Assembly (NCBI RefSeq): GCF_024022995.1
Contig: NZ_CP099582.1
Span: forward strand, 434,001-498,000
Length of the DNA: 64,000 nt
Direction of reading: 5' to 3'
Source: Thermococcus aggregans
GTDB lineage: Archaea > Methanobacteriota_B > Thermococci > Thermococcales > Thermococcaceae
In this document: positions 1 through 64,000 of the stretch, one piece after another
Layout of the letters: each line of letters begins with the position of its first letter
How positions within the stretch are numbered: position 1 is the stretch's first letter
Position numbers and translations under genes: made by a program
The notes under the pieces: model-generated
Database searches by the model: none
Told to the model about the DNA's origin: nothing
Seen by the model: the letters and a program-made list of their open reading frames with translations, nothing else

Positions 1-227
1 CCAACAAAATCAAAACGGCCGTTGAAGAGCTCTCCAAACTTCCAGAGGTTGATGTTTTGGGGATAGCTACCGGAGCACACGATGTTCTCATGCAGGTTAC
101 CGTGAGAGACCTCCAAGAACTGGAAAGCTTTCTAATAGAAAAGCTTGGAAAAATTGACGGGATAAAGAGCACGGAAACCTCAATCCTAACAAGCGTTAAA
201 AAATGGGGATACGCAAGGGTATTTTAG
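1..227 (+). CDS. Lrp/AsnC-family regulator, C-terminal part (truncated by window edge)
   Basis: Open frame from base 3 to TAG at 225-227, giving the last 74 residues. The sequence fits the RAM (ligand-binding, beta-alpha-beta-beta-alpha-beta) domain of Lrp/AsnC transcription factors: a helix ending in LSKLPEVDVLGIATGAHDVL, then the strand LMQVTV, and the final segment IKSTETSILTSVKKWG. The helix-turn-helix lies outside the window. Such proteins sense amino acids and oligomerise through this domain. The 3' end overlaps the convergent antiporter gene by four bases. The family is fairly clear; the ligand is not. Confidence 0.75.
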   Translation, partial: NKIKTAVEELSKLPEVDVLGIATGAHDVLMQVTVRDLQELESFLIEKLGKIDGIKSTETSILTSVKKWGYARVF

Positions 228-1492
228 CGATTTCTCTTTGATCCCTTTAATATTGAAATTCTTCTCTTCGTCTCCTGCACCGCTTTTACTCTCTTTTCAG
301 CTTTTCCTTGCTTCATGGCTTCAACTTCCTCTTTAAATGCCCACTTGAGCAGAGGTGGAGTTATTAAGACGGAGATAGTTATGAAAATTAGCGTCGCCGC
401 AATGAACTTTGGAGCGTCGCTTTCGGGAATTGCACCTCCCTGAATTGCCACCATAAGGTCAACAAGTGCAACTTCCGTCCTTGGAATTGAACCAATACCC
501 ATTTGGAGGGCTTTTTTGGCGCTCCACCCCATAATCATTGCCCCAACTCCTCTGCCGAGGACCTTTCCAACGACGGCAATTATAGTTAAGACCGTTGCAA
601 GGGAAAGGGCTTCAACGCTGGCAAAAACCCTTAAATCGAGCATTGCCCCAGTGTACACAAAGAATACGGGAACCAAAAACCCATAGGCTATTGCTCTTAC
701 ATCCTCCATTATTCTCTTACCCTCAGGAAGTTTTGAGAGAACAAGACCAGCCATAAAGGCACCCTCTATAGCGGCATCAAACCAGTGTTCAGCCAGAGCA
801 GAGAACAGAAACATCAGAGCAAGCACCATTCCCAGAACACCTTTCTCAACGTGAAGCCATTCTGAAAAGCGGATGTATTTTTCTATTGTATACCACGCAA
901 CCAAACCTGTAATGATGAAAAAGATTGCCATTTTACTTATTAGCCCCAAAATACTTCCAGTGCCGACCGCGAATATGACTAGTGCTATTCCAAGGAAATC
1001 GTCCATAACACTGGCACTCAGGGAAGCGGCACCAACGTCGCTCCTCAAAACTCCGAGGTCCATCATAACCCTTACGGTAATCCCTATGCTTGTTGCCGTC
1101 AATAAAACACCACCGGCAAAGGCTTCCCTAGAAGGATAACCCATCAGCTTGAGCCCAAAGTACCCAAGAACCAAAGGGACAAAAACGCCCAGGAGAGTAG
1201 AAACAGTCGCCACCGCACCGGTTTTTTTGAGCATTTCAACATCTGTGTCAAGACCACCCAAGAAGAGCAAGAAGATTATCCCCAAACGAGCCAAAAACTC
1301 AAATGTCTCATTTGAATGCAAAGTAAGGTATTCTGGACTTACTAAGCCAAAATATATCAAATTTCCCAAAATCATACCCATCAGTATCTCTCCCAGTACA
1401 CCGGGAAGTTCAAAGCGCTCCATTAGGTGATCTCCAAGCTTTCCAAAGATAAGTGCTACTCCGAGGGTGAAGAGGATCCATTCTGGAGCCAT
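224..1492 (-). CDS. Monovalent cation/proton antiporter, CPA2 (Kef/NapA) type
   Basis: The 422-residue product is an integral membrane protein with about a dozen hydrophobic segments. It shows the CPA2 signature FLGGLDTDVEML near residues 77-88 and an adjacent Asp pair at 164-165 (SVMDDFLGIAL), the site that carries ion and proton in NapA-like antiporters. It lacks a C-terminal RCK/TrkA domain; the tail after about residue 390 is short and basic. Expected role: Na+/H+ or K+/H+ exchange at the cytoplasmic membrane. It overlaps the upstream CBS-domain gene by 37 bases, so the two are co-transcribed and the CBS protein may regulate the transporter. Confidence 0.85.
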   Translation of the reverse strand: MAPEWILFTLGVALIFGKLGDHLMERFELPGVLGEILMGMILGNLIYFGLVSPEYLTLHSNETFEFLARLGIIFLLFLGGLDTDVEMLKKTGAVATVSTLLGVFVPLVLGYFGLKLMGYPSREAFAGGVLLTATSIGITVRVMMDLGVLRSDVGAASLSASVMDDFLGIALVIFAVGTGSILGLISKMAIFFIITGLVAWYTIEKYIRFSEWLHVEKGVLGMVLALMFLFSALAEHWFDAAIEGAFMAGLVLSKLPEGKRIMEDVRAIAYGFLVPVFFVYTGAMLDLRVFASVEALSLATVLTIIAVVGKVLGRGVGAMIMGWSAKKALQMGIGSIPRTEVALVDLMVAIQGGAIPESDAPKFIAATLIFITISVLITPPLLKWAFKEEVEAMKQGKAEKRVKAVQETKRRISILKGSKRNR

Positions 1493-1980
1493 TGCACACC
1501 ACCCACCTTCATGAGTCTTAAGAACTCGTCAATGAGCAACCTCAGGCTTATTTCTCCCCTCAAAATGTTGTTTTCATCGACAATAGCTAAGATCTGTACT
1601 CTGTACCTCCTCATTTTCGTTAATGCATCCAAGACAGTGGCATCTTCGTCTATTGTCATTACATTACGCTCCATTACGTCGGATGCTTTTTCTGCTCCTC
1701 CCAAAATGGACTTGAAAACCGTGCTTATGTTGCCAAGCCTCGCCTTTGTGTTCTCCGGAGGGAGAAGAATGCATATAACATCAAGGTATCTGATGACTCC
1801 TTCAAGCTTCATCTCCTTTTTATTGTTCACAACCCATACGTGATGCCTCGTCCTGAGCAGCTTAAGAACATCTATGATGGGAGAATCAACTGTGACAATT
1901 GGCATTGAAGCTACTGACGGCATTATATTCTTCAGCTTCATTGAATAAAAAGTCTGGAGAGCCCTCTCGACGTCATTCAT
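1456..1980 (-). CDS. CBS-domain pair protein
   Basis: The 174-residue protein consists almost entirely of two CBS motifs. The first is around residues 15-75 (KNIMPSVASMPIVTVDSPI, then VWVVNNKKEMKLEGVI), the second around 100-160 (SDVMERNVMTIDEDATVLDA, then ILAIVDENNILRGEISL). CBS pairs bind adenine nucleotides and act as regulatory modules. The ATG at 1980 follows a good GGTGGTGA ribosome site. The 3' end runs into the start of the antiporter gene (37-base overlap, different frame), which suggests translational coupling and possible adenylate control of ion exchange. The function is inferred from this context. Confidence 0.85.
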   Translation of the reverse strand: MNDVERALQTFYSMKLKNIMPSVASMPIVTVDSPIIDVLKLLRTRHHVWVVNNKKEMKLEGVIRYLDVICILLPPENTKARLGNISTVFKSILGGAEKASDVMERNVMTIDEDATVLDALTKMRRYRVQILAIVDENNILRGEISLRLLIDEFLRLMKVGGVQWLQNGSSSPSE

Positions 1981-2047
1981 GCTCTCACCACCAATAGCTT
2001 GTGTTGGAAGTCCTTAAAAAGCTACGTGCCAAAAAATCTACATTCCT

Positions 2048-2062
2048 AAACATTTATAATCC
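2048..2062 (+). promoter_or_regulatory. Probable box A promoter of the thioredoxin-like/CcdA pair
   Basis: The TTTATAAT run in an AT-rich patch lies about 40 bases before the ATG at 2096, a plausible archaeal TATA box. It was identified by eye only. Confidence 0.4.
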
Positions 2063-2095
2063 ATAAAGCATACCCTTGAATCAGGTGAGAGGTTA

Positions 2096-2629
2096 ATGAA
2101 AAAAGTTCTGGGAGCGCTACTACTTGCACTCATAGTGCTCACCAGCATGTGCATATCAAATAATAACTCATCTACCTCATCGACTTCATCGACTACATCA
2201 TCTTCCAGCACGACAACAGAGACTTTTACACTTGATAAAGCAAAGTTCCACTTCTATATGTATGGAGCGGCAACGTGCCCCCACTGTAGAAAAATGAAAG
2301 AAGAGATTCCAAAGTTCTTTGGGAAAGATGCTTTAACGTACTACGAATTACAAGGTAATGAGCACAACATGAATATGTTTGAGCAGCTATACCAAATACT
2401 TGGAGTGACCGGTGTCCCGGTAATAGGCATTTTCTACGACGGAAAGCTCTATGCAATAGTCAACGGAGAATTTCCACTCGAATACGCGGATGACCTCGTG
2501 GAAGAAGCCAAAAAAGCCAATGGCGTGCTCTTTATAACTGACAAAACGTACCTCATCCCGGAAAACAAGACCGAAATTATTAATAAGCTTGAATATATCT
2601 TCACAAATGGTGAGCCGAGTGAAGTCTGA
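2096..2629 (+). CDS. Thioredoxin-fold lipoprotein or membrane-anchored protein (CPHC active site)
   Basis: The 177-residue product begins with a hydrophobic leader (residues 3-18) ending in a lipobox-like TSMC with Cys19. A Ser/Thr-rich linker (about 21-45) follows, as in extracellular archaeal lipoproteins. The globular part has a CPHC redox motif at 61-64 and a cis-Pro-like GVP at 106-108, both hallmarks of the thioredoxin/glutaredoxin fold. Likely role: thiol-disulfide exchange outside the membrane. The next gene encodes a CcdA-like electron conductor and overlaps this one by about 20 bases, so the pair probably forms one redox relay. The substrate is unknown. Confidence 0.8.
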   Translation: MKKVLGALLLALIVLTSMCISNNNSSTSSTSSTTSSSSTTTETFTLDKAKFHFYMYGAATCPHCRKMKEEIPKFFGKDALTYYELQGNEHNMNMFEQLYQILGVTGVPVIGIFYDGKLYAIVNGEFPLEYADDLVEEAKKANGVLFITDKTYLIPENKTEIINKLEYIFTNGEPSEV

Positions 2630-3344
2630 AATCAAGGTTCTTCTTTTAGTAATCTTATCTTCAATTGGATTAACGGCCGGCATACTATCACTTCTCGGCT
2701 TAAGAAATTTAATTTACCCCCTTCTCGCGCTGGCTGGTGCGGATTCAATAAACCCCTGTACGTTTGTCATTTATACGATGCTTCTCATAGCCCTCTCACT
2801 TAAGGAAAACATCTCCAAAAGGAGAATTTATGCTGTTGGACTGGCCTTTGTTGCTGCAATTTACATCTCCTACTACCTTCTTGGAGTGGGATTGGTGGTA
2901 CTCACCAAGACAATTCCAGTATGGGTTGCGGGAGTAGTTTCAATAGCTTTTGGGGCTTATACCTTTATAACCGGCTACATGGAAAAAAGCAGGATAGCAA
3001 AGAAAAAAGAAGTAAGAAAAAACATATTCAGCAGGGAAGCAACCATTTTAGGGGCATTCTCACTCGGCGTTATAGTATCGTTCACCCTCTTGCCATGTTC
3101 CTCGGGAACTTATCTGGCATACGCGATCCTCATATCCAAAGTGGGCAGGGCATTAACGTTAATCCTTCTAGCACTTTACAATGTCATCTTCATCCTTCCG
3201 CTGCTTATAATCCTCTTAACAGTTGGAAGCATAACAGAGAGCAAATCAATCTCACAAAAGATAGTCCAAAAGTCTAGAGAGCTTTCAATGATTGCCGGGG
3301 TACTGTTGATACTTCTTGGAATATACGTTATTCTTGGAATGTAG
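2607..3344 (+). CDS. CcdA/DsbD-like transmembrane electron carrier
   Basis: The product is an integral membrane protein of 245 residues with six or so hydrophobic segments. Two Cys residues lie in Pro-Cys settings inside membrane segments, SINPCTF and TLLPCSSGTY, the paired redox cysteines of the CcdA/DsbD family. Such proteins carry electrons from cytoplasmic thioredoxin to extracytoplasmic thioredoxin-fold proteins, here probably the upstream lipoprotein. The ATG at 2607 is used here, but GTG at 2619 has the better spaced ribosome site (GGTGA at 2609-2613). Either start overlaps the upstream gene. Confidence 0.8.
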   Translation: MVSRVKSEIKVLLLVILSSIGLTAGILSLLGLRNLIYPLLALAGADSINPCTFVIYTMLLIALSLKENISKRRIYAVGLAFVAAIYISYYLLGVGLVVLTKTIPVWVAGVVSIAFGAYTFITGYMEKSRIAKKKEVRKNIFSREATILGAFSLGVIVSFTLLPCSSGTYLAYAILISKVGRALTLILLALYNVIFILPLLIILLTVGSITESKSISQKIVQKSRELSMIAGVLLILLGIYVILGM

Positions 3345-3387
3345 GAAAGCTTAAATTTTTCAAATGCAAAATTTATTTGGTGTTTAC

Positions 3388-3858
3388 ATGCAGAAATGGT
3401 ATCAATCACGAGCCCTCTATGAAACCGTTTCAAAGCTCATAGAGAGGGGCGACTTTGAAAACGCATTTCAAATTGCAGAGTCAATCCCTGACAAAGGAAT
3501 AAGGGCAAAGTCAATGTCAATGGTTACGGTGGAAATGGCAAAGCAGGGAAGGGACTACAGCGAAGCCCTTAACAGAACAATAGGTGCCATACTCGAAATT
3601 GAGAACGATGAAAGCGTTACCAAAGCCCTCATGAGCTTAGCTTTTGAATTTCTTGAACTTAACCACATAGACGAAGCCCTAAAAATAGCCGAATTTATAA
3701 AAGACGTATCCAACAGGTCAAAAATACAGGCGGAGGTAGCATTAACTCTCGCAAGGCAGGGAAAAATTCAGGAAGCATTTAAGATTATTAACGATATTCT
3801 CGATGACGATGTCAAAACATGGGCAACTTCAAAGCTCGCATCCGAATTAAAGCATTGA
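3388..3858 (+). CDS. Alpha-helical repeat (TPR-like) protein
   Basis: The 156-residue product is built of repeated helix pairs of about 34-37 residues, with phrases such as GDFENAFQIAESIPDKGIRAKS, here best read as several TPR-like units (ALKIAEFI, EAFKIIND). No catalytic motif is visible. The likely role is protein-protein contact in the cytoplasm. The start at 3388 is chosen because GGTG precedes it. A larger protein with the same repeat style is encoded at 26340-27416, so the two look like paralogues. Function unknown. Confidence 0.65.
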   Translation: MQKWYQSRALYETVSKLIERGDFENAFQIAESIPDKGIRAKSMSMVTVEMAKQGRDYSEALNRTIGAILEIENDESVTKALMSLAFEFLELNHIDEALKIAEFIKDVSNRSKIQAEVALTLARQGKIQEAFKIINDILDDDVKTWATSKLASELKH

Positions 3859-3975
3859 CATCCTTCTGATTATTTTTGCATTTCTTTTTCTGAAAATACA
3901 CCCGCAATAGTTCATAATCTTTTTTAAAACCATGCTGTTTTAGCCTTTGTGCAAAAGAATGAGTGAGGTGATAAA

Positions 3976-4221
3976 ATGAAGGAACTCGTGGGGCTTATAG
4001 GTATGCTTCTTCTCGTGAGTTCCTGGATTCCTCAAACGTTGGAGACAATAAGAAATAAGAAATGTCCCTTAAATCTGGAATTTGTGTTGGTTTATATTGT
4101 TGGCTCGACACTACTTGCGATTTACTCATACCTAATAGGAGACTGGGTATTTCTAACCCTGAACTCCCTAGCAGCCCTGCAGAGTGGGGTCAACCTCTAT
4201 GTCAAGCTAAGATACAAGTGA
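3976..4221 (+). CDS. SemiSWEET/PQ-loop-like small membrane protein
   Basis: The 81-residue protein has three hydrophobic segments and a PQ pair at residues 19-20 (SSWIPQTLETIRNK) at the end of the first one. This is the layout of half-sized SWEET (MtN3/saliva) transporters, which dimerise to carry sugars. GAGGTGA precedes the ATG. It stands alone between a helical-repeat gene and a decayed region. The substrate cannot be inferred. Confidence 0.7.
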   Translation: MKELVGLIGMLLLVSSWIPQTLETIRNKKCPLNLEFVLVYIVGSTLLAIYSYLIGDWVFLTLNSLAALQSGVNLYVKLRYK

Positions 4222-4330
4222 TCACCTTCTTTCATAAAGGCCAACCAGCTCGCCGAATTGGATTATATGCCCTTCCATTGCTTTTTCTAACTCCTTTTTG
4301 CTCGCTCCGGGACCCGTTGCAACGGATATG
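4222..4330 (-). pseudogene. Possible remnant of an unidentified gene (3' end)
   Basis: On the minus strand one frame reads as protein-like sequence ending GHIIQFGELVGLYERR before a TGA at 4222-4224. The composition (KKELEKAMEG, amphipathic) looks like a true C-terminus rather than noise. It abuts the plus-strand SDR fragment head to head, and no full gene can be built. Family not recognised. Confidence 0.2.
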
Positions 4331-4486
4331 ATAAACGAAGAGATGAGAGAAAGGCTAAGAAAGCTCTCATTAACCGGGAAAATCGCCAAGCCAGAAGATA
4401 TAGCCCACGCAGTAGTCTTTCTTCTCGAAAACGACCATATAACCGGCGAAGTAGTAGACGTTAACGGAGGCCGCCTGATGGATTAA
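4303..4486 (+). pseudogene. C-terminal remnant of a short-chain dehydrogenase/reductase
   Basis: The frame reads APGPVATDM, then IAKPEDIAHAVVFLL, then ITGEVVDVNGGRLMD. These are the last roughly 60 residues of a FabG-like SDR: the PG motif after the active-site helix, the PEDIA helix and the GxxxxVDGG C-terminal strand. The Rossmann Gly-rich motif and the YxxxK catalytic site are absent and the upstream sequence belongs to something else. This is therefore a truncated gene, not a functional enzyme. A start codon assigned here would be artificial. Confidence 0.7.
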
Positions 4487-4517
4487 GTTTTTATTTGAGA
4501 TTTTCAACTTTTCTTTT

Positions 4518-4979
4518 ATGAAAGTCCTCTGGGAAAAAGAAATACCCGCAAAGGGTATTGTTGTCTCACCAAGACCCGTATGGAAGTGCCGGAGCTGTCC
4601 GGCTTATGGAAAAAGCCCTTCCTGCCCACCCTATGCCCCTTCATGGATGGAAGCAAAGGAGCTGATAAAACACTACAAAAGAGCCCTTTTGATAAAATTT
4701 GAAATCGATTTCGAGGATTTTGAAAATGAAAAGAGGAAGGCATTGGAATACATTCTAAAGAAAGAAGATGAGCTATTTAAAAACGGAAACTTCTACACAC
4801 TAGCGTTGTTCCCGGGAAACTGCAACCTTTGTGAAGAATGCGAATTTGAAAAAAGCGGAAACTGCAGAATGCCCAACAAGGTCAGACCCTCAATAGATGC
4901 TGTTGGCATAGAGCTCTCAAAGATAGTTGAGCTCAACTTCTCCGAAAGTGTTTTGTACGGCCTGATACTTATAGATTAA
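4518..4979 (+). CDS. DUF2284 family, predicted metal-binding protein
   Basis: The 153-residue protein has a Cys-rich N-terminal part (C24, C27 and C36, in KCRSCPAYGKSPSCPPYAPS) and a second Cys group near the C-terminus (GNCNLCEECEFEKSGNCRMP). This is the pattern of DUF2284, thought to bind metal or an iron-sulfur cluster. The N-terminal Met lies at 4518 after an AT-rich promoter-like stretch. The stop is followed 10 bases later by the CARF-like gene, so the three genes at 4518-6452 may form one transcript. Biochemical role unknown. Confidence 0.7.
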   Translation: MKVLWEKEIPAKGIVVSPRPVWKCRSCPAYGKSPSCPPYAPSWMEAKELIKHYKRALLIKFEIDFEDFENEKRKALEYILKKEDELFKNGNFYTLALFPGNCNLCEECEFEKSGNCRMPNKVRPSIDAVGIELSKIVELNFSESVLYGLILID

Positions 4980-4989
4980 AGTGAAGCCT

Positions 4990-5469
4990 ATGAAAGCCTA
5001 CGTTACGATGCTCGGAAGGTCGACATGGGCCATGATAAATGCCTATTATGCAGTTGTTATGAAGAACTACCGGCCTGACAAAATTTTCATCTTTCTTGAG
5101 GACATCTATACTAAAAAGCTCCCAAAAGCAGTCGAAGCACTAAAAATAATCTCCAACGAATACGGCTTTTCTCCTGAGATAGAGTGGATAATAATTGAGG
5201 AAGACAACTTTCTCGAAGCTGATGAGAAGATAGGAGAACTCCTCAAAAAGCTGAAGAAAGAAGGCTACGAGGTATCGGTGGACATAACCTCTGGAAGAAA
5301 AGCCTTGGTAGCGGGAGCCGCCATCCATGCACTTCCATTGGAAGTCGAGCACCTATTCTACCTTTCACTTAGGGACCTCGAATATGCAAACCGGCCGTAC
5401 ATGATGATTCCCCTGCACATCCAGAGGCTAAAGGACTTTATGGAGGGCAGAAGATGGAAAAAATTATAG
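4990..5469 (+). CDS. CARF-like Rossmann-fold protein
   Basis: The 159-residue product has alternating strands and helices. Strand 1 is KAYVTMLGRST (2-12), a second is DKIFIFLED (30-38), a third is EIEWIIIEED (63-72), and the key loop is DITSGRKALVAGAA at 98-111. A Ser/Thr-Gly-Arg-Lys loop after a strand, followed by a helix, is the ligand-binding signature of CARF domains, which sense cyclic oligoadenylates in type III CRISPR responses. No nuclease domain is fused. Instead the next gene, overlapping by 16 bases, encodes a PIN-fold protein. No cas gene or CRISPR array is visible in this window. The fold call is from motif reading only. Confidence 0.6.
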   Translation: MKAYVTMLGRSTWAMINAYYAVVMKNYRPDKIFIFLEDIYTKKLPKAVEALKIISNEYGFSPEIEWIIIEEDNFLEADEKIGELLKKLKKEGYEVSVDITSGRKALVAGAAIHALPLEVEHLFYLSLRDLEYANRPYMMIPLHIQRLKDFMEGRRWKKL

Positions 5470-6452
5470 AAAAGCCGGAGCTCCAGATACTGATCAACTT
5501 AATCCAGATGAGAGACAAAATCCGCGTTAGTGCTCCCCTTTACAACATGCCACTTCTCGAAGCGTATCCTTACAAAGATGGATACAGAGTAAGGGCACTA
5601 GCCAAGGAAGAGGACTTTCACAAAGTGCTCCATGGGAAAGAGAGATACCTCTACGATCTTCCCACATACAGAGACTATTACGAGTGTTTCCTTTCCAGTG
5701 GAATAATAAACTACGCCAACATAGACGAGTTCCAAAAGAAGCTTGAAGCATATAAAAGCCTCACAAGAAGGATAATCTTTGCCCCAGATACCAACCTTTT
5801 ATACCACGCGTTTCTGTCTAAGCTCAGGGGAGTGACGGGAATCCAGATAGCGATAGTTGATTTGGTTAAGAAGGAAATCGAGAATTCAATGAACTTCAAA
5901 TACAAGCATACGCACTTAAGAGAGCTGAGAAATATCCTCCACAATTCACACCTACTCCAAGAATTCAGCAACAGGAGAATGAAAAAATCAAGGAAAGCTG
6001 CCTACATAGCCCTAAGAGAATACGAAAAGCTAAAAGACAAAATAATAGAGGTGGAAAGCATCAAAGAAAAAGCAAACACCAACGACGAGCTGATAATAAA
6101 AACTCTGAAGGAATTCGACAAAAACACGCCAGCACTTGTTGTTCTCTTAACGGCAGACATAGCGATGACTGACATAGCGGAAATCGAGGGCGTTGAGTAC
6201 TTTCTCTTTGAGTATCCCCACAAAGAGCTGAGCGAACATTATGCTAGTGGCTATCAGTTGAGAACCCTGATATTCAACCTAGCGGCTGTTTTTGGTGTCA
6301 TTGAGATGAACAACGTGCTTATATTTGGCGAATTTAGAGGAAAAACTGAACTAAATGAACTGAAGTTAGTCTTCAAGAAGGACCTACATCAAGAGTTTTG
6401 TTTCCACTGGAAGTTATGCAAAAAGCTAATGGAACTGGAAATTGAGAAGTAG
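5454..6452 (+). CDS. PIN-domain nuclease-like protein, partner of the CARF-like gene
   Basis: 332 residues. The N-terminal 105 residues are of unknown fold. From about 107 a PIN-like core follows: strand and first acid RIIFAPDTNLLYHAF (D112), a second acid after a helix (DLVKKEIENS, E141), a third in TNDELIIKTLKEF (D211), and LLTADIAMTDIAE with D235 and D240 after a hydrophobic strand. These match the four-acid Mg2+ site of PIN RNases. The 16-base overlap with the CARF-like gene implies co-translation, so a cyclic-nucleotide-controlled ribonuclease is a reasonable hypothesis. A mini-ORB lies inside its 3' end (6395-6412). Confidence 0.6.
   Translation: MEKIIEKPELQILINLIQMRDKIRVSAPLYNMPLLEAYPYKDGYRVRALAKEEDFHKVLHGKERYLYDLPTYRDYYECFLSSGIINYANIDEFQKKLEAYKSLTRRIIFAPDTNLLYHAFLSKLRGVTGIQIAIVDLVKKEIENSMNFKYKHTHLRELRNILHNSHLLQEFSNRRMKKSRKAAYIALREYEKLKDKIIEVESIKEKANTNDELIIKTLKEFDKNTPALVVLLTADIAMTDIAEIEGVEYFLFEYPHKELSEHYASGYQLRTLIFNLAAVFGVIEMNNVLIFGEFRGKTELNELKLVFKKDLHQEFCFHWKLCKKLMELEIEK
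6395..6412 (+). repeat. Mini-ORB-like element inside the PIN gene
   Basis: GTTTTGTTTCCACTGGAA differs at one position from the mini-ORBs at 7651 and 7719. Similarity to the first ORB (7309 onward) continues downstream for another dozen bases (GCTRTGCARAA-like). It is coding sequence as well, so conservation could be partly fortuitous. Confidence 0.5.
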
Positions 6453-7060
6453 TCAGAAGTAGCCAACGTCTTCACTTGACTTTGATTTTTCAAGTATTTC
6501 CCTAAGGAATTCTTCGGCATCTTTTGGATCCATTCCAACCTTGACGACCAAAAGTTCAGAATATCCTCTTTTTTGGCGCCCTTCTCAAGTCGTTCCAATA
6601 CCATCATCACAATTCTTTCAAAAACTGCCATGGCGAACTCTTCTTCGAGTCCCAGAGCCCTTATAACCTCGTTCAAACCAATTAACAGGCTCGTGAGAGC
6701 ATCGTTAAATTCGCCTTTCCCAAGAGTTTTCCTGTCCAAGTCGACTCTTAAAGTTATTTCCTCGTTCATCCCAGTTATGCAGAACTTTATCAGGTTCAAC
6801 TTGTCGTTAAGCATCAAAAGAGAGTGGTAAACTTTCAAGCGCTCTGGCACTTCTAAAGCAACGGTATCAACGCCAAGAGGGACTATCAGATGAACAAATT
6901 CCTTATCTATTACTACATTAAGAACAAATGGTATTTTTGGATATTCAGCCAAATAAACCCCATCTGACTTTTTTGTCACTTTCCACGGGAGGTCCACTAT
7001 ATCCCTCGCATTGTCATACCCCTCTTCCAACCATTTGAGTACTTCCACAGGAACCACCAT
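6453..7060 (-). CDS. YbjN/CesT-like protein, frameshifted near its 3' end
   Basis: From ATG at 7060 the frame gives about 165 good residues with a pattern typical of YbjN/CesT-like chaperone folds: YHSLLMLNDKLNLIKFCI, then ITLRVDLD, then FNDALTSLLIGLNEVI. After ERLEKGAKKEDI (about 6562-6570) the frame turns into poor sequence. The next frame over continues well as LLVVKVGMDPKDAEEFLREI and ends SSEDVGYF with TGA at 6453-6455, directly abutting the convergent PIN gene. One missing base near 6565 explains this. The uncorrected frame would run to 6389 with an unnatural Ser/Gln-rich tail. It is either a real lesion or a sequencing error. Function unknown. Confidence 0.6.
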
Positions 7061-7299
7061 ATGAAGTTGAACTTTGAAGTATTTAAGTTCAATCTTCCAC
7101 CGGAAGCGATAGTCGAAATAGCCGCAAACACCTCATGAAATCTTTACAATAGACAACCCCTGTAAGGTGTAATGGCCATTTCCTATGGACGAAAAATGAA
7201 CAAAGATATGCATTGAAAAGAGTACAACAGTGCTCCCAAACATGCATCCGATTTAACAAAAGTATTTGCCAACCAACCATTTGTTAAACAGAGACCTAG

Positions 7300-7327
7300 C
7301 CCCCCAGAGTTTTATTTCCACTGGAGG
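7300..7327 (+). repeat. ORB1, long origin recognition box
   Basis: CCCCCC at 7300-7305, AGAG, then TTTTATTTCCACTGGAGG. It is the mirror of ORB2 over 25 of 26 positions and faces it across the AT-rich stretch. The C/G run is the feature that separates full ORBs from mini-ORBs. Confidence 0.85.
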
Positions 7328-7362
7328 CTGTGCAGAACACCCGACACTTTCTATTAAATTGG

Positions 7363-7560
7363 TGAAAACACTCCCATTGTTTTTACACTTTGAGATATAT
7401 ATATTTATCTATGAACATTGTTCAGAAAATAACATGACCAATGATAAGAAATAACAACTAACTGGCATTTATCATTTAAGTATTGTGAACAACTTAACAT
7501 CGACAAACTCAAATGACCCTTTTAAATGCTTTTTACATTTCTATTCTCCACAAAATCCGT
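7363..7560. other. AT-rich stretch between ORBs, probable duplex-unwinding element
   Basis: It contains GAGATATATATATTTATC near 7392 and long A/T runs with little coding potential. The position between inverted ORBs fits the site of initial strand opening. Exact boundaries are a guess. Confidence 0.55.
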
Positions 7561-7577
7561 CCGATTTTCCAAACTGG

Positions 7578-7605
7578 GTTCCAGTGGAAATGAAACTCTG
7601 GGGGG
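7578..7605 (-). repeat. ORB2, long origin recognition box (inverted)
   Basis: TTCCAGTGGAAATGAAAC followed by CTCTGGGGGG ending at 7605. It is the reverse complement of ORB1 with one difference in the T-rich arm. Confidence 0.85.
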
Positions 7606-7650
7606 CCTGTCAGACGAGTTTATGAACGCTTAGATAACCATAGAAAAGGG

Positions 7651-7668
7651 GTTTTATTTCCACTGGAA
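7651..7668 (+). repeat. Mini-ORB
   Basis: GTTTTATTTCCACTGGAA, identical to the copy at 7719-7736, in ORB1 orientation and without the C run. Confidence 0.8.
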
Positions 7669-7718
7669 CTTTTGGATGCTAATGTATTAAAATGTGCATA
7701 AATATGCAAAATTGTGGT

Positions 7719-7736
7719 GTTTTATTTCCACTGGAA
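7719..7736 (+). repeat. Mini-ORB
   Basis: GTTTTATTTCCACTGGAA. It starts 68 bases after the previous mini-ORB. Both are followed by CT. Confidence 0.8.
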
Positions 7737-7800
7737 CTCATGCTGCCTTGAAATGTTGTTCAGAAGATGCACAACTACTCGTTGGGGGTTTACAAATAGG

Positions 7801-7818
7801 GCTTTATTTCCACTGGAA
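7801..7818 (+). repeat. Mini-ORB
   Basis: GCTTTATTTCCACTGGAA, one change from the other two. It lies 82 bases after the preceding one and about 95 bases before the radA promoter. Confidence 0.8.
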
Positions 7819-7910
7819 ATCTCAAGCCTTAATGCTCCATTTTTGCATTTTGGTTTTACTCATCCTTGATTTTGTAATTTTCAGCGGTTGAACGCTTTTT
7901 TCGGGCATGG

Positions 7911-7924
7911 GAAAAATATATAAG
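7911..7924 (+). promoter_or_regulatory. radA promoter box A
   Basis: GAAAAATATATAAG about 50 bases before the radA ATG is a strong archaeal TATA box with a purine-rich BRE-like 5' side. Confidence 0.65.
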
Positions 7925-7971
7925 CACTTTGGATGCACTACTATTTAGAATCATGCTTATGGGTGATAACT

Positions 7972-10500
7972 ATGGCGAGAAAAAAGAAAGTCGAAGATGA
8001 AATTAAAGAGCTCGAAGAGTTTGAAGAGCTCGACGATCTTGAAGAACTCTCAATTGAAGAAGATTCAATCGAAGAGAGTAGTGGATCAACCAAAAAGAAG
8101 GAAATAAAAACGTTGGAGGATCTCCCTGGAGTTGGGCCCGCTACTGCTGAAAAGCTTAGAGAAGCAGGTTACGACACCTTGGAGGCGATAGCAGTAGCTT
8201 CTCCGTTAGAGCTGAAAGAACTTGCTGGAATAAGTGAAGGTGCTGCTCTAAAAATTATCCAAGCCGCGAGAGAAGCAGCTAATATTGGAACCTTCATGCG
8301 TGCTGATGAATATTTACAAAAGAGAGCCGTTGTAGGCAAAATTACCACTGGAAGCAAGGCCTTGGATAAGCTTCTCGGCGGTGGAATCGAGACTCAAGCT
8401 ATCTCCGAGGTCTTCGGTGAATTTGGTAGTGGAAAGTGTTTTGCAAAAGACACGAGAGTATACTATGAGAACGATACTTTGGTTCACTTTGAGACCATCG
8501 AGGAAATGTACGAGAAGTATAAAGCGTTGAATGGGGAAATACCATTTGACACAGGCTTTGCAGTTCCACTGGAAACGGTCAGCGTCTACACATTCGACTC
8601 CGTAACTGGAGAAGTAAAGCGCACCAAGGCTTCCTACCTTTATCGCGAGAAGGTTAGGAAGATACTTCAGATCAACCTCTCCAAGGGAAGAACGCTCAAA
8701 ATAACCGCAGTTCACCCAGTGCTTGTTTTTAGAGATGGTTTAAAGTGGGTTCGTGCAGGGGAGCTTAGAGAAGGTGATATCCTCGTTGGCATCCGTAAGG
8801 TTCCGGCTAACACAGCTTCAGTGGCCAACGAGAAAGCGTATTTCCTTGGTCTCTTCGTTGCAGAAGGAACTTCCAATCCGCTCTCTATAACAACGGCATC
8901 AGAGAAACTCAAGGAATTTATCGTTAGCTTTATCAAAAAGCACGACGGATACGAGCCGAAAGTCGAAGTTAGACGCGGCCTCTACAGGATACTTTTCCGC
9001 AAGAGAACGGCTGAATGGCTTGGAGAGCTATCTAATTCGAACGCCCAAAACAAAAAGATTCCAGAGGAAATACTCAACGGAAACGAAGAAGTTATAATAA
9101 GCTTTCTCGCGGGCTACCTCGACGGTGACGGGCACGTCTCGAAGTCCAACGTGGAGTTCGTTACAAAGAGCAGAAGCTTGGCTGAAGGGCTTGTGTTCCT
9201 CCTGAAGCGCATTGGCATTTCACCAACTGTGTCCGAGAAGGTAGTTGGTGAGGAAACCTACTATAGAATTTTCATAACGGGGGAGGATAGAGCAGCTTTT
9301 GAGAGGGTTCTCCCTGCTTCCCTCCTTAAGAACTCGAAAATACCTTCCGGAGGCGTTGGAAGGTATCCACCGGCAGTTGCTAAGTATCTCTCAAAGCTCT
9401 ACACGAGGTTTAGGCTCCCAAAGAAGGACGGTGAAACTGCTTATCACATATTGACCCGTAACAAGGATGTCTGGTTCACTGAGGAAACCCTTGAACGGAT
9501 TGCCGAATACTTCAAGGACGCGCTTGAGAGACTTGAGCTCGCTAGAAAAGCTATTGAAACTGGAGAAACTCCAAAACTGCCATTTTCTTGGACTGTCCTC
9601 AGAAAGTACGGGTTCAATGATAGGCAGATTTCCAACTACCGCACGAGGGGACTTCCAAAGCGTGAGCCGAGGAGAAGTGAAGTTATCTTTGCTCTTATGA
9701 AGGAGATTGAAGAGCTTGAGAGGACGGCTAAAGATGCCCTTAAATTCATTGAGCTCATTAAAAAGCTTGAGTTTTACGAAGTGAAGTCCGTCGAGCTGGT
9801 TGACTATAACGACTGGGTTTACGATCTCGTGGTTCCCGAGACCCACAACTTCATTGCTCCCAACGGTCTTGTCCTGCACAATACTCAACTCGCTCATACA
9901 CTTGCCGTTATGGTCCAAAAGTCGCCCGAAGAAGGAGGGCTCAGAGGTTCAGTAATATGGATTGACACAGAAAACACTTTCAGGCCTGAAAGAATAAAGC
10001 AAATAGCCGAGAACAGGGGCATGGATCCAGATGAAGTACTAAAGAACATTTACGTTGCCAGGGCCTTCAACAGCAATCACCAAATGCTCCTTGTAGAAAA
10101 AGCCGAGGAAATAATTAAACAAAAGGCTGCGAGCGATAGACCAGTTAAACTTCTTGTAGTAGATTCCCTTACAGGACACTTTAGGTCAGAATATGTGGGA
10201 AGAGGAACCTTAGCGGAGAGACAGCAAAAGCTTGCCAAGCATCTGGCAGATCTACATCGTTTGGCAAACCTTTACGATATAGCAGTGTTCGTTACTAACC
10301 AAGTTCAAGCAAGGCCTGACGCTTTCTTCGGTGATCCAACAAGACCAATAGGTGGTCACATCCTGGCTCACTCAGCCACTGTTAGAGTCTACCTAAGAAA
10401 AGGAAAAGCTGGAAAGAGAGTTGCAAGGCTTATAGACTCTCCCCACCTGCCTGAAGGAGAAGCAGCCTTTAGAATCACAGAGAAGGGAGTCGAGGATTAG
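7972..10500 (+). CDS. radA: RadA recombinase with in-frame intein
   Basis: Archaeal RecA/Rad51 homologue that forms filaments on single-stranded DNA and catalyses ATP-dependent strand exchange. The start ATG at 7972 follows GGTGAT. The acidic N-terminus leads into a helix-hairpin-helix domain ([17 protein letters not shown], about residues 47-63). The Walker A loop GEFGSGK is split at residue 155 by a 482-residue intein (156-637); the C-extein resumes with TQLAHTL, restoring GKT. Walker B ([14 protein letters not shown]) and the ssDNA loops ([16 protein letters not shown]) follow. The spliced protein would be about 360 residues, the normal RadA size. It sits beside oriC, and nucS follows after one inserted gene. 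Confidence 0.97.
8437..9882 (+). other. RadA intein with LAGLIDADG homing endonuclease
   Basis: The 482-residue insertion begins with Cys ([10 protein letters not shown]) right after the Walker A Lys and ends [13 protein letters not shown] before a +1 Thr. These are canonical class 1 splice-junction residues. Block B is near [10 protein letters not shown]. Two DOD endonuclease motifs are present, [11 protein letters not shown] and [13 protein letters not shown]. Base composition is visibly GC-richer than the flanking exteins (for example about 55% in one 60-base line against 45% in the C-extein), which fits horizontal spread. Endonuclease acids are present, so it may still be active. Confidence 0.95.
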
Positions 10501-10538
10501 TCTTCTGTGTAGCTAGAGTTTAGGATTACTCTAAGTCT

Positions 10539-10557
10539 ATTACTTTTTTCTTTTTTC
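10539..10557 (+). terminator. T-rich terminator after radA
   Basis: The run TTACTTTTTTCTTTTTTC starts about 40 bases after the radA stop. Archaeal RNA polymerase terminates at such T tracts. Confidence 0.5.
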
Positions 10558-10558
10558 A

Positions 10559-10590
10559 GGCCTCGCCCTTTAGGGCGAGGAGGAGGTCAG
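10559..10590 (+). mobile_element. Solitary right-end sequence of a TnpB-type insertion element
   Basis: About 32 bases containing a CCTCGCCC/GGGCGAGG hairpin with a TTTA loop and then AGGAGGTCAG. They match the downstream end of the TnpB element at 44056-44086 at all but about three positions. No tnpB or left end is nearby, so this is a solo end left by deletion or imprecise excision. Confidence 0.65.
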
Positions 10591-10687
10591 GAAGAAATTG
10601 AAAGACTAAGAGACACAAAAGGTTTGAAAATCGTAGTTGTTACTAGATTGAGGTTAGCACCTTTGTGAAATGGGGAGGGAATGGCAA

Positions 10688-11440
10688 ATGGAGAATGAGG
10701 TAATTTATGAGGAAAGGGAAGAGATTGGGATAATAACCTTAAACCGGCCGGAAAAGAGAAATGCTCTTTCAAAGAGTATGCTTTCTCAGCTGGCGGATAT
10801 TTTGCATAAGATTGCTGACGAAAGAAGGGTTAAGGTAGCTATTATAAAAGGCGCAGGAAAATGCTTTAGCTCAGGACATGACCTCAAAGAAGTTCTCAAC
10901 AGTGATTTACACGACGCCGAAGAGACATTTGAGAACATCAAGAGAGTTATGATTGCTATTAGAGAGGCACCCCAGCCGGTAATAGCCCAAGTTCATGGGT
11001 ATGCTTTGGCAGCAGGCTGTCAGCTAGTTGCGGCTTGTGACTTAGCCGTAGCATCCGAAGAAACGAAATTTGCGTTGTCTGGTATTAACGTTGGCCTCTT
11101 TTGCTTTACGCCAACTGTATTTGTCAGTAGGAATATATCAGCTAAGAGAGCATTCGAGATGGCATTTACAGGGGAAATGATAACGGCTCAAGAGGCCTTG
11201 GAGTGGGGTCTAGTCAACAAAGTCGTGCCAAAAGAAAAGCTAGAAGAAGAAACGATGGCATTGGCAAAGAAGCTAGCGAGGCACAGCCTTAGTGTTCTAG
11301 AAACTGGAAAGAAGTTTTTCTACAGGCAATTGGACTTAGATTGGGAAAATGCACTCGAATATGCTACAAAGACGATTATCCTCTGGTCTCAAACGGAGGA
11401 GGTAAAGAAAGGCATAATGGCATTTCTCGAGAAGAAGTAA
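10688..11440 (+). CDS. Enoyl-CoA hydratase/isomerase (crotonase) family protein
   Basis: 250 residues from ATG 10688, chosen because GGGAGGGA lies six bases upstream; an ATG at 10670 has no such site. Crotonase features are the NRPEKRNALSKSML start, the first oxyanion-hole loop FSSGHDL, and the second oxyanion segment VHGYALAAGCQLVAACDLAV. The segment holding the second catalytic Glu in true hydratases reads GINVGLFCFTP here and lacks an obvious Glu, which recalls ECHDC3-like divergent members. Substrate uncertain. It sits between radA and nucS next to a solo insertion-sequence end, so it may be a late insertion. Confidence 0.85.
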   Translation: MENEVIYEEREEIGIITLNRPEKRNALSKSMLSQLADILHKIADERRVKVAIIKGAGKCFSSGHDLKEVLNSDLHDAEETFENIKRVMIAIREAPQPVIAQVHGYALAAGCQLVAACDLAVASEETKFALSGINVGLFCFTPTVFVSRNISAKRAFEMAFTGEMITAQEALEWGLVNKVVPKEKLEEETMALAKKLARHSLSVLETGKKFFYRQLDLDWENALEYATKTIILWSQTEEVKKGIMAFLEKK

Positions 11441-11567
11441 AGCTTCTATTCTTCCCTATTTTTCAAATGCAGACTTATATTATTAACTATTAGGGAAGGA
11501 GCTATGGCTTCAAAAGTTTAGCTCCTTTAACTTTTTAAACTCTTCTTTAAATTTCCTTTGAGGACCT

Positions 11568-12320
11568 ATGAAAGTAGAAGCAAAGTTAGATCCCACTCCA
11601 GAAGAAATTGTAGACATCTTTAACCGGGCACTTTCAAAAGAGGCCATAGTGAATATATTCGCCCATTGTAGAGTTTTTTACGATGGAAGGGCTAAAAGCG
11701 AGCTTGGTCCAGGGGATAGGGTGATAATAATAAAGCCCGACGGTTCCTTTTTAATTCACCAGAAAGAAAAGCGGGAGCCCGTCAACTGGCAGCCACCGGG
11801 GAGCTCAGTTGGGCTTGAAATAAAAGATGGGAAGCTGTTCTTAAAGAGCATTCGGCGAAAGCCCCGGGAAATTCTTGAAGTAGAGCTTCTGAAAGTCTAC
11901 CTTATCTCCTATTTTCAGGCGGAAGACTATGAAGAGTTGGCATTAACGGGTAGCGAAGCTGAGATGGCCGATTTAATCTTTGAGAACCCCTCTCTAATTG
12001 AGGAAGGCTTCAAACCTCTTTTCAAGGAAAAGCCCATAAAACACGGGATCGTGGATGTTTTGGGGAAAGATAAAGACGGAAACATTGTTATCCTTGAGCT
12101 TAAGCGCAGAAGGGCAGATTTGCACGCTGTTAGCCAGCTTAAGAGGTATGTTGAGGCTATGAGGGAAGAGTATGAAAATGTTCGTGGTATTCTGGTTGCT
12201 CCATCTTTGACATCTGGTGCCAAAAAACTTCTGGAAAAAGAGGGTTTGGAGTTCAGAAAACTTGAGCCTCCAAAAAGAGAAAAATCTAAGCGGGGAATCC
12301 AAAAGACACTCTTTGATTAG
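11568..12320 (+). CDS. nucS: Endonuclease NucS (EndoMS)
   Basis: The 250 residues match the NucS length. The N-terminal beta domain binds DNA. The C-terminal RecB-like nuclease shows LTGSEAEMADLIF (E130/E132), HGIVDVLG (D163), VILELKRRRA (E177, K179) and the AVSQLKRY helix with Gln190. The C-terminus RGIQKTLFD is a PCNA-interacting peptide. EndoMS/NucS cuts both strands at mismatches and also acts on branched or flap DNA, and PCNA stimulates it. The stop overlaps the convergent DUF473 gene by four bases. Location next to radA fits a repair neighbourhood. Confidence 0.96.
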   Translation: MKVEAKLDPTPEEIVDIFNRALSKEAIVNIFAHCRVFYDGRAKSELGPGDRVIIIKPDGSFLIHQKEKREPVNWQPPGSSVGLEIKDGKLFLKSIRRKPREILEVELLKVYLISYFQAEDYEELALTGSEAEMADLIFENPSLIEEGFKPLFKEKPIKHGIVDVLGKDKDGNIVILELKRRRADLHAVSQLKRYVEAMREEYENVRGILVAPSLTSGAKKLLEKEGLEFRKLEPPKREKSKRGIQKTLFD

Positions 12321-12697
12321 CTCATTGCCATCTCATGCGGCAGCATTTCTCTAACCTTTACTTTCATCACATCGCCCTCGCTTGAAACTTCGATTACCTT
12401 TCCAAGCCCTACGAGCCTTAACTGTATTCTGCACACAGTGATTTCCCGTTCATCGCTTTCTTCCCATGGTATTCTCTGCTCCATCTCTTCAATCTTCATA
12501 ACCTCTGCTATTATTCCTTCTGTCCCTCTGGTTATGTCCTGGGGAGTCTCATATGTTAAAAATAGTTTCTCTCTTGCCTTTAATCTTCTAGCCACGATAA
12601 CATTTCTTGCACTTCTCACCTCTATTGTCCTGTAAGGATTCTTCAAAAGTTGATCGAGAGCTCTCCGGGCTATCCCACCAAGTACAGGGAGCTCCAT
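12317..12697 (-). CDS. DUF473 family protein
   Basis: The 126-residue protein starts MELPVLGGIARRALDQLL. It has a predominantly beta C-terminal part (ITVCRIQLRLVGLGKVIEVS) and the phrase YETPQDITRGTEGIIAEVM. This fits the archaeal DUF473 family, often found with nucS in Thermococcales. No catalytic residues are obvious. The start is preceded by AGGTGAGAG. It lies 10 bases downstream of the PAC2 gene on the same strand and is probably co-transcribed with it. Confidence 0.75.
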   Translation of the reverse strand: MELPVLGGIARRALDQLLKNPYRTIEVRSARNVIVARRLKAREKLFLTYETPQDITRGTEGIIAEVMKIEEMEQRIPWEESDEREITVCRIQLRLVGLGKVIEVSSEGDVMKVKVREMLPHEMAMS

Positions 12698-12706
12698 ACT
12701 CTCACC

Positions 12707-13429
12707 TCATAGATAAACGCTTTCATATTCTTTTTCAGCCCTTCTTCTCGCAGACTCCATTTGTTCATGCATTTTTCTTAATTGTTCTTCTATCATTTGG
12801 GCTTCCTTTAGCAGGGGCTCCGTTGAAACTTCCATGGGGACGAGTTTCTTGAGCACCTCAATTACGTTGGCTGCCGCTCTCGGATCTGGTCTGTCCCCAA
12901 AAGTCTCTCCTAGAAGGGCGTATGCTTTGAGCTTTTCTTTACTTGCCTCCCATAAGAGTTTTCCGCTCATTCCCATTATGGAGCCGTATTTTAGTATTTT
13001 GACTCCCAGTTTCTCCAAGTCCTTGTTCTCGTTTTCACTCCCGCCTACGCCCCAGACTTCCATCTGCTCCTTGAAAAAGCCAATTCCCATTCCACCCAGC
13101 GAAATTACCTTCTCAGCATTGTTCTCTTTTAGATAGTTGATGATTTCCTTTGCTATTTCATTTACCAGCGTTGGAGGTATGTATATGTCTGCAACTGCAA
13201 TGATTATGTTGTCCTTTCCGTAAAATCTCAGCGGTGGGTTTGGCTTTCCCTCAAGAATTAGCGACATCGGTGGTAGGAATTGACTCTCAACATAGCCTAT
13301 CATATCCATATTGAGTTCTTTTGCTAGAAAATTGGCTGCTATGTGTCCAACAAGCCCTATTCCGGGGTATCCCTCAATGAAAATAGGTCTTTCAATTTTT
13401 GGGAGTATCAGCTTGACGGGTTTTTCCAT
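12707..13429 (-). CDS. PAC2 family protein (proteasome assembly chaperone-like)
   Basis: 240 residues. The PAC2 hallmark is IFIEGYPGIGLVGHIAANFL near residue 16, followed by NIIIAVADIYIPP, VISLGGMGIGF and a long charged coiled-coil tail (about 200-240). Archaeal homologues (PbaA/PbaB) assist 20S proteasome assembly, although many paralogues have unassigned roles. GGGGTGATACC precedes the ATG. No C-terminal HbYX motif is seen; the last residues are YESVYL. The exact paralogue cannot be fixed from sequence alone. Confidence 0.85.
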   Translation of the reverse strand: MEKPVKLILPKIERPIFIEGYPGIGLVGHIAANFLAKELNMDMIGYVESQFLPPMSLILEGKPNPPLRFYGKDNIIIAVADIYIPPTLVNEIAKEIINYLKENNAEKVISLGGMGIGFFKEQMEVWGVGGSENENKDLEKLGVKILKYGSIMGMSGKLLWEASKEKLKAYALLGETFGDRPDPRAAANVIEVLKKLVPMEVSTEPLLKEAQMIEEQLRKMHEQMESARRRAEKEYESVYL

Positions 13430-13528
13430 GGTATCACCCCTACAATAATTTAGTAATCAAAAGTTATTAAATTTTTCGTTGGCAACCCTTAAATAGTTTC
13501 TTCAAAAATTTTTGTTCTGGTGATGTCG

Positions 13529-14302
13529 ATGCCGAAGATTGGAATTATTGGTGGTTCTGGAGTTTATGGTGTCTTTGAGCCAAAAGAGACCGTTAAAGTG
13601 CACACTCCATATGGAAGACCATCAGCTCCAGTGGAAATAGGGGAGATAGAAGGAGTCGAAGTTGCATTTATTCCAAGGCACGGAAAGAACCATGAGTTCC
13701 CACCCCATGAAGTGCCTTACAGGGCGAACATTTGGGCCCTTAAGGAGCTTGGCGTTGAGAGGGTTATAGGAATTACAGCCGTTGGTTCCCTTAGAGAAGA
13801 ATACAAGCCCGGTGACATCGTAATTACCGACCAGTTCATTGATTTCACAAAGAAGAGGGACTACACTTTCTATAACGGTCCAAGGGTTGCCCACGTTTCA
13901 ATGGCCGATCCATTCTGTCCAGAGATGAGGAAAATCTTCTACGAAACTGCTAAAGAATTAAACATCCCTGTCCATGAAAAAGGTACATACGTCTGCATTG
14001 AGGGTCCAAGGTTCTCAACGAGGGCCGAATCAATGATGTTCAGACAACACGCCCACATAATTGGAATGACCCTTGTGCCGGAAGTGGTTTTGGCGAGAGA
14101 ACTTGGAATGTGCTATGTTAACATCGCTGCGATCACTGATTACGATGTGTGGGCAGAGAAGCCAGTAGATGCTCAGGAAGTTCTCAGAGTTATGGCCGAG
14201 AACAACGAGAAGGTAAGGAAGCTCCTAAAGGCTGGAGTCCCCAAGATTCCTGAGGAAAGAAAATGCGGCTGTGCAGATGTGCTTAAGACAATGTTTGTTT
14301 GA
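13529..14302 (+). CDS. mtnP: S-methyl-5'-thioadenosine phosphorylase
   Basis: 257 residues from ATG 13529 ([14 protein letters not shown]), with GGTGAT five bases upstream; ATG 13523 is also possible. Phosphorylase signatures are the phosphate-binding [39 protein letters not shown] and [15 protein letters not shown], with the C-terminal CGC pair of hyperthermophilic MTAP. It cleaves MTA to adenine and 5-methylthioribose-1-phosphate, salvaging by-products of polyamine synthesis. The next plus-strand gene is an MTA/SAH deaminase. I recall Pyrococcus furiosus carrying this gene beside cdc6; no cdc6 is present here. Confidence 0.95.
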
Positions 14303-14502
14303 TTTTGATATTTTTAACTTTCTTTGATACACCATGAAGCAGAGCACCAAACTTAAGGACAATTTGACACACTGTCTCCGGTAGCTATCTTATTTTTCCA
14401 AGATGCTCAAAGGGCGTCCTAAAAACGCTTTTATTTCAAAGCTTTTTCCGACATCTTTTTAACTTCCATTGGAAACACACCGCTTCAAAAGGGGGGATTG
14501 CC

Positions 14503-15777
14503 ATGAGCATTCTCATAAAAAATGGCTACGTAATTTATGGGGATAATCTTGAGGTTATTAAGGCTGATGTCTATATTGAGAATAACGAAATCTCCAAAAT
14601 TGGCAAAGACCTTAATGTTGGGGCGGATTACGTTATCGATGCGAAGGGAAAAGTTGTTTCTCCGGGGTTTATAAATGCTCATACTCATTCTCCGATGGTT
14701 ATTCTAAGGGGCCTTGCAGACGACCTCGCGTTAATGGAATGGCTTCAGAACCATATATGGCCAATAGAGAGAAAGCTAAAACCTGATCACATCTACTGGG
14801 GTGCTCTTCTTGGAGTTCTGGAAATGATAAAGAGTGGAACAACCACGTTTGTTGATATGTATTTTCACATGGAAGAAGTTGCCAAAGCAGTCGAGAAGGC
14901 TGGAATGAGGGCTTATCTGAGTTATGGCATGGCTGACCTTGGAAATGAGGAAAAGAGAAACACCGAGATTAAAGAAACTCTCAAGCTCCTAGAGTTCATC
15001 GAAAATTTGGATTCTCCTAGGGTAGAGTTTCTCTTTGGTCCTCACGCCCCATACACATGTTCTCCAGAGCTTTTGGGGTGGGTTAGGGAAAAAGCCGATG
15101 AAACAGGAAAGAAAATAACTATCCACATAAGTGAAACGAGAGATGAAGTAAGGCAGATAAAGGAAAAATACGGCAAAACTCCGGTAGAATTTTTGGACGA
15201 GCTTGGCTTTTTGAAAGATGATGTTGTAGCTGCCCATGGAGTCTGGCTGAGCGATAAAGAAGTTAAAATCCTTGCTGAAAAAGGGGTTACAATAGTTCAC
15301 AACCCTGCAAGCAACATGAAACTGGCAAGCGGTGTCATGCCCTTAAAAAAGCTGCTCGATGCGGGAGTTAACGTGGCTCTTGGCACAGATGGGGCAGCAA
15401 GCAACAACAACTTGGACATGGTTGAGGAGATGAAACTGACTTCTCTTCTCCACAAAGTTCACGATTTAGACCCAACAGTAGCTGATGCGGGAACGATATT
15501 CAAGATCGCCAGCCAAAACGGTGCAAAAGCGCTAAATCTGAACGCTGGGGTCATAAAAGAAGGTGCTCTTGCGGACATTGTAATTTTTGACTTCAACAAG
15601 CCACATCTGAGGCCAATAACCAATGTGATCTCCCACATAGTTTACTCGGCAAACGGCAGTGATATAGAGACTACAATCATCGACGGGAAAATAGTAATGC
15701 TTGACAGGGAAGTTCTTACTGTTGATGAGGAAAAAGTTCTTGATAAGGTTCAGGAGATAATTGACGAGCTTCGCTAA
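14503..15777 (+). CDS. mtaD: 5-methylthioadenosine/S-adenosylhomocysteine deaminase
   Basis: 424 residues, amidohydrolase superfamily. Metal ligands are visible in NAHTHSPMVILRG, in TIHISETRDE and in GTDGAASNNNLDM. A further conserved segment is FGPHAPYTCSPELL, and VVAAHGVWLS carries another conserved His. The start ATG follows GGGGGG. The enzyme deaminates MTA, SAH or adenosine to inosine-type products, connecting methionine salvage to purines, in line with the MTA phosphorylase 200 bases upstream. The family also contains guanine and chlorohydrolase-like enzymes, but motif content favours MtaD. Confidence 0.9.
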   Translation: MSILIKNGYVIYGDNLEVIKADVYIENNEISKIGKDLNVGADYVIDAKGKVVSPGFINAHTHSPMVILRGLADDLALMEWLQNHIWPIERKLKPDHIYWGALLGVLEMIKSGTTTFVDMYFHMEEVAKAVEKAGMRAYLSYGMADLGNEEKRNTEIKETLKLLEFIENLDSPRVEFLFGPHAPYTCSPELLGWVREKADETGKKITIHISETRDEVRQIKEKYGKTPVEFLDELGFLKDDVVAAHGVWLSDKEVKILAEKGVTIVHNPASNMKLASGVMPLKKLLDAGVNVALGTDGAASNNNLDMVEEMKLTSLLHKVHDLDPTVADAGTIFKIASQNGAKALNLNAGVIKEGALADIVIFDFNKPHLRPITNVISHIVYSANGSDIETTIIDGKIVMLDREVLTVDEEKVLDKVQEIIDELR

Positions 15778-15872
15778 CTGTTTGATCCTTTTAGCCTTTT
15801 AAATAATCCAAAAGGGGGGCGGATAATAAAATCTTAAATATTCTGACATCGTTAATCTCCTTGGTGAGTGTT

Positions 15873-16835
15873 ATGATTAGAACTCTCAAGATTCAAAATT
15901 TTAAGTCAATTAAGAATCTTGAACTGGGGTGTAAACGGATCAACATCTTCATTGGAAAGCCTAATGTGGGAAAATCCAACATTTTGGAAGCAATTGGAAT
16001 ACTCTCTTTTGGTGGTTATGGCGGGAGTTTGAGTGATTTTGTTAGGTTTGAGAACATTGGAAACCTATTCTACGACAACGATGTAAATGAACCAGTTGAA
16101 ATTTCTGCAGAGTCTAACAAGTTTAAAATGCAGTTTGACGGTTCGGTATTTGTCGGTAGATACGGGGATTCGAATGAAGTCGGGTTTGAATATAATGGGA
16201 GGCGGATTGGTGGTACTATTCCCGTCAAGGACTTAAGGCCTTTCAAGTTTTATCGTTTCAAAAAATTGCGCGAATTCAGATCTCACAATTTAGAATTTCT
16301 GTTGCCTCCACACGGTAGGAATCTTTTAACTGTTTTGCTAACCCACAAGGAACTTAAATCAACCATTGCAGAGATATTCAAATCTTATGGGTTGAGAATA
16401 GCTCTCAAGCCTCAAGAAAACAAAATTGAAGTCGTGAAGCTTTTTGAGGACATCCTCATAGGCTATCCCTACTCTCTAGTTTCGGACACTCTGCAGAGAG
16501 TAGTCTTTTACTTAGCTGCTATTGAGTCCAATAAGGACTCAATCTTGGCTTTTGAAGAACCTGAAGCCCATGCTTTTCCCTACTACACTAAGTTTTTGGC
16601 TGAGAGAATAGCGTTAGATAACAGCAATCAATATTTCATCTCAACTCATAATCCGTATTTTCTACTTTCAGTTCTTGAAAAGACCCCGTTGGAGGATATC
16701 AACGTATTTGTAGTTTATTTTGAAGACTACCAAACGAAAGTAAAAAGGCTTAGTAAAGGTAACTTAGAGGAAATTATGGATCTTGAACTCGATGTTTTCT
16801 TTAACATTGACAGATTCTTGGGGGAGCAAGAATGA
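15873..16835 (+). CDS. RecF/OLD-like AAA-type ATPase (first gene of a three-gene operon)
   Basis: 320 residues from ATG 15873 (GGTGA upstream). IRTLKIQNFKSIKNLEL is the classic N-terminus of SMC/RecF/OLD ABC-type ATPases. Walker A is GKPNVGKS at 28-35, Walker B ILAFEEPEAH with Glu at 228-229, and the switch His is in STHNP at 257. The coiled-coil region is short and no TOPRIM or HNH nuclease is fused. The stop overlaps the next gene as ATGA. Comparable ATPases in Gabija, PARIS and OLD systems sense phage and control a partner effector. Function here is inferred. Confidence 0.8.
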   Translation: MIRTLKIQNFKSIKNLELGCKRINIFIGKPNVGKSNILEAIGILSFGGYGGSLSDFVRFENIGNLFYDNDVNEPVEISAESNKFKMQFDGSVFVGRYGDSNEVGFEYNGRRIGGTIPVKDLRPFKFYRFKKLREFRSHNLEFLLPPHGRNLLTVLLTHKELKSTIAEIFKSYGLRIALKPQENKIEVVKLFEDILIGYPYSLVSDTLQRVVFYLAAIESNKDSILAFEEPEAHAFPYYTKFLAERIALDNSNQYFISTHNPYFLLSVLEKTPLEDINVFVVYFEDYQTKVKRLSKGNLEEIMDLELDVFFNIDRFLGEQE

Positions 16836-17317
16836 GATATGTCCTTGTGGAGTGCAATCCAGATAAACTATTGGTAAGAAAGTTGGGAGTTCCAAAGAAA
16901 AGTATCCTCCATGCTGGATCAAAGAGTGAAGTCTGCAAAAGGCTCGAAAAGAAAATGACGAACAGTGTTGGTCTGATTGATGAAGATCCTTTTAGTGTTC
17001 AGCCACGTTATATCAAGAAATTAGAGATTCTTGAAAATTCACAAAAGTTTGGCATTAGGGTTTTATTCGATAAAACAAGAAGCAATTATATAATAGTCTT
17101 TTCACCTAGACTTGAAGAGTGGATAATAAAGGCTTCTGGAGAGGCTAAGATTGATGTTAGAAAATATAACCTTCCTGAGGACGGGAATAAGCTACACAAG
17201 ATTATAAACAGTAACCTTACTAAATTTGAAAGTCTGTTAGATGAGCTTATCGATAAAAGTGATAGACTTCTTGCTCTGAGGGATTATCTCTTAGGAGGGT
17301 TAGGTGATGGAATTTGA
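16832..17317 (+). CDS. Small TOPRIM-like protein, partner of the ATPase
   Basis: 161 residues; not a clear member of a family I can name with certainty. The order of motifs fits a TOPRIM fold: Glu7 in RYVLVECNPDK after strand 1, then the acid pair D50/D52 in SVGLIDEDPF, then NYIIVFSPRLEEW (84-96), which resembles the [strand]-P-x-LExW motif of TOPRIM proteins in DUF3226/DUF4435-like defence effectors. It starts inside the ATPase stop codon (ATGA) and its own end overlaps the macrodomain gene. Likely a nuclease or nucleic-acid-binding effector; unproven. Confidence 0.55.
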   Translation: MRYVLVECNPDKLLVRKLGVPKKSILHAGSKSEVCKRLEKKMTNSVGLIDEDPFSVQPRYIKKLEILENSQKFGIRVLFDKTRSNYIIVFSPRLEEWIIKASGEAKIDVRKYNLPEDGNKLHKIINSNLTKFESLLDELIDKSDRLLALRDYLLGGLGDGI

Positions 17318-17873
17318 GTTTGGTTCTCTCAGGTTTAAAGTTGCCCAAGGGGACATAACCAAGTTTCCTGCAGAAGCAATAGTAAATGCTGCAAACAAAT
17401 ACCTCGAACACGGTGGAGGAGTTGCTTACGCAATAGCGAAGGCCGCCGCGGGAGATGTGAGAGAGTACATAAGGATAAGCAAAGAGGCTATGCGAGAACA
17501 GATTGGGAGAGACTACATCGAGCATGGAGAAGTAGTTGTCACTCCAGCTATGAAAATGGAGCAATATGGGATTGAATACGTCATCCACACTGTTGGGCCT
17601 TACTGTGGCGGTAGATGGGACGAGGATAAGAAGGAGAAGCTGAAGAAAGCAATCCTCGGCGCTTTGAGAAAAGCTGACGAGCTGGGCGTTAAGACAATAG
17701 CATTTCCAGCCATAAGTGCCGGTATCTATGGATGCCCCTTTGAAGAGGTCGTGAAAACCTTCAAGGAGACTGTGGAAGAGTTCTCAAGAGAGGCTAAGAG
17801 TGTCAAGGAAGTTTATCTGGTGCTGTACTCCAGAGATAGCTATGAACAAGCATTAAAAGTCTTAGGAGGCTAG
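17307..17873 (+). CDS. Macrodomain protein, probable ADP-ribose hydrolase
   Basis: 188 residues from ATG 17307, with GGAGGG eight bases upstream and an 11-base overlap with the previous gene. Macrodomain signatures are the adenine-binding VAQGDITKFPAEAIVNAAN (12-30), the GGGVAYAIAKAAG-like loop (36-48), the VIHTVGP strand and the phosphate loop AFPAISAGIYGCPFEEV. These resemble archaeal Af1521-type proteins that bind ADP-ribose and remove it from proteins or process O-acetyl-ADP-ribose. The overlap ties it to the ATPase/TOPRIM-like pair, which is unusual. Confidence 0.9.
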   Translation: MEFEFGSLRFKVAQGDITKFPAEAIVNAANKYLEHGGGVAYAIAKAAAGDVREYIRISKEAMREQIGRDYIEHGEVVVTPAMKMEQYGIEYVIHTVGPYCGGRWDEDKKEKLKKAILGALRKADELGVKTIAFPAISAGIYGCPFEEVVKTFKETVEEFSREAKSVKEVYLVLYSRDSYEQALKVLGG

Positions 17874-17922
17874 CATCCTCCTGAAGTTGCGAAAGATAAA
17901 GACCCTTTAAGATGGTGTCTCA

Positions 17923-18351
17923 ATGAAAGTGAACAAAAAACTCAAAAAGAACAACTCTCCCGAAAGTCGTACATGGCTTTCACTTCTTTTAATGCTCAGA
18001 CTTGCCTTTCGGCTCATTTCGGTCATGAATGCACTTGGCATTGTCCTCTTTTACAATGTTTCCCTTTTCATGAAGCTACCCATGCCCCGTTTCGTTCTTC
18101 CAGGATATATCCTCCTCATGGGCGCTCTGGAGGTTTACCTTGTTATTGCCCTTAGGAAGGGAGTATTCCCTATAACAGCCTTGGCCGTCTATTTCATTAC
18201 AGCGCTCCTTTTTGAGTTGCCCTATGCCGTTTTAAGTGCAGACTCGCTGGGATTAAAGCTCTTTGTTCTCCCATGGTATTTAAGTGTGATAATTGGGTTT
18301 GGCTTGGTTTTAAATGAACTTCGTAACATCGTACTGGTACGTAGGAGATAA
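17923..18351 (+). CDS. Small membrane protein of unknown function
   Basis: The 142-residue protein has a basic, Asn-rich N-terminus followed by four hydrophobic segments (about 20-45, 58-80, 84-105, 115-135). No recognised motif. GGTG lies upstream of the ATG. The gene stands between the macrodomain gene and the NAD(P)HX repair gene on the same strand with 50-base gaps, so it may be an independent unit. Confidence 0.55.
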   Translation: MKVNKKLKKNNSPESRTWLSLLLMLRLAFRLISVMNALGIVLFYNVSLFMKLPMPRFVLPGYILLMGALEVYLVIALRKGVFPITALAVYFITALLFELPYAVLSADSLGLKLFVLPWYLSVIIGFGLVLNELRNIVLVRRR

Positions 18352-18414
18352 GAGAATCTTTTCTAAGCGATACACTTTAATTCTCCTTTTCCAATCTTCT
18401 CATTGGTGACGCTT

Positions 18415-19857
18415 ATGAAAATTGAGGACGTTTACGTCTGGGACATAAATGCTAAATGGCTCGGGATTACTCCTTATCAGCTCATGGAGAACGCTGGCGC
18501 TGGAGTCGCGAGGGTAATAGAAGAGAGATTCGGCAATGGGCTCAAAATAGCGATCTTTTCTGGAACAGGAAACAACGGCGGCGATGGTTTTGTTGCGGCT
18601 AGGCATTTAAGCTTTGAAAACGACGTAACACTCTTCCTTGTGGGGGATGAAGCAAAAATCAGGAGTGAAGAAGCCAAGCACAACTGGGAAATCCTCAAGA
18701 GGCTTGACTTTGTAAAGATTAAGGTTCTCAAGGACTCAAGCCAGATAAAGGCTCTCAACCTTGAAGGCTTTGATGTTATAGTGGATGCTCTCCTCGGTGC
18801 CGGAACAAAAGGAGAGCCCAGGGAGCCAGTTCGCTCTGCTGTGGAGAAGATAAACGAATACGCTGGAAAGGCAAAAATAGTAAGCGTTGACCTTCCTAGC
18901 GGGTATCCATCAGCTGTTCGCGTTAAGGCGGACTTTGCGGTAACCTTCCAGTGGGACAAGGAAGAGTACCAAGGCTTTGAACGCGTTGTGGTCAAGATTG
19001 GCTATCCTAAAGAGCTCTACCACCTCGTAGGGCCAGGAGATGCTAAGTTTGCCCTGCAAAAGAAGGGAGAGTACAAGGGACAGAACGGGAAGCTCCTCAT
19101 AATTGGGGGAAGTGAAGATTATTTTGGAGCGCCTTATTTGGCTGCAAAGGCCGCAAGCTATATAGTGGATTTAGTGTATCTGGCAATGCCCGAATATCCA
19201 GCAAGACGCATTAGCGACCCAGACATGATTCTTAGACCCTTTGAAGGGAAAAACTTTGGTGAAGAGCATCTTGAAAAGGCTCTCGAACTTTCAAAAGGCG
19301 TTGATGCCGTTATTATAGGTCCTGGAATTGGCCAGAAAGATGAAACTCAGAGCTTCATTAGGAAATTCATAAAAAGCTGTGAAAAGCCAATGGTCATAGA
19401 CGCTGATGCCCTAAAAGCACTTTCAGGGAATTTAGACGTTCTTAGAGGCAAGAAATTCGTTTTAACTCCTCATGCTGGAGAATTTAAGATTCTATTTGGA
19501 GAGAAGCCCGAAGGAAGTTCATATAAGAAAGCAAAAATTGTAACGGAGAAAGCAAAAGAAATAGGTGGCACAATTCTGCTTAAGGGAACATACGACATTA
19601 TAAGCGATGGCAAGACATGGAAGTACAACAAAACTGGAAACAAAGGCATGACCACTGGAGGAACCGGAGATGTGCTTGCAGGTCTTGTCGGTGCACTCCT
19701 CGCGCTTGGCAACGAGCCTCTAAGGGCGGCAAGCGTTGGTGCCTTCCTCAACGGTCTTGCAGGAGACATGGTAAAAGGCGAGCTTGGAGAAAACTTTACA
19801 GCACTGGAGGTTGCCAAAAAAGTCCCGTATGCGATCAAGTGGGTTCTGGAGTTCTAA
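18415..19857 (+). CDS. nnr: Bifunctional NAD(P)HX epimerase/dehydratase
   Basis: 480 residues from ATG 18415 (GGTGA upstream). The N-terminal YjeF_N epimerase domain (about 1-200) has SGTGNNGGDGFVAARHL and DALLGAGTKGEP. The C-terminal ADP-dependent dehydratase, a ribokinase-like fold (about 210-480), has KLLIIGGSEDYFGAP, IGPGIGQ, VIDADALKAL, LTPHAGEF and TGGTGDVLAGLVG. It repairs damaged hydrated NADH and NADPH, which matters at high temperature. Fusion of both activities is the usual archaeal arrangement. The 3' end overlaps the convergent DUF5305 gene by four bases. Confidence 0.95.
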   Translation: MKIEDVYVWDINAKWLGITPYQLMENAGAGVARVIEERFGNGLKIAIFSGTGNNGGDGFVAARHLSFENDVTLFLVGDEAKIRSEEAKHNWEILKRLDFVKIKVLKDSSQIKALNLEGFDVIVDALLGAGTKGEPREPVRSAVEKINEYAGKAKIVSVDLPSGYPSAVRVKADFAVTFQWDKEEYQGFERVVVKIGYPKELYHLVGPGDAKFALQKKGEYKGQNGKLLIIGGSEDYFGAPYLAAKAASYIVDLVYLAMPEYPARRISDPDMILRPFEGKNFGEEHLEKALELSKGVDAVIIGPGIGQKDETQSFIRKFIKSCEKPMVIDADALKALSGNLDVLRGKKFVLTPHAGEFKILFGEKPEGSSYKKAKIVTEKAKEIGGTILLKGTYDIISDGKTWKYNKTGNKGMTTGGTGDVLAGLVGALLALGNEPLRAASVGAFLNGLAGDMVKGELGENFTALEVAKKVPYAIKWVLEF

Positions 19858-20891
19858 GATTTCTCTTGTTTTGACATTTCTTCGATTGAGAATTCATATC
19901 TTACATCTATATCAAGCACATAAAATATGTGTTTGCCATTTTCTTCTTGGTGTATTATTGGCTTAACAGACTCCTCTGATATTTTAACCAGATCTTCAAA
20001 AGATTTAACTCTTACAATTGTTCTCTCCGGCCCTTTTTCTACTGTGTCTTCCGATTCAACAATGATATCACTGTACTTCTTTAGATAACTATTTATCAAA
20101 CTCTTTCTGCTCCTTTTCTTCCGTATTTTTTGGAGATGATATATAAAAGCTATTGAGAAAACGGTGGACAAAACATAGAGGGCGAATCGGATATATCTGA
20201 CGTTAGTGAGGTATATGGTTTGGTATTCCCCAATGCTCTTCCTATCATTATGGGTCAATCCCTCAAAAGAAAGACGATTTTTGGAATAAAGCAAACTTAT
20301 CGTCATTGTCGGAATGAATTCCTCATGCACTGGTTTTAATCCGATTTTAGTACTCACGGAGATATGGGGAACTATTTTTAGATAATAAACCTCGGAAAAG
20401 GCCGCTGTTTCTTCCCTTATGGCTTCTATTAGTTTGGTTATATTAGTCATGTTAAAACTTAAACTCTCCGAGATTTGGACATTTGGGGAGTCCCTAGTTA
20501 ATGTCCTTCGAGGTATCGTGAGATAAATCTTTTTCCAGTTGTTTGGAGATTCCAAATAGCATGTTATGTCATAGCTTATATTAGTCGATTCCATGATTTT
20601 GGGTTCTACAACAAACCAGTATGTAAAGGATACATTCACAAACTTTACCAATGAAATGTATGGGGTTTCATTTGGTCTTAATACACTCCTGTTGTCATAA
20701 ACAATATTTGGTTTTACTATGACCCTATAATCGTATACCGCTTTTTGGGAATAATTAAATGTGGGGACAAATTTAATCTCCTTTTCCGGCATTTTTTGAG
20801 AGTAGTAAACACCATAAAGGCTTAGAATAAGAAGGAGAAGCAACAATGATGTTATTAAATAATCTCTTGTTCTACTTTCAGTTTCTTTCAT
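19854..20891 (-). CDS. DUF5305 family membrane protein, in TasA/SipW-type cluster
   Basis: 345 residues: an N-terminal membrane anchor (about 10-30), a long extracellular beta-rich part with many Asn-x-Ser/Thr sequons, a second membrane span (about 237-258), and a charged cytoplasmic tail. This two-anchor layout is that of DUF5305, which is found beside archaeal SipW-type signal peptidases. It starts four bases after the signal peptidase gene ends, so it belongs to the same operon. A role in assembling or anchoring the exported TasA-like protein is inferred, not shown. Confidence 0.7.
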   Translation of the reverse strand: MKETESRTRDYLITSLLLLLLILSLYGVYYSQKMPEKEIKFVPTFNYSQKAVYDYRVIVKPNIVYDNRSVLRPNETPYISLVKFVNVSFTYWFVVEPKIMESTNISYDITCYLESPNNWKKIYLTIPRRTLTRDSPNVQISESLSFNMTNITKLIEAIREETAAFSEVYYLKIVPHISVSTKIGLKPVHEEFIPTMTISLLYSKNRLSFEGLTHNDRKSIGEYQTIYLTNVRYIRFALYVLSTVFSIAFIYHLQKIRKKRSRKSLINSYLKKYSDIIVESEDTVEKGPERTIVRVKSFEDLVKISEESVKPIIHQEENGKHIFYVLDIDVRYEFSIEEMSKQEKS

Positions 20892-20895
20892 ATTT

Positions 20896-21915
20896 TCACC
20901 CTTCTGTTATATTTAACACTTTAAAAGACAGCTCCTTGCAACTTGCTCCATAATAATATCTGTTTCCATCCCACTTAACTTCAATCTTCCATGTTCCTTG
21001 CTGATCTAACTTCTGAACGTAGCTATATGTACCCGCGGAATCTGTAGATATCCTTTGAGTTATTTCGCTTCCATTTATAGTATATTTCAACGTTAAGTTG
21101 ACTTTCTGATGAATCGGGGAAACTGAACCAGTTATTATGATCAAATCTCCCAGATAGTATGTCGTGTTATTAGGTACTATAAAACATGTTACTGTGCTTG
21201 GATTTTTCCATTCTCCAGCCTTAGCACTCACGCTTAATGATTCCTTGTCATAAAAAGAACCTAAATTATTCGAAGCAAAACGGGGAAGCATAAACCATGC
21301 AGTACTTACGAGCAATATCATGAGGAGTAACAATACGGTTGTATCTAAGATAGGGGTGTGCCTGTTTCTGCTGTTTCTAAAGATTAATGCTGCTACCCCT
21401 CTTTTTCTCCTTCTCTTGTTAGGGTTATAGGTGAGAATCATGTAAATTTTAAATACTTGATAAAATACAAGCAATACTAGAGGAATCAGCACAAATACAA
21501 GGTACGAGGATTTAGTGTAGAAATATCTTGTGGGAAGGATGAGAGCAACTTTCCCAATAATTTGAGATTCTTCTATATAGCTGGGATCCGGATCCTCATT
21601 GGCATCTCCCTTCAATCTAAAAAGAATGTTTTCACCAGAATCTATCTTCTCTATGACTCTGTGGGTATAAAAACTGGAACTCATGTTAGCAACGACAATG
21701 TCCCCTTCTATGATGTCCTGCGGATTAACGGCACGTGCAAAGACCAGGTCTCCCGGATATATTGCGGGTTTCATGCTTCCACTTAAAACGATATAAGCAT
21801 TATCGACACCGATTATTCTTGGATGAACATATATAACAGCCGGGATGATAAGGACTAATAGGATCATAAATAGCATGAATTTTATTGGAAAACCTCCCTT
21901 GGAAGTTCTTCTCAA
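20896..21915 (-). CDS. SipW-type signal peptidase I with extra C-terminal domain
   Basis: 339 residues. The N-terminal membrane span (12-31) leads into the S26 catalytic core: Ser47 in VLSGSMKPAIYPGDLV, His85 in FYTHRVIEK in place of the bacterial Lys, and Asp in LKGDANEDPDPSYI (about 104-110). This is the archaeal/ER/SipW subclass. A second span follows at about 129-150, a basic stretch NKRRRKRG, a third span, and then a secreted Ig-like beta domain that is uncommon for a signal peptidase. It lies 37 bases after the TasA-like gene, its likely dedicated substrate. Confidence 0.85.
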   Translation of the reverse strand: MRRTSKGGFPIKFMLFMILLVLIIPAVIYVHPRIIGVDNAYIVLSGSMKPAIYPGDLVFARAVNPQDIIEGDIVVANMSSSFYTHRVIEKIDSGENILFRLKGDANEDPDPSYIEESQIIGKVALILPTRYFYTKSSYLVFVLIPLVLLVFYQVFKIYMILTYNPNKRRRKRGVAALIFRNSRNRHTPILDTTVLLLLMILLVSTAWFMLPRFASNNLGSFYDKESLSVSAKAGEWKNPSTVTCFIVPNNTTYYLGDLIIITGSVSPIHQKVNLTLKYTINGSEITQRISTDSAGTYSYVQKLDQQGTWKIEVKWDGNRYYYGASCKELSFKVLNITEG

Positions 21916-21952
21916 AGGACTCCCTCCACAAAAAAATAAAAAGTTTAAAGAA

Positions 21953-22690
21953 TCAAGTCTGTATCAAACCAAATTCGATGTCGAATTCAATGCTGTCCCC
22001 CATAGCCATATTATTGGTAAGACCATTGTACTGAGGTTGTGTTGTCATAGGTGACTCTTGATCATCGAAAAACTTAATGAATACCCCTATCCATACAACT
22101 TCACCTGGATTCAGAGTCTCATCAAATCCTTGAGTTGCTGGGAAAAGATTGGTATCCAGCGGGATGCTGTAATATTCAGTCATATCCAGTCCCATAGAAC
22201 CGCTGTAGATAACGGGTTCATCCCATTGGAATACTCCATCCTTATTCTCATCCACGAAGATTGTCATTGCACATTGGTCCCAAAGTTCTCCATCTCCGTC
22301 ATTAGCATCATATCCGGTCGGATCAATTTCCATCCCGGGCTGGTCTCCAGCCGCAATCTCAGGTTCTTCAAGGCCGTTCTCGTGGCTTACAGGATTCTTA
22401 ATCTTTAAAGTGAGTTTTCCTGGAATTGTTCCAGCATTCTTCAGTTTGAAAATTCCAAGAAGGCGAGTTTCTCCAGGCTTCATATTGTCTATAGTCATGT
22501 GCACGATATTTGGATCGTCATCCCAGCTGCTACCTTTTACCTTTAGACTTAAAACTCCAGCGGTGGCAACGTTTCCATGACTTGTTTCTGTATCAGTAAA
22601 TATTGCTAGAGTTCCTGCACCTGCCAATACACCTGCTACCAGCATCAACACCATGCCCAGAAGCATGGGCATCAAAACTTTTTTTCTCAT
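21953..22690 (-). CDS. TasA/CalY-like exported protein (candidate bundling pilin)
   Basis: 245 residues from ATG 22690, chosen because GGAGGA sits six bases upstream; a GTG at 22723 is possible. The signal peptide is MRKKVLMPMLLGMVL and onward, with the SipW-type processing zone AGTLAIFTDTETSHGN (residues 25-40). The mature part is beta-rich with TASA-family phrases (VATAGVLSLKV, MKPGETRLLGIFKLKNAGTIPG, LNPGEVVWIGVFIKF). TasA forms biofilm fibres in Bacillus, and archaeal homologues (AbpA) form bundling pili by donor-strand exchange. The cluster with SipW and DUF5305 supports that role here. Confidence 0.8.
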   Translation of the reverse strand: MRKKVLMPMLLGMVLMLVAGVLAGAGTLAIFTDTETSHGNVATAGVLSLKVKGSSWDDDPNIVHMTIDNMKPGETRLLGIFKLKNAGTIPGKLTLKIKNPVSHENGLEEPEIAAGDQPGMEIDPTGYDANDGDGELWDQCAMTIFVDENKDGVFQWDEPVIYSGSMGLDMTEYYSIPLDTNLFPATQGFDETLNPGEVVWIGVFIKFFDDQESPMTTQPQYNGLTNNMAMGDSIEFDIEFGLIQT

Positions 22691-22768
22691 CTCTCTTTCC
22701 TCCATATTTTTTGATGATTCCACGATCCTTACTTAAAGAGACGTCATAATTATAGAATTGTCTTTACA

Positions 22769-22837
22769 TTGATTGGATATATTGATTGTACTACTTGTTG
22801 TATATAAAGGTTTTGCTTGTAAATATCCAAACAATCA
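22769..22837 (-). promoter_or_regulatory. Promoter and putative operator of the TasA-like operon
   Basis: On the minus strand the box A CCTTTATATAC lies at 22799-22809. It is flanked by inverted copies of a TGATTG-GATAT motif: TTGATTGGATAT at 22769-22780 and its inverse AATATCCAAACAATCA at 22822-22837. Such symmetry around a TATA box suggests a repressor or activator site, possibly for the HTH protein encoded just upstream. Nothing else gene-like is seen in 22691-23016. Confidence 0.45.
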
Positions 22838-23016
22838 TATAATCTTTTAGTAATATGCCAATACACAAAAACGAGACTTGGCCATTTTCTAAATGTTTAC
22901 ATAATTACTGAACTTTTATGTAAGAATTGGGATGTTTATTGATTATAATTTGACAGAATACTATAATATCATTCTAACTGATTTTTCATACCTAAGATGC
23001 CTAGTAGTAACAACAT

Positions 23017-23577
23017 TCAATCTTTCAATCCTAGAAGCTCTCTTAATTTTTTTGCTTCTTCTTGTAGCTTAGGAGAGTTTATCAACACTAAGAGGTTCAT
23101 CAGATGGATAAACTCTATCGGATTTAAATTAAGTCCTGCTAATCTCTTAATCAAATCTCTTGAAAGCCGTTCTACCGTTGTTAAGAATTTTTCAATTGTT
23201 TCTATGAATGCCTTTTTGTCTTCAATATTAAACCCAGCGTCTTTGAAGAGTTTGTACATTGTTTCTGCTTCTTGCTGGCGGAGTGCCCTCATTGTGGGCG
23301 TTGTTACGTCTCTATCTTGATAGGGCGTAATCAAAAAGATCCTCGCACTTCTTCGGTATAAGGTCTCGTTTCCATCTCTTCCGACTTTTTCTACAAATCC
23401 TGCTTTTTCAAGAAGGTTTATGTGTCGGTATATTGTTGAAGGATTTTTCTTCAGAACAACACTAATTTCAGAAACAGACATAGCGCGTTCTCTGAGTAAG
23501 TTAACTATATCAAGCCTCGTCCTATCCCCTAATAGCTTAATTTTCTCGGGATCCGTAATGATCAATACTTCTTTCAT
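23017..23577 (-). CDS. ArsR-type winged-helix transcriptional regulator
   Basis: 186 residues. The N-terminal winged HTH spans about 10-80: LLGDRTRLDIVNLLRERAMS, VSEISVVLKKNPSTIYRHIN as recognition helix, then a wing with GFVEKVGRDGNETLYRR. The C-terminal helical part contains TVERLSRDLIKRL and may bind ligand or dimerise. It lies directly upstream of the TasA-like operon and shares its direction, so local control is plausible. A second regulator of similar design is encoded at 23923-24504. Confidence 0.85.
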   Translation of the reverse strand: MKEVLIITDPEKIKLLGDRTRLDIVNLLRERAMSVSEISVVLKKNPSTIYRHINLLEKAGFVEKVGRDGNETLYRRSARIFLITPYQDRDVTTPTMRALRQQEAETMYKLFKDAGFNIEDKKAFIETIEKFLTTVERLSRDLIKRLAGLNLNPIEFIHLMNLLVLINSPKLQEEAKKLRELLGLKD

Positions 23578-23591
23578 AACTCCTCTAACTC

Positions 23592-23897
23592 TTAGAATTC
23601 TTCCAGCTTATCTTGGGGGGTTTCACTTTCTTCAATAATTTTCTTTCCAGCGGCTACCATATCTATGCTGTGCACAACCCCGCCAAACTCCTCTATAGTT
23701 CTTACAATCTCCTCATAATCCAGATTATCCCCGACGATGGTTATCTTAACATTTTCCGTTTCTTTATCTATTTCCACAAGGGTAATGTTAACTCCATCCA
23801 CCCCTTTCAGCTCACTCAACCCCAAAGCCAGTTCAGTGACCATAGGCTGGTGAGGCTTAAGTACATCCAACACGAGAAGTCTAATGCCTTTTGCCAT
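23592..23897 (-). CDS. DUF211 family protein
   Basis: 101 residues: GIRLLVLDVLKPHQPMVTEL, then VDGVNITLVEIDKETENVKI, then IVRTIEEFGGVVHSIDMVAAG. This is the ferredoxin-like fold of archaeal DUF211 proteins, structurally related to ACT-like regulators that form ring-shaped oligomers. It lies 14 bases upstream of the HTH gene 23017-23577 and 25 bases downstream of another HTH gene, so all three appear to form one operon. Molecular role unknown. Confidence 0.85.
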   Translation of the reverse strand: MAKGIRLLVLDVLKPHQPMVTELALGLSELKGVDGVNITLVEIDKETENVKITIVGDNLDYEEIVRTIEEFGGVVHSIDMVAAGKKIIEESETPQDKLEEF

Positions 23898-23922
23898 CTT
23901 CTATCCCGTTTCCCCTTTGAAT

Positions 23923-24504
23923 TTACTCCTTTTTAAGTATTTCCCCGAGCTTTCTCAAAAGCTCTATTGCCTCCTCATCTCTCCCAACTTCAGCCATGGT
24001 GAGCCAATCAATGGCATGGATTATGTCTTCATTTGAAAATTCCTTGAGGGTCTCTTCTTTTTCCTCTATTTCTGCAGAAATTTTTGCTGTATATGAGTGT
24101 TCTTTTTCTAGGAGTCTGTCCATTGTGTTCAAAAGTTCTTCCTCGTCGAACTTATAGCCAAGGGCTTTGAAAACATCGAGCTTTGTCTTTAATCTCGATC
24201 TAGCCAAATACCTAAGCTCTTCGTCTCCAAGGTAGAGGTTTATGTAAAATACATCTGCAGTTCTTCCATAGTATTTTTCGACCAGGTTTCCTTTCATTTC
24301 AGTTCTTTTTACCTCTACAAGGCCAGCTTCCTTCAGCTTCTCAATGTGGTGGTATATTGTCTGCGGTGTCTTGCCGAGAATTTCACTAAGCTGGGAAATC
24401 GTCATTTCTCTGTTTCTGAGCAGCTTCAATATCTGTCTTCTTGTATCCTCGAGCATTAGCTTTATAACATCCGGATCTGTGATAACTTTAACCTTCTTTT
24501 TCAT
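23923..24504 (-). CDS. ArsR-type winged-helix transcriptional regulator
   Basis: 193 residues from ATG 24504, with GGTGGGA upstream. The winged HTH has LMLEDTRRQILKLLRNREMT, ISQLSEILGKTPQTIYHHIE and a wing KRTEMKGNLVEKYYGRTAD. The C-terminal half is helical and acidic. Its layout parallels the regulator at 23017-23577, indicating an old duplication. It starts a three-gene minus-strand unit (HTH, DUF211, HTH) that precedes the TasA-like operon. Target genes unknown. Confidence 0.85.
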   Translation of the reverse strand: MKKKVKVITDPDVIKLMLEDTRRQILKLLRNREMTISQLSEILGKTPQTIYHHIEKLKEAGLVEVKRTEMKGNLVEKYYGRTADVFYINLYLGDEELRYLARSRLKTKLDVFKALGYKFDEEELLNTMDRLLEKEHSYTAKISAEIEEKEETLKEFSNEDIIHAIDWLTMAEVGRDEEAIELLRKLGEILKKE

Positions 24505-24908
24505 TGCTCCCACCAATTTTAACGTTCTAATCAGAATTTAAGCGTTCCATCAATATAACCTTTTCTATTGTCTAAATATTGGAACAAATTGTTAATGGAC
24601 TAATGTACCGCGTTAAGGATTGCTAAATGGCTCCGGCTATTAAATGAGTTGCTATGCTTATTTGGGAGCGGTAGAGCATATTATGGAAACAGAGGATAAT
24701 CTCGAGTGCTATACCTAACAACCAAAAAGTTTTCAAGGGTTGCGAAATTTCGTTGTATTTGTTAAGGAATTCGGCGGAATTTCTCGAAAATAGCTCTCTT
24801 AGACCTGTGATGATCAAAATGCAGAATCTTATGCTTCTGGAAAATTTTATAAATGCAAAAATCTCACATCAGACAACAGACACGATCATTATTGTCGGAG
24901 GGAGAACT
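24505..24908. other. Intergenic region with divergent promoters; no gene seen
   Basis: About 400 bases. A box A of form TTTTATAAATGC at about 24845-24856 lies 55 bases before the acetyl-CoA synthetase start. An imperfect palindrome built on GGAATTCGGCGGAATTTC near 24766-24783 gives protein-like readings on both strands, but no ribosome site supports them. The remainder holds nothing I can name. Confidence 0.4.
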
Positions 24909-26294
24909 ATGAATTTGGACTTCTTATTCTATCCAAAAAGTGTTGCTGTCGTGGGAGCATCAAACAAAGAGGGAAAGATTGGAAATGCCATAATGAAAAA
25001 TCTAATGAACTTTGGTTTTAAAGGCAAGATTTACCCAGTAAACGTTAAAGAAAGCGAGGTTATGGGGCTTAAAGCGTATAAGAGCGTTTTAGAGATACCC
25101 GATGATGTAGATGTTGCTGTCATAGCTATCCCGGCAAAATTTGTGCCGCAGGTGGTTGAGGAGTGTGGTCAAAAGGGAGTAAAAGGTGCGGTAGTGATAA
25201 GCGCGGGCTTTAAAGAAGCTGGAAACGTGGAGCTTGAGGAAAAACTCGTCGAAGTGGCAAGAAAATGGAACATAAGGGTAGTGGGGCCCAACTGTTTGGG
25301 AATTACAAACATTGAAAACGGCTTTGACTGTACGTTCAATCCTCCAGAAAGGCAGGCAAGACCGGGATTTGGTGGAATAGCATTTATGAGCCAGAGTGGT
25401 GCTTTCGGTGCGGCAATCCTCGACTGGGCTGCAAAACACGAAGTGGGCATGAGTAAGTTCATTAGCCTCGGCAACATGGCAGACCTTGATGAAAGCGACT
25501 TCATGACTTATCTTGGCGAAGATCCAAAAACGAGTGTCATAACTGCTTACATTGAGGGCGTGAAGAACGGAAGGAAGTTCTTTAACACCGCTAAAAAGGT
25601 CACCCTCAAGAAGCCCGTTGTAATTCTTAAGAGCGGCAGAACAGAGGCCGGAGCAAAGGCTGCTGCTTCTCATACGGGTTCTTTGGCGGGCTCTTATGCT
25701 ATTTATAAAGCGGCTTTTGAGCAGTCTGGAGTTCTTGAAGCTAGAAGCATGAGGCAACTCTTCAACTACGCTAAGGCATTGGCAATGCAGAAACCAGCAA
25801 AAGGAGATAGAGTTGCAATAGTCACGAACGGTGGCGGTGCTGGAGTTATGATGAGTGATGGTTTGCTTGAGCGTGGCATGAAGCTTGCCGAGTTGAGCGA
25901 GACCACTAATGAGAAGTTCAGAAAGGCAATAGAGGAGGGCAAATTGCCGGAGCACATGAGCTACAAGAACCCGATAGACATAATCGGAGATGCTCCCTCA
26001 AGTCGTTACGAAATTGCAATGCGCTATGCCTTGGAGGATGAAAACGTTGATGTCCTTGTCGTCATAGCACTCTTCCAGAGTCCGGCTTTGGATGAGGGTA
26101 TTGTGGAGGCGGTTGGTAGAATGCAGGAGTATGGGAAGCCGATAGTTTTTGTTGCTCCTGGTGGTGAGTTTCCGGAGAAGATGGCGAGGAGGATAGAGAA
26201 AACTGGAGTGCCGGTTTTTGAAACCGTTGAAGACGGCGTTGATGCGGTATACGCCCTGGTGAAATACGGCCAGTATCTTGAGGATACCATGTAA
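24909..26294 (+). CDS. acdA: Acetate-CoA ligase (ADP-forming), alpha subunit
   Basis: 461 residues from ATG 24909 (GGAGGGA upstream; an in-frame upstream extension lacks coding character). The CoA-binding Rossmann domain is at the N-terminus (PKSVAVVGASNKEGKIGNAI), then the succinyl-CoA synthetase-like part with RVVGPNCLGITN, FMSQSGAFGAAILDW and the phosphohistidine loop AAASHTGSLAGSYA (His255). It converts acetyl-CoA, ADP and phosphate to acetate and ATP, the main substrate-level phosphorylation step of peptide and sugar fermentation in Thermococcales. The beta subunit (ATP-grasp) is not in this window. Paralogues for aryl- or branched-chain acyl-CoA exist, so the precise isoform is open. 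Confidence 0.92.
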   Translation: MNLDFLFYPKSVAVVGASNKEGKIGNAIMKNLMNFGFKGKIYPVNVKESEVMGLKAYKSVLEIPDDVDVAVIAIPAKFVPQVVEECGQKGVKGAVVISAGFKEAGNVELEEKLVEVARKWNIRVVGPNCLGITNIENGFDCTFNPPERQARPGFGGIAFMSQSGAFGAAILDWAAKHEVGMSKFISLGNMADLDESDFMTYLGEDPKTSVITAYIEGVKNGRKFFNTAKKVTLKKPVVILKSGRTEAGAKAAASHTGSLAGSYAIYKAAFEQSGVLEARSMRQLFNYAKALAMQKPAKGDRVAIVTNGGGAGVMMSDGLLERGMKLAELSETTNEKFRKAIEEGKLPEHMSYKNPIDIIGDAPSSRYEIAMRYALEDENVDVLVVIALFQSPALDEGIVEAVGRMQEYGKPIVFVAPGGEFPEKMARRIEKTGVPVFETVEDGVDAVYALVKYGQYLEDTM

Positions 26295-26339
26295 ACTTTT
26301 TAACATTTTTAGCCTTATATTATTCCTGAGGAGAGTTTC

Positions 26340-27416
26340 ATGGAAGGAGTACTCCTACAAATCAGAAAGCTGCTGGCTCATAAGCGAATAGAAGAAGCCT
26401 ATGCTCTTGCAGAGCAGATACCTGACTCCTACTGGAGAGGATATGCACTCAAATGGGTTGCTGAGAGCGTTGTTGTTAAGAATCCTAAAAGAGCCATAAA
26501 AATTGCAAAAAAGATAGAGATAGAGACGTTAAAAAGTGAAACTTTGTTGCTTCTTTCATATGAACTTGCGAAGTTAAGGAAGTTTAAAGAGGCAGTAGAG
26601 GCCGCGAAACTAATAAACAACAATTACCTTAGAAAAAAAGCGTTCAGGGGAATAAGTAACGCACTTGCGAGGGCAATAATAGAAAGTAGTGCAAAAGAAG
26701 TCAGATTAAGCGAGTTTAACCTTGGAGAAGAGGATATCCAGTATTTAATGCCTCTTCCAGGCAACATTAAGTATAAAGATGGGAAGTTTCTAACTGATGC
26801 GGAGATCCACAGGATAACGGGGAAAGCAAAAATCCAGGTTCTCACTTCTGAAAACCCTACAAAACGCAGGAGAGTTGTGGTTGGGGAAAAGGAAGATAAA
26901 GAAGATCAAGATTTAAAAGGCGTTTCCACTTGCATTGAGAGGCTAATTCTCACCAACCAACTTCAAGAAGCAGAAAAACTTGCTAAAGGAGTTGACGATC
27001 CCTGTGCTTCCTACCTTTTAGAGGAAATTGGTATAACATACATTAACCAAGGGAATATCGAGAAAGCAGAAGAAATCTTGGAGAAGTTGGGACGTGCAGA
27101 CTATTTGGCAAGTGAGCTTGTAAAATTCTATTTAAAGAGGAACGAAGTTGAAAAAGCAAAGAAATATGCTCTTAGAATCTTTAATCCGGCACTTAAATTA
27201 AGCGCTGCCTATTCAATTCTGCTAATTGGTGGAATTGATGAAAAGTTCCTAAGTGAGCTGTTTAAGGATACAAGTCCTTACAAGCTCGGAAGACTTCTGA
27301 AATTTTTAGCCTTTGAGCTCCTTGAAGAGGCAAAGGAAAGAAATTCAAGCGACTTGCTGAGACTTTCCAAAAATATCTTTCTACTCGGAAAGAGGGAGCA
27401 TCAGAAGATTCATTAG
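26340..27416 (+). CDS. Alpha-solenoid (TPR-like) protein
   Basis: 358 residues. The N-terminal helical repeats (EEAYALAEQIPDSYWRGYAL, then RKFKEAVEAAKLINNNYLRK) and the C-terminal ones (LQEAEKLAKGVDDPCASYLL, then IEKAEEILEKLGRADYLASE) flank a non-repeat, charged, likely disordered middle (about 118-195). The repeat wording closely resembles the 156-residue protein at 3388-3858, so they are probably paralogues. GGAGAGTTTC precedes the ATG. It lies 45 bases after the acetyl-CoA synthetase gene and may be co-transcribed. Function unknown. Confidence 0.65.
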   Translation: MEGVLLQIRKLLAHKRIEEAYALAEQIPDSYWRGYALKWVAESVVVKNPKRAIKIAKKIEIETLKSETLLLLSYELAKLRKFKEAVEAAKLINNNYLRKKAFRGISNALARAIIESSAKEVRLSEFNLGEEDIQYLMPLPGNIKYKDGKFLTDAEIHRITGKAKIQVLTSENPTKRRRVVVGEKEDKEDQDLKGVSTCIERLILTNQLQEAEKLAKGVDDPCASYLLEEIGITYINQGNIEKAEEILEKLGRADYLASELVKFYLKRNEVEKAKKYALRIFNPALKLSAAYSILLIGGIDEKFLSELFKDTSPYKLGRLLKFLAFELLEEAKERNSSDLLRLSKNIFLLGKREHQKIH

Positions 27417-27532
27417 GGAAAACTTTATATTTTTATTTTCCAGTTTTAGATCATGCACGGTGATTGCTTTTGGCTTTGGTGACGCTATTACCAATCCTTT
27501 TTTGGTTAGTTTAATCTATGGAGGTGTTCTGA

Positions 27533-28684
27533 ATGGAATTTGAGGTAACTCCATGGGAAGTTAAGGGTGTAGTTGACTATGACAAGCTTATCAAGGAATT
27601 TGGAACAGCACCGCTTACTGAGGAACTGTTGGAAAAGACCAAAGAGCTTACCAAAAGTGAACTCCCGTTGTATTTTAGGAGGAAGTTCTTCTTCTCTCAC
27701 AGGGACTACGATTTGGTTCTCAAAGACTACGAAGAAGGCAGGGGCTTTTTCCTCTATACTGGGAGAGGTCCAAGCGGGCCGATGCACATAGGTCACATCG
27801 TTCCTTTTTTCGCAACGAAATGGCTCCAGGAAAAGTTTGGAGTTAACCTCTACATTCAAATAACTGACGATGAGAAGTTCCTTTTCAAGCCCAACCTAAC
27901 ATTTGAGGACACTAAGAGATGGGCGTATGAAAACATTCTTGACATCATAGCGGTCGGCTTTGATCCCGATAAAACGTTCATCTTCCAGGACAGCGAGTTC
28001 ACAAAGATATACGAAATGGCAATACCAATAGCAAAGAAGGTAACTTACTCCATGGCGAGAGCTGTTTTCGGGTTCAACGAGCAGAGTAAAATAGGGATGA
28101 TATTCTACCCGGCGATTCAAGCAGCTCCTACTTTCTTTGAGAAGAGGCGCTCTCTCATCCCTGCGGCAATAGACCAAGACCCATACTGGAGAATACAGAG
28201 AGATTTTGCCGAGAGTTTGGGTTACTACAAAGCAGCAGCACTTCACTCAAAATTCGTTCCCGGATTGATAAGTCTTGGTGGCAAAATGAGTGCCTCAAAA
28301 CCAGAAACGGCCATTTACCTAACCGATGACCCAGAGGAAGCCGGCAGGAAAATATGGAAATATGCTTTAACTGGGGGAAGAGCAACTGCAAAAGAGCAGC
28401 GTGAGAAAGGAGGGCAGCCAGAGAAGTGTGTGGTCTTCAAGTGGCTTGAGATATTCTTTGAGGAAGACGATAAAGCCCTGCTTGAGAGGTACCATGCATG
28501 CAAGAACGGAGAGCTCTTGTGCGGTGAGTGCAAGCGCTACCTCATAGGAAAGGTTCAGAACTTCTTGAAAGAGCATCAGAAGAAGAGAGAAGAAGCTAAA
28601 AAGCTCGTTGAGAAGTTCAAGTACACAGGAAAGCTGGCAAGAGAGCAGTGGGACAAAGCAATTCCTGAGCCTCTGAGAGGCTGA
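27533..28684 (+). CDS. trpS: Tryptophanyl-tRNA synthetase
   Basis: 383 residues, class I synthetase of the archaeal/eukaryotic TrpRS type. The HIGH motif is in TGRGPSGPMHIGHIVPFF and KMSKS appears as GGKMSASKPETAIYL. The Trp-pocket region includes YIQITDDEKFLF, and FNEQSKIGMIFYPAIQAAP is family-typical. The C-terminal segment contains HACKNGELLCGECK, with Cys residues that may bind metal. GGAGGTGTTCTGA precedes the ATG. The gene is alone in its transcription unit. Confidence 0.96.
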   Translation: MEFEVTPWEVKGVVDYDKLIKEFGTAPLTEELLEKTKELTKSELPLYFRRKFFFSHRDYDLVLKDYEEGRGFFLYTGRGPSGPMHIGHIVPFFATKWLQEKFGVNLYIQITDDEKFLFKPNLTFEDTKRWAYENILDIIAVGFDPDKTFIFQDSEFTKIYEMAIPIAKKVTYSMARAVFGFNEQSKIGMIFYPAIQAAPTFFEKRRSLIPAAIDQDPYWRIQRDFAESLGYYKAAALHSKFVPGLISLGGKMSASKPETAIYLTDDPEEAGRKIWKYALTGGRATAKEQREKGGQPEKCVVFKWLEIFFEEDDKALLERYHACKNGELLCGECKRYLIGKVQNFLKEHQKKREEAKKLVEKFKYTGKLAREQWDKAIPEPLRG

Positions 28685-28822
28685 ACAAGCTTGACCATGT
28701 GATATTCTTTCATTTCTCCGTTTTGTCTTTTCCCAACTCTTTAAGTCCTTTGCCGTTTCCTCAACGATACCAGTTGGGAAAAGTACTTAACCCGCTCTCG
28801 CCAATAGTGATTGGGTGAAAAC

Positions 28823-29029
28823 ATGAGTCCGATATGGGGAATTATCATGGCCGCAGTGGGCCTTTTCATGCTGGCCTCTGGTACATCCAAGAGCAACTTC
28901 ATCGTTTACAGGCTCCTGGTCGCGCGCTCCAGAATGCTCTGGGGCAAGGACGTCCACAGGTTCTATCAGGTTGTCGGAGCCGTTATAACCGTCCTCGGGA
29001 TTTTAGCGGCCCTTGGCGTCATTTGGTGA
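28823..29029 (+). CDS. Small membrane protein, GC-rich, unknown function
   Basis: 68 residues with two hydrophobic segments (about 2-22 and 45-66) around a basic loop (VYRLLVARSRMLWGKDVHRF). The start ATG follows GGGTGA. Base composition is clearly higher in G+C than in neighbouring genes, and codons end mostly in G or C. Together with the HXXEE gene 90 bases downstream it looks like DNA from a GC-rich Thermococcus. No family recognised. Confidence 0.6.
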   Translation: MSPIWGIIMAAVGLFMLASGTSKSNFIVYRLLVARSRMLWGKDVHRFYQVVGAVITVLGILAALGVIW

Positions 29030-29120
29030 CGGGGAGTTCTCTTAGATAACTCTGTCCGGCTCCGAGATGGCACCGTTAAGAATATATCCCACAGAAACGT
29101 TATCCTAACAGGTGGTTGTC

Positions 29121-29732
29121 ATGGAGTCCACGAAAAAACGTTCGATAATGGCGTGGCTTGAAGAGTACTGGCCGGTCTCGACGCCCTTTCTCGCAGTGTA
29201 CATAACGGTTGTGCTGATTCTCTTCGTCCTCAAGGAGAACTTCGCCCTCTTCCTCATCTGGCTGCAGACGCCGGTCTACTGGGTGCACCAGTTCGAGGAG
29301 TACATCTGCCCCGGTGGCTTCGTGGAGTTCTTTAACAGAAAAGTCCTGGGTTCAAAGCGGGACGACTGGCCGCTCACAAAAACACACTCCCTCTGGATCA
29401 ACGTTCCTATAATCTTCGTCGCGTTCCCACTCTCGGCCGTCCTCGCGGGGCTGGTTGATATCTCAATCGGGTTATGGACGGCCTATTTCTCGATCCTAAA
29501 TGCCCTCTCGCACGTGGGCATGTTCTTTAAGCACGGCTACAACCCCGGCTTCGTGGCGAGCGCGTTGCTCAACATACCCATCGGCGCTTACACGGTTTAC
29601 TACTTCGCCACCAGTCACCCGCTGTCGCCGGGTGCACATGTTGTCGGCTTCCTAGTCGCTTTGGCAGTCCAGGGGGCACTGATGGTCTGGGGGCTGAAGT
29701 TCATGAAGGCAAAGGTAACACCAGGGGAGTAA
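29121..29732 (+). CDS. HXXEE-domain membrane protein, GC-rich
   Basis: 203 residues with five or six hydrophobic segments. The name-giving motif is VYWVHQFEEYICPGGF (H-x-x-E-E, about residues 52-67), and NALSHVGMFFKHGYNPGFVAS is a second conserved part with two His. HXXEE proteins are membrane proteins of unknown activity, thought to bind metal through these His and Glu residues. GGTGG precedes the ATG. A sample line of this gene is about 58% G+C against low-to-mid forties around it, which supports acquisition together with the preceding small gene. Confidence 0.8.
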   Translation: MESTKKRSIMAWLEEYWPVSTPFLAVYITVVLILFVLKENFALFLIWLQTPVYWVHQFEEYICPGGFVEFFNRKVLGSKRDDWPLTKTHSLWINVPIIFVAFPLSAVLAGLVDISIGLWTAYFSILNALSHVGMFFKHGYNPGFVASALLNIPIGAYTVYYFATSHPLSPGAHVVGFLVALAVQGALMVWGLKFMKAKVTPGE

Positions 29733-29800
29733 AAAGGAAATTCCGGAGCCTCTGAAGAGGTAATCCCTTTAATTTTTGAATTTTCGGAGAAGAAAGCACG

Positions 29801-29989
29801 TCAGAAGTAATTGCTCAGTACAAAGATCACAAAGCCTATAACAATCGCTCCAAGGAGTATTGCTATTACAGTCTCGAGTTTTGAGTACTCTCTAACTTCT
29901 CTGCTCTGGCTGAGAAATTCTTTTTGTTTTACTTTTGCCATAGTTTCAGAATCTTTAATAGTTTTCTGATCAGGAAAAGGACCGCGCAT
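29801..29989 (-). CDS. Small tail-anchored membrane protein, unknown function
   Basis: 62 residues from ATG 29989, chosen because AGGTGA lies five bases upstream. A charged N-terminal 35 residues (KVKQKEFLSQSREVREYSK) is followed by one C-terminal membrane span (LETVIAILLGAIVIGFVIFVL). Size and shape recall Sec61-gamma or Sec-beta-type subunits, but the sequence does not match either well. No operon partners. Confidence 0.5.
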   Translation of the reverse strand: MRGPFPDQKTIKDSETMAKVKQKEFLSQSREVREYSKLETVIAILLGAIVIGFVIFVLSNYF

Positions 29990-30170
29990 TGAACTCACCT
30001 ATCCTTTTTATTTTCGATCTGAAAGTTTTTAAGCGTTTAGTTTGTTCAACGTTTAACAATGGGAACATTAATCAGAAGGGAGAAAGTTCACGTTACTTTC
30101 TAAAAATGTAGGATGAAAGGGCATTGAGCAGATTTATAAGTGCTGGGGTTCAATACACAATGGTGATCCT

Positions 30171-30848
30171 ATGATTCGCTTACCTTTTAGAGATGGCTTT
30201 TATGAGGTTAGTCCGAGCAAAATAATCTGTCTCGGAAGAAACTATGCTGAGCATGCTAAGGAGCTTGGCCACGAGATCCCTAAAGAGCCTGTAATTTTCC
30301 TTAAACCTCCTTCAGCTTTAATAGGCCCAGATCAGGCTATAATCTTACCAAGAAAAAGCAATCACGTTGATCATGAAGTGGAGCTTGCGGTCATCATAGG
30401 GAAGGGCGGTAAGAACATTCCAAGGGCGAAGGCCATGGATCATGTGCTTGGCTATACTATTCTTATGGACATAACCGCTCGAGATATTCAGTGGGAGGCA
30501 AAGAAAAAAGGCCTTCCATGGACTGTCGCCAAGGGTTTTGACACCTTTGCACCCATAGGGCCAAGAATAGTGGACAAGAGGGAAATAAATGTGGATGACC
30601 TCGAAATTGGCTTAAAGGTTAATGGGGAAGTAAGACAGCTTTCAAGGACGAGCAAGATGATTTTCAAAATCGATGAGATCATAGAGTACGTCTCAAGCAT
30701 AATGACCCTAGAAAAAGGAGACATAATTGCGACTGGAACCCCCGAAGGGGTTGGCCCCTTAAGGCACGGCGATGTTGTTGAGGCTTGGATAGAGGGAATT
30801 GGGGTTTTGAAAGAGCAAGTGCTTGCCGAGCGCTCGATCCTCTGCTGA
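30171..30848 (+). CDS. Fumarylacetoacetate hydrolase (FAH) family protein
   Basis: 225 residues. Motifs of the FAH fold are KIICLGRNYAEHAKELG, PVIFLKPPSALIGP, the metal-binding VDHEVELAVIIGKGG (two acids), GYTILMDITARDIQ, and IIATGTPEGVGPLRHGDVVE. Members hydrolyse, decarboxylate or isomerise beta-keto acids (oxaloacetate decarboxylase or homoprotocatechuate enzymes, for example) with Mg2+. The specific substrate cannot be told, and the gene stands alone. GGTGATCCT precedes the ATG. Confidence 0.88.
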   Translation: MIRLPFRDGFYEVSPSKIICLGRNYAEHAKELGHEIPKEPVIFLKPPSALIGPDQAIILPRKSNHVDHEVELAVIIGKGGKNIPRAKAMDHVLGYTILMDITARDIQWEAKKKGLPWTVAKGFDTFAPIGPRIVDKREINVDDLEIGLKVNGEVRQLSRTSKMIFKIDEIIEYVSSIMTLEKGDIIATGTPEGVGPLRHGDVVEAWIEGIGVLKEQVLAERSILC

Positions 30849-30854
30849 CCTTTT

Positions 30855-33037
<2,183 letters not shown>

Positions 33038-33453
33038 CTCTTACCACCGTTATCTCAAATATTACTGTTCCTCCGTCTGTATATGGGGGGCCGGGATCTA
33101 AGCATTGAACATAAGCCCTTTCTTCTTTACCCAATCCTATCTCTGAAGGTTTAACTCCTTTTCGGAGTGCCACTATGTATGGGAGGAACGATGCAAACGC
33201 GTGGGTGCAGATTGCATCTGTTTCCTCTAAATTGACTTTTGGCCCTTCTATAACTATCTTGTCTCCCACTCTAAATACTGGGCACTTTCCTTTAATTTTC
33301 ACGGCTCTTATTATTAATATTTCCAATTTTCACCACCAAAAGGTAAATAAGGAATAAAGGCTAAAATATTTACTAGAACTCTTAGTTCGATGAAGGATAA
33401 AGTTAAATAATTATCTAATGCCGTGAGTTAAATGTTATCTGGTGGTGCTGACC

Positions 33454-34854
33454 GTGGCGGAAGATATTGAAGAAAAAATACGGCGCTTGAGGGAGTTGGG
33501 TAGGGTTTCTGTTGAAGAAAAAGAAGAGAAAGCCCCTGGCCCAGGGGTTCCGGGACCTTCCTCTCCCAGAAAGCCTTCTAGATTGGGAAAGCTTAGGGAA
33601 AGGGAGAGACGTAAGAGAATTATCATAGGTGCTTCGATTATAGCTGTTGTTCTCATCGCTGTTATTATAGGAGTATACACAACTTATCAAAATCGTGCTG
33701 CGAAACAGCTTCAAGAAGCCAAACTTGCAAAGGTTAAAGAAGTTAACAAGTATTTCACTGGTGAGCTTGAGAATGATCCCATGAAAGCCCAATTAATAAA
33801 TCAGATTAACCAGGCAAAAAGCATAGAAGAGCTTGAAAAAATAGATGTTAAGGCAATAGCAGAGCAAAGAAAAGCCCAATTGGAACAAGAACGTCTTCAG
33901 AGGGAATTCCAACAGGCAAAGGAAACGAAATTGTTGGAGATAGAGCAATCTTTTGGGTTGCTCCTTTCTCAGCCTCTCCCCGCGGACATAAAAAGTGAGG
34001 CCGTTCAGATTTTGAACCAATTAAAAGAGAAAGTAAACTCCGCAAAGACGAAAGATGAAGTAGCTTTAATTGACCCCAATCCGTACCTTCTTGAGCTTTG
34101 GAGAAAATACTACTACTACCTCATAGATAACATACCAACGCAAAAGGTAATCCTCAAGAAAGGTACAGAAAAGAGTATATACACAAAGGCAGAAGCAAAG
34201 TATGTGCTTAGCAAAATTACAGACTTCACTGAACTTCTCCAGTACACAATAGAAAAAGCTGAAATGGTTCAAGTTGCATTAATTTTGCCAAGAGAGCAAG
34301 TTAATGGTGCTTTCCTCTCGTCAGGAGACAAGATAAAGATATTTGCTCAAATAAATTCAACGACAATTCAAAAGATAGCAGATGAAGGGTATGTGAACAT
34401 GGTTCTTTTCCTATCAGACTCTGGTGTAATTTCAGTGTCAGAGTCCCAGCAGGAAACCAAAAAGATTGAGACTTCTTCAGAAACTTCTTATTCCGATCAA
34501 CACTCTGAAGCCTATGCTCCTGGAGACCAGCCAATTTCTTATCAACAAAGTGTAGACGAAAGCCACTCCACAAGCCAATCAAGCTCGCAGACAATAAGCG
34601 CCTCCTATACTTACAATGTGGCATTAAACGAGATATTAAAGGCCATCGCAGCTAACAAGATTGCTGCAGCTGATGAAGTTAAGGAACAGCTTGCAAGGTA
34701 TAAGTGGAAATTGTTCGACCTTGAGCAGAATATGGGATTATTGGCCACAGAGCCTAGTGCCAAGGTCTTAGTCATAGTCGAAGTCCCGGCGGAATTCGTT
34801 GAGGATATCTTGAAATACAAAGATGCCCTCTACATAACAAAGATTGTTGGGTGA
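33454..34854 (+). CDS. DUF515 family membrane-anchored protein of the pilus-like operon
   Basis: 466 residues from GTG 33454 (GGTGGT upstream). The cytoplasmic N-terminus (1-54) is charged and Pro-rich; one membrane span follows (about 56-76). Next comes an external coiled-coil-rich part (about 80-200) and then beta/alpha sequence with a Ser/Gln-rich low-complexity insert near 330-385. This fits archaeal DUF515, found beside type IV pilus-like ATPases. It opens a five-gene operon with KlbA/TadA and two TadC-like genes. A role as an assembly scaffold is inferred from context. Confidence 0.7.
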   Translation: MAEDIEEKIRRLRELGRVSVEEKEEKAPGPGVPGPSSPRKPSRLGKLRERERRKRIIIGASIIAVVLIAVIIGVYTTYQNRAAKQLQEAKLAKVKEVNKYFTGELENDPMKAQLINQINQAKSIEELEKIDVKAIAEQRKAQLEQERLQREFQQAKETKLLEIEQSFGLLLSQPLPADIKSEAVQILNQLKEKVNSAKTKDEVALIDPNPYLLELWRKYYYYLIDNIPTQKVILKKGTEKSIYTKAEAKYVLSKITDFTELLQYTIEKAEMVQVALILPREQVNGAFLSSGDKIKIFAQINSTTIQKIADEGYVNMVLFLSDSGVISVSESQQETKKIETSSETSYSDQHSEAYAPGDQPISYQQSVDESHSTSQSSSQTISASYTYNVALNEILKAIAANKIAAADEVKEQLARYKWKLFDLEQNMGLLATEPSAKVLVIVEVPAEFVEDILKYKDALYITKIVG

Positions 34855-34859
34855 GTGGA

Positions 34860-35759
34860 ATGCTGAAAAGGACACTTCCACTCCTTTTTCTTGTTTTGTT
34901 AGTTTCAGGTTTTGTTAATGCACAAGAAAGTATTAGTGCATCCGCCACGGTCGATTTAAATGTTACCTTAGTGAATGCTGGTCCGTTTTACAAGTTCGTT
35001 TTAATAAACCCTAATTATGAATACACCTTGCTTAGAGAAGATAGTGAGATTAAAACTGTGAACAACCCTGGATTTTGGATTGCCCCGTATGAGACGCTCC
35101 AGGTAAATGTGAAGATTAATGAAACGTTATCAACAGGCACTATTAGTGGAGTAGAAGGTTCAAATCCGTTTTACAACCCTGTTTATCCTCAGCTGATTCT
35201 CTATCCGCAGAAGTATTATGCGGTTGACACGTTCTTTATTTCAGATGGCTACGTAAAAGTGGTTAAATACAGCGGAACAGTTAAAGTTACGATAAATAAC
35301 CCATCTCCTGAAACTTCAAAATACATCGCTATAGGGCTACCAATACTCTTTGAAGGGGCTGAAGTAAGTGGTTTTACTCCAGAATACACCATGAAATATA
35401 GCGAATACGTTGGTACAATTCTTTCTCAATATGCTCAATACGTTAAGGAGTATACACCAAAGTACTTGGACAGAAGTTCTGAAAGTAGTACAAACACTCT
35501 CTCAGAGCTTTCTTCTAGAATAATTGTTTCCTCTGGGACTGATTTACTCTCAAGGAGCAAAGAAGGGCCGGAATTATTGGGTAGGGTATATAAAAAGCCC
35601 GAATTAAAATTTGATTATCCTGTTTGGATAGTGTTTTTAGGTGATAACCTTGAAATTACATATGATGTTAAGTGGGAAAACCTCATGAGGGTGAGCGAAT
35701 TTGGAGGAGAAAAAGAAAAAACGTTTAGGTTTATCATGGATAGAAGAGATATTAAGTGA
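34860..35759 (+). CDS. Secreted or membrane-associated protein of the pilus-like operon
   Basis: 299 residues. The signal peptide [22 protein letters not shown] is followed by a beta-rich mature part ([13 protein letters not shown] and so on) without a C-terminal anchor. No family recognised. GGTGA precedes the ATG. It starts five bases after the DUF515 gene ends and overlaps the start of the secretion ATPase by 59 bases. It is probably an extracytoplasmic component of the same pilus-like machine. Confidence 0.6.
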
Positions 35760-38700
35760 GAGAGCAGATCCCTTAGAGGATATAATAAAAGAAGGAAAAA
35801 GAGGGGAAGAAAGACCCACTACAATTGAAGAGGAGCCGTCCTCAATCCTACCAGAGATCAAGACTCCTTCAAGGCCTTTATCAGCTAAGAGTCCACCGGA
35901 AACTAGTCTAGAGGACATATTAAAGTCCGCGAAAAGTCCAGCAAAAGTTCCCACACCTATGTATCAAGGTGAAGAGGTAAAGGTTCTTGATGTATACGGA
36001 AATGTGAGGATCCTTAAAGTCAAAGGAGAGCCGATTCCAATTTATGAGATCCGTCTTCCACAATTAAGCGAGGAAGAAGAAAAACTCGTAAAAATAGTTA
36101 GGGATAGAGCAATTGCAGAAATACAGATAGATCCTGAAAGCATTCCTGATTTGGAAGAAAGGAGGAGGATCTTTGGAAGAGCCGTAAAAAACATAATGCG
36201 TGAACTTGCTCCTGCTCTTTCTGAGGCGAGAATGGAAATTCTCGTAAATTTGGTTGTTCAGAATATGATAGGTTATGGAAGACTTGACCCCCTTGTTAGG
36301 GACGACAATCTGGAAGAAGTTATGGTAATAGGGACGAGAAAACCGGTATATGTGTGGCATAGAAAGTTCTACATGTGCAAGACGAATATTGTTTTTGATG
36401 ACGAAAGGGAAATACTGAACATAATTGAACGTATAGCGAGGCAGGTTGGAAGAAGAATTGACCAGCAAACTCCGCTCTTAGATGCTCGTTTGCCGGATGG
36501 TAGTAGAGTAAATGCAACTATTAGGCCAATTAGCTTAGATGGGCCCACGTTAACCATAAGAAAGTTCAAAAAAGACCCTCTCACGATAATTGATCTCCTG
36601 AAGTATGGCACTTTCAACTTGGAGGTAGCTTCTTTGCTCTGGGTTTTTGTTGACGGTCTCGGAGTTAAGCCTGCAAACGTCCTTGTTGCTGGAGGAACAG
36701 GTTCAGGTAAAACAACTACCCTTAATGCATTGGCAATGTTTATTCCTCCTAGCGAGCGTGTCATAAGTATTGAGGATACAGCAGAGCTTCAGCTGCCAAT
36801 AGAGCATTGGGTAAGGTTGGAAACAAGGCCTCCAAACATAGAAGGAAGGGGAGAAATAACCATGGATGACCTCGTGAAAAACACTCTAAGAATGCGTCCG
36901 GATAGAATTATCGTTGGTGAGGTTAGAGGCCCTGAGGCAAGGACGATGTTTACGGCAATGAATACGGGACATAATGGGGCTCTCTATGATTTTTCTGTTA
37001 TTCAGCTCTCTAACGGAAAATTTGTCCTTATAGGAGATTTGGTAGAGGAACTTTTCAAAAAATACTCGAATAGAGTTGAAACATATAAAGATCTTGAGTA
37101 TATAGTGCTCGATGAAAAAGACCGTTTTGAGGTTGTCAGTGTAGGTCCAGACCTTAAGGCAGGTAAGCACGTAGTCTCGAGAGTATGGAGAAGAAAAGTT
37201 AGAGATGGAGAAAAGCTGATGCGTATAAGAACAAGGACGGGTAATGAGGTTATACTAACCAAGACTCATCCATTTTTTGTCTTTTCCCGGGGGGATGTGG
37301 TCAGGAAAGAGGCGGAAAAACTTGAAGTGGGAGATAGAGTTGCAGTGATGATGCGTCCACCTACTCCACCTCAGCGTAAGGCTATCGTGGATCCCAGCGT
37401 TTATGCAAAAATAAGTGACTACTATCTCGTCCCCAATGGTAAAGGCATGATAAAAGTTCCAAATGATGGCCTTCCGCCAGAAGAAGCCCAATATCTGGCA
37501 TCTGTAAATTCACATCCTGTAAAGCTGGTCAAGGAAATTGATGGTAGTCTTGCATACATTGCCGGAGTGATTCTCGGCGATGGGTATATTTCTTCGAATG
37601 GATACCACATTTCAGCTACATTTGACGACGAGGAGTATATGGACGCCTTTGTGGATGCTGTATCGAATTTTATATTGAATTATGCCCCGCAGATAAGGAA
37701 CAATGGAAAAAGCACTGTTGTAACAATTGGTTCAAAAATTTTCGCCGAAATGCTCTCGAGGATATTTGGAATACCTAAGGGCAGAAAGTCTGAAATATGG
37801 GATGTTCCGGATGTGGTCCTCTCAAACGATGACCTCATGAGATACTTTATAGCGGGATTATACGACGCTGACGGCTACGTTGATGAGAGTAGCCTAGCAA
37901 TAATCCTGACTACAAAAAGCGAGAATGCAGCAAGAAAGATATGGTATGCTCTCCAGAGGCTGGGGATAATAAGCACAGTATCACGTGTAAAGAACAGGGG
38001 CTTCAAAGATGGAGAGATATTTAGGGTAATTATAAGCGGGATTGAAGATATGAATAAATTTGCCAGATTCATACCTCTGCACCACTCAAGAAAAAGGGCT
38101 AAACTTGAGGAAATATTAAGGACTAAGAAATCATACCGCGGAAGAAGGACGTATCGGGTTCCAATCTCAGGTGAGATGATAGCTCCTATCCGTCGGAGAT
38201 TGGGATTAACGATTGTCGAGCTTTCAAAGCTGGCTTCACATTATGCCGGGGAGAAAGTATCCGAGAGCCTTATCAGGCATGTGGAAAAAGGAAGAGTCGG
38301 AGAAATAAGACGTTCTGCACTTAGAGGAATTGCCCTTGCCTTTCAGCAGGTTGCAGAGGATGTTGGGGACAAAGAAGCTTGGACAATGGCAAAAAGACTC
38401 CAGCTGATAGCCGAAGGGGATGTCTACTGGGATGAAGTTATAAGTGTTGAAGAAGTTGATCCAGAAGAATTGGGGATTAAGTACCTCTATGATCTCACCG
38501 TTGAGGATGACCACAATTATGTAGCCAATGGAATATTGGTGTCCAATTGTATGGGTACAATACACTCCAATTCTGCGAGAGAAACAATCGTAAGGCTTGA
38601 GAGTCCGCCAATGAACGTTCCAAGAATTATGATTCCTGCTCTTGATGTTATCATAATGCAGGTAAGGTTTAACAACAGAAAGAAAGGAACCATAAGAAGG

Positions 38701-39042
38701 ATCACCGAGATAGCAGAAGTCTCGGGAATAGAAGGGGAAAGTGTTCAGCTGAACACCATTTACAAGTACAATCCAGCAAAGGACGAACTTTACCACACGG
38801 GAGTGCCAAGTAGGGTTATGAACCAGCTTGCCGAGCATACTGGTTTAACAATGGACGAACTCCTAGAGGAGAGAGTGAAAAGAGAAGTTGTTCTCCAGTG
38901 GATGGTAGAGAAGGGAATAAGAAGCATAGACGAGGTTGGCCACTACATTAGAGAATTTTACATTGATCCCGAAGAGCTGCTGAGGAAGATAGAAAGAGAT
39001 GCCTCGGCTGAGCTAACTGAAAAAGCTAGAACAGTAATTTAG
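35701..39042 (+). CDS. klbA: KlbA/TadA-type secretion ATPase with in-frame intein
   Basis: 1113 residues as encoded, about 590 after splicing. An extended charged N-terminus (1-120) precedes the GspE/TadA ATPase core: Walker [11 protein letters not shown] at 331, Asp box [13 protein letters not shown], and Walker [16 protein letters not shown] 523-residue intein interrupts [15 protein letters not shown] (His box). The hexameric ATPase powers pilus or pseudopilus assembly in the cytoplasm. The TTG start at 35701 overlaps the upstream gene by 59 bases and has GGGTGA upstream; a shorter form from ATG 35959 cannot be excluded. Two TadC-like genes follow. Confidence 0.93.
36979..38547 (+). other. 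KlbA class 2 intein with LAGLIDADG endonuclease
   Basis: 523 residues (427-949 of the precursor). It starts with Ala ([14 protein letters not shown]) rather than Cys or Ser and ends [14 protein letters not shown] before a +1 Cys. An Ala1 intein with Cys+1 is the defining trait of KlbA-type class 2 inteins, which skip the usual N-S shift. Block B is in [12 protein letters not shown]. Endonuclease motifs are [13 protein letters not shown] and [15 protein letters not shown] helix-turn-helix-like segment ([20 protein letters not shown]) occurs near its end. Confidence 0.92.
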
Positions 39043-39053
39043 GTGGGGAAGAG

Positions 39054-40115
39054 TTGGGGATAAAAGAAAAAATACTCAAATTCCTTGAAAGGTTAGGTCA
39101 AAAAACTATAGAGGTTAGCGAGCGCCCTATTTCGAGAATTCCTAAAACTCTAACGCTTCAAGAAAGACTTGAGCTTCTGAAAAAACTCCAAGAGGAAGTT
39201 TCACAGGAGAGAGAAAAGAAGTATGAAAAAGAACTTGAGGAAATTATTGAATGGAGAAAAAGAGAACTGGAGGAATCTTTTACTCACAGATTCTCGGAGT
39301 TCATACTGAGGCATTTTAGGGGCCCAGTAGCGTCGTTTACACGGTCTCTAAAGGGACTTGACTATGACCTCGTAAGGGCGAATATTAGAATGAGTAAAGA
39401 GCAGTTCGTTGCATTAATGCTGGGTGTTTCTATTTTTGCCGCAATTTTTGCCTTTTTAATCGGCATTCTTCTTCTAATGCCTATCGATATCTCCCTGATG
39501 CTAGGATTACTGGGCTTTGTTGGCGGGTTCTTGTACATGAGAAACTATCCAAGAATAGTTTGGCGGAGAAGGGTTGTAGAAGTGGAAAAAGCCCTTCCGT
39601 ACGTTTTAAGGCACTTGGCATCCCTCCTAAGCGCTGGTGTCGGTATAGCTGAGGCAATGGTTTCCGTTGCCAATGCCGACTATGGCCCCATATCCGAGGA
39701 ATTCGAGCTCATGATAAGAGAAATGCATGGTGGAACATCTTTTGAAGACGCGCTAACGAGGTTTGAGGAAAGAATGGCATCCGAGAACGTTAGCAGAGTT
39801 GTAAAACAAATCCTTAGAGCTACAAAATTCGGCGGGAACTTAGCAGATATTCTTTACAAACTTGCAGAGGACTTTTCCTTCGAATACAGAATGAAGCTTG
39901 TTGAGTACATTCAAAAGGTAAATGGTGTGGCTTTTGTTTACATGTTTATAACCATAATAATGCCTACATTGTTCGTTGTGGCAATATTGGCAGCTTCACT
40001 TATGTCTAGAGCGTTGATAATGCCAGTTCAGGGGTTGGCTGTTATTCTGCTATTTGGCTTCCCTGCTATGTCAACACTTGTTGTGTTTATGATAAAACGT
40101 AGTGAGCCGAGGTGA
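39054..40115 (+). CDS. TadC/GspF-like pilus assembly membrane protein
   Basis: 353 residues from TTG 39054 (GGTGGGGAAG upstream). The N-terminal cytoplasmic part is a long charged helix or coiled coil (about 25-75). Membrane spans follow near 120-160, and then a T2SF domain (VEKALPYVLRHLASLLSAGV, FGGNLADILYKLAEDF) and two more spans near 290-350. Such proteins form the inner-membrane platform that the ATPase acts on. It pairs with a second F-type protein encoded immediately downstream, as in archaeal Tad/KlbA operons. Confidence 0.88.
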   Translation: MGIKEKILKFLERLGQKTIEVSERPISRIPKTLTLQERLELLKKLQEEVSQEREKKYEKELEEIIEWRKRELEESFTHRFSEFILRHFRGPVASFTRSLKGLDYDLVRANIRMSKEQFVALMLGVSIFAAIFAFLIGILLLMPIDISLMLGLLGFVGGFLYMRNYPRIVWRRRVVEVEKALPYVLRHLASLLSAGVGIAEAMVSVANADYGPISEEFELMIREMHGGTSFEDALTRFEERMASENVSRVVKQILRATKFGGNLADILYKLAEDFSFEYRMKLVEYIQKVNGVAFVYMFITIIMPTLFVVAILAASLMSRALIMPVQGLAVILLFGFPAMSTLVVFMIKRSEPR

Positions 40116-40120
40116 TTAAA

Positions 40121-41041
40121 TTGGCCAAAATTAAATTTTTGCAGTCCCTTGCAAAACCTCTTGAAAAACTACTTCCCCAAAAATGGGTTAAGAGATATGA
40201 GCTCTTCTTGTATTCGGCGGGGATATCATTTTCAGCGCTTGAGTTTCTAGTGGTGTCTTTGCTACTGGCGGGAGTAGCTAGTGTGATAGCTTTCATCTTG
40301 TCCCCAGTTAAGATTTATGCTCTTCCGGTATTTCCGGGTCTGTTTTTGGGAATAGCATTTGTTTATCCCTATTACTTGGTGAGCAAGAAGACGGAGGATA
40401 TGGAGAGAAACCTGCCCGATGCTTTCTTTTACATTGCGAGCTCTTTGAGAGCGGGAATTTCCTTCTCTGAAGCCCTAGAAGAGGCCTCAACTGCGAGGTT
40501 TGGGGCTTTGACGGAAGAATTCAAGAGAACAGTTCAGGAGATAAAGAAAGGCAGGTCAACAATGGAAGCCTTGAGGGCTTTCGCAATAAGAAATAAGAGG
40601 TCTCCAGTAATCTACCGTTCCACAATGATTATTTTGGAGGCATATGAGAGAGGAGCGCCAATGGCTGATGTCCTTGTGGCAGTTGCAAACGATGTCCGTG
40701 AGATACTTAGGATAAAAAAGGAGAGGAAAGCTTCAACTGGAATGCAGGCAATGTTTTTCATAATTGCCAGTGGATTCATAGGCCCCTTTATCTTAGGAGT
40801 TGTTTCTCAAATTATGGGAGGTATGAGCACTCCGGAAGTAGGACTTAACCTTCCCTTAGAAGCAATAAAAAATATTTCTCTTGCATTTGTTGCTGTACAA
40901 GCCATAGTTTCGGGGCTGGGAATTGGAATAATAAGAGAAGGAAAGTTCTCTGCAGGTTTCAAGTACAGCGCAATGCTCGTTATGCTTGGAGTTGTTATAT
41001 TCCTCGTGGCCACTAGAGTTCAGATATCAAGCTTTATGTGA
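40121..41041 (+). CDS. TadC/GspF-like pilus assembly membrane protein
   Basis: 306 residues from TTG 40121 (GGTGA six bases upstream); GTG 40112 is an alternative. T2SF-type features are MERNLPDAFFYIASSLRAGISFSEAL and MIILEAYERGAPMADVL, with spans near 37-85 and three at the C-terminal end. It completes the five-gene pilus-like operon. The 3' end overlaps the convergent FKBP gene by 15 bases. Confidence 0.87.
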   Translation: MAKIKFLQSLAKPLEKLLPQKWVKRYELFLYSAGISFSALEFLVVSLLLAGVASVIAFILSPVKIYALPVFPGLFLGIAFVYPYYLVSKKTEDMERNLPDAFFYIASSLRAGISFSEALEEASTARFGALTEEFKRTVQEIKKGRSTMEALRAFAIRNKRSPVIYRSTMIILEAYERGAPMADVLVAVANDVREILRIKKERKASTGMQAMFFIIASGFIGPFILGVVSQIMGGMSTPEVGLNLPLEAIKNISLAFVAVQAIVSGLGIGIIREGKFSAGFKYSAMLVMLGVVIFLVATRVQISSFM

Positions 41042-41509
41042 TTCTGATTCTGCTTTTTCTATATCCACTACTTCCACTTCAAATATCAGTGTCTTGCCCG
41101 CAAGTGGGTGGTTGAAGTCCAAAGTGACGTTTTCTTCGTTTACTGCAGATATTCTTGCTATTCCACTATCAGTCATTATGTATGCTCCCTCTACGGGCTC
41201 TATGCCTGCCTTCTCAAACTCACTTGCCGGAACGTCAATTATCAAATCTTCCCTCGGCATTCCGTATCCTTTTTCGGGGGGAATCGTTATGGTTTTCTTT
41301 TCCCCGATTTCCATTCCCAAGAGGGCTTCATCTATTCCCGGGATGAGCTCACCGACACCAACATTTGCTCCGAGGGGTCCGTATGTTCTGTCTTCCACGT
41401 AAATGCCTGCTTCCTTAGCGACGTCTTCATAAGTTGTATCGAATATTTCCCCATTTTCGGACTTTCCAATGTAGTTAAAAACCACAAAATCTCCTTTTTC
41501 AACTTTCAT
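41027..41509 (-). CDS. FKBP-type peptidyl-prolyl isomerase (SlyD-like)
   Basis: 160 residues from ATG 41509 (GGTGA upstream). The FKBP core is KGDFVVFNYIGKSENGEIFDTTYEDVAKE and LIPGIDEALLGMEIGEKKTI. The inserted IF/chaperone domain carries EKGYGMPREDLIIDVPASEF, and the C-terminal strand is GKTLIFEVEVVDI. It speeds cis-trans proline isomerisation and has chaperone activity in the cytoplasm. The length matches archaeal short FKBPs. It is convergent with the TadC-like gene. Confidence 0.92.
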   Translation of the reverse strand: MKVEKGDFVVFNYIGKSENGEIFDTTYEDVAKEAGIYVEDRTYGPLGANVGVGELIPGIDEALLGMEIGEKKTITIPPEKGYGMPREDLIIDVPASEFEKAGIEPVEGAYIMTDSGIARISAVNEENVTLDFNHPLAGKTLIFEVEVVDIEKAESESHKA

Positions 41510-41592
41510 TCCTTTCACCAACTAAATTTCTTCAAGCTTAACTCTCCTGTGGACTTTAAAACATTTTTGGTCAGCGTTATACAATTTTGTGA

Positions 41593-41607
41593 TAAAGTAT
41601 ATATACC
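41593..41607 (+). promoter_or_regulatory. Box A promoter of the gene at 41639
   Basis: AAAGTATATATACC about 40 bases before the ATG is a clear archaeal TATA box. Confidence 0.55.
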
Positions 41608-41638
41608 TCTTTGACCAACAATAGACAGGTGATTTCGT

Positions 41639-41926
41639 ATGGGAGAGTTTGCGGAGATGCTTAGAAGAGAATTTAGCGGGTTGGAAGCGAGGGAGATATA
41701 CTCAACAAAGCTGGGCGATAGGAGTGTTGAAATACTTGAAGTTGATGCAAAGGGATCGAGGTTTCTTGTAATGTTCCAAGACGAGCCTAAAAAACGTGAT
41801 CTCCACAGATGGTCATTGATAATAACAAGCGCAAACAATACCAGAACTATCCAAGGAATGGATAAGTTGGACACTTTGAAAATGAGAATTAAAGAAAACG
41901 TAAGAGCAATAATAGAAGGACTTTAG
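41639..41926 (+). CDS. Conserved small protein of unknown function
   Basis: 95 residues, alpha/beta: AEMLRREFSGLEAREIYSTK, then VEILEVDAKGSRFLVMFQDE, then RWSLIITSANNTRTIQGMD. No motif that I can assign. It has a strong TATA box and AGGTGA before the ATG. It converges with the DUF2118 gene with no gap. Confidence 0.6.
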   Translation: MGEFAEMLRREFSGLEAREIYSTKLGDRSVEILEVDAKGSRFLVMFQDEPKKRDLHRWSLIITSANNTRTIQGMDKLDTLKMRIKENVRAIIEGL

Positions 41927-42421
41927 CTACTCCTCCGGGAGGATATAATAGATGTAGTGAGGCCTGTTAGTGAACTCATCTATGTAGACAACCACTCCGT
42001 TCTTTGGGGGCTTTAGATAGTGTACTTCTCCTTTTCTAGTTGTTATCGCAGCAAAAGCGTCGCTTGTTCTAACCCTATTCCCAACACCTGCTATTATTGT
42101 GGATACAAAACCCTCTACTGGGAGTAGCATAAGTTCGTCTCCTTTGTAGAGTCTTATTTCGGTTCTTCTGTCTGGGAGAATTATTCTCGCATCACATAGC
42201 ATCTTATGCTCATATTTGTCAACATAAAAGTGAAACCTGTCGTAAACCTCTTTTCTTAGAAACTTTGCTTTTTTAACATCTATGAATTCCGGAAATTTTT
42301 GTCCCTTCTTCACTCTAACCTCAATGTTATCTTGGATTATTATGCAGTCCACTTTTGCCCGCTCTCCCTCAAAGCATTCTTCAAAGTCTGCCTCAACGAA
42401 TAATTGTGGAAGTTTTTCCAT
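41927..42421 (-). CDS. DUF2118 family protein
   Basis: 164 residues from ATG 42421 (GGTGGGTGAGAG upstream). All-beta-rich sequence: AKVDCIIIQDNIEVRVKKG, KMLCDARIILPDRRTEIRLY, VEGFVSTIIAGVGNRVRTSD and GEVHYLKPPKNGVVVYID. The last resembles a biotinyl/lipoyl-like hammerhead, as suggested for DUF2118. Function unknown. It ends exactly where the convergent gene ends. Confidence 0.75.
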   Translation of the reverse strand: MEKLPQLFVEADFEECFEGERAKVDCIIIQDNIEVRVKKGQKFPEFIDVKKAKFLRKEVYDRFHFYVDKYEHKMLCDARIILPDRRTEIRLYKGDELMLLPVEGFVSTIIAGVGNRVRTSDAFAAITTRKGEVHYLKPPKNGVVVYIDEFTNRPHYIYYILPEE

Positions 42422-42585
42422 ACTCTCACCCACCTTTTCCCAAGTTGTAATGCTTTTTAAACCTATTCTTTTGAAAGCCTCGCCCTTTAGGGAGGGGATG
42501 CAGTAATTCTAAAACAAGCCCCCCATCATGAAAGCGAAAAATATTTAAACCATTAACACCATAATACACCATAGGGTGGTTAATA

Positions 42586-42741
42586 GTGAAAAGGCTCGAC
42601 GTATACATCCCCGACGAGCTAGACAAAAAGTTTAGAGAAATCGTTAGGAGAAAGTACGGGAACAGAAGGGGCGCCTTGAGTATAGCCGTGGAACAAGCAA
42701 TCAGAGACTGGATTAAAAAAGTCGAGGAAGAGGAAGAATGA
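42586..42741 (+). CDS. Ribbon-helix-helix (CopG-like) protein of the TnpB element
   Basis: 51 residues from GTG 42586 (GGTGG upstream). RLDVYIPDELDKKFREIVRR is a typical RHH strand plus helix, followed by ALSIAVEQAIRDWIKKVEEE. The stop overlaps the tnpB start as ATGA, so it is translated together with tnpB and may repress the element's promoter (TTTAAACC just upstream). Confidence 0.75.
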   Translation: MKRLDVYIPDELDKKFREIVRRKYGNRRGALSIAVEQAIRDWIKKVEEEEE

Positions 42742-44045
42742 AGAGGAGCGTAACAGTAAAACTCCAAGCCTCAAAAGAACAAGAGAAAATCCTATTCGAG
42801 TTAGCTGATACTGGGGCCAAAGTCTGGAATGAGGTGAATTACCTCCGCAGACAACAATTTTTCAATCACGAACCCGTGGACTTTAACAAGACCGAGAAAA
42901 TTGTTTATGAGAAATACAAGCGGGAAATCGGTTCTGCGACAGTTCAACAATTAGCCAGAAAAAACGCTGAAGCGTGAAGGGGCTTCTTCACCCTCATAAA
43001 GAAGAAAAAGAAAGGTGAACTTCCCAAGTGGCTGAAGCCAAAACCTCCGGACTATCAAAAACAAGGTGGAAAGAGAAAACCATTAATAGTCTTGAGGAAT
43101 GACCAGTACAGGATTGAGAGGAACAAGCTAATTCTAAAAGGCCTTGGCAAATTTAAAAAGCTAGAAGTCCAGTTTAAAGGCAGAATCCACTTGAAGGGAA
43201 AGCAGGGGCGCTTGGAAATTATCTACGATGATGTTAAACGCAAGTGGTACGCCCACATTAGTTATACTGTTGGGGAAAAGCTGGAGAATAATTCTTGGGT
43301 TAAAGTTCCGAGAAAACCAAAGGGAAGTCTTTCCGCAGGGATAGACCTAGGGGTAAACAACTTGATGGCTGTTTATGTTGAAAATGGTGAAAGCTTCCTT
43401 GTAAATGGTAGGCCGTTGAAGAGCATTGCCTTTTACTGGCAAAAGCGGATTGCCGATTACCAGTCAAAACTCAACAAGTCTGGCTGTAAAAAGAGTAGAA
43501 GGCTCAAGAGGATGCACGAGAAGGCAAAACTTCAAGCGAGACATTACATTAACACTGCTGTGAGGCAGACTATTGAAAGGCTCTACCAATTAGGCGTTAG
43601 CAAAATTGTAGTTGGCTATCCCAAAGAAATTGCAAGAAACTCTAACAAGGGTAAAAAGCAGAATTTCCTCCTCTCTCATGTCTGGCGTTTCAATACAGTA
43701 ATTCAACGTCTAAAAGAAGTCTCGGAAGAGTACGGTATTCAGGTTGTACTTGTTGACGAGGCTTTCACTTTGAAGACTTGCCCCGTTTGCGGGAAGCCCC
43801 ATAAAGGGGCGAGGTTTGTTCATGGGTTGTACAAGTGTCCCACAGAGGGGCTTGTGTTTAATGCTGACCTCGTTGGAGCGTTTAATATTTTGAAGAAGGT
43901 TGTAAAAACTATAACCCCGAGCCTCTCGGCTTTGTCGGGAGGTAGGGGTAATCGGGGGAAGACCCTCCCAGAGGGACTGAGAAGCCCGTTTAAAATGGGC
44001 TTGAATGAAGCCCCTCGAACCTTCTTGCCCGTGGCGAGGGGTTAA
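42738..44045 (+). pseudogene. tnpB: tnpB interrupted by an in-frame TGA
   Basis: The reading frame is continuous from ATG 42738 to TAA 44045 except for TGA at 42975-42977 (codon 80), where a Trp is expected (NAEA-stop-RGFFTLIKKKKKG). Downstream, RuvC-like motifs are intact: Asp in SAGIDLGVNNLMAV, Glu in KIVVGYPKEIARNSNKG, and Asp in NADLVGAFNIL. The zinc-finger part reads CPVCGKPHKGAR then YKCPTEGLVF, so only three of four Cys ligands are seen. It is RNA-guided nuclease-like, inactive unless the codon is read through or internal initiation occurs. Confidence 0.85.
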
Positions 44046-44202
44046 TTCGTTGGAACCCTCGTCCTTTAGGGCGGGGAGGAGGTCAGATAGTTCCATACGA
44101 ATACATAAGCTTGTGGGAAATATACTCGGTAATGTCTCTATTAACAAGTTTGGTAATAAGCTTTAGGGCTAAAAAGAAACTAAATCGAGGTATTTTGAGT
44201 GA

Positions 44203-45027
44203 TTAGATGCTCCAGCTTCCTTTTTTCTTCAACACTTCTCTTGCCCTCAGCAATCCCTGCGCTATGCATTCTTCGAGACCTTTTCCTTTAGCGTAATAGG
44301 CAAGAAAGCCGCCAGCGAAGGCATCTCCGGCTCCGGTTGGATCAACGATTTTTTCTATTGGAAGTGCCTTGAACTTTTTGAAACTGCTTCCATCGTATAG
44401 CAAGACTCCCTTTTCTCCCCTGGTTATCACGACGATCTTAGCCCCCCATTCGTGAAGCTTTTCGGCTGCCTTTTTGATGTCATTTTCTCCCGTTATTGTC
44501 ATCGCTTCCCTTTCATTTGGAAAGACTATCTCGGCCTTTGAGACTATTTCCTTCATGAGGTCTCTTTTCGTCTTGTAATCCTCCATATATGTTGGATTGA
44601 AGTCTACGCTAATTTTCTTCCCTCCTAACCTTTTCATTGCTTTTAGTTGCTCTTCTGGAGGTATTGGAGAGATGTGAAATATTTTTGAGTTTAAGTACTC
44701 TGTCGGAATTGGTGTTTCTCCCATCCTTTCTGCCACTCCCATCTCTACGGGTGCATCCACGCTCCCGTCTTCGTGGTAAATCATATAGATGTGCATTGTT
44801 TTTCCTTCGAGAATTTGGACTCCCCTAATGTCAAGAATTTTCTTGAGGCTTTCTAACCATTCCTTGGGAAAGTCTTTTCCTACTTTCGTTACCAAGCCGA
44901 CTTTTGCCCCGCTCAAAGCTGCAGAAGTCGCTACGGCAGCCGCTGCTCCTCCCGGGAGGATTATCTCGCGTTTATTGGGAAAGATTATGTGGTCAATCGC
45001 AACATGCCCCAAAACTACCAGATCCAT
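44203..45027 (-). CDS. PfkB (ribokinase) family carbohydrate/nucleoside kinase
   Basis: 274 residues. N-terminal VVLGHVAIDHIIFPNKREIILPGGAAAAVATSAALSGAKVGLVTKVG shows the substrate-binding Gly pair, and DPTGAGDAFAGGFLAYYAKG holds the catalytic Asp and anion hole. IVVITRGEKGVLLYD is the nucleotide-binding part. Archaeal members include ribose-1-phosphate, nucleoside and myo-inositol kinases; which applies is not clear from sequence. Alone on its strand, next to the TnpB element. Confidence 0.88.
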   Translation of the reverse strand: MDLVVLGHVAIDHIIFPNKREIILPGGAAAAVATSAALSGAKVGLVTKVGKDFPKEWLESLKKILDIRGVQILEGKTMHIYMIYHEDGSVDAPVEMGVAERMGETPIPTEYLNSKIFHISPIPPEEQLKAMKRLGGKKISVDFNPTYMEDYKTKRDLMKEIVSKAEIVFPNEREAMTITGENDIKKAAEKLHEWGAKIVVITRGEKGVLLYDGSSFKKFKALPIEKIVDPTGAGDAFAGGFLAYYAKGKGLEECIAQGLLRAREVLKKKGSWSI

Positions 45028-45158
45028 GACAAAGCCCTCTTTGGGCTAATTGGATATGGTTTATTAAAGTTGCTTCATGAGCGCCCTGATGTCTAATTAC
45101 AAATAGTTGTATAGAAATTACAACAAAACTTTAAAAATGATATGCCCTACTATTATCC

Positions 45159-45977
45159 ATGCGGACTATTAGAGAGCTTAACCAAGAAGAGCTTCAAGAT
45201 CTTGTAGAGTGCGTTAAAGATTTGAGAAAAAGAGGATTAAGCTATTCTAAAATAGCAAAGAGAATTCTGGAAGAGAAAGGAATAAAGGTGTCAAAAGCAA
45301 CGGTCTTAAGATGGTGTAAAGCTCAGCATAATCCTTTTAATAAGATTAAGCCCGTTAACCTAGAGCCCTCCCCTTCTTTAGCTTATGTCATAGGCGTTTA
45401 TTTTGGAGATGCTGGCATAGGTGTTCACGGAAACTACAAATACAGACTTAGATTAAAGGTTGTTGACAAGGAATTTGCAGAGGCATTTGCTAGAGCTCTT
45501 AGGGAAATTGGTGCTAATCCTATGATTTATGAAGAAAGTGATGGCAGAAGGAAGAGATTTGTAACCGAAGCTACTAGCAAAGGGTTGTACCAACTGTTAA
45601 AACGTTCCAAAGAGGTTCTATTTGAAATTGCCAGAAATCACCCGACTGCATTTTTGAAGGGTTTCTTTGACAGTGAAGGAACGTTTAACTTCGATAGTAA
45701 GCGGCGCTATGGGTATCTTAGCGCTTCAAATTATGATATGGGGGTTTTGGAATTTTGTAGGGAACTTCTAAAAGATTTGGGCATAGAGAGTCGCATCACG
45801 CTAACAAAAAAGAAAGGGACAAAGGTAAAAATCTGGGGAAAGGAATACGAGTATTCCTCAGACCTTTATGAGATACGTATTTACAGGAAAGAGAACATTC
45901 TAAAGTTCTATCAGCTGATAGGGTTCACTATACTTAGAAAGCAGCAACTTTTGAAAGAATACTTGGAGCTACCATAG
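45159..45977 (+). CDS. Free-standing LAGLIDADG homing endonuclease with N-terminal HTH
   Basis: 272 residues. The N-terminal 60 residues form a helix-turn-helix (LRKRGLSYSKIAKRILEEKG, VSKATVLRWCKAQHNP), as in resolvase-like recombinases. Two LAGLIDADG motifs follow, AYVIGVYFGDAGIG (about 75) and FLKGFFDSEGTFNF (about 167), with acids in place. No splicing blocks are present, so it is not an intein. The start ATG has only a weak ribosome site. It lies 43 bases from the 3' end of the initiator tRNA gene, in a spot where mobile genes often lodge. Confidence 0.85.
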   Translation: MRTIRELNQEELQDLVECVKDLRKRGLSYSKIAKRILEEKGIKVSKATVLRWCKAQHNPFNKIKPVNLEPSPSLAYVIGVYFGDAGIGVHGNYKYRLRLKVVDKEFAEAFARALREIGANPMIYEESDGRRKRFVTEATSKGLYQLLKRSKEVLFEIARNHPTAFLKGFFDSEGTFNFDSKRRYGYLSASNYDMGVLEFCRELLKDLGIESRITLTKKKGTKVKIWGKEYEYSSDLYEIRIYRKENILKFYQLIGFTILRKQQLLKEYLELP

Positions 45978-46020
45978 AATTTTAATGTCCAACTATATAC
46001 ACCAATGCACAAAAATGAAC

Positions 46021-46098
46021 TGGTAGCGGGGGGAGGATTTGAACCTCCGACCTCCGGGTTATGAGCCCGGCGGGCACTCCTAGCTGCCCCACCCCGCT
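46021..46098 (-). tRNA. Initiator tRNA-Met (CAU)
   Basis: 78 bases with encoded CCA. The acceptor stem AGCGGGG pairs with CCCCGCT; the anticodon stem is CCGGG/CCCGG with loop CUCAUAA; the T arm is GGAGG-TTCAAAT-CCTCC. The A1-U72 pair and the run of G-C pairs at the base of the anticodon stem are archaeal initiator marks. On the minus strand AAACTTTATAA at about 46131-46141 is its likely box A. Confidence 0.95.
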
Positions 46099-46322
46099 GC
46101 TCGGCCCATTATCTACTAATAAAAAGTCGGTTTATAAAGTTTACGGTTCCTTTTTGAAGCAGTCCCTACTCGATTATAATATTTAACACTCCATAAGGGG
46201 CTTTTTTGATATTTGAGTATCCTTGGGGTTTCTAAAATGACGACTCCTAACGATTGAGGATTTTTAATGAAACGTTGAAAAACCCTTTAAACTTAGTACT
46301 TCAATTTTATTCTGGTGGTAAG

Positions 46323-47483
46323 ATGTACCTTACAAAAGAAGAAGAGTTAATACTTACCGGTGAATACGGCTACGCATTGCAAAAGGCAATGGAAATTCTC
46401 GTTGCCCTTGGAGAGATCTACGAGGCTGACAGGCTTATCCCTATAAAAAGTGCCCAAATTGCGGGAGTTTCGTATAAGAACATTGGCGATGCGGGAATAG
46501 AGTTTCTGAAGGACTTTGTTAATTCCGGGGCTAAGGTAAGTGTCTATACAACTCTCAACCCAGCTGGTATAGGGGATGAGCTTTTCATGGAAAAGCAGAG
46601 GGGGATTCTTGAGCTCTATAGAGCCATGGGAGTAGAGATTACTTCCACGTGTACTCCCTATTATGGTGCAAACCTTCCAAAGTTCGGTGATCATGTAGCG
46701 TGGAGCGAAAGCTCGGCCGTAATTTTTGCGAACTCCATACTTGGAGCTAGAACAAACCGTGAGGGCGGACCCTCCAGCTTGGCAGCGGCGATAGTTGGTA
46801 AAACTCCCAACTACGGCCTTCATCTTGAAGAAAACAGAAAGGCGACAGTAGTTGTTGAAGTGGAGGCAGAGCTTAAGGATTTTGCAGACTACAGCTTTTT
46901 AGGTTATTACCTCGGAAAAAATCTGAAGAACGATGTGCCCTACTTTAAAAACCTTAAACCTGAGAAGACAGACTACCTCAAAGAACTCGGTGCTTCCATG
47001 GCGGCAACGGGATCAATAGCCCTCTATCACGTGGAGGGCGAGACCCCAGAGTATAGGTACGCCATAGAGGACAAGCTTGAGAAAGTTCAGGTCGATAAAA
47101 AAGAACTTGAAGAGGTTAAGGAGAAGTTCAACGCAGAGTGGAGGGAGATAGACGCGATAGTCCTAGGCTGTCCTCACGCTTCGATTCAAGAGGTAAAAGA
47201 GGTTGCCGAGCTGTTAAAGATGAGGGAGAAGCCTCTGAAAATACCGCTTTTAATAACTGCAAGCAAAGCTGTAAAGGCTCTCTCTGATGCCTTGGGCTAC
47301 ACTGATGTCATAGAGCGCTATAATGGAAGAATAATAGCCGACAGCTGTTTAATAGTCTCTCCAGTTGAGAAATGGTACAAAGGAATAGCCACTAACAGCG
47401 GAAAGGCAAGCTTCTACTTCTCCTCAGCCGGACTGAAGGTGAGGCTTGAGAATACCGAAAAGCTTATTCTCGAAGCCCCGTGA
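46323..47483 (+). CDS. Phosphomevalonate dehydratase, large subunit (aconitase X / DUF521)
   Basis: 386 residues from ATG 46323 (GGTGGTAAG upstream). MYLTKEEELILTGEYGYALQ is the typical aconitase X N-terminus. TSTCTPYYGANLPKFGDHVAWSESSAVIFANSILGARTNREGGPSS is split over residues 120-165 and holds cluster-binding Cys and substrate residues. Further Cys are in VLGCPHAS and ADSCLIVSP. Together with the small subunit 9 bases downstream it forms the enzyme that dehydrates mevalonate-5-phosphate in the archaeal mevalonate pathway for isoprenoid lipids. Confidence 0.9.
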   Translation: MYLTKEEELILTGEYGYALQKAMEILVALGEIYEADRLIPIKSAQIAGVSYKNIGDAGIEFLKDFVNSGAKVSVYTTLNPAGIGDELFMEKQRGILELYRAMGVEITSTCTPYYGANLPKFGDHVAWSESSAVIFANSILGARTNREGGPSSLAAAIVGKTPNYGLHLEENRKATVVVEVEAELKDFADYSFLGYYLGKNLKNDVPYFKNLKPEKTDYLKELGASMAATGSIALYHVEGETPEYRYAIEDKLEKVQVDKKELEEVKEKFNAEWREIDAIVLGCPHASIQEVKEVAELLKMREKPLKIPLLITASKAVKALSDALGYTDVIERYNGRIIADSCLIVSPVEKWYKGIATNSGKASFYFSSAGLKVRLENTEKLILEAP

Positions 47484-47492
47484 GGTGGTAAG

Positions 47493-47885
47493 ATGAAACT
47501 CAAAGGAAGGAAAATCACGAGAGGAAAAGCAAAAGGCGTCGCATTAGTTTCCAGAAAGCCTCTCTCCTTTTTAGGTGGTGTCGACCCTGAAACTGGGATA
47601 GTAAAGGACATTGAAAGCGATATTCGGGGAGAGAGCATAAAGGATAAAATCCTCGTATTTCCAAGGGGTAAGGGATCGACGGTTGGTTCTTACGTCCTAT
47701 ATCAGCTTAAAAAGAACGGTGTTGCTCCAAAAGCCATAATAGTTGAAGAAGCCGAGACCATTGTTGTTACGGGTGCAATCATAGCGGAAATTCCAATGGT
47801 GGACAAAGTGGACATAAGCAAGATTAAGAGCGGCCAGATCGTTGAAGTTGATGCGGACAAAGGGGAAGTTCACGTAGAAGAATAG
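47493..47885 (+). CDS. Phosphomevalonate dehydratase, small subunit (DUF126)
   Basis: 130 residues: KGRKITRGKAKGVALVSRKPLSFLGGVDPETG, split around residues 3-34, then ILVFPRGKGSTVGSYVLYQL and IIVEEAETIVVTGAIIAEIP. This swivelling-domain sequence is that of the aconitase X small subunit. GAGGTGG lies just upstream of the ATG. It follows the large subunit gene by 9 bases, as in other archaea. Confidence 0.9.
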   Translation: MKLKGRKITRGKAKGVALVSRKPLSFLGGVDPETGIVKDIESDIRGESIKDKILVFPRGKGSTVGSYVLYQLKKNGVAPKAIIVEEAETIVVTGAIIAEIPMVDKVDISKIKSGQIVEVDADKGEVHVEE

Positions 47886-47928
47886 TTTTTAAAGCTTCTC
47901 CTCCTAAGTCTTTTTAGTGGTGGGAAAA

Positions 47929-49149
47929 ATGGCAAAGGGTATTTACGAGTGCATTAGCTGTGGCCATAGGGAAGTTAGAGACTCTAACGTCGCCTTAATG
48001 GAAAACTCATGTCCAAAGTGCGGCTCTGACATGGTCCTTGTTGGCTTTGAGATTGAACCCGTTGAGGAAACTCATGACGAGGAGCTCATGAAGAAGCTCA
48101 GCGAGTTTTACTCCTTAGGAGAGATGCAGGTTAAGGGAGGTGTCATGGCTTTTGAAGTTCTGGAGATAAAGGAAACTAACTTTGAGAGGGTTCTTAAGGA
48201 ACTTGAAGAGCTCGGCTACTGGGCGGCTTTAAAGAAGAGGGAAGGGAAAATAGTTCTTTTCGTCTTTCCGGCGCAGCCAGTTAAAGAGGAAAACCCCCTC
48301 ATAGGTATAGGGCTTTTCATAGCCACTGTTTTGAGCACCCTTTTTGCGGGCTACTGGCTTTCAAGCTCTTATATAGCGTTTCTCGACCAGTATAATCTTC
48401 CGGGAATAAGGAACATATATCTCAATGCTTTAGCGTTTTCAATAAGTGTTCTCGCGATTTTGGGCACTCACGAGATGGGGCACAAAATAGCGGCTACTCT
48501 TCACGGAGTAAAGTCGACTTTTCCGTACTTCATACCCTTTCCAAACATCTTGGGAACTCTTGGTGCTGTAATAAGGGTTAAATCTCCCATACCAACGAGG
48601 AACGCTGCCATAGATCTCGGCTCGAGCGGTCCCATTGCTGGATTTATCGTTGCCATTCCAGTGTTGTTTATAGGGCTAAGGCTTTCTCCGACCCTGCCAG
48701 TTTCTGCAGCTCAGATGGAAGGCGGAATAGCCTTTGGCCAGAGTCTAATAATGCATATCCTTGAACAGTACGTCTTTAAAATTCCCGAAAACCATGTGAT
48801 TTACCTCCATCCTGTGGCAATAGCCGGTTGGGTGGGAATACTGGTGACTTTCCTAAACCTTATTCCCGCAGCGCAGCTCGACGGCGGGCATATAGCGAGA
48901 GCCTTCCTCGGAGAAAAGCTTCACTCCATTTTAACTTTTGTGCTGGGCTTGGCTATGATAGGCTTGAGCGTTCTCTGGTCAGGGTGGCTCATTTGGGGGT
49001 TCATAATTCTGCTTATGGGAAGAATAGGCAACCCCGGTGCGCTGGATGAGGTAAGTCCAATATCTCCAAAAAGAGTTGCTTTAACTTTAATTGTGCTTGT
49101 GATATTTGTTTTGTCAGCAACGCCTGTGCCTATAAGCGTTGTTGAGTGA
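47929..49149 (+). CDS. Site-2 protease-like membrane metalloprotease (M50) with zinc ribbon
   Basis: 406 residues from ATG 47929. The N-terminal zinc ribbon has C8, C11, C28 and C31. A soluble domain (about 40-120) follows, then at least six membrane spans. The active site is HEMGH in ILGTHEMGHKIAA, and the third ligand lies in NLIPAAQLDGGHIARAF. These are the two hallmarks of S2P proteases that cleave within the membrane to release regulators. The substrate is unknown. A T-rich terminator follows. Confidence 0.92.
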   Translation: MAKGIYECISCGHREVRDSNVALMENSCPKCGSDMVLVGFEIEPVEETHDEELMKKLSEFYSLGEMQVKGGVMAFEVLEIKETNFERVLKELEELGYWAALKKREGKIVLFVFPAQPVKEENPLIGIGLFIATVLSTLFAGYWLSSSYIAFLDQYNLPGIRNIYLNALAFSISVLAILGTHEMGHKIAATLHGVKSTFPYFIPFPNILGTLGAVIRVKSPIPTRNAAIDLGSSGPIAGFIVAIPVLFIGLRLSPTLPVSAAQMEGGIAFGQSLIMHILEQYVFKIPENHVIYLHPVAIAGWVGILVTFLNLIPAAQLDGGHIARAFLGEKLHSILTFVLGLAMIGLSVLWSGWLIWGFIILLMGRIGNPGALDEVSPISPKRVALTLIVLVIFVLSATPVPISVVE

Positions 49150-49173
49150 TTTTGTTTTTTCTTTTTCTTTTTA
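49150..49173 (+). terminator. T-rich terminator
   Basis: TTTTGTTTTTTCTTTTTCTTTT directly follows the protease stop codon. It also serves as the gap to the convergent regulator gene. Confidence 0.55.
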
Positions 49174-49175
49174 GT

Positions 49176-49718
49176 TTACTCCCTTTCCTTCAAGATATGT
49201 TCTATGTCGTTGTAAATGGAATCCCTTGAAACGTTGAAGAGCCTTGCTATCTCAGAGATGTTTAGCGCTTTTGGATTCCATTCAAAAAGTTCGAGGGCTT
49301 TTCTCAAAATTGCCCTTCTCTCCTCAATGCTCAAGCTTTCGAGGTTTTCCCTTTCTCTTGGCACGTTTGCAACAGCTATTCCAACGGCGTATTTTCTTCT
49401 CGTTATGGGCATCGTGTAGGTTCCAAAGGCGAAGTCAACTACCTCAGCATTTTTTATTTTCTGCCCCATCTTTTCCTGGAGCCTCTCAAGGACGTCTTTC
49501 CCCGAGGAGTACTCGGCTATTATGATCTTATCGTAATTTTTGTCCGGCTTTACGCTTAGGGCTATTTTAATGCTCATGAAGGCTCCAAACGAGAGCTCAA
49601 CTTTGGCTTTATCTATTTTTCCCGGAATTCTATCTAGGACTTGGGCTTTTTCTCTAAGCTCCTTTAAACAGCCTTCAACGCTAGATGATTCGCACTCTAT
49701 AAAGACCAGCATTTCCAT
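49176..49718 (-). CDS. Predicted HTH regulatory protein
   Basis: 180 residues from ATG 49718; ATG 49712 is equally possible. The N-terminal 115 residues are alpha/beta of unknown family (VELSFGAFMSIKIALSVKPD, YAVGIAVANVPRE). The C-terminus holds a helix-turn-helix: LNISEIARLFNVSRDSIYND (about 152-171), similar to small DNA-binding domains of archaeal regulators. It is divergent from the pilin gene at 49793, sharing a 75-base promoter region, so control of pilin expression is an attractive guess. Confidence 0.65.
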   Translation of the reverse strand: MEMLVFIECESSSVEGCLKELREKAQVLDRIPGKIDKAKVELSFGAFMSIKIALSVKPDKNYDKIIIAEYSSGKDVLERLQEKMGQKIKNAEVVDFAFGTYTMPITRRKYAVGIAVANVPRERENLESLSIEERRAILRKALELFEWNPKALNISEIARLFNVSRDSIYNDIEHILKERE

Positions 49719-49750
49719 CACGCAGATTTGGTTATTACATAGGCAGAATT

Positions 49751-49770
49751 GGGGAAAAAGATATTTATTC
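49751..49770 (+). promoter_or_regulatory. Promoter of pilin gene 1 (leaderless transcript likely)
   Basis: GGGGAAAAAGATATTTATTC; the box A lies about 27 bases before the ATG at 49793, so transcription would start at or next to the start codon. It nearly repeats at 50371-50385 before pilin gene 2. Confidence 0.6.
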
Positions 49771-49792
49771 TTTATCCAAAAATTGATCAAAC

Positions 49793-50287
49793 ATGAAGGG
49801 GAAAGGTCAAGGCTCTTTGGAGTATCTCTTCATGGTTGCAGCAGCTTTGATAATAATATTTGTTGTGGTTCACTATCTGGGAGAAAACAGCGTGAAAGCA
49901 AGTGAGCAAAGCCAAGTTGCCTCTTTACAAGCTCAGGCAGAACTGGCAAAGTCTTCCCTACAAGCCAAAGGCTTTTGGAACGATGAGCACTGCTTTTACA
50001 TTCTTTCTACTTCGTATGCTCAAGACAAGGTCGGTTCCGAATACGGGATAAGCATAAAGGATAAAGGTCCAAATGGCGAGTGCAATCAAAATGACAAAGT
50101 GCTCTATTACGTTGATTACAGCGGCTCAGAGTACAGAGATGAAATTAAAGCCCTCTATGATAACGATAACTACAAGCTGAAAACCCTAAAAGAGCTTTAT
50201 GACCTCTGCCTTGCAAACGACGAGAAGGCATGCAAGATAATAATTGCCCTTGATGAATCTTCTTGGATTCAACATGGGCAGTCCTAA
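49793..50287 (+). CDS. Class III signal peptide pilin (first of three)
   Basis: 164 residues. N-terminus MKGKGQGSLEYLFMVAAALI: a short basic leader, then the Q-G-S-L-E-Y motif of class III signal peptides, then a 20-residue hydrophobic helix. Such prepilins are cut before the Gln by an EppA-like peptidase and assemble into type IV-like pili. The mature globular part contains a Cys-rich segment (CLANDEKACKI). The likely assembly machine is the KlbA/TadC operon at 33.4-41.0 kb. No ribosome site, consistent with a leaderless start. Confidence 0.85.
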   Translation: MKGKGQGSLEYLFMVAAALIIIFVVVHYLGENSVKASEQSQVASLQAQAELAKSSLQAKGFWNDEHCFYILSTSYAQDKVGSEYGISIKDKGPNGECNQNDKVLYYVDYSGSEYRDEIKALYDNDNYKLKTLKELYDLCLANDEKACKIIIALDESSWIQHGQS

Positions 50288-50370
50288 AGTTTGGTTTAAG
50301 TATCTTCACCACTGGTTCTTTTTTACATTGCGAATGGACAATTTTGAGGGAGGGATATGCAAAATTGTGG

Positions 50371-50386
50371 GGAAAGATATTTATAG
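50371..50386 (+). promoter_or_regulatory. Promoter of pilin gene 2
   Basis: GGAAAGATATTTATAG, preceded by GTGG. It strongly resembles the promoter of pilin gene 1 and sits about 55 bases before the ATG. Confidence 0.55.
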
Positions 50387-50437
50387 GTCTTTGACGTAAT
50401 TTGTTTTTGAAGATATCCTTTCGGAGGTGTTGGTGAA

Positions 50438-50905
50438 ATGATAAACCTGAAAAAGTTATTTAAAAGGAAGAAAGGTCAGGGTGCGCTGGAATACCTCTTC
50501 ATGATTGCAGCAGCACTGATAATAATATTTGTGGTTGTTAGGTACATATCAAGCAGTGGGCAACAGGCTACATCACAAAGCGATATAGCTGCTCTACAAA
50601 GTCAAGCAGAACTTGGAAAATCCTCACTGCAAGCAAAAGACTGGTGGGATGATAATTATGTGGTGAAAGTTAATGGCAATAATCTAGAAATATATGCTAG
50701 TACCAGTGCTAGTAGTCCAGTAGCCACTATAGATATATCAGGTAGTGAGTATCTGACGGATATACAAAATATGAATACTGATTCAAACGGCTTTATTGAT
50801 GTTGATGGAACTACTGGTGCAGATACTTTAGACAACCTATATGATGCATGTATGGGCGGTAATGCAGACGCTTGTAAAGTTTTAGCGGCCCTTGGTGGAA
50901 CTTGA
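50438..50905 (+). CDS. Class III signal peptide pilin (second of three)
   Basis: 155 residues. Leader KKLFKRKKGQGALEYLFMIA with cleavage expected before Gln; the hydrophobic helix follows. The mature part is rich in Ser, Asn, Asp and Thr and ends with a Cys pair (DACMGGNADACKVLAAL), like pilin 1 (CLANDEKACKI), so the two are paralogues. GGAGGTGTTGGTGAA precedes the ATG. A T-rich stretch follows the stop. Confidence 0.87.
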   Translation: MINLKKLFKRKKGQGALEYLFMIAAALIIIFVVVRYISSSGQQATSQSDIAALQSQAELGKSSLQAKDWWDDNYVVKVNGNNLEIYASTSASSPVATIDISGSEYLTDIQNMNTDSNGFIDVDGTTGADTLDNLYDACMGGNADACKVLAALGGT

Positions 50906-50926
50906 TTTTTGTTTTCTTTTCTTAAC
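50905..50926 (+). terminator. T-rich stretch after pilin gene 2
   Basis: ATTTTTGTTTTCTTTTCTTAA immediately after the stop codon may end or attenuate transcription before pilin gene 3. Confidence 0.4.
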
Positions 50927-50955
50927 TCTTTCAAATTTGTGAGAGGGAAAGATTA

Positions 50956-51333
50956 ATGAAAAAAGCTCAAGGTTCTCTTGAGTATTCTGCCATGATTGCT
51001 CTTATCCTTGTGATAATACTAGTTGCGGTTTTTTACTTCGGTGAAGGTGTCGTCCCAAAGGCGATACAATCAAGTAAGCAAAATGAGATTTTACAGTATC
51101 AAAACAGTGTGGAAGTTATAAAATCTAACTATGAAGCCACAGAATCCTGGAACTTCCTCAAAAATGAAACCATCTCCTGCTCAAACTCTCAATGCACCTT
51201 CAACGGTGAGACAAAGAGTATAGACGATTCCACGTTTTCCTACTCGGATACTCTTGAGAACGCCTATAATAAGTGCATCTACGAGAACGACCTCGATTCA
51301 TGCAAAGCGATAGTTTATGTTCTTGGGGATTGA
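50956..51333 (+). CDS. Class III signal peptide pilin-like protein (third of three)
   Basis: 125 residues. MKKAQGSLEYSAMIALILVI has the class III motif (Q-G-S-L-E-Y) directly after a three- or four-residue leader. The mature part has four Cys (ISCSNSQC and later CIYENDLDSCKAI), probably forming disulfides. It is shorter and more diverged than the first two, perhaps a minor pilin. It lies 50 bases after pilin 2 with GAGAGGGAAAG before its ATG. The 3' end overlaps the convergent VapC gene by 19 bases. Confidence 0.85.
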   Translation: MKKAQGSLEYSAMIALILVIILVAVFYFGEGVVPKAIQSSKQNEILQYQNSVEVIKSNYEATESWNFLKNETISCSNSQCTFNGETKSIDDSTFSYSDTLENAYNKCIYENDLDSCKAIVYVLGD

Positions 51334-51761
51334 TCGCTTTTTTCAAGCGCTGAAAGGAGGCTTATAATTTCACTAGTGTTCATGACTTTAACATTTTTAA
51401 TTTGCTTGAGTTTCTTGTCGTTGCTCCATACTGGACAGTTGAGTTTAATTGCCAGTGCTATGAAGTCTATGTCTCCTAAATCGGGTGTAATTTTAAGTGC
51501 CTCGGGAATTGTGTCTATGTACTCCTCTTCTGGAATTGGGATTATAATATGGGATAAAAGTCCTAAAATTTCTTCAAATTTTTCGGGGCTGATTCCAGCT
51601 TTTTTGATTATTACTTCTTTGTATTTCTGAAGTTCATCATAGGCATATTCGGGAGTGTATAAGTCCAAAAACCCTCTTAGTTTGTATATTATCTTCCTCG
51701 TGGTAGAATCTGACTTAAAGAAGGAGAAGAGAATATTTGTGTCAATTACGAGAGATTCCAA
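51315..51761 (-). CDS. PIN-domain toxin, VapC-like
   Basis: 148 residues from TTG 51761 (GGAGGG six bases upstream). PIN acids are in LVIDTNILFSFF, YAYDELQKYKE, TPDLGDIDFIALAIKL and VWSNDKKLK, in the standard order. It likely acts as a ribonuclease that halts translation when freed from its antitoxin, which is encoded just upstream with a 20-base overlap. Confidence 0.88.
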   Translation of the reverse strand: MESLVIDTNILFSFFKSDSTTRKIIYKLRGFLDLYTPEYAYDELQKYKEVIIKKAGISPEKFEEILGLLSHIIIPIPEEEYIDTIPEALKITPDLGDIDFIALAIKLNCPVWSNDKKLKQIKNVKVMNTSEIISLLSALEKSDQSPRT

Positions 51762-51969
51762 GCTTTTCCCTCCAGTAGGCTCTTCTCTCATTCTTTACTT
51801 TTTTTTCAAGTTGCTCTATGTCTTCATCAGTTAATTCGGAGTTTTTTAATTCTTTTTCGAGTTCCCTAAATAGGGCATCTATAAGGAGTTCTTTTCTAAC
51901 GGCTCGTCTTATAAGGCGGATTAGGCTTTTATCAACTTTATTTGGGAGTTTTATCACGATCTCAGTCAT
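51742..51969 (-). CDS. Antitoxin of the VapBC-type module
   Basis: 75 residues from ATG 51969 (GGTGGG upstream). TEIVIKLPNKVDKSLIRLIR is an RHH-like DNA-binding start; the C-terminal half is a long charged helix (SELTDEDIEQLEKKVKNERR) that would wrap the toxin. Overlap with the PIN gene supports the pairing. Confidence 0.78.
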   Translation of the reverse strand: MTEIVIKLPNKVDKSLIRLIRRAVRKELLIDALFRELEKELKNSELTDEDIEQLEKKVKNERRAYWREKLGISRN

Positions 51970-52090
51970 AAGTCCCACCGCTAATGATTATTCACGTTGG
52001 TAAGTTAATAAGCGTTGCGGAATGCCATAACTTTAGGAAAGTCCAAAGTTTTTTGTATTATGATATTTAATTAATGTCGAGGGGTTTATT

Positions 52091-52231
52091 ATGGATCCGA
52101 AGGTACGTGCAAGGGAAAATAAAAAAGAGATGGGGAAACTAATTAAAAAGGATCCAATTTGGGACACGATAGGAGTTTTGGAACTTGAAGAAGATGCTAG
52201 CGAGAGAGAAGACTGGGATAATTTATCCTGA
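52091..52231 (+). CDS. Small antitoxin-like protein, orphan
   Basis: 46 residues: KVRARENKKEMGKLIKKDPI, then ELEEDASEREDWDNLS, an acidic, helical composition typical of the C-terminal part of VapB-like antitoxins. The start ATG has little ribosome-site support. Downstream, MLLIHHNPFFLRGI in another frame (about 52246) faintly recalls a VapC start. It is perhaps a decayed module. Confidence 0.4.
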   Translation: MDPKVRARENKKEMGKLIKKDPIWDTIGVLELEEDASEREDWDNLS

Positions 52232-52293
52232 AGGCATGTTATTGATTCACCATAATCCTTTTTTCCTTAGAGGTATTGCTTTTAGTGGTATTT

Positions 52294-52552
52294 ATGGGGG
52301 AAATAGAAAAGATCCTGTGGGACTTTCCACTCTTCAAGACGTACGGGGAGAAGGAAAGATTTCAAGGTACTGGGGTTGTTAGTCTCTCATCAGATAACCC
52401 TTGAAAAAGCTGCTGAACTCCTTGAGATGGATGTGGAAAAACTCGTTTTCATACTGGATCTTCTTGAAATAGACTATTCCTTCTTGGACGAGGAAGAGAC
52501 CAGATTGGAAAAAGAAGCCGTTGAGAAGCTCTTGGAGCAGTTCAAAAAATGA
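52294..52552 (+). pseudogene. UPF0175-like antitoxin gene with a frameshift
   Basis: From ATG 52294 the frame reads MGEIEKILWDFPLFKTYGEK and goes on to ERFQ. It then loses sense, while the next frame continues VLGLLVSHQITLEKAAELLE, then MDVEKLVFILDLLEIDYSFL to a TGA at 52550-52552. The second half has the HTH-like UPF0175 pattern. One extra G near 52366 (CAAGGTACTGG) would explain the break. The stop overlaps the next ATG as ATGA, as in real toxin-antitoxin pairs. Confidence 0.55.
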
Positions 52553-52596
52553 AGATAGTGCTTAATAATCCACTTGGATGTTTCTCTTTTGTATAA
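52549..52596 (+). pseudogene. Truncated start of a PIN (DUF3368-like) toxin
   Basis: The 15 codons MKIVLNNPLGCFSFV begin like the MKIVLN-TSPLI start of DUF3368 PIN toxins, usual partners of UPF0175 antitoxins, and then stop. The rest of the toxin is missing. Confidence 0.4.
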
Positions 52597-52670
52597 TCTA
52601 GATTATATCTAATTATGATTAGTCGAAACACATTTATATTTTTGAAGCAAAGATAACTGTGGTGGTGATT

Positions 52671-53999
52671 ATGAAATTTGTAGATAGAGAAAGAGAGATG
52701 GCTCTGCTCCAGAAGGAATGGGAAAACAGGCCTTCCTTCGTAGTCCTTTACGGTAAAAGAAGAGTTGGGAAGACAAGACTTCTCCAAGAATTTTCCAAAG
52801 ACAAAAATCCCTTTTTCTTCACGTTCTCCCAAACAGTTAAGGAGATCCAAATTGAAGAGTTCAAACGAGAACTCGCAAAATTTCTCAATGATAAATGGCT
52901 CGAAAAGCTTGAACTCAATGATTGGAAGGAGCTTTTCACATACATGGCCGATAAACTTCCAGAAAAATCCCTAATAATCCTTGATGAGTTCACCTATGCC
53001 ATAAAAAGTGACAAGAAGGTATTGAGTGACCTTCAGAAGGTTTGGGATCACGAGTTAACCAGAAAAGATGTCATGCTCGTAATCTCCGGGTCTTTGCTTG
53101 GAATGATATGGGACGATATTTTGAGCTATGCTTCTCCTCTTTATGGTAGAAGGACAAGGGACATCCACCTTAAAGAGTTCGACTACTTAAACGCCCTAAA
53201 ATTCTTTGAAGATAAGGAATATGGTCTCAAAGTTTACATGCTTGTTGGAGGGATACCAACGTATCTCAACGTGGCGAAAAGATACAGAACGATTGAAGAT
53301 CTTGTAACAGAGGAATTCTTGAGCGATGGGGGATTTTTCTACAATGAACCATACATACTACTCTCTCAAGAGCTCAGAGAGCTTAAGATGTACTTTTCAA
53401 TACTGAGTGCCATTTCCCATGGAAATACGAGACTTGAAGAGATTGCCAACTTTGTGGGAAAGCCCGCAAGGAGCATCTACCCTTACATGGAAAATCTAAT
53501 ACGCTTAGGTTTTGTTGAAAAGGAAACTCCCATACTTGGAAAGAAAAAAAGAAGTTTGTACAAAATTAGAGATAGCCTCCTTCTCTCATGGTTTACATTA
53601 GTTTACCCGAATTGGGGGAAGATACCGATTGGGGCTGAAGTTGATAAAAATGCACTAGTAGCTCTCTTTTCGAGAAAATTTGAGGAAGTTGCGAAGGAGT
53701 TTTTGATATTAAAGAGGCCGTTTGACTTCAAGGAGGTTGGACGCTGGTGGTTTAAGGGAGAGGAGATAGATGTAGTTGCCATTGGAGAAAGCCAAGTTTA
53801 CCTCTTTGAGGTGAAGTGGAGCGATCTTGACGAAAAAAAAGCTGAAGCTGTCCTGAGATCTCTGAAGAAGAAAGCCAGACTGCTTGATTTTGATGGGGAT
53901 TTCTACTATGGAATAATAGCCAAATCGCTGAAAAACAAGAATGATCTTAGAGAAAAGGGCTTCTATGCATTTGACTTAGAGGATATTCTGGTGCTTTAG
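52671..53999 (+). CDS. Archaeal ATPase with C-terminal DUF234 (PD-(D/E)xK-like) domain
   Basis: 442 residues from ATG 52671 (GGTGGTGAT upstream). MKFVDREREMALLQKEWENR and VVLYGKRRVGKTRLLQEF (Walker A) define the archaeal STAND-like ATPase family; Walker B is KSLIILDEFTYAI. A winged-helix linker follows (LEEIANFVGKPARSIYPYME). The C-terminal DUF234 has GEEIDVVAIGESQVYLFEVKWSD, a nuclease-like D-ExK pattern. These lineage-expanded genes are often next to toxin-antitoxin loci, as here. Function unknown, possibly defence. Confidence 0.88.
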   Translation: MKFVDREREMALLQKEWENRPSFVVLYGKRRVGKTRLLQEFSKDKNPFFFTFSQTVKEIQIEEFKRELAKFLNDKWLEKLELNDWKELFTYMADKLPEKSLIILDEFTYAIKSDKKVLSDLQKVWDHELTRKDVMLVISGSLLGMIWDDILSYASPLYGRRTRDIHLKEFDYLNALKFFEDKEYGLKVYMLVGGIPTYLNVAKRYRTIEDLVTEEFLSDGGFFYNEPYILLSQELRELKMYFSILSAISHGNTRLEEIANFVGKPARSIYPYMENLIRLGFVEKETPILGKKKRSLYKIRDSLLLSWFTLVYPNWGKIPIGAEVDKNALVALFSRKFEEVAKEFLILKRPFDFKEVGRWWFKGEEIDVVAIGESQVYLFEVKWSDLDEKKAEAVLRSLKKKARLLDFDGDFYYGIIAKSLKNKNDLREKGFYAFDLEDILVL

Positions 54000-54005
54000 T
54001 CTTTT

Positions 54006-54296
54006 TCACTCCTTCTCGCACTCACAAGGATTCTTCCCGCAGTAGGGGCAGACGCCGGGGTATTTCTTTTTAGCGGCTTCTTCCACGTCAATACCCACTA
54101 TGTTAGCCAAGCTGACGAGCCATGCTAGAACGTCGGCAAACTCCTCTTCCATTGCTTCCTTATCTCCTTTCCTCAAAGCCTCCGCTAGCTCGCCTATCTC
54201 CTCGCTGAACCAGAGAAAAGTCTTCTCTAAGCCCCTTTTCTCATCTCTGTGGAAGTAAAGCTCCCTAATCAACTCTTGGAATTCCTTTATGTGCAT
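54006..54296 (-). CDS. MazG-like nucleotide pyrophosphohydrolase
   Basis: 96 residues. EEIGELAEALRKGDKEAMEEEFADVLAWL carries the EExxE(12-13)ExxD metal-binding signature of MazG/dUTPase-like all-alpha enzymes (residues 32-60). The C-terminal CPYCGKNPCEC probably binds zinc. It hydrolyses non-canonical or excess NTPs to NMP and pyrophosphate. AGGTGAGA precedes the ATG. Convergent with the ATPase gene. Confidence 0.88.
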   Translation of the reverse strand: MHIKEFQELIRELYFHRDEKRGLEKTFLWFSEEIGELAEALRKGDKEAMEEEFADVLAWLVSLANIVGIDVEEAAKKKYPGVCPYCGKNPCECEKE

Positions 54297-54449
54297 GTTC
54301 TCACCTCTATGAAGGCTCGGGTTGAGGTTTCATCACAATTCAGCGCAATTCGCTTTCCTCATTGCCCAGCTTTAAATTCTCAGGAGATTTTTAAACCTTA
54401 GCCAAAACTCATTTAAGGTTTGAAGTAGAAAATAGCTTAGTGATGGATT

Positions 54450-55028
54450 ATGGGATTATTCTCCTTTGGCTCAAAAAAGAATAAGGTCATCAAGATGCTT
54501 TCAGAGGGAGACACTGAGAGTATTCTCCGCTCTGCAGCGAAAGATCCAAAATACGTAGATGCCATTGTGGAGCTCTTCACTGAGGAAAACCCGGGGATAA
54601 GGGGAGATGTCCTTTTGCTTGTTGGCGAGCTTACGACCAGGCATAGAGACCTTATGATGCCGTACGTTGAAGAAGGGCTTCCCTTAAAGGTGCTTTCGCT
54701 TGTAAATGACCCCGATCCTTACGTTAAAGAAAACGCGATGCAGACTTTTGAAATCATGTTGAGGTACTTTCCATGGGTTGGAGAGAAGTTTAGGAATGAA
54801 ATAGCGTCCCTGCTACTTGATGTTCTTCAGGTGGGTGATAAGAACAGAAAGGCCTTTGCAATTCTAATGCTTGGGAGGCTTAAAGTGAAGGAAGCCATTC
54901 CTTTAATAGAGGAATTAAAAAACGTCAGTGATGCCGTGATTTTGCCTCTGGAGGGCATTAAATGGGTGCCCCTTGGGGAGATAGCAGATAGAGTTATAAA
55001 AGAACTTGGGGGTGGTGTAAATGATTAA
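54450..55028 (+). CDS. HEAT-repeat protein
   Basis: 192 residues of helix pairs with HEAT-like phrases: PKYVDAIVELFTEENPGIRG, then LPLKVLSLVNDPDPYVKENA, then KAFAILMLGRLKVKEAIPLI. No catalytic motif. It probably acts as a scaffold in the cytoplasm. It overlaps the BofA-like gene by eight bases and thus heads a two-gene operon, with aRF1 following 78 bases later. Confidence 0.75.
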   Translation: MGLFSFGSKKNKVIKMLSEGDTESILRSAAKDPKYVDAIVELFTEENPGIRGDVLLLVGELTTRHRDLMMPYVEEGLPLKVLSLVNDPDPYVKENAMQTFEIMLRYFPWVGEKFRNEIASLLLDVLQVGDKNRKAFAILMLGRLKVKEAIPLIEELKNVSDAVILPLEGIKWVPLGEIADRVIKELGGGVND

Positions 55029-55257
55029 CGTCATTGTATTCCTTGTACTACTAATAATTGCCGCGGTAATAGTGGTTAAGCTGACCTTTGCTGTCCTCAG
55101 ATGGATGGCAATGAACGCTGTAGTGGGTCTAATCCTCGTAGGGGTTCTAAATTATCTCGGAGTTACACATATAGAGCTCAACCTCATAAACTTCCTTATA
55201 ATAGCCGTAGGCGGAATTTTGGGCGTTTTTCTTCTGGCTTTCTTGTCCTTCCTTTAG
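55021..55257 (+). CDS. BofA/SigmaK-factor processing regulator-like membrane protein
   Basis: 78 residues with three hydrophobic stretches (1-20, 28-45, 52-78) and the conserved NAVVGLILVGVLNYLG loop of Pfam BofA proteins. In bacilli BofA restrains an intramembrane protease; in archaea the role is unknown. GGGGGTGGTGTAA precedes its ATG inside the HEAT gene. Confidence 0.75.
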   Translation: MINVIVFLVLLIIAAVIVVKLTFAVLRWMAMNAVVGLILVGVLNYLGVTHIELNLINFLIIAVGGILGVFLLAFLSFL

Positions 55258-55335
55258 TCCTTTCCAAACCTTTATAAAGTCGAATTTTTAAAAATGCTGA
55301 GGGAGAGAGAAAATAAGTTGTTAGAGGTGATGTTC

Positions 55336-56583
55336 ATGTCTCACAAATCAGCAGAGATGTATGAGCTTAAAAAGAAGGTTGAAGAGCTTAAAAAGATTAG
55401 AGGCCGAGGTACTGAGCTTGTATCTCTTTACATTCCTGCCGGATATGACATAAATAAGGTCATGCAGCAGCTTAGAGAGGAGTATGGTACGGCACAGAAC
55501 ATTAAATCAAAGACAACTCGAAAAAACGTCCTTGGGGCTCTGGAAAGGGCAATGCAGCACCTAAAGCTCTACAAGCAAACCCCAGAGACGGGCTTAGCAT
55601 TGTTCGTTGGTAACGTTAGCGAGCAAGAGGGTGTAACAGACATACAGCTTTTTGCAATAATACCACCTGAGCCCTTAAACGTCAGGCTCTATCGATGTGA
55701 CCAAACTTTTGTAACCGAGCCCCTTGAGGAGATGCTTCGAGTTAAGGACGCTTATGGCTTGATAACAGTCGAAAAGAACGAGGCAACGATAGGCCTTCTG
55801 AGGGGCAAAAAGATAGAGGTTATTGAGGAGCTTACCTCCAACGTTCCCGGAAAGACAAGAGCCGGTGGTCAGTCGGCACGAAGATATGAGAGGATTAGGG
55901 AGCAAGAGACTCATGAATTCATGAAGAGAATAGGGGAACATGCAACGGAAGCTTTCCTTCCACTGCTTGAAAAAGGCGAACTCAAAGGAATCATCGTCGG
56001 CGGTCCCGGACCTACAAAGGAGGAATTCGTTGAGGGAGACTACCTCCACCACGAGCTTAAGAAGAAAATCATAGGCGTTGTTGATATAAGCTACCACGGC
56101 GAATACGGGTTGAGAGAGCTCGTTGAAAAAGCAAGTGACATACTAAAGGAGCACGAGGTAGTTAAGGAGAGGAAACTCGTTCAAGAGTTCTTCAGGCACT
56201 TGGTTAAGGACACAGGTCTTATAACCTATGGAGAAAAGGAAGTAAGAAACGCTTTGGAGCTTGGGGCTGTTGATGTGCTCTTGATAAGCGAGGGCTACGA
56301 TAGGGTTCGCGTTAGGGCAAAGTGCAACCACTGTGGCTGGGAAGAACTCAAGACAATGACTGAAAGCGAGTATGAAACTTATAAGAAAAACCTCAAAACA
56401 TGCCCCAAGTGCGGAAGCCAAAACATAAGCTTTGAAAAATGGGACGTCGCTGAGGAGTTAATAAAAATGGCAGAAGAAAGCGGTGCCGACGTGGAAGTAA
56501 TTTCCCTCGACACTGAGGAAGGCCAGCAGTTCTACAGGGCATTCGGAGGACTTGGAGCGATTCTAAGGTACAGGATCCAGTGA
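55336..56583 (+). CDS. prf1: Peptide chain release factor aRF1
   Basis: 415 residues from ATG 55336 (GGTGA upstream). The N domain has the stop-codon reading motif NIKS (in [13 protein letters not shown]) and YxxCxxxF-like LYRCDQTF. The M domain has the GGQ loop ([13 protein letters not shown]) that triggers peptidyl-tRNA hydrolysis. The C domain includes a zinc ribbon (CNHCGWEEL and CPKCGSQ). It recognises all three stop codons. The 3' end overlaps the convergent DapA-like gene by 21 bases. Confidence 0.97.
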
Positions 56584-57450
56584 TGCTAGTAGCTCTCTTA
56601 TCTTCTCCCTCACTTCTTCTCCGTCCATGGTGTACGGTGGTCTGAGGACGGGTTTTATTGAAAAGCCTCTTATGCTCATTGCTATTTTTATTGCAGAGCT
56701 GAATGAGGATGCAATGTTATAAACCTTTGAGAGCTTTGCGAGCTTCTTAGCATATTCAACAGCCTTTTCAAAGTTCTTTTCCTCAAAGGCCTTGTAAAGA
56801 GCGAGGTGGAGCTCTGGGGCAAAGTTTGCACATGCCATTATCCCCCCATCTCCGCCAAGGATAAGCGTGTTGAGGAAGTGCTGATCCAAACCAGTGAAAA
56901 CCTTGAAATCTTTTCTTTCTCCTTTAACCTCAAAGATGACATCTCTCACATGGTTTATGCTGTCTATGGTTTCCTTTATGCCCGCTATATTTGAATACTC
57001 CATGGCGAGCCTTTTGATGAGTGGAACGCTTAATGAATTAGCACAGCTCGGGATGTTGTAAAGGATTATTGGGATGTCCGTTTTTTCGGCAACTAATGAA
57101 TAGTGGTTGAAAAGTGCCTCGTCGCTGAGCGGGCAGTAATACGGGGGAGCTATGACGACGTAATCCGCTCCAATGTCTTGAGCGTGCTTGGTAAGTTCAA
57201 TAACTTCAAAGGTGTTTGTTGAAGCCGTCCCCACAAGATAAAACGTCGAAGTTACGAGTTCTCTCCCCTTCTCCGCGAGAAACTTCTTTTCCTCAAAGCT
57301 AAGGCTTGTGAATTCCCCGGTTGTTGCGTTGATAAAAATCCCGTGGACTCCGGCTTTTTGGAGATAGTTTATGTGTTCCTCCAATGCTTGCAGGTCTATG
57401 GAGTAGTCTTCGTTAAAAGGTGTTACAAGCGGAACTATAACTCCTCTCAT
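56563..57450 (-). CDS. DapA/N-acetylneuraminate lyase superfamily aldolase
   Basis: 295 residues from ATG 57450 (TTGGTGATTCA upstream). TIM-barrel class I aldolase: [20 protein letters not shown], the TTGEF carboxylate-binding loop, catalytic Tyr in IILYNIPSC, and Schiff-base Lys in [10 protein letters not shown]. Candidates are 4-hydroxy-tetrahydrodipicolinate synthase or a 2-keto-3-deoxy-sugar-acid aldolase. No lysine genes are nearby, so I leave the substrate open. Confidence 0.88.
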
Positions 57451-57543
57451 TGAATCACCAAAATAAATAGGGCTCAAGATATTTTAGGTTTGTGGAATAT
57501 TCATATTCTTCCTGAAACTTTCAGAAGAGAAAAAGAAAAAGGC

Positions 57544-59511
<1,968 letters not shown>

Positions 59512-59548
59512 TTAAAAACTACCCGCTTTAAATTTGTCTGTGGTGGGT

Positions 59549-59836
59549 ATGAAAAGGATAGGTGAGCACAAAGCCAAAAAAGGTCTTATAAGGTTTGAAA
59601 TTGAGGATGAAGACGGCATTGCAAAAGACGTAAAGATTACCGGCGACTTTTTTGTCTATCCAGAGGAGACAATCGGCGAACTTGAGAACGCCTTAAAGGG
59701 AAAACGGCTTGAGGAACTTGAGAAAGCAATAGAAGAGTTCTTTGCGGTAAGGCTGGACGTTGAGATGCCTTACATAAACGTTGAGGACTTTAAGGTCGCC
59801 CTTAAAAATGCTCTGCGTGGTGAAAATGAGAACTAA
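59549..59836 (+). CDS. Lipoate-protein ligase C-terminal domain-like protein (LplB-type)
   Basis: 95 residues from ATG 59549 (GGTGGGT upstream). GLIRFEIEDEDGIAKDVKIT, then FFVYPEETIGELENALKGKR and LEKAIEEFFAVRLDVEMPYI match the stand-alone C-terminal (accessory) domain of bipartite archaeal lipoate ligases. The catalytic N-terminal protein (LplA) is not in this window. The last codons overlap the SpoIIM-like gene. Confidence 0.75.
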   Translation: MKRIGEHKAKKGLIRFEIEDEDGIAKDVKITGDFFVYPEETIGELENALKGKRLEELEKAIEEFFAVRLDVEMPYINVEDFKVALKNALRGENEN

Positions 59837-60383
59837 AGTCTTCTACGCTTTTCTTGGAGTCTTTCTCACTGGAGTTCTCTTTGGGGTAGTATTCTCTATT
59901 TTGAGTCCGAGCTCCGCTGAGAACTTATTCTCAAACCTTAGGCAGTTTTTTGGAGGAGTTGTGGAGGAAAACACCGACAAATTTGGCCTTTTCGCCTTTA
60001 TATTTCTCAACAATTCGAGAGTTGCAGTGATATGTGCTCTTGGCGGCCTACTTTTTGGCATAGTTCCCGCGGGGATACTGTTCTTTAATGGCTTTATAGT
60101 AGGTATAGTGATCAAATACTTCAACGCGCAGGGAGAAAGCTTGGCAAAAATCCTTCTGGCGATTATCCCCCATGGAATAATAGAGATCCCGGCTTTTGCA
60201 GTTGCGGGCCTTGGTGGGGTGGAGTGGTATCTTGAGCTAATTAACGGAGAAGGAAGCTTAGGAGAGAGGTTCTTGAGCGGATTCAGAAAATCCATGAAAA
60301 TGCTTGCTTTGTCTTTGATAATGCTCCTAGTGGCAGCATTTGTTGAAGCTTATGTCACTCCAGTTATCGCTTCGGTTGTTTAA
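59826..60383 (+). CDS. SpoIIM/DUF95-like membrane protein
   Basis: 186 residues from ATG 59826 (GGTGA upstream). Five or so membrane spans and the family phrases FIFLNNSRVAVICALGGLLFG, IVPAGILFFNGFIVGIV and LLAIIPHGIIEIPAFAVAG identify the SpoIIM (stage II sporulation M-like) family. In archaea it is presumed to be a membrane remodelling or transport protein; its role is unknown. It overlaps the preceding small gene by 11 bases. Confidence 0.85.
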   Translation: MRTKVFYAFLGVFLTGVLFGVVFSILSPSSAENLFSNLRQFFGGVVEENTDKFGLFAFIFLNNSRVAVICALGGLLFGIVPAGILFFNGFIVGIVIKYFNAQGESLAKILLAIIPHGIIEIPAFAVAGLGGVEWYLELINGEGSLGERFLSGFRKSMKMLALSLIMLLVAAFVEAYVTPVIASVV

Positions 60384-60414
60384 AATGAAATCAAAGAAAA
60401 AGTAATTTTAACTT

Positions 60415-61503
60415 TCATCTTTTGTCCACTAGCTCTCCTGCGGCAACTTTTGGAGCAGGGAAGGTGCCGTATTCCTCGTAAATTTCGACTTCTCTTAAGA
60501 ATGCATCTATTGGGTTTTCCATGGATGCAATTACACTTCTAATATGCTTCCTAAACGCCCCGTTCTTTCTCATAAGCTCCCAGGCCTTTTCTGAAACCTT
60601 TATGGGGTCTGTTGAGTGGAACTTAATGCCAAGGCTTATAAGCCACTTTGTGATTGCCAAAAGCCTGCCTGGGTAAGTTGAAATGGTCGGAGTTCCTAAA
60701 GCCAGGGCTTCTCTGTTCATTGTTCCTCCTGCACCGATCATCAGCTTTGCATAGTAAAGGAGAGACAAGCTGTCTGTAACGTGTTCTGGGATTATGACGT
60801 TCTCAAAGTGTTCAAAGCGCTTCTTTTGACTTTCCGTTCTTGGGAATAGAACTATGGGAATTTCGGGGAGTAAGGGAATCACGTTTTCGAGGACACTCTT
60901 CTCGGCATCGCCGTTAAAGTAGTTGGCCTTTATAGGTTCGGTTCTCATTACAATGTAGCTGTATGGGGATAAGCCGAGTTCTTTTAGGGGCTTTTTGCTG
61001 GGGATGAAGCCATAGATGTGGGCTAATTCGGGAATGCCGTTTATTGGCTTAAGGGAATTTACATCTGCCCCGCATTTTATGAGTTCATATGCGTCTATGG
61101 CCTTTGGATAGATTAATCTTCTCGTGAAGGGCAGCATGAGCTTGTTGACAGCTACGGCAGTGTCGTTGTCGGCAAACCCAATTGTGGGAATTCCCAATCC
61201 AAAAGCCACCCTTGGAGCTTCGGGAGAATTTTTATAGAGGGCCAAATCCGGTTTTTCCTCAATTATGAGTTTGGATAGCTTGTATTGTCTTTCGGTACTT
61301 GCTATAAGCTTTCCTTCAAGAGTTGATCCGCCGTGTTTGCCCACAACATAGTAATCTATCCCCAACATGTCCAAAATTCCAGTTAGGCCGTCAAATTCCC
61401 TTGTAGTTACCAACACTTCGTGCCCTCTCTTTTCGAGCTCCCTGATTATACCTTTGAAAAAGTGAGCGTGAGGTGAGTTGACAATATCTATCCATATCTT
61501 CAC
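60415..61503 (-). CDS. DUF354 family, glycosyltransferase-like protein
   Basis: 362 residues from GTG 61503 (GGGTGA upstream); GTG 61512 is also possible. GT-B-like fold: KIWIDIVNSPHAHFFKGIIR at the N-terminus, PSAL-like DLALYKNSPEAPRVAFGLG, and a C-terminal part with MIGAGGTMNREALALGTPTI resembling the donor-binding loop of MurG or UDP-GlcNAc epimerase. DUF354 genes cluster with surface-sugar genes in archaea, and the next genes in this window are WecC- and WecB-like, which fits. Confidence 0.82.
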   Translation of the reverse strand: MKIWIDIVNSPHAHFFKGIIRELEKRGHEVLVTTREFDGLTGILDMLGIDYYVVGKHGGSTLEGKLIASTERQYKLSKLIIEEKPDLALYKNSPEAPRVAFGLGIPTIGFADNDTAVAVNKLMLPFTRRLIYPKAIDAYELIKCGADVNSLKPINGIPELAHIYGFIPSKKPLKELGLSPYSYIVMRTEPIKANYFNGDAEKSVLENVIPLLPEIPIVLFPRTESQKKRFEHFENVIIPEHVTDSLSLLYYAKLMIGAGGTMNREALALGTPTISTYPGRLLAITKWLISLGIKFHSTDPIKVSEKAWELMRKNGAFRKHIRSVIASMENPIDAFLREVEIYEEYGTFPAPKVAAGELVDKR

Positions 61504-61800
61504 GAATTTCACCCATTGTTATGAACAGCCTTGTCCATTAAAAGGGTTTCCATAAAACGGTTTTCTAACCTTAACTTCTCAAGCTACAGTATGGTTCTTT
61601 GTTTTGTTAATCGTTTATTACGCTTTCAGTTCTTGAAATAATGCATAAAATCAAAGTAATTTGTCAAATCTCCCTCAATAAATGTGTTTTGGGCGAATTT
61701 TCCTGAAGTTTCTTGAGAAATCTTCGGGATTACCACTTGAAATTGTTTCGTGGAAAAACCTTAAATTTTGATGTTCAATCTTTCTCCTTGGTGAGAACGC

Positions 61801-63087
61801 ATGAGAGAAAAAATAGCTGACAGAAGCGCTGAGATTGCTGTTATAGGCTTAGGTTATATCGGTCTCCCTACGGCAATCATGTTTGCCAATGCTGGATTCA
61901 AAGTTGTAGGGTATGAAATAAGGGAAGATGTTGTGAAAAAAGTAAATTCTGGAACTTCTCATATAATTGAGCCCGAAATAGAGGATATGTTAAGGAAGGC
62001 AATTGAAAACGGAAATTTGAGAGCCACCTCGGATAAAAAAGAGATAGCGGGTAAAGATGTCTACATAATATGTGTCCAGACTCCCCTGAAAGAAGATAAA
62101 ACTCCGGATTTAAGTTATCTTGAAAACGCCGTCAGAACGACTGCTGAATCCATGAAGAAAGGCTCTCTCGTGATCATAGAGAGTACTGTTCCCCCCATGA
62201 CGACCCTAAGAATGGCAAAGCTTATAGAAGACATAACCGGGTTTAAGGCTGGAGAGGACTTTTACATGGTTCATGCTCCCGAAAGGGTCATGCCGAGAAG
62301 GATATTCAAGGAGCTCGTTTATAATTCCAGAATACTTGGAGGAATAAACGAAGAAAGCGCCGAACTAGCTGAACTTTTGTACAGAACCTTTGTAAAAGGT
62401 CAGATTTTCAAGACGAACTCTACCACAAGTGAAATGGTAAAGCTCATGGAGAACACCTTCAGAGATGTGAACATTGCTCTGGCAAACGAGTTCGCATTTT
62501 TAGCTCACCAATATGGAATTGATGTTTTCGAGGCTATTGAGCTCGCTAATACCCATCCGAGAGTTAAAATACACATGCCGGGAATTGGTGTTGGCGGTCA
62601 TTGCTTGCCAAAAGACTCCTATTTGCTTCTCAGTTCTGCAAAAGAAGATTTTGGATTGATAAAGAAAGCAAGAGAAATCAATGAAGACATGCCTCTCTTT
62701 GCAAAGGATCTTCTTATAGATGCCCTGAAAACAATTAACCTTCCTGTAGAAGAAGCGATTGTAGTGGTTTTGGGACTGGCATACAAGGGTTATTCAGACG
62801 ATACAAGGAATTCACCAGCCCTTAAGTTTATTGAAGAGATAAAAGATATCGTTATGGAAGTGAGAACTTACGACCCCTATGTAAAGGGAACGCATGAGAA
62901 CCTTGAAGATGCCCTAAAGGGAGCAGACGCCGTTGTGATAGCGACTGATCATCCAGAATTTAAGACTCTGGACTGGCAGGCACTGGGAAGGCTTATGAGG
63001 AACAAAATTCTTATAGACGGGAGACATGTTGTGAAGAATCCTCCGAAAGGGTTTGTATTTAAGGGAATCGGGAGGGGCGAGTATTGA
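61801..63087 (+). CDS. wecC: UDP-N-acetyl-D-mannosamine dehydrogenase (nucleotide sugar dehydrogenase)
   Basis: 428 residues. NAD-binding IAVIGLGYIGLPTAIMFANA at the N-terminus; substrate-domain TTSEMVKLMENTFRDVNIAL; catalytic Cys268 in GVGGHCLPKDSYLL; and C-terminal VVLGLAYKGYSDDTRNSPAL. It oxidises UDP-ManNAc (or a related UDP-sugar) to the uronate used in glycans for S-layer or archaellin glycosylation. The adjoining epimerase gene makes UDP-ManNAc, supporting this substrate. The 300 bases upstream (61504-61800) hold no gene, only an AT-rich promoter-like stretch. Confidence 0.93.
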   Translation: MREKIADRSAEIAVIGLGYIGLPTAIMFANAGFKVVGYEIREDVVKKVNSGTSHIIEPEIEDMLRKAIENGNLRATSDKKEIAGKDVYIICVQTPLKEDKTPDLSYLENAVRTTAESMKKGSLVIIESTVPPMTTLRMAKLIEDITGFKAGEDFYMVHAPERVMPRRIFKELVYNSRILGGINEESAELAELLYRTFVKGQIFKTNSTTSEMVKLMENTFRDVNIALANEFAFLAHQYGIDVFEAIELANTHPRVKIHMPGIGVGGHCLPKDSYLLLSSAKEDFGLIKKAREINEDMPLFAKDLLIDALKTINLPVEEAIVVVLGLAYKGYSDDTRNSPALKFIEEIKDIVMEVRTYDPYVKGTHENLEDALKGADAVVIATDHPEFKTLDWQALGRLMRNKILIDGRHVVKNPPKGFVFKGIGRGEY

Positions 63088-64000
63088 GGCCGGCGTTTGT
63101 CTTCGGTACAAGACCAGAGATAATAAAACTTGCACCGGTGATAAGGGCATTCGAAAGAAGGGGTATTGAGCCCCTAATGATCCACACGGGACAGCACTAT
63201 GATTACGAAATGAGCAAGATTTTTTTGGAAGAGCTGGAGCTCCACAAAATTGACTACCATCTTGAAGTGGGCTCTGGAACCCAGGCATATCAAACGGGAA
63301 TGGCGATGATAAAGATAGAGGAGGTTCTCATGAAAGAGAAGCCGGATGTTACATTAGTTCAAGGGGACACCAACACAGTCTTAGCTGGTGCCTTGGCGAG
63401 TGTCAAGCTTAAAATTCCTGTTGCCCACGTTGAAGCCGGTCTTAGGAGCTTTGATAGGACAATGCCGGAAGAAATAAATAGAATCTTAGCAGATCATGCA
63501 AGTGAAGTCCTTTTTGCCCCAACTGAGGATGCAAAGAAAAACCTTGAGAGGGAAGGAATAATTGAAGGGGTGTATGTCGTTGGAAATACAATAGTTGATT
63601 CCGTTCTCCAGAATTCAGAAATAGCCGAAAAGAAAAGCAGGATTCTGGAAAAGTTGGGGTTAAAGCCAAAAGAATATGCTCTTTTGACTGCTCATAGAGC
63701 TGAAAACACTGATAGTGAAGAGAACCTCAAAAAACTCGTGGAAATAATAACTTCCTTGCCGATAACTGTAGTGTATCCGGTACACCCAAGAACGGAAAAG
63801 AGGCTAAAAGCCTCAGGCTTATGGGAAAAGCTGAAAGCGAAGGAACACGTGATTCTCACAAAACCCCTTGGCTATCTTGACTTTTTGAAGCTGCAGAAAA
63901 ACGCTAAAATTGTTTTAACTGACTCAGGTGGAATTCAAGAAGAGAGCATAATCCTTAACGTCCCGTGCTTGACTCTACGCTACAACACGGAAAGACCGGA
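63084..64000 (+). CDS. wecB: UDP-N-acetylglucosamine 2-epimerase (runs off the window)
   Basis: At least 305 residues from TTG 63084, which overlaps the wecC stop as TTGA; GGGAGGGG lies nine bases upstream. RPAFVFGTRPEIIKLAPVIR, then IHTGQHYDYEMS, VTLVQGDTNTVLAGALASVK, VAHVEAGLRSFDRTMPEEIN and LTDSGGIQEES are the family's signature segments. It interconverts UDP-GlcNAc and UDP-ManNAc and supplies the neighbouring dehydrogenase. The 3' end is outside the window. Confidence 0.95.
   Translation, partial: MRPAFVFGTRPEIIKLAPVIRAFERRGIEPLMIHTGQHYDYEMSKIFLEELELHKIDYHLEVGSGTQAYQTGMAMIKIEEVLMKEKPDVTLVQGDTNTVLAGALASVKLKIPVAHVEAGLRSFDRTMPEEINRILADHASEVLFAPTEDAKKNLEREGIIEGVYVVGNTIVDSVLQNSEIAEKKSRILEKLGLKPKEYALLTAHRAENTDSEENLKKLVEIITSLPITVVYPVHPRTEKRLKASGLWEKLKAKEHVILTKPLGYLDFLKLQKNAKIVLTDSGGIQEESIILNVPCLTLRYNTERP

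Follow-up and report, generated by a model that had tools for sequence, protein, structure and literature searches.

In most Thermococcaceae, Thermococcus aggregans included, a small CARF protein and a predicted PIN nuclease are encoded by two overlapping genes, and the gene content of 94 genomes of the family shows that this split pair is INDEPENDENCE from type III CRISPR, while its fused paralogues behave oppositely. CARF proteins are seen for the most part as receptors for the Cas10 messenger. In this family, a CARF-nuclease pair under strong purifying selection is kept mostly without Cas10, while its fused cousin tracks Cas10 strictly, and this raises the testable question of what the CARF protein senses where there is no cyclic oligoadenylate synthase. 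The CARF_m1 clade is already catalogued; what is putatively new is the CRISPR-independent, core-genome, two-gene form with a CARF loop of its own.

The gene pair and its two proteins

Both genes lie on the plus strand of the window, by which we mean the whole stretch of 64,000 nucleotides that was analysed, the CARF gene at 4981/4990-5469 and the PIN gene at 5454-6452. The features of the locus are as follows, with residues of CARF loop 1 numbered from GTG 4981.

4518..4979, plus strand: DUF2284 protein, 153 aa, predicted to bind metal; opens the conserved unit (Pfam PF10050, E 4.9e-33)
4990..5469, plus strand: CARF protein, putative sensor subunit, 159 aa (ATG 4990) or 162 aa (GTG 4981) (PADLOC CARF_m1--CARF, E 2.5e-77; AlphaFold model)
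5014..5022, plus strand: CARF loop 1, G12-R13-S14, the GRSxW signature of the split clade (residue table)
5281..5301, plus strand: CARF motif DITSGRK, residues 101-107 (alignment of 24 sequences)
5454..6452, plus strand: predicted PIN nuclease subunit, 332 aa (Pfam PIN_4, E 3.9e-7; model pLDDT 88.7)
5454..5768, plus strand: N-terminal domain of the PIN protein, residues 1-105, corresponding to the middle domain of fused CARF-PIN proteins (hhalign to fused profiles)
5769..6236, plus strand: PIN catalytic core, residues ~106-261 (28-sequence alignment; PIN-only structure matches)
5787-5789, 5874-5876, 6084-6086 and 6156-6158, plus strand: putative catalytic acids D112, E141, D211 and D235 (alignment)
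6237..6449, plus strand: C-terminal extension, residues 262-332, with the GEFxGK stretch (alignment; SiRe_0806 match)

The two reading frames overlap by 16 nt, and in most relatives the overlap is 4-32 nt, with a full spread of -2 to 32 nt and relative frames of 1 and 2. A programmed frameshift at the A-run before the CARF stop, which would give a fused product, was ruled out because frame and overlap vary and the slippery site is not conserved. The pair is not a chance arrangement, since it shares 85-94% identity with close relatives, shows a dN/dS of ~0.05 for the CARF and the PIN gene alike in these comparisons and is present in 79 of the 94 Thermococcaceae genomes. The gene order DUF2284-CARF-PIN is constant in 21/21 loci while the flanks vary, and tblastn placed the DUF2284 gene 5' of the pair in 20/20 relatives' regions (64-82% identity).

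The first protein is a member of the CARF superfamily, clade CARF_m1, and is predicted to bind a nucleotide. It is a full-length match to the PADLOC model for stand-alone CARF proteins (CARF_m1--CARF, PDLC01971), with weak matches to NCBIfam and Pfam. AlphaFold models it with confidence over residues 1-128 and poorly beyond them. In a VIA fold comparison the top rows were CARF structures (Z 11-15), and all, or nearly all, of the 50 listed rows are known CARF proteins, including Card1, Csm6, Can2, Cam1, Csa3 and ring nucleases. Matches of the CARF profile to TAL effectors in the PDB were rejected as an artefact of summed sub-threshold repeats. Both the loop after strand 1, here in its GRS variant, and the D-x-T-x-G-R-K type motif are present, and G12, T103, G105, R106 and K107 are invariant in 24 aligned sequences reaching Asgard relatives. 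The ring nuclease Crn1 (Sso2081) is likewise a small CARF protein with a GRK motif (profile match E 1.6e-5), but it carries LGTS where the window protein carries LGRS, and it works alone on cA4.

The second gene encodes a PIN superfamily member, as judged from its fold and four conserved acids, and RNase activity is predicted. The Pfam PIN_4 match scored 30.9 bits against a cut-off of 21.9, and the model is of good quality (pTM 0.88). PIN-only structures align to residues ~98-261 (Z 8-13), and D112, E141, D211 and D235 are invariant in 28 aligned sequences, including those from Asgard archaea and Bathyarchaeota. The C-terminal extension lies outside these PIN-only matches and inside the match to SiRe_0806 described below; G292, E293, F294, G296 and K297 are invariant in the Thermococcaceae PIN proteins, and E293, F294 and K297 across all 28 rows.

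The PIN model has its closest structural counterpart in SiRe_0806 from Sulfolobus islandicus (PDB 9jxw; 9jxx with cA4). Fold comparison alone recovered this protein, which the PIN profile missed in a search of the PDB by sequence. PIN residues 1-328 superpose on SiRe_0806 153-418 (Z 16.2, 242 residues aligned, rmsd 3.7), and the window CARF superposes on residues 1-134 (Z 12.6) with 28-29% identity, the highest among the VIA matches listed. SiRe_0806 runs from CARF through a middle domain to PIN, collinear with the two window proteins, but it is a single polypeptide and was crystallised with cA4. By this placement the two window genes correspond to one SiRe_0806 in halves. Fused CARF-PIN proteins of relatives (484-548 aa) have the same domain layout as SiRe_0806, and hhalign of split against fused profiles aligned the CARF part with E 7.2e-26 and PIN residues 2-302 with residues 178-464 at E 3.1e-12, so that the N-terminal 105 residues of the PIN protein are equivalent to the middle domain of the fused form. 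The fused proteins at Thermococcaceae type III loci (PADLOC CARF_m1--CARF_PIN, PDLC01973) share domains and order with the split pair and are homologous over nearly the whole length. The window PIN protein has no PADLOC model of its own and matches the C-terminal part of PDLC01973 only. Two PIN-associated CARF families had been recorded in a survey of 2014 (PMC4012209).

An earlier note on this DNA had read the locus as a split CARF-PIN module. Both genes lie at the coordinates it claimed, and the ATG at 4990 that it chose as the CARF start is the one whose equivalent opens the relatives' genes, GTG 4981 being a longer alternative. The CARF fold, the PIN fold with four ordered acids and the split itself are all borne out, the last by the existence of fused homologues and by the collinearity of both halves with SiRe_0806. 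The 105-residue N-terminus of the PIN protein, which it had called uncharacterised, now has a counterpart in the fused proteins and lies inside the SiRe_0806 match.

The layout also invites comparison with toxin-antitoxin modules, in which the small upstream protein would restrain a PIN toxin by direct binding with no small-molecule ligand. As in VapBC, a small upstream gene overlaps the PIN gene, and VapC toxins match the PIN core (Z ~8-9.5). However, the upstream gene encodes a CARF protein and not an AbrB, RHH or HTH antitoxin, the conserved CARF pocket motif would serve no need, a labile antitoxin is at odds with the fused homologues, and the pair is stable across Thermococcaceae, unlike patchy toxin-antitoxin pairs. 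We therefore consider this explanation very unlikely and prefer a ligand-gated nuclease.

Distribution, type III CRISPR and the split clade

All 79 genomes with the split pair fall among the 85 outside one genus, g2 (79/85). The pair is missing from 9/9 genomes of g2 (G013, G018, G022, G026, G029, G032, G035, G061 and G062), although nearly all close relatives have it, and it is absent from the complete 1.5 Mb genome G082. Several g2 genomes have a fused type III CARF-PIN instead of the split pair. In G002 (L025 2107-3036), the PIN gene is broken at about residue 202 by an insertion of ~0.9 kb that carries transposase-like frames and is accompanied by a short target duplication, a natural knock-out. 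These absences and the interruption show that the split pair is dispensable. They bear directly on the possibility that the PIN protein is a housekeeping RNA-processing nuclease with the CARF protein as a mere scaffold, a reading that would suit a pair near-universal outside g2 and under strong purifying selection, and for which further matches of the PIN model, among them Rrp44, Utp24, Nob1 and SMG6, also speak. An entire genus of closely related hyperthermophiles lacks the pair and an insertion breaks it in G002, which argues that it is not essential for RNA processing; the invariant pocket motif also counts against a scaffold, leaving this reading with very little probability in our judgement.

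We then compared the pair with type III CRISPR markers. Cas10 palm2 was found in 36/94 genomes; among those with the split pair, 28/79 carry Cas10 and 51/79 do not, and 49/79 lack Cas10 and type III RAMP markers alike, a group that takes in 18 of the 27 single-contig genomes. The window's own genome gave no Cas10 palm2 or RAMP match. Where the pair and Cas10 occur together, they are 160 kb to 1.7 Mb apart (13 cases measured), and half of the genomes with both also have a fused CARF-PIN of the other clade at type III loci. In contrast, the fused form, found in 18 genomes, is accompanied by Cas10 in 18/18; the fused gene lies within ~16 kb of Cas10 in 16/18, on a separate draft contig in one and far off in one. 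The neighbours at two fused loci include Cmr1, Cmr2 and Cmr3, and at one of them also Csm1 and Cas6. Fisher tests against Cas10, which ignore phylogeny, gave p = 1e-9 for the fused form and p = 0.25 for the split form. A type III ancillary effector is marked by a nearby cas10 and by dependence on Cas10, and the split pair showed neither.

The earlier note had placed the pair outside a CRISPR locus, and indeed it sits in no cas locus. As for the type III cyclic oligoadenylate gating that it entertained, the 49/79 pair-bearing genomes without Cas10 and RAMP markers make this unsupported, and unlikely, as a general rule. It had also named conservation of the pair in genomes with neither a type III system nor a cyclic-nucleotide synthase as evidence against its reading; the first half of this was found, in the same 49/79 genomes, and the second was not, given that a DAC domain is present in 74/74 good genomes, so that gating by a cyclic nucleotide of some kind may still hold. 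A narrower version, in which the pair acts in trans and answers Cas10 cyclic oligoadenylate at times when a type III system is present in the cell or on a passing element, draws on the crystallisation of SiRe_0806 with cA4 and on the 28/79 genomes in which Cas10 is present. The markerless genomes, single-contig ones included, the large distances to Cas10, and the fused CARF-PIN with a different loop already stationed at type III loci in half of the genomes with both all speak against it, and we judge it unlikely compared with a signal of non-CRISPR origin.

A tree of 50 CARF+PIN rows, to be read with its long branches and arbitrary root in mind, placed all Thermococcaceae split pairs in one clade (support 100/99), which joins Asgard split pairs (86/69) and Asgard fused forms (99/96). 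The type III fusions of Thermococcaceae fall apart from this clade. The loop residues follow the same division. Every Thermococcaceae split pair has G-R-[ST]-x-W, as do the near Asgard forms, and E40 accompanies it in nearly all cases; the type III fusions have a G-T-[ST] loop and N at position 40. An origin of the split pair through recent local splitting of the type III fusion was rejected, given the separate clade with Asgard forms (99/96) and its own loop signature.

Proposed mechanism and candidate ligands

The best explanation, and one in which we have somewhat more belief than doubt, is that CARF-PIN is a two-subunit, ligand-gated RNase, the halves of a SiRe_0806-type protein being made from overlapping genes. 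The CARF gene product would be the sensor and the PIN gene product the cutter; the two would assemble via the N-terminal domain of the PIN protein, in a complex that includes a CARF dimer, and the PIN subunit would stay silent until the CARF pocket is filled. The presence of fused paralogues inside type III loci makes CARF gating of such a PIN domain a known arrangement. The substrate would be RNA, and under stress or infection the result may be dormancy or the control of RNA damage.

The split pair probably answers a signal that nobody has named, and a nucleotide or RNA-end signal resident in the cell seems to us likelier than a Cas10 product. By exclusion and from one precedent, our guess is that the ligand in most hosts would be such a resident signal. 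Our first choice, again a guess, would be a linear oligonucleotide or short RNA end that carries a 2',3'-cyclic phosphate. The precedent is the CARF domain of RtcR, which has tRNA fragments bearing this group as its ligand (PMC7790460). RtcR resembles the pair as a CARF protein working outside CRISPR, but it controls transcription via an AAA+ domain and its CARF domain is divergent (PMC7790460).

Our second guess at a ligand would be c-di-AMP, supplied to the RNase by a resident diadenylate cyclase of the DacZ type. The DAC domain of c-di-AMP synthases was detected in 90/94 genomes, including all 74 good ones and that of the window (genome position 26481-26855), so that a cyclic dinucleotide is available. 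CARF pockets generally hold symmetric cyclic nucleotides at the dimer interface, which speaks for this candidate. However, g2 and G082 keep the cyclase without the pair, which means that there is no co-loss, the structural resemblance to USP domains that bind c-di-AMP is weak, and we know of no CARF protein that binds c-di-AMP. As a specific account, c-di-AMP gating is thus improbable, and an RNA-end signal remains our preferred candidate. A search with one cyclase model for a CBASS cyclase gave, in the window's genome, a best SMODS match of 21.1 bits, below the cut-off, in a 457-aa frame. Across the genomes, all but one of the SMODS matches were below the cut-off, and these frames of ~450-505 aa were set aside as probable CCA-adding enzymes from their size and fold class.

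More tentatively, at a little under an even chance, we propose that the GRSxW pair serves as the effector end of an archaeal alarm pathway that is independent of CRISPR and shared by Thermococcaceae, some Asgard archaea and perhaps Bathyarchaea (where the PIN protein alone was seen), with a messenger that would come from neither Cas10 nor CBASS nor any known CARF-linked synthase. The question also bears on origins, namely whether an older RNA-stress sensor was taken over by type III signalling or the borrowing ran the other way. Tests are practical, as the proteins are small and heat-stable, the host genus is genetically tractable and a cA4-bound relative has been solved.

Asgard neighbourhoods and the origin region

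Outside Thermococcaceae, overlapping CARF-PIN pairs were found in Lokiarchaeota and Sigynarchaeota, and one Bathyarchaeote has a full-length split-type PIN protein on a contig that stops before any CARF gene. Surveys for PIN relatives gave 15/227 genomes of the Asgard phylum and 2/256 of the Bathyarchaeal class. Cas10 is present in two of the four genomes outside Thermococcaceae that supplied sequences and absent from the other two; these are metagenome assemblies and may be incomplete. More divergent split CARF-PIN pairs occur at the Asgard loci L166-L170, with W-S, V-N, E-N and T-S at the GRS position, and these loop residues suggest further candidate ligand classes. Next to the PIN gene of a Bathyarchaeote (L143 1351-2454) there is a metallo-beta-lactamase-like gene that includes an RMMBL (RNA specificity) domain, and a gene of the same type adjoins the PIN gene of a Sigynarchaeote (L146 3535-5193), where the match is just under the cut-off. 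In L146, a gene for an Eco57I-type N6 DNA methylase (Pfam) lies upstream on the minus strand, divergent from the CARF gene, and similar frames are seen in L144 and L145.

In the window, the region 7299-7818 upstream of radA holds four direct copies, plus inverted ones, of the TTTTATTTCCACTGGAA element (TTCCACTGGAA-type repeats), in a pattern fitting the origin-recognition boxes of Thermococcales. The location next to the origin, also claimed in the earlier note, therefore holds for this genome, but it does not extend beyond the window's genus, g1: radA lies 3' of the pair in 4/21 loci, all in g1, and in the others the DUF2284-CARF-PIN unit is elsewhere. A special link between the pair and the replication origin is thereby ruled out. 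The radA frame itself (7933-10500, 855 aa) is longer than usual for RadA, and part of it (CFAKDTRV... to ...NGLVLHN) reads like an intein inside the ATPase domain.

Follow-up and report, generated by a model that had tools for sequence, protein, structure and literature searches.

The window analysed here, that is, the whole stretch of 64 kb to which all coordinates refer unless they are given for a genome, carries upstream of radA a gene-free region that had already been read, from its letters alone, as most likely the chromosomal oriC. Is this region the origin of replication, and what becomes of such an origin when the gene for its initiator lies hundreds of kilobases away? In Pyrococcus, Orc1/Cdc6 binds the ORB elements, melts an AT-rich stretch and loads MCM. 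The evidence set out below makes it very likely, as a joint statement, that positions 7299-7818 are oriC and the sole ORB-type origin found on the chromosome, that its initiator acts in trans, that origin and initiator gene were parted by one ancestral event, and that the ORBs were redistributed.

The anatomy of the region (Table 1) follows closely what the sequence-only reading had described. The gene-free span upstream of radA runs from 7061 to 7971, and the start of radA at 7972 (ATGGCGAGAAAA...) is that of T. barophilus radA in a primer printed in PMC11005403. The inverted elements of 26-28 bases placed at 7300-7327 and 7578-7605 were found within one base of these positions and measure 28 bp each; their inverted arms (7299-7325 and 7580-7606, 27 nt each) show a complementarity of 96%. 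The AT-rich stretch of about 250 bases between them proved to be 252 bp long, with 32% GC as compared with ~43% genome-wide, and the three shorter copies given at 7651, 7719 and 7801 lie at 7652, 7720 and 7802, all on the minus strand. In addition, ORB-like copies occur inside the flanking genes (5687, 6396 and 8558), and the copy at 6396 and the left ORB are 914-917 bp apart in those members of the genus for which the distance was taken. Neither these copies, nor two non-ORB blocks within the AT-rich stretch (7366-7377 and 7396-7424), nor the 395 kb that separate oriC from cdc6 and polD had figured in the sequence-only reading.

Table 1. Features of the oriC region, in coordinates of the 64-kb window
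Feature	Position	Strand	Remarks
PIN332, PIN-domain gene	5454-6452	+	new neighbour from the rearrangement; overlaps the end of p223
Outlying mini-ORB in PIN-domain gene	5687-5703	-	
p223, function not assigned	6389-7060	-	no Pfam match; ancestrally placed between oriC and cdc6
Outlying mini-ORB	6396-6412	-	in the overlap of convergent p223 and PIN332
Left long ORB	7299-7326	-	CTCCAGTGGAAATAAAACTCTGGGGGGC; G-string outward
AT-rich inter-ORB interval, presumed duplex-unwinding element (DUE)	7327-7578	.	252 bp, 32% GC; DUE function inferred from Pyrococcus
DUE block A	7366-7377	+	AAACACTCCCAT; family-wide
DUE block B	7396-7424	+	TATATATATTTATCTATGAACATTGTTCA; holds the palindrome TGAACA-T-TGTTCA (7412-7424)
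Right long ORB	7579-7606	+	TTCCAGTGGAAATGAAACTCTGGGGGGC; G-string outward
Mini-ORB 1	7652-7668	-	aligned in all genus members compared, one with a changed base
Mini-ORB 2	7720-7736	-	
Scar of lost ion-channel gene (last codons)	7761-7799	+	genus alignment; intact 333-aa ORF in G076 (L071), homologue in L081
Mini-ORB 3	7802-7818	-	in most relatives beyond the ion-channel gene, adjoining radA
Likely radA promoter	7910-7925	+	BRE/TATA GGAAAAATATATAAGC; near-invariant in the genus; promoter assignment inferred
radA recombinase gene with intein	7972-10500	+	842 aa from start 7972
Weak ORB-like copy in radA	8558-8574	-	exact core, two tail mismatches

The cluster of ORBs is far above chance expectation and single in the genome. 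In particular, matches to the core TTCCASTGGAA, one mismatch being allowed, number 20 in the 64-kb window as against 1.6 +/- 1.3 in shuffles. The exact core is present 12 times in the genome of 1,889,107 bp, 7 copies falling within the 2.9 kb between 439.69 and 442.57 kb and 5 elsewhere, and the long ORB pattern, when as many as three mismatches are tolerated, is found at three places in the genome, namely both long ORBs and the mini-ORB at window position 6396. The full-genome scan that had been proposed as a check has been run, and it revealed neither a richer cluster nor an even scatter of copies; likewise, no second origin of the long-ORB type was found beyond the oriC site in the long-ORB scan of the genome. 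A second origin was also considered at a divergent Orc1/Cdc6 paralogue (228 bits; 1339146-1340438) and rejected, as this gene at 1,339 kb sits tightly within a sugar-uptake operon and there is no long ORB match there. The operon, made up of mannose-family PTS, PTS enzyme I and amino-sugar genes, is unusual company for an archaeal initiator; similar second Orc1/Cdc6 paralogues are present also in G079, G087, G001, G093 and on contig 2 of G086.

The same arrangement recurs throughout the family. Of 94 Thermococcaceae genomes, 92 have the 17-base ORB pattern when a single mismatch is allowed, and an inverted ORB pair with a gap of 251-273 bp between the cores was found at all 31 Thermococcaceae loci examined, from six genera, by a script that sought outward pairs 235-290 bp apart, so that orientation was part of the search. 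The likeness in layout to the Pyrococcus oriC that had first been pointed out holds well, the same layout being present at the G004 locus and in all other genera. We take G004 to be P. abyssi, G086 T. barophilus, G077 T. litoralis and G078 T. sibiricus. The ORB pair of G086 lies at 1,672,885-1,673,171, which, if this genome is indeed that of T. barophilus, is 2 kb from the marker-frequency peak of that species at 1,671,000 (PMC11005403). The original attribution of the region to the chromosomal oriC is supported by both the genome scan and the family-wide layout.

The orc1/cdc6 gene itself (491.7 bits) is located at 836 kb, 395 kb from oriC, preceded by TIP49 and followed by DP1 and DP2, and the distance between oriC and cdc6 ranges from 349 to 620 kb in five single-contig members of the genus. 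In general, oriC has been placed close to both radA and cdc6, as stated in a 2024 paper (PMC11005403). The gene order radA-oriC-p223-cdc6-DP1 is seen in genera g2, g5 and g6; the g4 genome G021 shows radA, the ion-channel gene, oriC and cdc6, with p223 not found; and in the Pyrococcus-like g3 genomes oriC is linked to cdc6, radA being elsewhere. The first of these is, judged from the sequences compared, the ancestral order. In the genus of the window genome, oriC keeps radA and p223 as neighbours, TIP49 stands directly before cdc6 in 11 of 11 members and p223 abuts PIN332 in 10 of 10, and the genus is a single clade with 100/100 support (cdc6+DP1 tree; 11 genus genomes). Since the radA-p223 side has been kept, both new junctions are shared and all carriers belong to one clade, a single ancestral break between p223 and cdc6 would explain the pattern. 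An assembly error as the source of the separation is practically out of the question: no point was found in its support, and it is refuted by the recurrence of the p223-PIN332 and TIP49-cdc6 junctions across 10-11 different genomes, of which five consist of a single contig. No account of the genus-wide split of origin and initiator, with its redistribution of ORBs, was found in the accessible literature, although Cossu et al. 2015 may mention the split.

At the rearrangement junction, the convergent genes p223 and PIN332 share 64 bp (6389-6452), an overlap that holds the outlying mini-ORB, and the frame of the last 50 residues of p223 varies between species. When genome contigs were searched for p223, one relative only was retrieved, AUK126, which is probably the same genome as G085.

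A different outcome of the rearrangement would be a relocation of the active origin to 836 kb, together with cdc6, which would make the ORB cluster beside radA a relic. One could point in this sense to a single core ahead of TIP49 and to a degenerate palindrome, similar to a mini-ORB, upstream of cdc6, but there is no long ORB at cdc6 and no mini-ORB within cdc6 or DP1 in 11 genomes. The same comparison can be made with word skews, on samples that cover 52% (window genome), 44% and 19% of three genus genomes; GTTG ranks among the 4-mers with the strongest skew in a published set of three Thermococcales genomes (PMC2958812). In the window genome, with 52% sampled, cumulative minima lie at 440 kb for GTTG and at 430 kb for GGTG, and those of TGGT and GTTC at ~1,040 and ~1,010 kb. 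The plain GC curve is noisy and points to no clear origin; it reaches its minimum at 230 kb, with a low value at 441 kb. All five words stand well above their minimum at the cdc6 locus. In G077, with the ORB pair at 975 kb and cdc6 at 1,595 kb, four of five words (GTTG, TGGT, GGTG and G) reach their minimum between 880 and 970 kb, within 100 kb of the pair. In G078, with the ORB pair at 1,784 kb and cdc6 at 1,435 kb, GTTG and TGGT reach their minima ~60-75 kb from the ORB pair; skew is low near the pair and high at the cdc6 locus, where four of five words have values of 0.55-0.64 of their range. A two-segment fit over all 4-mers yielded R2 values of at most 0.19 and no consensus position. Sampled and noisy though they are, the word skews of the three genus genomes favour the ORB site over the cdc6 locus, and a relocated active origin, largely refuted by these observations, is highly improbable.

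A remnant origin beside cdc6 was considered as well and rejected: a conserved palindrome upstream of the gene, which resembles CTTCC(A/G)GTGGAAACC, is all that is left there. This genus-conserved palindrome (L021:9990-10080) lies below a likely TATA box and is perhaps an operator; it could be an autoregulatory Orc1/Cdc6 site.

If the origin stayed beside radA, what happened to the ORBs in the genes that surround it? According to Matsunaga et al. 2007, as restated in PMC2643942, dp1 holds a cluster of ORBs and mini-ORBs in the four Thermococcales investigated at that time. In our comparison, ORBs are found in DP1 of 21 of the 22 genomes in which it is linked to oriC and in none of the 11 genomes of the window genus, where it is unlinked. 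PIN332 shows the reciprocal distribution: all 10 genomes that have it next to oriC carry ORBs in the gene, as against 0 of 13 whose orthologue is elsewhere. Nominally these contrasts are strong, but a single rearrangement in a single clade underlies them, so that the genomes are not independent cases. Exact cores are present in p162 in 7 of 10 genomes with oriC linkage versus 0 of 13 without it. G001 departs from the rule, its cdc6 and DP1 being still linked and its DP1 yet devoid of ORBs. No ORBs were found in DUF2284, one to two genes farther out, or in TIP49, beside cdc6.

Phylogenetic non-independence and the occurrence of only one rearrangement leave some room for codon drift in a single clade, rather than selection by the origin, as the cause of both the ORBs in PIN332 and p162 and their absence from DP1. 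We nevertheless judge this explanation improbable, because codon-shuffled DP1 yields no more than 0.00-0.05 matches per gene, because two unrelated genes have changed in opposite ways, each in keeping with its linkage, and because DUF2284 and TIP49 lack ORBs. We lean instead towards selection by the origin: the initiator-binding sites of Thermococcales would form a field, kilobases wide, that follows the origin, such that neighbours left behind lost their ORBs and new ones gained them. If this is true, in-gene ORBs are working parts of the origin under selection, and linkage of initiator and origin is dispensable.

Changes have taken place on the radA side, too. Most genus members have an ion-channel gene that parts oriC from radA, with mini-ORB 2 on one side of it and the radA-side mini-ORB on the other. 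In the window genome and in AUK126 this gene has been deleted down to its last codons, and the deletion has brought the third mini-ORB into the cluster. A TnpB/OrfB-like insertion (L067:5595-7469) splits the ion-channel gene next to oriC in G074, and in G077 the gene is truncated. The radA intein is present in the window genome and in G076, G077, G078, G080, G084 and G085, while G074, G075 and G079 are inteinless. A second probable intein-bearing gene lies at 35701-39042 of the window, an ORF of 1113 aa for a secretion/pilus-type ATPase with a large insertion.

Conservation is not limited to the ORBs. When 31 inter-ORB stretches were aligned and identity between genera was computed over 12 columns, with 2000 column shuffles for comparison, block A reached 0.85 and block B up to 0.87, the median being 0.40 and the shuffle maximum 0.78. 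The core of block B is the sole exact copy in the genome, the next-best match having two mismatches, and both blocks are retained in altered form in the Pyrococcus-like genomes. As both lie in the half beside the p223-side ORB, the unwinding element is asymmetric. They may serve as a melting site or as a site for another protein. We know of no prior description of these blocks.

The anatomy of the site, its conservation, its distance from cdc6 and the reciprocal spread of the ORBs can be read from the sequences themselves; for binding, melting and firing, and for the order of events, we infer the following course. Orc1/Cdc6, made from a gene 395 kb away, would bind both long ORBs, by analogy with Pyrococcus, with their G-strings outward, and the mini-ORBs, which extend into the neighbour genes, would assist this binding. 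The protein would then open the AT-rich interval of 252 bp, with melting probably located at the conserved blocks close to the left ORB or next to them; MCM loading would follow, for bidirectional replication. In the ancestor of the genus, one p223/cdc6 rearrangement would have cut the origin from cdc6-DP1-DP2; after the split, the ORB cluster of DP1 would have decayed and ORBs would have arisen in the genes newly beside the origin.

How often such an origin fires is another matter. T. kodakarensis tolerates the deletion of cdc6 and of the origin with no loss of growth (PMC5663688), which means that the site in the window genome may fire rarely. Recombination-dependent initiation dominates in that species (PMC5663688, PMC13136892), and the level of RadA, set by intein splicing, tips the balance between the modes of initiation (PMC13136892); for this reason, an intein-bearing radA beside the origin is of interest. 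Furthermore, T. barophilus, P. furiosus and T. kodakarensis all have their strongest oriC peak in stationary phase (PMC11005403), and the origin may matter most in that phase. These observations, together with the adjoining intein-bearing radA, would fit a largely silent origin, RadA-dependent recombination starting replication at many places and the ORBs being kept for stationary-phase ploidy control or for regulation of radA. On the other hand, ORBs, spacing and DUE blocks are conserved family-wide, unlike what is expected of a useless site, and the skew minima near oriC suggest long-term use as a start site. On balance, a largely silent origin is possible but doubtful, and we retain the course outlined above, in which Orc1/Cdc6 would open the origin from a distant gene.

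The genus has a bearing on the proposal that Cdc6 recruits polymerase D to the origin via DP1, which has been argued partly from gene adjacency. With an origin hundreds of kilobases from cdc6 and polD, it represents a natural experiment, which shows that the origin can be kept without this linkage and which offers a clean test of whether in-gene ORBs belong to the origin. In practical terms, the position of cdc6 is unsuitable for locating origins in species of this genus.

Origins distant from the initiator gene are also known in bacteria. As here, bacterial origins far from dnaA are served by an initiator acting in trans from another locus, whereas both the initiator and its binding motif are different. 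The dp1 ORB cluster shares with the present case the location of ORB elements in coding sequence near the origin; in the four Thermococcales studied these elements are in DP1, whereas in the window genus they are in PIN332 and p162. The closest counterpart is the single Orc1/Cdc6 origin of P. abyssi, P. furiosus, T. kodakarensis and T. barophilus, with which the locus shares the outward inverted long ORBs, the AT-rich interval of ~250 bp, mini-ORBs both beside the pair and in neighbour genes, and an intergenic position near radA, as in most genera. Their oriC is next to cdc6-DP1-DP2 and ORBs are present in DP1, whereas here cdc6 is 395 kb off, DP1 is without ORBs and a PIN-domain gene has them. 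Of the two features lacking, adjacency to orc1/cdc6 is usual and not required, and the DP1 cluster is accessory; as adjacency to cdc6 is a positional feature and not a working part, the locus is still classed as a Thermococcales oriC. In other words, this origin is of the type standard for Thermococcales, except for its distance from the initiator gene and its shifted binding sites.
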